DNA of 14,311 nt from Methanomicrobiales archaeon (GTDB taxonomy: Archaea; Halobacteriota; Methanomicrobia; Methanomicrobiales; JACTUA01), in assembly GCA_028678965.1 (NCBI GenBank), contig JAJRCM010000004.1:1-14311 (forward strand), given 5' to 3'. Shown here piece by piece: positions 1 to 14,311 of the stretch. The notes beneath the pieces are model-generated. The model was not told where the DNA came from and did no database searches. It worked only from the letters and a program-made list of their open reading frames with translations. The translations under genes were made by a program, and so were the position numbers. Every line of letters begins with the position of its first letter. Position 1 is the stretch's first letter.

Positions 1-316
1 CATAGGAAGATCCTTGACGCGCTGGAGGGATACCAGAAGGAAAAGGACCGAACGCTACCGCATACCGGTCGACCCACTGAACATGAAGTTTCTGGACCGT
101 ATCAGGAGACTCGAGCATGGCGATTCGGGGATCGGTCGTTTCAATCATGATCTCTCCTTTCGTGGTATAAAGTCGGAAAAAGGGGGTTCGTTCGACAGCT
201 GCTTCTGCCGGTCTGATTACGGCAACCACACACCGCGGGTCATGGTCCGGCAGGAGCGTGGCGATAGTGGTACCCTCGTTCACCTCAACAAGAATACCAT
301 CGAGGTGAATCTGCAC
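1..316 (-). CDS. Methanogenesis marker protein 3 (UPF0288-like), N-terminal part, cut by the window edge
   Basis: The reading frame stays open from a GTG at 316 to the left edge and gives about 105 residues. The GTG is preceded by GAGGTGA with six-base spacing, and this SD overlaps the atwA stop region, so translation is probably coupled to atwA (11-base gap). The first ~50 residues (MQIHLDGILVEVNEGTTIA...) look like a small ubiquitin/TGS-like fold. A WVDRYAVAFGPF stretch at residues ~87-98 resembles what I remember of methanogenesis marker protein 3. Known: this marker is found in methanogens, is often encoded near atwA, and has been reported as a component of the ATP-driven MCR activation complex with McrC, A2 and markers 7 and 17. 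The assignment comes from remembered family similarity plus position and was not searched. An in-frame ATG at about codon 56 is a less likely start. Confidence 0.7.
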   Translation of the reverse strand, partial: MQIHLDGILVEVNEGTTIATLLPDHDPRCVVAVIRPAEAAVERTPFFRLYTTKGEIMIETTDPRIAMLESPDTVQKLHVQWVDRYAVAFGPFPSGIPPARQGSSY

Positions 317-327
317 GGTCGTTCACC

Positions 328-1938
328 TCACGCCGTGGGCTTTCCCATGACCTGCCGTTCCTCATCGGTGAGACTTGCCAGCACTTCACTGGTGGGCCCT
401 ATCTGCACAATCTTCCCACCCCTCATGAGGGCGAGACGATCGCAGATGTCTTTCACGAATTCCATATCATGGGAGACCATGATGAAGGTCTCATCCATCT
501 CATTCCGTGAGGTGAGAATAGAATGTTTCACATCGAGCTTGGTGATGGGATCCATGGTGCCCGAAGGTTCATCCAGTATCACAATACGCGGTTCCCTGAT
601 GAGTACCTGGGCAAGTGCCACGCGGTGACGCTCCCCCTCAGAGAGCTGCGAAGGATAGCGGTTCAGGATTTCCTTGCTCTTCTCTTCCATAAATCCCGCC
701 ATCTTGAGGGTGATAATCGCCTTTCTCACCGCGAGTTCCTTGGGGAATTCGAGCCCGATCGCATCAGTGAGATTATCGAGCACTGTGCGATGGGGATAGA
801 GATCATACTCCTGATGGAGGAGTCCGATATAGGCCTTCGCTCTCCCGCGCTCCTCAATGCCGGGTTTGGTCATGTCCACCCATGTATCCCCGACACGGAT
901 GTTTAATTCCCCGCTGGTGGGTTCTATAATACCGGCGATGATCCGGCTCATGGTAGTCTTCCCTGCACCGCTTTTCCCGATAATCCCGAAGATTTCCCTC
1001 TCTGGAATCTCGAAGGATACCCCATTAACCGCCTTCACCACCCCCCGGTCGACAGAAACGTACCGCTTCACCACATCCCTAGAGATAATGATATTCTGTC
1101 CAATCTCAACCTTGGCATACTTCTCCGCATCAGAGTACCCCTCCATGAACTTCTTGATGACTTCGGAGGGCTTGCCTATCATGGCAATCTCACCATCTTT
1201 CAGAAAGATGGCCCGGTCAGCCACATCTTCGACGACCTGGGAGAAGTGTGAGGTGACCACCATCCCCATGCTGTTGTTCTTGGCCGAATCGCGGAGCATC
1301 TCATGCACCAGGGTTGCGGTCTCGGGGTCCAGTGTTCCCGTTGGTTCGTCAGCAAAGAGCATCACTGGTTCTTTTGCCAGCTGTCGTGCCAGAACCACCC
1401 GTTGCTTCTCCCCACCGGAAAGATCTCTCGCGATATGCATCATTCTGTGAGAGAGTCTGACCTGGTCGAGAAGATCAGCTGCCCTGTTGATGGCCTTTTC
1501 CGCCGGATATTCGATATCATCCAGTGCACGCAGGACATTCTCAATGACACGATCATTCCCGTAGAGCGCAAAGGTCCGCTGGAACATGATGGCGGTCCGA
1601 TGCATGATGCGCCGTTTCAGGGGCTCGTTCTCCTCTGCCCAAAGATCAACATCCCGCGGTTTCAGAGAGTTCCCGCAGACAGGACAGGGGGTTCCCGCCG
1701 CACTAGGAACATCCACCCACTCACAGTGGTCACACATCGCGATATGGTAGATTATCCGGCCTATGGTGGGAGGCTGGTCCACACCACGGATGAGGTGCAT
1801 GAGCACTGTTTTCCCTGCCCCGCTCCTGCCGATGATACCGATGACCTCGCTTTCATGTATCTCAAAATTGATGTTATCCAATACGGGTTTCCCATCAAAA
1901 TCCATATGGAGGTTCTCAATGGTGATCAGCGGCTTCAT
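328..1938 (-). CDS. atwA: Methyl-coenzyme M reductase activation ATPase, component A2 (twin ABC ATPase)
   Basis: A 536-residue soluble protein with two ABC ATPase domains and no membrane segments. NBD1 has Walker A GRSGAGKT (37-44), Q-loop Gln120, signature LSGGEKQ (173-179), Walker B with DEP (197-199) and switch His231. NBD2 has Walker A GKSGAGKT (321-328), Gln376, signature LSEGERH (432-438), DEP (456-458) and His490. A four-cysteine knuckle (C69, C72, C85, C88) is inserted between Walker A and the Q-loop of NBD1. Known: component A2 drives ATP-dependent reductive activation of MCR, bringing F430 nickel to Ni(I). Full length, twin domains, the zinc knuckle and the adjacent marker-protein gene favour A2 over a transporter or ABCF/ABCE protein; ABCE would carry FeS ligands. 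The ATG at 1938 has AGGAG five bases upstream. It is probably co-transcribed with mmp3, and possibly with the HAD gene 59 bases upstream. Confidence 0.93.
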   Translation of the reverse strand: MKPLITIENLHMDFDGKPVLDNINFEIHESEVIGIIGRSGAGKTVLMHLIRGVDQPPTIGRIIYHIAMCDHCEWVDVPSAAGTPCPVCGNSLKPRDVDLWAEENEPLKRRIMHRTAIMFQRTFALYGNDRVIENVLRALDDIEYPAEKAINRAADLLDQVRLSHRMMHIARDLSGGEKQRVVLARQLAKEPVMLFADEPTGTLDPETATLVHEMLRDSAKNNSMGMVVTSHFSQVVEDVADRAIFLKDGEIAMIGKPSEVIKKFMEGYSDAEKYAKVEIGQNIIISRDVVKRYVSVDRGVVKAVNGVSFEIPEREIFGIIGKSGAGKTTMSRIIAGIIEPTSGELNIRVGDTWVDMTKPGIEERGRAKAYIGLLHQEYDLYPHRTVLDNLTDAIGLEFPKELAVRKAIITLKMAGFMEEKSKEILNRYPSQLSEGERHRVALAQVLIREPRIVILDEPSGTMDPITKLDVKHSILTSRNEMDETFIMVSHDMEFVKDICDRLALMRGGKIVQIGPTSEVLASLTDEERQVMGKPTA

Positions 1939-1980
1939 GAAATCTCCTGTATCTGTTACTATTTCATTTTCCTTTTATTA

Positions 1981-1990
1981 GTTTTTATTT
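1981..1990 (-). promoter_or_regulatory. Possible TATA element for atwA
   Basis: The 59-base spacer between the HAD stop (1998) and the atwA start is much richer in A+T than the surrounding genes. On the minus strand it reads AAATAAAAAC, then CTAATAAAAG, then AGGAG and the start codon. An archaeal TATA box at 1981-1990 would place initiation roughly 25 bases downstream, leaving a short leader that contains the SD. This is inferred from composition and spacing only. Read-through from the HAD gene is equally possible. Confidence 0.3.
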
Positions 1991-1997
1991 GGAGACA

Positions 1998-2843
1998 CTA
2001 TAGAGCATTACCTGCCGGGCAGAGATCATGGTCGGTGGTGCAAATCCTTTGTATGACGTCAAAGACTTCACTCACTGAGGAGACCACAAAATCCGCCTGG
2101 TTATACAGCTCCTGCGGGCGACGGGCCTGCTGCTGTTCGGTGAGAATCGCAATGTCGGCCCTGGCGAACGCGGCGAGGTCATTGATTCCGTCCCCGACCA
2201 TCACCACGATACTATGCTCCTTTTTCAGTTCCTGGACGATCTGCGCTTTGATCTCCGGTGTAGCAATCCCGAACACCCGGTCACGGGGGATGCCGAGAAA
2301 ATCGGCGATTTTCTCCAGCTTGGCTTCCCGATCACCAGATGCAATGTAGGTCGCGATGCCCATGCGGTGGAGATTGGTTATCGTCTCTTTCGCTCCCGGG
2401 AATGGTCTGCCACCAGAAGTAATGACATACTCGATCTTTTCTGATTTCAGGTCGATGATGGCCCCGCTGTCCATGGCAACCACTGCCTCTTTCCGGCAAT
2501 GGTCCCATACGGTACGGATACATTCCTGGATGTCTCCCATCCGAGCCTGGCGGTCATGGTAGAGGATCTCACCGATTACGTCCGCGGTGATTACCCGCCG
2601 GGAACAGGCAATCCCGAATCCGACAGAGTGATTGATAAGGAATTCGGAGAGCAACTCGTCCGCACCTTCAGCCATGAGGTCCCGGGACCGGGCATGGAGG
2701 ACAATAAGCACCCTGTCAGGAGAAGTGAAGGTGAGTAAAGTGGTCTCCACATCCAGGAGAAGTTCCTGACGCACCACATCCTTGGCAACCCGGAAGGTGC
2801 GGAGCAGTGTCCCTGCACTGTCGAACACCACACCAACGGTCAT
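1998..2843 (-). CDS. HAD-superfamily protein, soluble P-type-ATPase-like, with an altered nucleophile motif
   Basis: 281 residues. HAD motif I is VVFDSAGTL with Asp8 as predicted nucleophile. Motif II is ASGD with Ser169, motif III is PEIK with Lys199, and motif IV is VGDGIND with Asp218 and Asp222. The GDGINDLAAFARADIAI block and the C-terminal ADFVVSS segment are typical of the P-domain of P-type ATPases, but no transmembrane segments are present. Motif I reads D-S-A-G-T, so the usual second Asp (or Thr in P-type ATPases) is Ala. A cap-like region lies between residues ~20 and 140. The substrate is unknown. It lies upstream of atwA on the same strand and divergent from the R15P isomerase, so it might relate to either. 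The ATG at 2843 puts the nucleophile at residue 8, as expected. The SD is weak: AGGA lies about eight bases upstream. Confidence 0.8.
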   Translation of the reverse strand: MTVGVVFDSAGTLLRTFRVAKDVVRQELLLDVETTLLTFTSPDRVLIVLHARSRDLMAEGADELLSEFLINHSVGFGIACSRRVITADVIGEILYHDRQARMGDIQECIRTVWDHCRKEAVVAMDSGAIIDLKSEKIEYVITSGGRPFPGAKETITNLHRMGIATYIASGDREAKLEKIADFLGIPRDRVFGIATPEIKAQIVQELKKEHSIVVMVGDGINDLAAFARADIAILTEQQQARRPQELYNQADFVVSSVSEVFDVIQRICTTDHDLCPAGNAL

Positions 2844-2899
2844 CCTCTACCATCCTGCAAAGTTCTATCTCCTGCCTGTTCCTGATCACATACGATGTT

Positions 2900-3862
2900 A
2901 TGCTGCTTACTGAGACTGTGGAGAAAATAAAGAGCATGGAAATCCGTGGTGCGGGGAGAATTGCCCGGGCGGCAGTGGAAGCGTTACAGGAGTTTGCCTG
3001 CACCCTGCGTGTAAAAGATATTGATGAATTTAAAGGTGAGATGATGAAGGCAGCTTCAATTCTCGAAACAACGAGACCCACCGCCGTGTCCCTTCCCAAT
3101 GCCATCCACTACGTCATGTCTGGCCTCTCTGGCGATCATGAGGTGGAGAAGGCCAGAGCTGCACTGATCCTCCGTGCTGAGACCTTCATTCATGATTCCA
3201 CCCACGCGGTGGAGAGAATAGGGGAGATCGGTGCCCGGCACATCCAGAACGGGGATGTCATCCTCACCCACTGTAACTCTGAAGCAGCGCTGGGGTGCAT
3301 TATCACCGCTCACCGCGCAGGGAAGGATATCAGCGTCATTGCTACCGAAGTTCGACCAAGGAACCAAGGACTTCTCACCATCAGAACCCTGAATGACGCG
3401 GGAATTTCTACCCAGTATATTGTAGACTCCGCAGCCAGGCACTTCATCAACGAGGTGGATATGGTGATTGTCGGTGCAGATGCAGTAACCGTGAACGGGG
3501 CAGTGGTCAACAAGATTGGGACCGCTCCCATCGCCCTCGCTGCCCATGAAGCCCGAACCAGCTTCATTGTGGCGGCAGAGACGTATAAATTCGCTCCGCG
3601 CACCCTCTTTGGGGAGCTGATTCAGATCGAGGAGCGGAATACGAATGAGGTGCTGCCAGTTCCCCTCCAGGAATCTCTGCCCCATGTCAGGGTGAGGAAC
3701 CCGGTTTTCGATGTTACCCCTGCATCCTACATTGATCTCATTGTCACCGAAAGAGGAGTGTTCCCTCCGTCACTTGCCTACCTCATTATACGTGAACATC
3801 TTGGGTGGAGCATCGAGGAATTCCATAAAACATTTGAGATGGACTACCGAGATCAGGTGTGA
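2900..3862 (+). CDS. Ribose-1,5-bisphosphate isomerase (R15P isomerase, eIF2B-alpha-like family)
   Basis: 320 residues from the ATG at 2900. The frame is open further upstream, but this start gives MLLTETVEKIKSMEIRGAG, which matches family N-termini and the usual ~320-residue length. Known role: converts ribose 1,5-bisphosphate to ribulose 1,5-bisphosphate in the archaeal AMP/nucleoside (pentose bisphosphate) pathway, feeding form III RuBisCO. RGAG at 16-19 is the phosphate-binding motif. Cys125 (THCNS) and Asp194 (VGADAV) are the predicted catalytic pair, with the same 69-residue separation as the Thermococcus enzyme's Cys133 and Asp202. Alternatives in the superfamily (eIF2B subunits, methylthioribose-1-phosphate isomerase) fit less well. 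No clear SD precedes the start, so it may be leaderless or read from a short leader in the 56-base divergent spacer. A RuBisCO C-terminal fragment follows six bases after the stop. Confidence 0.9.
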   Translation: MLLTETVEKIKSMEIRGAGRIARAAVEALQEFACTLRVKDIDEFKGEMMKAASILETTRPTAVSLPNAIHYVMSGLSGDHEVEKARAALILRAETFIHDSTHAVERIGEIGARHIQNGDVILTHCNSEAALGCIITAHRAGKDISVIATEVRPRNQGLLTIRTLNDAGISTQYIVDSAARHFINEVDMVIVGADAVTVNGAVVNKIGTAPIALAAHEARTSFIVAAETYKFAPRTLFGELIQIEERNTNEVLPVPLQESLPHVRVRNPVFDVTPASYIDLIVTERGVFPPSLAYLIIREHLGWSIEEFHKTFEMDYRDQV

Positions 3863-3868
3863 CAACCT

Positions 3869-4027
3869 ATGGCTGACGTACTGGCAACCTATTTTTTTAA
3901 TCCGCGTGCGGGGGCAACCGCTATGTGCCAGGCAGTCGAGGCTACCATGAAGGGTGTGTCACTTATCGCATATGCGAAGAGTCATCATGAGCTGAAAAAA
4001 GCTCTGGAAAAATGGGGTACTGTGTAA
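3869..4027 (+). pseudogene. C-terminal remnant of a form III RuBisCO large subunit (open 52-codon mini-ORF)
   Basis: A 52-codon ORF (MADVLATYFF...KWGTV) starts six bases after the R15P isomerase stop and ends 13 bases before dapF. Residues 14-50 (AGATAMCQAVEATMKGV..., then YAKSHHELKKALEKWG) closely match the C-terminal helices of archaeal form III RuBisCO. The Thermococcus-type protein, as I remember it, ends YAKTHKELARALEKWG, preceded by AGA.A.RQA...MQG. By my hand alignment about 21 of 36 positions agree, and the stop lies at the expected C-terminus. The preceding ~400 residues, including all catalytic ones (carbamylated Lys, loop 6 Lys, phosphate-binding glycines), are absent. Residues 1-10 show no RuBisCO similarity; a T7 tract at 3892-3898 marks the approximate junction. 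Adjacency to R15P isomerase supports a deleted rbcL. A retained, translated mini-protein is possible: AGGTG lies nine bases before the ATG. Confidence 0.75.
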
Positions 4028-4040
4028 CAGAGGAACAACC

Positions 4041-4859
4041 ATGGAAATACCTTTTGTAAAACTTCAGGGAAACGGGAATGATTTTATCCTGATTGATGAG
4101 ATGGAACAGGAGACCATCCCCGATGCGATGAAGGGGGAATTTGCCGCCCAGTACTGTGACCGGAGATTTGGTATTGGGGGGGACGGTGTGCTATTCCTCC
4201 AGAAATCGACAACTGCCGATGCACGAATGCGCCTTTTCCAACCAGACAGGAGCGAGGCAGATATGTGTGGTAACGGCATCCGTTGCCTGGTCAAGTACGC
4301 GGTGGATGGGGAATATCTGCGAGACGCCTGCAAAATAGAGACACCTGCGGGCATCATCCCCGTTCGCATGGGATACCGCGAGGACCGGTTCATGGCTGGC
4401 GTGGCGATGCCCGCGCCCCGCTTTCTACGGGAGGAGATCCCTGCTATCGGGGAGGGTGAGTTCCTGGAACACATCGATGGATTCGACGTGCGGGCGGTGA
4501 ACATCGGGGTTCCCCATGCGGTAATCGTGGTAGATAATGTGGATGCTATCGACCTTCCCACCATCGCTCCCCGCATACGCCACCACCCAACGTTCCCCAA
4601 AGGAGCAAATGTGAATTTCGTGCAGAAGACCGGAGAGCGGGCACTCTCGCTCCGTACGTTTGAACGGGGGGTGGAAGGGGAGACCTTTTCCTGCGGCACC
4701 GGGGCATCGGCCGCTGCAGTTATCCTTCACCGTATGGGCGTAGTGGGAGAGCCAGTCGAGGTGGAGACCCCCGGTGGGCCCCTGACTATCAACCTGAAAG
4801 ACGGGGTGGTGATGGAGGGACCGGCAGAGACGGTTTTTTGGGGCGAAATCGTATTTTAA
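4041..4859 (+). CDS. dapF: Diaminopimelate epimerase
   Basis: 272 residues, the normal length. It interconverts LL- and meso-diaminopimelate in lysine synthesis using a cofactor-independent two-cysteine mechanism. The family signatures are clear: KLQGNGNDF at residues 8-15, CGNGIRC with catalytic Cys76, and FSCGTGASAA with catalytic Cys218. The two halves carry the duplicated epimerase fold. The substrate-binding stretch before Cys76 reads FQPDRSEADMCGNG where many bacterial enzymes have N-x-D-G-S, so the usual Asn is Gln67 and the Gly is Arg70. The ATG at 4041 has GAGGAA seven to eight bases upstream. It is the last gene of a plus-strand run (R15P isomerase, RuBisCO remnant, dapF) and faces radB tail to tail with 38 bases between the stops. 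The role is secure from the catalytic motifs. Confidence 0.95.
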   Translation: MEIPFVKLQGNGNDFILIDEMEQETIPDAMKGEFAAQYCDRRFGIGGDGVLFLQKSTTADARMRLFQPDRSEADMCGNGIRCLVKYAVDGEYLRDACKIETPAGIIPVRMGYREDRFMAGVAMPAPRFLREEIPAIGEGEFLEHIDGFDVRAVNIGVPHAVIVVDNVDAIDLPTIAPRIRHHPTFPKGANVNFVQKTGERALSLRTFERGVEGETFSCGTGASAAAVILHRMGVVGEPVEVETPGGPLTINLKDGVVMEGPAETVFWGEIVF

Positions 4860-4897
4860 CTGCGGGGATATGCAGGTTGAATGGTAGATAGAGTCGG

Positions 4898-5593
4898 TCA
4901 CATTGGTGACGATCGTGACCGGGCTTCCCGCTTCTTTATTCCCTCCCCCGTTATCTCGAATTCGAAGGATGAACCTTCGGGGATTGAGCGATGCTTGGTA
5001 AGTATCGCTTTCCTGGTGCCATCCAGTTTATCAATACGGATAATTGTTTTAGAGAGGTGCTGGAGCACCGGCCCCCCCAGCGGTCGGAACTCACCCGATT
5101 CGGGATCGATATACACCTGATTGGTAATAAGAACCGGGAAATGGTACCGTTTTGCTAGCCCGATAAGGAACATCATCTGGGAGGCAAGTTTTCTCTGTGC
5201 TTCCCTCGCCCGTCCCAGCTCGGTCCGGTAGTGAGCGGTGGCCGAATCCAGGACATACAGCTCGATGGACTGCTTCTTTATGAGCTGCTCCGATTCAGCG
5301 ATCATAACCCCCTGTTGCTCGAAGTCAAACGGTTCATAGATGAAGAGCTTGTCGGCAAGACCCTCAGCACCCTCTCCTGCAATCTGACGGAACCGTTCTA
5401 CCGAAAATCCCTCGGCATCAAATAATATCACTCCCTTTCCGGCTCTGAGACAGGTTATCATGGGGAGGAGAGCAAGGGTGCTTTTTCCGCACCCCGGTTC
5501 TCCGTATACCTGGGTGATGGTCCCCTTCTCCAGCCCACCACCAAGAATGGTGTCCAGGGGTTCAGAACCGGTACTCACCCTGTGCCGGTCCAT
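4898..5593 (-). CDS. radB: DNA repair and recombination protein RadB
   Basis: 231 residues, the typical RadB length: a RecA/RadA core without the N-terminal helix-hairpin-helix domain. TGSEPLDTILGGGLEKG at 8-24 starts the core. Walker A is GEPGCGKST at 31-39, Walker B is ELYVLDSATA with Asp116, and TNQVY at 157-161 lies in the motif after the L1/L2 region, followed by GGP. Known role: archaeal RadA paralogue that helps homologous recombination, with weak ATPase activity. The C-terminus is basic (KKREARSRSS). The ATG at 5593 directly abuts the larC stop at 5594-5596, and GGAG lies inside the larC end, so expression is translationally coupled to larC. The length and gene order separate it from KaiC-like proteins. 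Confidence 0.93.
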   Translation of the reverse strand: MDRHRVSTGSEPLDTILGGGLEKGTITQVYGEPGCGKSTLALLPMITCLRAGKGVILFDAEGFSVERFRQIAGEGAEGLADKLFIYEPFDFEQQGVMIAESEQLIKKQSIELYVLDSATAHYRTELGRAREAQRKLASQMMFLIGLAKRYHFPVLITNQVYIDPESGEFRPLGGPVLQHLSKTIIRIDKLDGTRKAILTKHRSIPEGSSFEFEITGEGIKKREARSRSSPM

Positions 5594-6787
5594 TCACCTC
5601 TCCTTTCCCTTTGGAGAGAGGGTACACCATGCAACCTCACTGATTACCCTCGTGACCTGACGAAGAGGGAGGTCGAGTGCGAGAGCCCATGCCCGGCACT
5701 GTTCATATTCGGGTTTGAGGGAGGTGAGCTCTCCATTCCGCCAGCTGCATTTTATATCGATTATCCTTTCCTCGCCCTTGATCGTGACCGCGACCTTCTC
5801 CACTGAACGGTGGAATATAAACCGATGGATGGAGGGGGACCACCGGATTCCCAATGAACCCAGTTCACAGGCCATCAGATCCGCAAGGTCTTCGGTGCAA
5901 GAGGAGGGACAGATCACCCTGACGAGAAATCCTGGCCGCCCCTTTTTCATCAGCAGTGGGATAACTGACACATCCAGCGCCCCGGCCTCCATTAACCGCT
6001 CGATACTATAGGCAATTACTTCCCCCGATATGTCGTCCACGTTTGTCTCCAGGATATCGACTTGGTCGTGAGAACCGGGGAGAGGATCGGTCTCCATCAA
6101 TATCGCCCTCAGCACATTCGGAGCATCGGGATCATCTCTACTCCCGGCACCGTACCCGGTTCCAACTACCCTCCCCGCTCCTTTCACCTGGGGAGCAAGC
6201 GTACTGAATTCAGCGAGGATCGCTGCACCAGTGGGGGTACAGAGCTCCCCTTCTCCTCCCCCCATTACCATGGTAAGCGGTGCATCACGAAAGATTTCTC
6301 CGACTGCAGGAACAGGAACGGGCAATCTGCCATGCAAGGTCTGAACCGATCCGCTTCCCACGGCAACCGGCAGAACGTCGATCCCATCAACGTGGAGGGA
6401 TGCGAGCGCCACACAGGCACCGACCACCTCGGCAACCGCATCATCTGCCCCAGCTTCATGGAAATGTCCAGTTACCCCATGTATCCTACGCTCTGCAGTG
6501 GCCATTCTCTGAAAGATTCTGACTGCCATATCCTTGGTGTCCTGCGGTGCTTCTGCACCATTGACCCTGGCAACCACCTCTTCCAGCGTGCGAGGTTTAA
6601 CCGGGGCTCGGCTATCCACGAGCAGTGCCCCTATGCCCTTTCGTGTGACCTTTCGTAGGCCAGGATCACCAACTACTGAGGTCATGGCATCAAGTACCTG
6701 CATGCGGTCCGCCCCCAGATCAAGGAGCGAACCCACGATCATATCACCGGCCGCGCCATGGAATGGATCGAGGAGAAGGATGCGCAT
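5594..6787 (-). CDS. larC: Nickel-pincer cofactor biosynthesis protein LarC
   Basis: 397 residues from the ATG at 6787. The frame is open to 6853, but MRILLLDPFHGAAGDM is the characteristic N-terminus and GGTGG precedes this ATG. Known role: CTP-dependent insertion of nickel into pyridinium-3,5-bisthiocarboxylic acid mononucleotide, giving the NPN cofactor of lactate racemase and related enzymes. Visible family blocks are DPFHGAAGDM (7-16), GHFHEAGADDAVAEVVGA (107-124), VAVGSGSVQTLHGRLPVPVP (141-160), ELCTPTGAAI (181-190) and ETNVDDISGEVI (247-258). In several bacteria the gene is split by a programmed frameshift; here it is a single uninterrupted frame. No LarB, LarE or LarA is in this window, so the NPN-dependent enzyme it serves is not evident. 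It forms an operon with radB downstream. Confidence 0.93.
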   Translation of the reverse strand: MRILLLDPFHGAAGDMIVGSLLDLGADRMQVLDAMTSVVGDPGLRKVTRKGIGALLVDSRAPVKPRTLEEVVARVNGAEAPQDTKDMAVRIFQRMATAERRIHGVTGHFHEAGADDAVAEVVGACVALASLHVDGIDVLPVAVGSGSVQTLHGRLPVPVPAVGEIFRDAPLTMVMGGGEGELCTPTGAAILAEFSTLAPQVKGAGRVVGTGYGAGSRDDPDAPNVLRAILMETDPLPGSHDQVDILETNVDDISGEVIAYSIERLMEAGALDVSVIPLLMKKGRPGFLVRVICPSSCTEDLADLMACELGSLGIRWSPSIHRFIFHRSVEKVAVTIKGEERIIDIKCSWRNGELTSLKPEYEQCRAWALALDLPLRQVTRVISEVAWCTLSPKGKER

Positions 6788-6801
6788 ATGCCACCAGTAC
6801 C

Positions 6802-6808
6802 TATAAAT
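6802..6808 (+). promoter_or_regulatory. TATA box of the VCP-family ATPase gene
   Basis: The 46-base spacer between the divergent larC and VCP starts contains CTATAAATC. Its centre lies about 28 bases before the ATG at 6834, the archaeal TATA-to-initiation distance, so the transcript would begin at or a few bases before that ATG (leaderless or nearly so). This supports 6834 over the upstream in-frame ATG at 6819. On the other strand, CATATACGC near 6813-6822 sits about 30 bases before the larC start and may serve that gene. Confidence 0.55.
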
Positions 6809-6833
6809 CCCTGCGTATATGACCTTTAAGGTA

Positions 6834-9248
6834 ATGCCCGAAGTATTTCTCAAGGTGGACAGTGCCTATCCCGACGATCAGGGGCGCGGGAAAGCACGGC
6901 TTGATCCAGACACCATGCTGCAGCTTCGGCTCTCTCCCGGAACCCTGGTGATGATTGAGGGGAAAAGAACCACCGTCGCCAAGGTATGGCGTTCACAGAT
7001 CAATGACTGGCACCAGACGAAGGTTCGTATTGATAATTATACCAGGCAGAACGCCGGGGTGAGTATTGGTGACCGGGTGAAGGTCTTTCCGGTGGAGAAA
7101 GAGATTGAGGCGAAACGGGTCGTGCTCGCACCCCCTGAAGATCTCCCTCGGAACCTTCCCATCAACCTGAATAATGCGATCAATCGCCTGATCGATTTCC
7201 CCATCACCATCAATGATGTCGTACCCATTCATGCCGGCATGCCGCCGTTCATGCAGCTCATCTCTTTTAAAGCTGTGGTGGTGGAGCCTGAGGATGCGGT
7301 GATCATCACCAAGAACACGGAAATTGAGTTCAGTGAGAAGCCTGCGGCTGGATTTGCCGGGGTCAAGCACATCAGCTATGAGGATATCGGTGGACTGAAG
7401 GATGAACTCCAGCGGGTGCGGGAGACGATCGAGCTCCCTATCCGTCACCCCGAGCTGTTTAATAAACTGGGGATAGAACCACCCAAAGGGGTTCTCCTGT
7501 TCGGACCTCCTGGAACGGGGAAGACCCTGATCGCAAAAGCGGTGGCAAATGAGAGCGGAGCACATTTTATCCACATTGCCGGACCTGAGGTAATCTCCAA
7601 GTATTACGGTGAAAGCGAACAGAGGCTGCGGGAGATCTTCGAAGATGCCAAACAGAATGCACCCTCTATCATCTTTATTGATGAACTGGACTCTATCGCT
7701 CCCCGCAGAGAGGAGGTCACCGGTGAAGTCGAGCGACGGGTGGTTGCCCAGCTTTTGACCATGATGGACGGGCTTGAAGAGCGGGGTCAGGTAGTGGTGA
7801 TAGGTGCCACAAACCGGGTGGATGCCATTGACCCGGCACTCCGCAGGCCTGGTCGGTTCGACCGGGAGATTGACATCGGCGTTCCCAGCGAGATCGACCG
7901 CAACGAGATCCTCCGCATCCACACCAGGGGAATGCCCATCGCCGAAGATGTTGACCTGCAGATGCTAGCCCAGCAAACACACGGGTACGTTGGTGCCGAT
8001 CTCGCTGCTCTAGCCCGAGAGGGTGCAATCCGTGCCCTGCGCAGGTACCTCCCCAAGATCGATCTGGAGGAGGAACAGATCCCGCCAGAAGTACTTGAAG
8101 TGATGCAGGTGAAGGCTGCGGACTTCAGTGAAGCGCTGAGGGATGTGGGGCCGAGCGCGATGCGTGAGGTATTACTGGAAGTGCCGCACACCTCGTGGGA
8201 TGACGTCGGCGGTCTGGAGAGCGCAAAACAGGAAGTGCAGGAAGCAGTGGAGTACCCACTGAAAAAGAGGGAGCGATTCGATGATCTGGGGGTCGAACCT
8301 CCAAAAGGTGTTTTACTCTACGGTCCACCAGGAACAGGCAAGACGCTGATCGCGAAAGCAGTCGCGACAGAGAGCGGGGCAAACTTCATACCGGTACGGG
8401 GTCCCCAGCTCCTCTCCAAGTGGGTTGGGGAGAGCGAACGAGCGGTCAGGGAAGTGTTTAAAAAAGCACGACAGGTCGCTCCCTCCATTATCTTCTTCGA
8501 TGAACTTGATGCCCTCGCCCCTGATCGGAACAGGACGACGGGAAGCCATGTGACGGACAGTGTCCTGAACCAGCTGCTCAGTGAGATAGACGGTCTCTTT
8601 GAATTGAGAGGAGTTGCTATCATGGGTGCTACCAACAGACCGGACATCGTTGACCCGGCATTGCTCCGTGCGGGAAGATTCGATCGGCTGGTATATATTG
8701 GAGAACCGGATGAGAAAGACCGGAAAAGAATCCTCGAAATTCATTGCCGTTTTATTCCCATCGAAGGCTCCGTGATTGAGGAAGTGGTGAGTCTCACCGA
8801 CAGGTTTGATGAAGGGGGAATGGAGCAGCTCATCGATGCCCTCGGCACCAATCAGACTATTGACCTTGACATGGTGAAGACAGAACGGCAGAAAATTGAG
8901 AAGGGCACCGGTAAAGAAATGACCCGGGGTCAACGAAGGAGGAAATTCGTCGAGCTCCTCCACATGAAACGGTTATTCCTCAATGACCTTGCCCGCGATC
9001 GCCTGATCGAGTCGCTTGTGCTGGGTTCTGCGGGATACGTTGGATCCGATCTAGCATCCGTGTGCCGCGAAGCGGCAATGTTCGCTATGCGGGAGAACGC
9101 ACCGGCAGTGATGGAGCGTCACTTCCAGCAGGCATTGAAAAAGGTCCGGCCCACCATGAACGACCGGCTTCGCGAGATATACCTCCGTTATCAGGAATCA
9201 TTCAAGCCCGGTCTCTCCAAACAGGAGCAACCTCGCGAATATCAATAA
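6834..9248 (+). CDS. Cdc48/VCP-family AAA ATPase with an enlarged second AAA module
   Basis: 804 residues from the ATG at 6834, chosen because the TATA box at 6802-6808 fits this start; an upstream ATG at 6819 would add five. Domain order: N-domain (double-psi barrel, GRGKARLDP near 17-25), D1 with Walker A GPPGTGKT (224-231), Walker B IIFIDELD (279-286) and GRFDRE, then D2 with Walker A GPPGTGKT (497-504), Walker B IIFFDELD (552-559) and GRFDR. Known role: a hexameric unfoldase that extracts and unfolds proteins, often for the proteasome. In D1 the path from IHTR to GYVGADL spans about 22 residues. In D2 the equivalent IHCR to GYVGSDL spans about 98, an in-frame insertion of ~76 charged, probably helical residues (about 644-730). 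The C-terminus (KQEQPREYQ) does not end in a typical HbYX motif. Confidence 0.94.
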
Positions 9249-9258
9249 TCTCTTTTTC
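9249..9258 (+). terminator. Possible T-rich terminator after the VCP gene
   Basis: TCTCTTTTTC follows the stop codon immediately. Archaeal RNA polymerase terminates at short U-runs without needing a hairpin, so this could end the VCP transcript. The T-run is only five bases, so confidence is limited. Confidence 0.35.
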
Positions 9259-9508
9259 GGATAATGCAGCATCAATAACTCTCGTTTCCCCCCCTTACGG
9301 GATGATTTCCTCTTCCTCTCTTGGCACATCGTCATGTACGATCGTCATATCACCCTAATGGGATGTCGTCTTCCGCTGGTACAGGAGATAGGACCGTGAT
9401 GGTCCTCATCTTCACCGCACCTCCCCCTCTATCTATCCTCTTCCTTGGATTCAGTTAAGAAATTTTATCAGGTCGTGGTGAGCACACCACTATAACGGAT
9501 GATGTGAC
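9259..9508. other. Intergenic spacer, pyrimidine-rich on the plus strand
   Basis: No plus-strand gene is visible between the VCP stop and the RecA-like gene. The spacer holds an inverted repeat GGACC-GTGAT-GGTCC at 9391-9405, a perfect GTGGTG-AGCA-CACCAC repeat at 9475-9490, and a weak TATA-like AAATTTTATC at 9460-9469. The minus strand carries two consecutive very short ORFs, one behind a good SD (see findings). I cannot assign a function to any of these. Confidence 0.5.
9475..9490. repeat. Perfect inverted repeat, candidate operator of the RecA-like gene
   Basis: GTGGTG-AGCA-CACCAC has two perfect 6-base arms and a 4-base centre. It ends 18 bases before the GTG start at 9509 and lies just downstream of the TATA-like AAATTTTATC at 9460-9469, so it would overlap the initiation site. 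That position would suit a repressor site or a hairpin in the 5' leader. Only the symmetry is seen directly. Confidence 0.4.
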
Positions 9509-10114
9509 GTGGAGGAGAAAAAGAAGCGCACCACCGGGGTAACGGGGCTCGATCTCCCGCTTGCGGGCGGATTTCCTTTCGGTGAATCGATTATTGTGTA
9601 TGGACACCCCCTCTCTGGCGTGGATCATATGGCCAGGCAGTTCTGGAACCCCGAGGACTCTGATGACAAGGGGACCTACCTCATGCTCGATGAGATGCTG
9701 AGTGAGGAGCACCCTGAGGGAATGATTGACGGGAGCAAGATGACCCTTTCCCAGATACTTGCAAAGATGGATGGCTCCCGTATTATCCTCGATTCTCTCT
9801 CAACATTGATCCTGAGGGATGGGACAGAAAAAGTTCTGGATTTCCTCAGGAATCATGTTCGACCGATGATGAAAAAAACCGATGCGAATGTGATGTTCAC
9901 CCTCTATAAAGACCTCCATGACGAGAGTGATATCGTGCTCCTCATGAGGGAGGCTGATGTTTTCGTTGAATTACGGGAGCAGATTTTAGGTAATGAGGTG
10001 GAGAGAACATTCTGGATTCGTAAAATCAAAGGCCTGGCGGTACCTCAACGGGTCATCCCGTTTTTAATCACTGAAAAAGGACTCGAGCTGTCCACGACAA
10101 GCCGGGTGATATAG
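9509..10114 (+). CDS. RecA/KaiC-superfamily protein with a degenerate P-loop
   Basis: 201 residues from a GTG at 9509. The frame is closed by a TGA at 9500 and no other upstream start exists. The opening TTGVTGLDLPLAGGFPFGESIIVYG matches the KaiC/RadB-like entry into the RecA core. At the Walker A position the sequence is GHPLSGVD (32-39), where GxxxxGK[ST] is expected, so both the Lys and the Ser/Thr are missing. Walker B-like RIILDSLSTL (91-100, Asp95) is kept. The C-terminal half (NVMFTLYKDLHD, VFVELREQILG, RTFWIRKIKG) follows the usual RecA strand order. It is shorter than KaiC and lacks a second domain. It is probably one of the archaeal RecA-superfamily ATPase-like proteins that have lost ATP hydrolysis and may act as a sensor or scaffold. 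No neighbour indicates a function. Confidence 0.75.
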   Translation: MEEKKKRTTGVTGLDLPLAGGFPFGESIIVYGHPLSGVDHMARQFWNPEDSDDKGTYLMLDEMLSEEHPEGMIDGSKMTLSQILAKMDGSRIILDSLSTLILRDGTEKVLDFLRNHVRPMMKKTDANVMFTLYKDLHDESDIVLLMREADVFVELREQILGNEVERTFWIRKIKGLAVPQRVIPFLITEKGLELSTTSRVI

Positions 10115-10373
10115 GTTACAGGGTTAGAGGTACTTATGAGCCGGTTGGGATAGAACCCCTCTCGTGCTGTGGGGGCGAGAAGAGCTGACTGTTTCCTCAA
10201 GATACAGAGAACCTCGTTGCTACAAAATGAGGTACTCTATACCCCTATGAGGGTTGTGGGCATCATCCCATAATGATTGAGATGGGCAAACCCCCCCTGC
10301 TGAATCCACTTTCAAACCTGAGATCCCCGTCTATCTTCGGGGCGTAATGAACGGATGTCTCTGTCAAACGACG
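10115..10373. other. Intergenic region with several hairpin-forming inverted repeats, between convergent genes
   Basis: No convincing gene lies between the RecA-like gene and the metE-like gene, which converge here. Inverted repeats occur in series: TCTCG/CGAGA (10160-10180), CCTCGTT/AATGAGG with one G-T pair (10212-10232), ACCC/GGGT (10241-10254), CCCAT/ATGGG (10267-10286) and CCCCG/CGGGG (10325-10342). They could be bidirectional terminators or part of a structured RNA. No strong T-run follows any of them, and I recognise no tRNA or known RNA family. Confidence 0.45.
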
Positions 10374-11273
10374 CTACGAATATTTTATCCTCATTGAACG
10401 GGTTGCTTCCACCATATGCTGGAGCTTGGCGAAAGCACTCTCCCGTGAGAGCATCCGCATCCCGCAATCGGGATCAATGACCATCTGTTCGGTGGCAAAG
10501 ATTCGGATCCCTTCTTCCAGTCTCCTCTGGATAGCCGCCACACTCTCCACGGTGGGATCACTCGTGTCAATACAACCGAATCCCAGGAGCCTTCCTTTTA
10601 GATCTTTTGATGAGACTATCTCCAGGTTCTCCTGGCTGGCGGAGAACTCAAAGTCGTACATGGCCACCGGTATTTTCAGGATCTCATCGATCACATCGAT
10701 GAGTTCCCCACAGACGTGGAGAGAGACCGGAACCCTGAGCCGTGAAGTGATAATCTCTATCGCCTTCCGCCCATACTCGAAATCCACCATACCGGTGGAG
10801 AAGATAGGTTCATCTATCTGGATCAGAGCAACACCTGCCTGATCCAGTGCCTGCGCTTCCTCTTCGAGTGCCTGGGCAATATCAAGAGAGAGATCCTCCC
10901 GGTGGCGGTACATAGGGGTACCAATTTTCAATGCATGGGATAGGGTGGTTGGACCGGTGATGATCCCCTTTACCAGGGGATGACAACTGAGTGCATACTT
11001 CGTATCCGCTACACTGATGGGGTGAGATGGGGGCAGTACCTTGCCCACCACGACCTGCCCACTGATGCCCGGCATGCGGGAAACGAACGCTGCGATCATA
11101 TCTCCTCGAACCTGACCATCGGAAATAATATCGATACCGGCGGCGAGTTGATCACTCACTGCCCGTTCGACTGCTGAGTAAAAGGGATCGAGAAGGGATC
11201 TAAATCCTATACTTTTGACGACGGGATAGCTCCCCACGACCGTCGTAGGAAACAGTTTGTTGGAGATATTCAT
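10374..11273 (-). CDS. Core-MetE methionine synthase (folate-independent, corrinoid-linked, MesA-like)
   Basis: 299 residues, corresponding to the catalytic C-terminal TIM barrel of MetE alone. PTTVVGSYP at 9-17 opens the barrel, followed by DGQVRGDM at 52-59 and QIDEP at 152-156. The zinc ligands are visible: His186-x-Cys188 (LHVCGE), Glu209 (FEFSAS) and Cys270 (DPDCGMR). Known: such short archaeal MetE proteins transfer a methyl group from methylcobalamin or a methylated corrinoid protein to homocysteine rather than from methyl-tetrahydrofolate, which suits a methanogen. Which core-MetE subfamily (MesA or another) cannot be settled by eye. The ATG overlaps the aspS stop as ATGA, so the two genes are translationally coupled in one operon. 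The stop is followed by the hairpin-rich convergent spacer. Confidence 0.87.
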   Translation of the reverse strand: MNISNKLFPTTVVGSYPVVKSIGFRSLLDPFYSAVERAVSDQLAAGIDIISDGQVRGDMIAAFVSRMPGISGQVVVGKVLPPSHPISVADTKYALSCHPLVKGIITGPTTLSHALKIGTPMYRHREDLSLDIAQALEEEAQALDQAGVALIQIDEPIFSTGMVDFEYGRKAIEIITSRLRVPVSLHVCGELIDVIDEILKIPVAMYDFEFSASQENLEIVSSKDLKGRLLGFGCIDTSDPTVESVAAIQRRLEEGIRIFATEQMVIDPDCGMRMLSRESAFAKLQHMVEATRSMRIKYS

Positions 11274-12562
11274 GGAACCAGCCTGTGGCGATCCCGTGGA
11301 AAGAGCACCGCTTCTCGGATGTTATTCAAACCCAGCATGGTCATCAGGAGTCGTTCTGCTCCCAGCCCCCATCCGGCATGCGGAGGCATGCCGTATCTAA
11401 AGGGATTCAGATAAAACTCAAAACCTTCAGGTGCTAAACCTTTTGCCCGTATCTGCTCCACGAGCAGGGCATACTGATGAACCCGCTGGGCTCCGCTTGC
11501 CAGTTCCATCCGTGGGTGCATGAGATCGAATGCCCGGCAGAGATGGGGTTGATCCTCATAGGGCATGGCATAATACGGTTTGATGGCCGTAGGCCAGTCA
11601 ACGATGAAGTAGTGCTCGCCTATCTCATCCCCAATCGCCTTCTCCGCAGTGGTTCCGATATCATCCCCAAATGATATCTTCTCGTTCGTCTTCGCGGTGG
11701 CAATTCCAATGGCTTCTTCGTAAGGGATCCGGGGGAATGGTATCCGCGGTATGGGAAACTCCTCGATGTTTAGAGCAGCGAGCTGATCGCTGCATTGTTC
11801 TCTGATCTGCCCATACACATGGACAATCAGCGATTCGAGGAGAGCCATCACATCCCGATGATCGGCAAAAGACACCTCCACATCAATGGAGGTCGCCTCG
11901 TTGAGGTGCTTGGTGGTGTTATGCTCCTCTGCCCTGAAAATCGGTCCGATCTCAAACACCTTCTCCATTCCGGCTGCCATCATCATCTGTTTGTACAGCT
12001 GCGGGCTCTGGTTGAGGAATGCCTCCTTCTCAAAATAAGCAATGGGAAAGAGCTCAGTTCCACCTTCTGTGGCTGCGGCAACAATCTTCGGAGTGGTACA
12101 ATGAATGAAACCGCGTGAGAAGAGATACACCTGCACTGCATCCATCATTGCACTCCGAATCAGGAAAATTGAAGTTACACGGGGTTTCCTGATATCAAGG
12201 AACCGAGCATCGAGACGGGTGTCAAGATCCGCCGAAACCTTTTCCACCACATCGAGGGGGAGGGGGGTCTCGCAACTGTTCAGGAGCTCTACGTTATCGG
12301 GAATGAGTTCTCTTCCCCCGGGCGCTTTCTCAATAGCTTTCACGGTACCTCGTATACGCACCACCGATTCGCGGGTTACCCCTTTCATCACCTCCTGCAC
12401 AATGGGTGATACTTTCTTTTTTGGAATAGTAACCTGGAGGATCCCCGTGCGATCACGAACCAGGCAGAACAGGAGACCGCCAAGGTCACGGATTTCATGT
12501 ACCCACCCTACAATCTCTACGCTTTCCGACTGGGGGTTGACCTCCTTTATTGGACTATGCAT
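11270..12562 (-). CDS. aspS: Aspartyl-tRNA synthetase, archaeal type, probably non-discriminating (Asp/Asn)
   Basis: 430 residues, class IIb. The N-terminal OB-fold anticodon-binding domain (about 1-105) contains [15 protein letters not shown]. The catalytic domain shows QSPQLYKQ (185-192), motif 2 FRAEEHNT (209-216) and motif 3 [11 protein letters not shown] (397-407), with no bacterial-type insertion. His22 and Pro81 occupy the positions where the discriminating Thermococcus enzyme has Trp26 and Lys85, with identical 59-residue spacing. The His/Pro pair is the known mark of enzymes that also charge tRNA-Asn, which then needs the GatCAB amidotransferase. The start has no SD, so the mRNA may be leaderless; CCAATATCTC about 30 bases upstream on the minus strand is a possible TATA element. 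It overlaps the downstream metE-like gene by ATGA and has its ATG palindromically overlapped by a divergent small ORF. Confidence 0.94.
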
Positions 12563-12712
12563 AACAAACTGTATACATGTGGGAGTGGTGAGATATTGGT
12601 TTTATGTTCAGACTGTGGAAAAAAAGAAAAAATTCCATTGAAATACTATCTCTGTCCTCCCTGTCCCCCTGACGGTGTGGATGAAGTATCATGTTCCCGC
12701 ATGAAACCCTAA
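12557..12712 (+). CDS. Small putative zinc-ribbon protein
   Basis: A 51-codon ORF starting [16 protein letters not shown]. It has six cysteines (8, 17, 20, 33, 36, 46). C17-x2-C20 and C33-x2-C36 (CSDC...CPPC) form a plausible four-cysteine zinc site separated by 12 residues with KKEKIPLKYY between. I recognise no named family. Its ATG overlaps the divergent aspS ATG in the palindrome ATGCAT, which leaves no room for an upstream promoter outside aspS. An alternative TTG start near codon 14, just after GGTGAG, would give about 38 residues and keep the four zinc ligands. Reality as a gene is supported by the paired CxxC motifs and a lysine-rich stretch, but not by recognised homologues. It converges with the next small ORF nine bases away. 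Confidence 0.45.
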   Translation: MHNKLYTCGSGEILVLCSDCGKKEKIPLKYYLCPPCPPDGVDEVSCSRMKP

Positions 12713-12721
12713 AGGAGCAGA

Positions 12722-12919
12722 TTATTTCTGTCGCTCTTTTACGGATACTGATGACTTGAGATCGTGAAACCGAAAGAGATCCCTTACTGAGAGTTGCGTT
12801 CCAGATGCCCCTGAATGCCCTGGGGGGCAGATTAATGACATGAGCTGCGCCAGATCCTCCCTCTTCTCACAGGAGGAGCCCGGGGAGTTACACTGGTGAG
12901 GTGTTCGGGGAGCTTGCAT
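12722..12919 (-). CDS. Possible small protein of unknown function behind a strong TATA box
   Basis: A 65-codon ORF, MQAPRTPHQCNSPGSSCEKR... to SVSVKERQK, with cysteines at 10, 17 and 31. I chose the ATG at 12919 because AAGGT sits six bases upstream. An ATG two codons earlier and a TTG at 12946 are alternatives. A perfect archaeal TATA consensus (TTTATATA, 12960-12967) would start the transcript near 12937, giving a leader of under 20 bases. No domain, signal peptide or membrane segment is visible, and the middle (ICPPGHSGASGT) has a composition that could be fortuitous. Upstream support is better than coding support: the transcript is likely real, but the protein may not be, and a small RNA is an alternative. 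Confidence 0.4.
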   Translation of the reverse strand: MQAPRTPHQCNSPGSSCEKREDLAQLMSLICPPGHSGASGTQLSVRDLFRFHDLKSSVSVKERQK

Positions 12920-12959
12920 GTGCATACCTTCTTGATAATAAAACAATTATAATTCATTA

Positions 12960-12967
12960 TATATAAA
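12960..12967 (-). promoter_or_regulatory. Consensus archaeal TATA box
   Basis: TTTATATA on the minus strand, inside a stretch of roughly 130 bases that is almost entirely A+T while the rest of the window is G+C-rich. It points leftward to the possible 65-residue ORF at 12722-12919. No plus-strand gene starts downstream on the other side, since cofD lies antisense there. The purine/A-rich flank on its upstream side overlaps one edge of a large palindrome. Confidence 0.55.
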
Positions 12968-12973
12968 TATTAC

Positions 12974-13015
12974 TTAAATTAAAATAATCTAAATTTAGTT
13001 TTTATTTTAATATAA
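12974..13015. repeat. AT-rich hyphenated palindrome between cofD and the small minus-strand ORF
   Basis: Arms ATTAAAATAA (12978-12987) and TTATTTTAAT (13002-13011) are perfect 10-base complements. They extend to 13 of 14 pairs out to 12974 and 13015. The 14-base centre contains its own palindrome CTAAATTTAG (12989-12998). It begins 18 bases past the cofD stop and ends just upstream of a consensus TATA box, so it could be a cofD terminator structure or a regulator-binding site for the next transcript. Confidence 0.6.
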
Positions 13016-13033
13016 TGCTAAATTTTTTCTTAT

Positions 13034-13948
13034 TTAATGAATTGAGTTAAAATTATTGATAATTTCAAGTATATACATAGCGAGTGCGCCACTCTTTCCG
13101 TTTTCACTCATCAGTGTATCGTACTGAAAGGCATTCGGCACCTCAATATCATCCCGAATATCCTGAATAAAAACATTCACAACATCCTGGTAGAGATGAT
13201 AGGTTCCTCGCGAGTTTGGTTCCATACCCCATGCCTCCATCAGCGCACCGGCCGGGCCGCTTATCGGCCGGTTGCCGATGAATGGGCTCACCGCAATCAC
13301 CCGCTGCTGGGAGAGTGCCTCCATTACCCCCTTGCATTCAAGGATAGGCATGATACTCGTGATTGGGTTACTGGGACCGATGACCACCGCATCGCTCTCC
13401 TGGATCGCGTGCACTACTTCAGGAGAGGCAGCCGGTGGCTTCTCTGAGGTTCGGTACACTTTCCGAACCGCTGGTAATCCGTGGTGTTTCACCCAGAATT
13501 CCTGGAAATGCATGGTCCCCTGACTCGTCTCCACCATGGTCGATACAGGAGTATTGCTCATGGGCAGGATAGTTACCTGAACGTGGAACAGACGACAGAG
13601 CTCGCGGGTGCATTCTGTGAGGTCAAGACCCCGCCTCACCATCGCTCCGCGAAGAATATGGGTTGCACGGTCACGGTCCCCAATGGCAATGAATTCCTCC
13701 CCCCCGAGGTCTTTTAAAACCTTGTGGGTGAGGAACGTATCTCCATGGACACCCCACCATTTTTTACTATCCAGGATACCGGCATAGAGATACAGGACCG
13801 TGTCGATATCCGGTGAGATGTGATTTCCGCTCATCCAGATGTCCTCTGCGGTGTTGACCACGACGGAGATTTCCGCATCGGGCAGGTGTTCTCTCATCCC
13901 CTGAAGGAGTTTGGGGGTGCCGGTACCCCCTGAGAGAAAAGTTATCAT
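13034..13948 (-). CDS. cofD: 2-phospho-L-lactate transferase (F420 biosynthesis)
   Basis: 304 residues from the ATG at 13948; the frame is open to 13993, but MITFLSGGTGTPKLL is the family N-terminus. Known role: transfers the 2-phospholactate moiety from an activated guanylyl donor (or the phosphoenolpyruvate analogue) to the deazaflavin Fo, giving F420-0 (or dehydro-F420-0). Motifs include SGGTGTPKLLQGM (6-18) for nucleotide/Fo binding, VVNTAEDIWMSGNHISPDID (30-49) with the metal-binding Asp near 48, AIGDRDRATH (88-97) and VIGPSNPITSI (189-199). Length and motifs are those of a full enzyme. F420 is the central hydride carrier of methanogens, consistent with the MCR genes at the other end. 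AGGG lies just upstream of the start, a weak SD. It ends in an A+T-rich tail (EIINNFNSIH) running into the AT-rich spacer. Confidence 0.94.
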   Translation of the reverse strand: MITFLSGGTGTPKLLQGMREHLPDAEISVVVNTAEDIWMSGNHISPDIDTVLYLYAGILDSKKWWGVHGDTFLTHKVLKDLGGEEFIAIGDRDRATHILRGAMVRRGLDLTECTRELCRLFHVQVTILPMSNTPVSTMVETSQGTMHFQEFWVKHHGLPAVRKVYRTSEKPPAASPEVVHAIQESDAVVIGPSNPITSIMPILECKGVMEALSQQRVIAVSPFIGNRPISGPAGALMEAWGMEPNSRGTYHLYQDVVNVFIQDIRDDIEVPNAFQYDTLMSENGKSGALAMYILEIINNFNSIH

Positions 13949-14029
13949 TATCCCTACTGGGTACTGCGTGGTTAAGAGCGTGCCGAACCGCACAGTGTTC
14001 CCATACCTTCACTGCACCTTCAGAGGATG

Positions 14030-14055
14030 CTCATCTCACCTCTGGAGGAGATGAG
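14030..14055. repeat. Inverted repeat in the cofD/HEAT-protein divergent spacer
   Basis: CTCATCTC-N10-GAGATGAG has perfect 8-base arms. It lies in the spacer between two divergently transcribed genes, about 80 bases from the cofD start and 120 from the HEAT-protein start. A CTATAG element (14058-14063) abuts it. It could be a transcription-factor site controlling one or both genes; only the symmetry is directly visible. Confidence 0.45.
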
Positions 14056-14175
14056 ATCTATAGCGTCCACCAGTTCTGATCTCCTGAGGGGGAAGGTGCT
14101 GTTGTATTGTACTGGGGGGAAGACTCTGCTCCAGAAGTAACTTCATACCCCTCCACCCAGATATCATGAACGACC

Positions 14176-14311
14176 ATGGCGCCTGGGGGTGAGGAGGTGA
14201 ATGAGGAAAAAAATGAGGTCCAGCGCCTCATCCAGTTGCTCACCCATCCCGATCTCTCGCGAAGAGGAGAGGCAGCCCTTTCCCTCACCGGATTGGGGAG
14301 AGCGGCTGTCG
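14176..14311 (+). CDS. HEAT-repeat protein, N-terminal fragment, cut by the window edge
   Basis: Forty-five codons are visible, beginning MAPGGEEVNEEKNEV. Then VQRLIQLLTHPDLSRRGEAA (residues ~15-34), followed by LSLTGLGRAAV, matches the two-helix HEAT/PBS-lyase repeat: hydrophobic LIxLL, then a HPD turn, then RxxAAxxLxxLG. Such proteins are protein-interaction scaffolds, and several are associated with cofactor lyases or signalling in archaea; the partner here is unknown. The start is uncertain: the ATG at 14176 has no SD, whereas an in-frame GTG at 14197 follows GGTGAGGAG closely. The gene is divergent from cofD across about 225 bases. Confidence 0.65.
   Translation, partial: MAPGGEEVNEEKNEVQRLIQLLTHPDLSRRGEAALSLTGLGRAAV

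Follow-up and report, generated by a model that had tools for sequence, protein, structure and literature searches.

An in-frame 52-codon remnant of a form III RuBisCO gene between R15P isomerase and dapF in a Methanomicrobiales genome, and its probable replacement by a second RuBisCO type

A short open reading frame (ORF) at positions 3869–4027 (+ strand; 52 codons, ATG to TAA) keeps both natural ends of a form III RuBisCO large-subunit gene (rbcL). By its sequence it is the product of one in-frame internal deletion of that gene and not a mere C-terminal scrap. We consider it probable that a second, distantly related RuBisCO had replaced the enzyme encoded here and that the redundant rbcL, linked to the gene for ribose 1,5-bisphosphate isomerase (R15P isomerase), was then deleted. 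The window, that is the whole stretch of DNA analysed, is one entire contig of 14311 b from a metagenome-assembled draft genome (G000; 1.2 Mb, 180 contigs, 77.75% complete), and the named genomes with loci resembling it are Methanomicrobiales.

Results

The 52 residues were predicted originally to be the C-terminal ~40 residues of an archaeal RuBisCO with its natural stop, and profile searches bear this out. The ORF matches positions 262–299 of 299 in PF00016 (RuBisCO_large; 34.3 bits, E 2.1e-8, cut-off 30.1) and positions 389–426 of 426 in TIGR03326 (type III RuBisCO; 35.2 bits, E 6.4e-9), the latter score lying far under the full-length cut-off of 497 because the ORF is a fragment. Homology to the form III family is thus present. 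The retained 3' end (3908–4027, +), made up of the final ~39 codons with their stop, aligns to residues 361–399 of the 401-residue sister sequence L012 with 62% identity. The further claim that all but the C-terminus had been lost holds for the catalytic core but not for the N-terminus, of which 13 codons survive. Residues 1–13, MADVLATYFFNPR, are a RuBisCO N-terminus, and the retained 5' end (3869–3910, +) runs from the start codon through codon 13, codon 14 being ambiguous, as its Ala is compatible with either side of the deletion junction. Taken alone the N-terminal match to intact relatives is weak, at 53–65% identity over 17–25 residues (53% over 17 residues to the family loci L009 and L010, E 0.03 and 0.02; 59–65% to L100, L104 and L127); however, 38 intact sequences have four invariant positions within columns 3–13, and the ORF keeps each of them. 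The N-terminal match, the C-terminal match and the position of the start behind the isomerase gene together indicate that both natural ends were kept and the middle was lost: set against L012, whose residue 361 follows at about codon 14, the ORF lacks ~347 of 401 codons without a shift of frame. A full-length large subunit has ~400 residues or more, and the region containing what we take to be the catalytic lysines and metal-binding motif of RuBisCO is absent here and present in the intact sisters. With the active site and almost all the rest of the enzyme lost, the ORF product cannot be a RuBisCO.

Upstream lies the R15P isomerase gene (2897–3862, +; TIGR00511, 448.8 bits, cut-off 314.1) and downstream, on the far side of where the ancestral rbcL stood, the diaminopimelate epimerase gene dapF (4041–4859, +; TIGR00652, 256.2 bits, cut-off 114.65). 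The end of the isomerase gene contains AGGTG (3855–3859, +), a putative ribosome-binding sequence. This end, GATCAGGTGTGA, recurs unchanged in four of the five family members with an intact rbcL and differs by one base in the fifth (G004); the isomerase stop is 6 nt from the ATG of the ORF, the spacing in those five being 4–7 nt. A promoter and terminator scan of 3700–4200 found none, the bacterial consensus that it uses being of little use for archaea. Elsewhere in the window, 5594–6853 (−) encodes LarC, a nickel pincer cofactor protein, in a methanogen; both NCBIfam parts score above their cut-offs.

A protein search with the ORF returned two proteins, the ORF itself (P0001) and P0002. The latter also has 52 residues, is identical to the ORF at 44 of them and carries the same start–end fusion on a separate contig of 1193 b. 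A draft metagenome assembly in 180 contigs invites the explanation that the assembler left out the interior of a complete rbcL; yet the same fusion at the same length in a protein differing at 8/52 residues on another contig, and the presence of the ORF itself on two contigs, the longest of 79.2 kb, make it so improbable as to be negligible. The assembly deletion raised in the original prediction is thereby countered: an error of this kind is hardly likely, because the fusion recurs in a diverged relative. A wider profile search gave 497 short RuBisCO matches; among the 120 listed, the start–end join is found in P0001 and P0002 and in no further taxon, and the other short proteins begin inside the gene. 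With regard to the neighbourhood of P0002, none of the 120 R15P isomerase proteins listed of 6763 lies on a 1193-b contig, and the nearest non-self isomerase among them is 75% identical. A single-sequence scan of the genome contigs found no relative.

The original prediction also proposed that rbcL once stood beside the isomerase gene and was lost by internal deletion. Genomes of the same family agree with this: in 5/11 (G003, G004, G006–G008) an intact rbcL separates R15P isomerase from dapF. G000 has the remnant, the G001 and G005 drafts have no R15P isomerase locus, and in G002 (same genus), G009 and G010 nothing was recognisable between the two genes (tblastn, E up to 0.01). The Methanospirillum locus L079 carries the isomerase-linked type (67% identical), again with R15P isomerase upstream and dapF downstream, and its gene is homologous to the ORF at both ends of the latter. 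We take this locus to mean that the linked type probably belongs to form III-a, the form to which the M. hungatei enzyme, which works with PRK, is assigned (Kono et al., 2017; PMC5241800); the ORF differs in missing ~347 of 401 codons and the active site.

We extended the comparison to 83 R15P isomerase loci, comprising 80 from named genomes (those listed among 169 matches of an alignment-based contig scan), the window, G009 and G010. A linked rbcL is present from its start in 26, absent in 54 and decayed in three; absence is partly unproven in 8/54, as less than 1.5 kb lies downstream (7 b in one). On the isomerase tree, intact versus not intact requires at least nine changes, four of them forced by well-supported branches. 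The three decayed copies account for three changes, at least two forced by well-supported branches, and on these tree positions they would have arisen independently. Two of them, L064 (genome G178) and L072 (G134), represent the same gene at the same locus as the ORF and are also shortened, but whereas the ORF keeps both ends, L064 keeps 11 codons before an out-of-frame jump to residue ~88, and L072 has lost its start and keeps residues 353–396. Methanoregulaceae hold two different rbcL decay products at the R15P isomerase–dapF locus. Gaps without rbcL mostly measure 40 to 224 nt. Start-codon scars noted by eye at clean-loss loci (L007, L053, L057, L059) were dropped after a shuffle test; in local alignment against shuffles at 33 loci, L064, with its plain N-terminus, gave p 0.005, and the candidates L112 and L106 were dropped because p 0.015–0.020 fails across 33 tests. 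The rbcL of G102 was rejected as a decayed copy, its reported internal stop sitting at the C-terminal end. We note that the linked rbcL at G020:C25:3021–4007 has an in-frame TAG and runs off the contig end, which may be further decay or a sequencing error.

Although its frame is open, the ORF has departed from the intact enzymes. The reference set was the 38 distinct sequences among 63 loci matching end to end at >60% identity, the most divergent relatives lying outside it. Invariant columns are broken at 2/19 in the ORF, 3/19 in P0002 and 6/15 (C-terminal columns) in L072; when intact sequences were left out in turn, 35/38 broke none and 3/38 broke one. Mean identity of the C-terminal part to intact copies is 0.59 for the window, 0.53 for P0002 and 0.57 for L072, the least typical intact sequence having 0.71. 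By these residue comparisons the remnants are under relaxed constraint. Two of the breaks are common to the ORF and P0002; therefore drift began before their split.

The frame has nevertheless been kept, as predicted: in both of the diverged lineages it is open and equally long, and the ORF may be translated. Alternatively, selection may be maintaining it, either because a small protein is made from it or because, as a spacer, it couples translation from R15P isomerase to dapF. The frame conserved in length, the identity of residues 35–51 in the ORF and P0002, the retained start signal and tight spacing, and an AlphaFold model with predicted helices at 12–28, 32–38 and 40–49 (pLDDT 71.8, pTM 0.50, residues 1–9 below 50) would fit such a role, although the model itself gives a function of the 52-mer neither support nor exclusion. 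We think selection improbable, given that invariant RuBisCO residues are broken, that three family genomes, among them G002 from the same genus, have nothing recognisable at this position, and that with ~8 amino-acid changes, by our estimate, an open frame could persist by chance. Nor does the locus generally require a spacer ORF, since those three genomes do without one and most gaps lacking rbcL span 40 to 224 nt. It is similarly doubtful, though conceivable from the sequence, that the deletion created a new RuBisCO-derived 52-residue peptide, expressed from the old rbcL start and kept for a role in translational coupling or regulation, for example of the replacing RuBisCO.

The loss of rbcL could mean that the pathway has decayed here or that another rbcL exists elsewhere, and a search for a RuBisCO gene and AMP phosphorylase in the rest of the genome found both. 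AMP phosphorylase is encoded on contig C74 (732.9 bits, above cut-off), a PRK-family protein, tested as Pfam family PF00485 only, on C68, and a second RuBisCO on C176, where the gene runs off the contig end after ~260 residues. The C176 protein is 78% identical over residues 1–249 to a G002 RuBisCO (on C199), and the two represent a second Methanomicrobiales type of ~430 residues, form III by family match and ~40% identical to the lost linked type; in G000 it is not beside R15P isomerase. The G002 gene matches structure 2cwx, presumably from Pyrococcus, with 500.9 bits, as against 338.1 bits for the linked type. Of the two alternatives, then, the other rbcL is favoured, as a different type and not as a spare copy. 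Decay of the pathway, with R15P isomerase retained for another purpose, finds a parallel in the non-carboxylating pentose bisphosphate route of haloarchaea (PMC9700705). With R15P isomerase, a second RuBisCO, AMP phosphorylase and a PRK-family protein all in G000, the pathway has not simply decayed, and we regard this explanation as very improbable.

The two types alternate across the order. In a hand count over 232 genomes, which ignores relatedness, the linked type occurs in 101, some copies being cut by contig ends and the decayed G178 and stop-containing G020 being included, and the other type in 118. Ninety-five genomes have the linked type only, 112 the other only, six both, one (G164) a third type only and 18 none. 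The double carriers (G124, G136, G139, G140, G156 and G179) are thus six among 213 genomes with either type; G139 and G156 are near-complete, in one and two contigs. R15P isomerase occurs (E up to 1e-80) in 92/95 linked-only and 107/112 other-only genomes. A C-terminus profile run over G178 and the 131 genomes lacking the linked type recovered the remnants of G000 and G134 and the shortened G178 copy; no further clear remnant was found in that set, weak matches at E 0.01–0.1 aside. G134, with remnant L072, also carries the second type.

Several other RuBisCO genes came to light in this survey. The third type, ~43% identical to both others, occurs in four genomes, all from a single genus (g34); in G164 it stands alone, whereas G186, G187 and G188 carry the second type as well. 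At G057:C6:25697–26973 the C-terminal part of a second-type rbcL matches in a separate end stretch, as from a frameshift, and G187:C513:8440–8586 holds a second-type C-terminus in a 56-residue open frame, possibly the other half of a gene cut at the C161 edge.

Discussion

The ORF descends from a linked form III rbcL, of the type seen in Methanospirillum, that belonged to an R15P isomerase–rbcL–dapF cluster. Arrival of the second RuBisCO type would have made this gene dispensable, redundancy being the cause that we infer, while R15P isomerase, AMP phosphorylase and PRK would have continued to make RuBP for the second enzyme; RuBP may come from nucleotides too, according to Kono et al. (2017; PMC5241800). 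A single deletion of ~1 kb, which on this account came later, took out codons ~14 to ~360 without shifting the frame and spared the start with 13 codons and, at the far end, the final ~39 codons with their stop. It predates the split from the relative with the same fusion, and the ORF has since changed at positions conserved among intact copies.

Some of the data sit less easily with replacement. The second rbcL of G000 is visible only in part, though the gene is probably whole; the frame is still open in two lineages; an intact linked copy may lie elsewhere in G000, as the draft is 77.75% complete; and G178 has a decayed linked copy (L064) while the second type was not found in its 82%-complete draft. 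The G178 genome would suit the opposite order of events, in which something else, such as a pathway of little value, led to decay of the linked rbcL, and the second type came later or was already there but played no causal part. We consider that order unlikely, since the second type is present in two of the three genomes with remnants and the state with both types exists, in six genomes, with the linked gene adjoining R15P isomerase in all six. Replacement followed by deletion remains the reading that we prefer.

Internal deletion of a redundant gene is a familiar origin of pseudogenes, in which the ends are kept, the core is gone and constraint is relaxed. The ORF is alike in all three respects and differs in that the intact ancestor, the intermediates, clean loss and the alternative enzyme are all visible in related genomes, and in that its frame is still open. 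The open-access papers retrieved, surveyed by title and start of abstract with subscription papers outside, describe neither RuBisCO remnants at this locus nor such alternation.

For annotators, remnants of this kind should not be counted as RuBisCO genes. For the biology of the Methanomicrobiales, the locus would represent a RuBisCO swap caught in the act, the losing gene being seen intact, shortened in three ways and gone. Two distant form III RuBisCOs hardly co-occur in this order, R15P isomerase persists with either, and the whole offers a natural experiment on whether both RuBisCO types do the same job.
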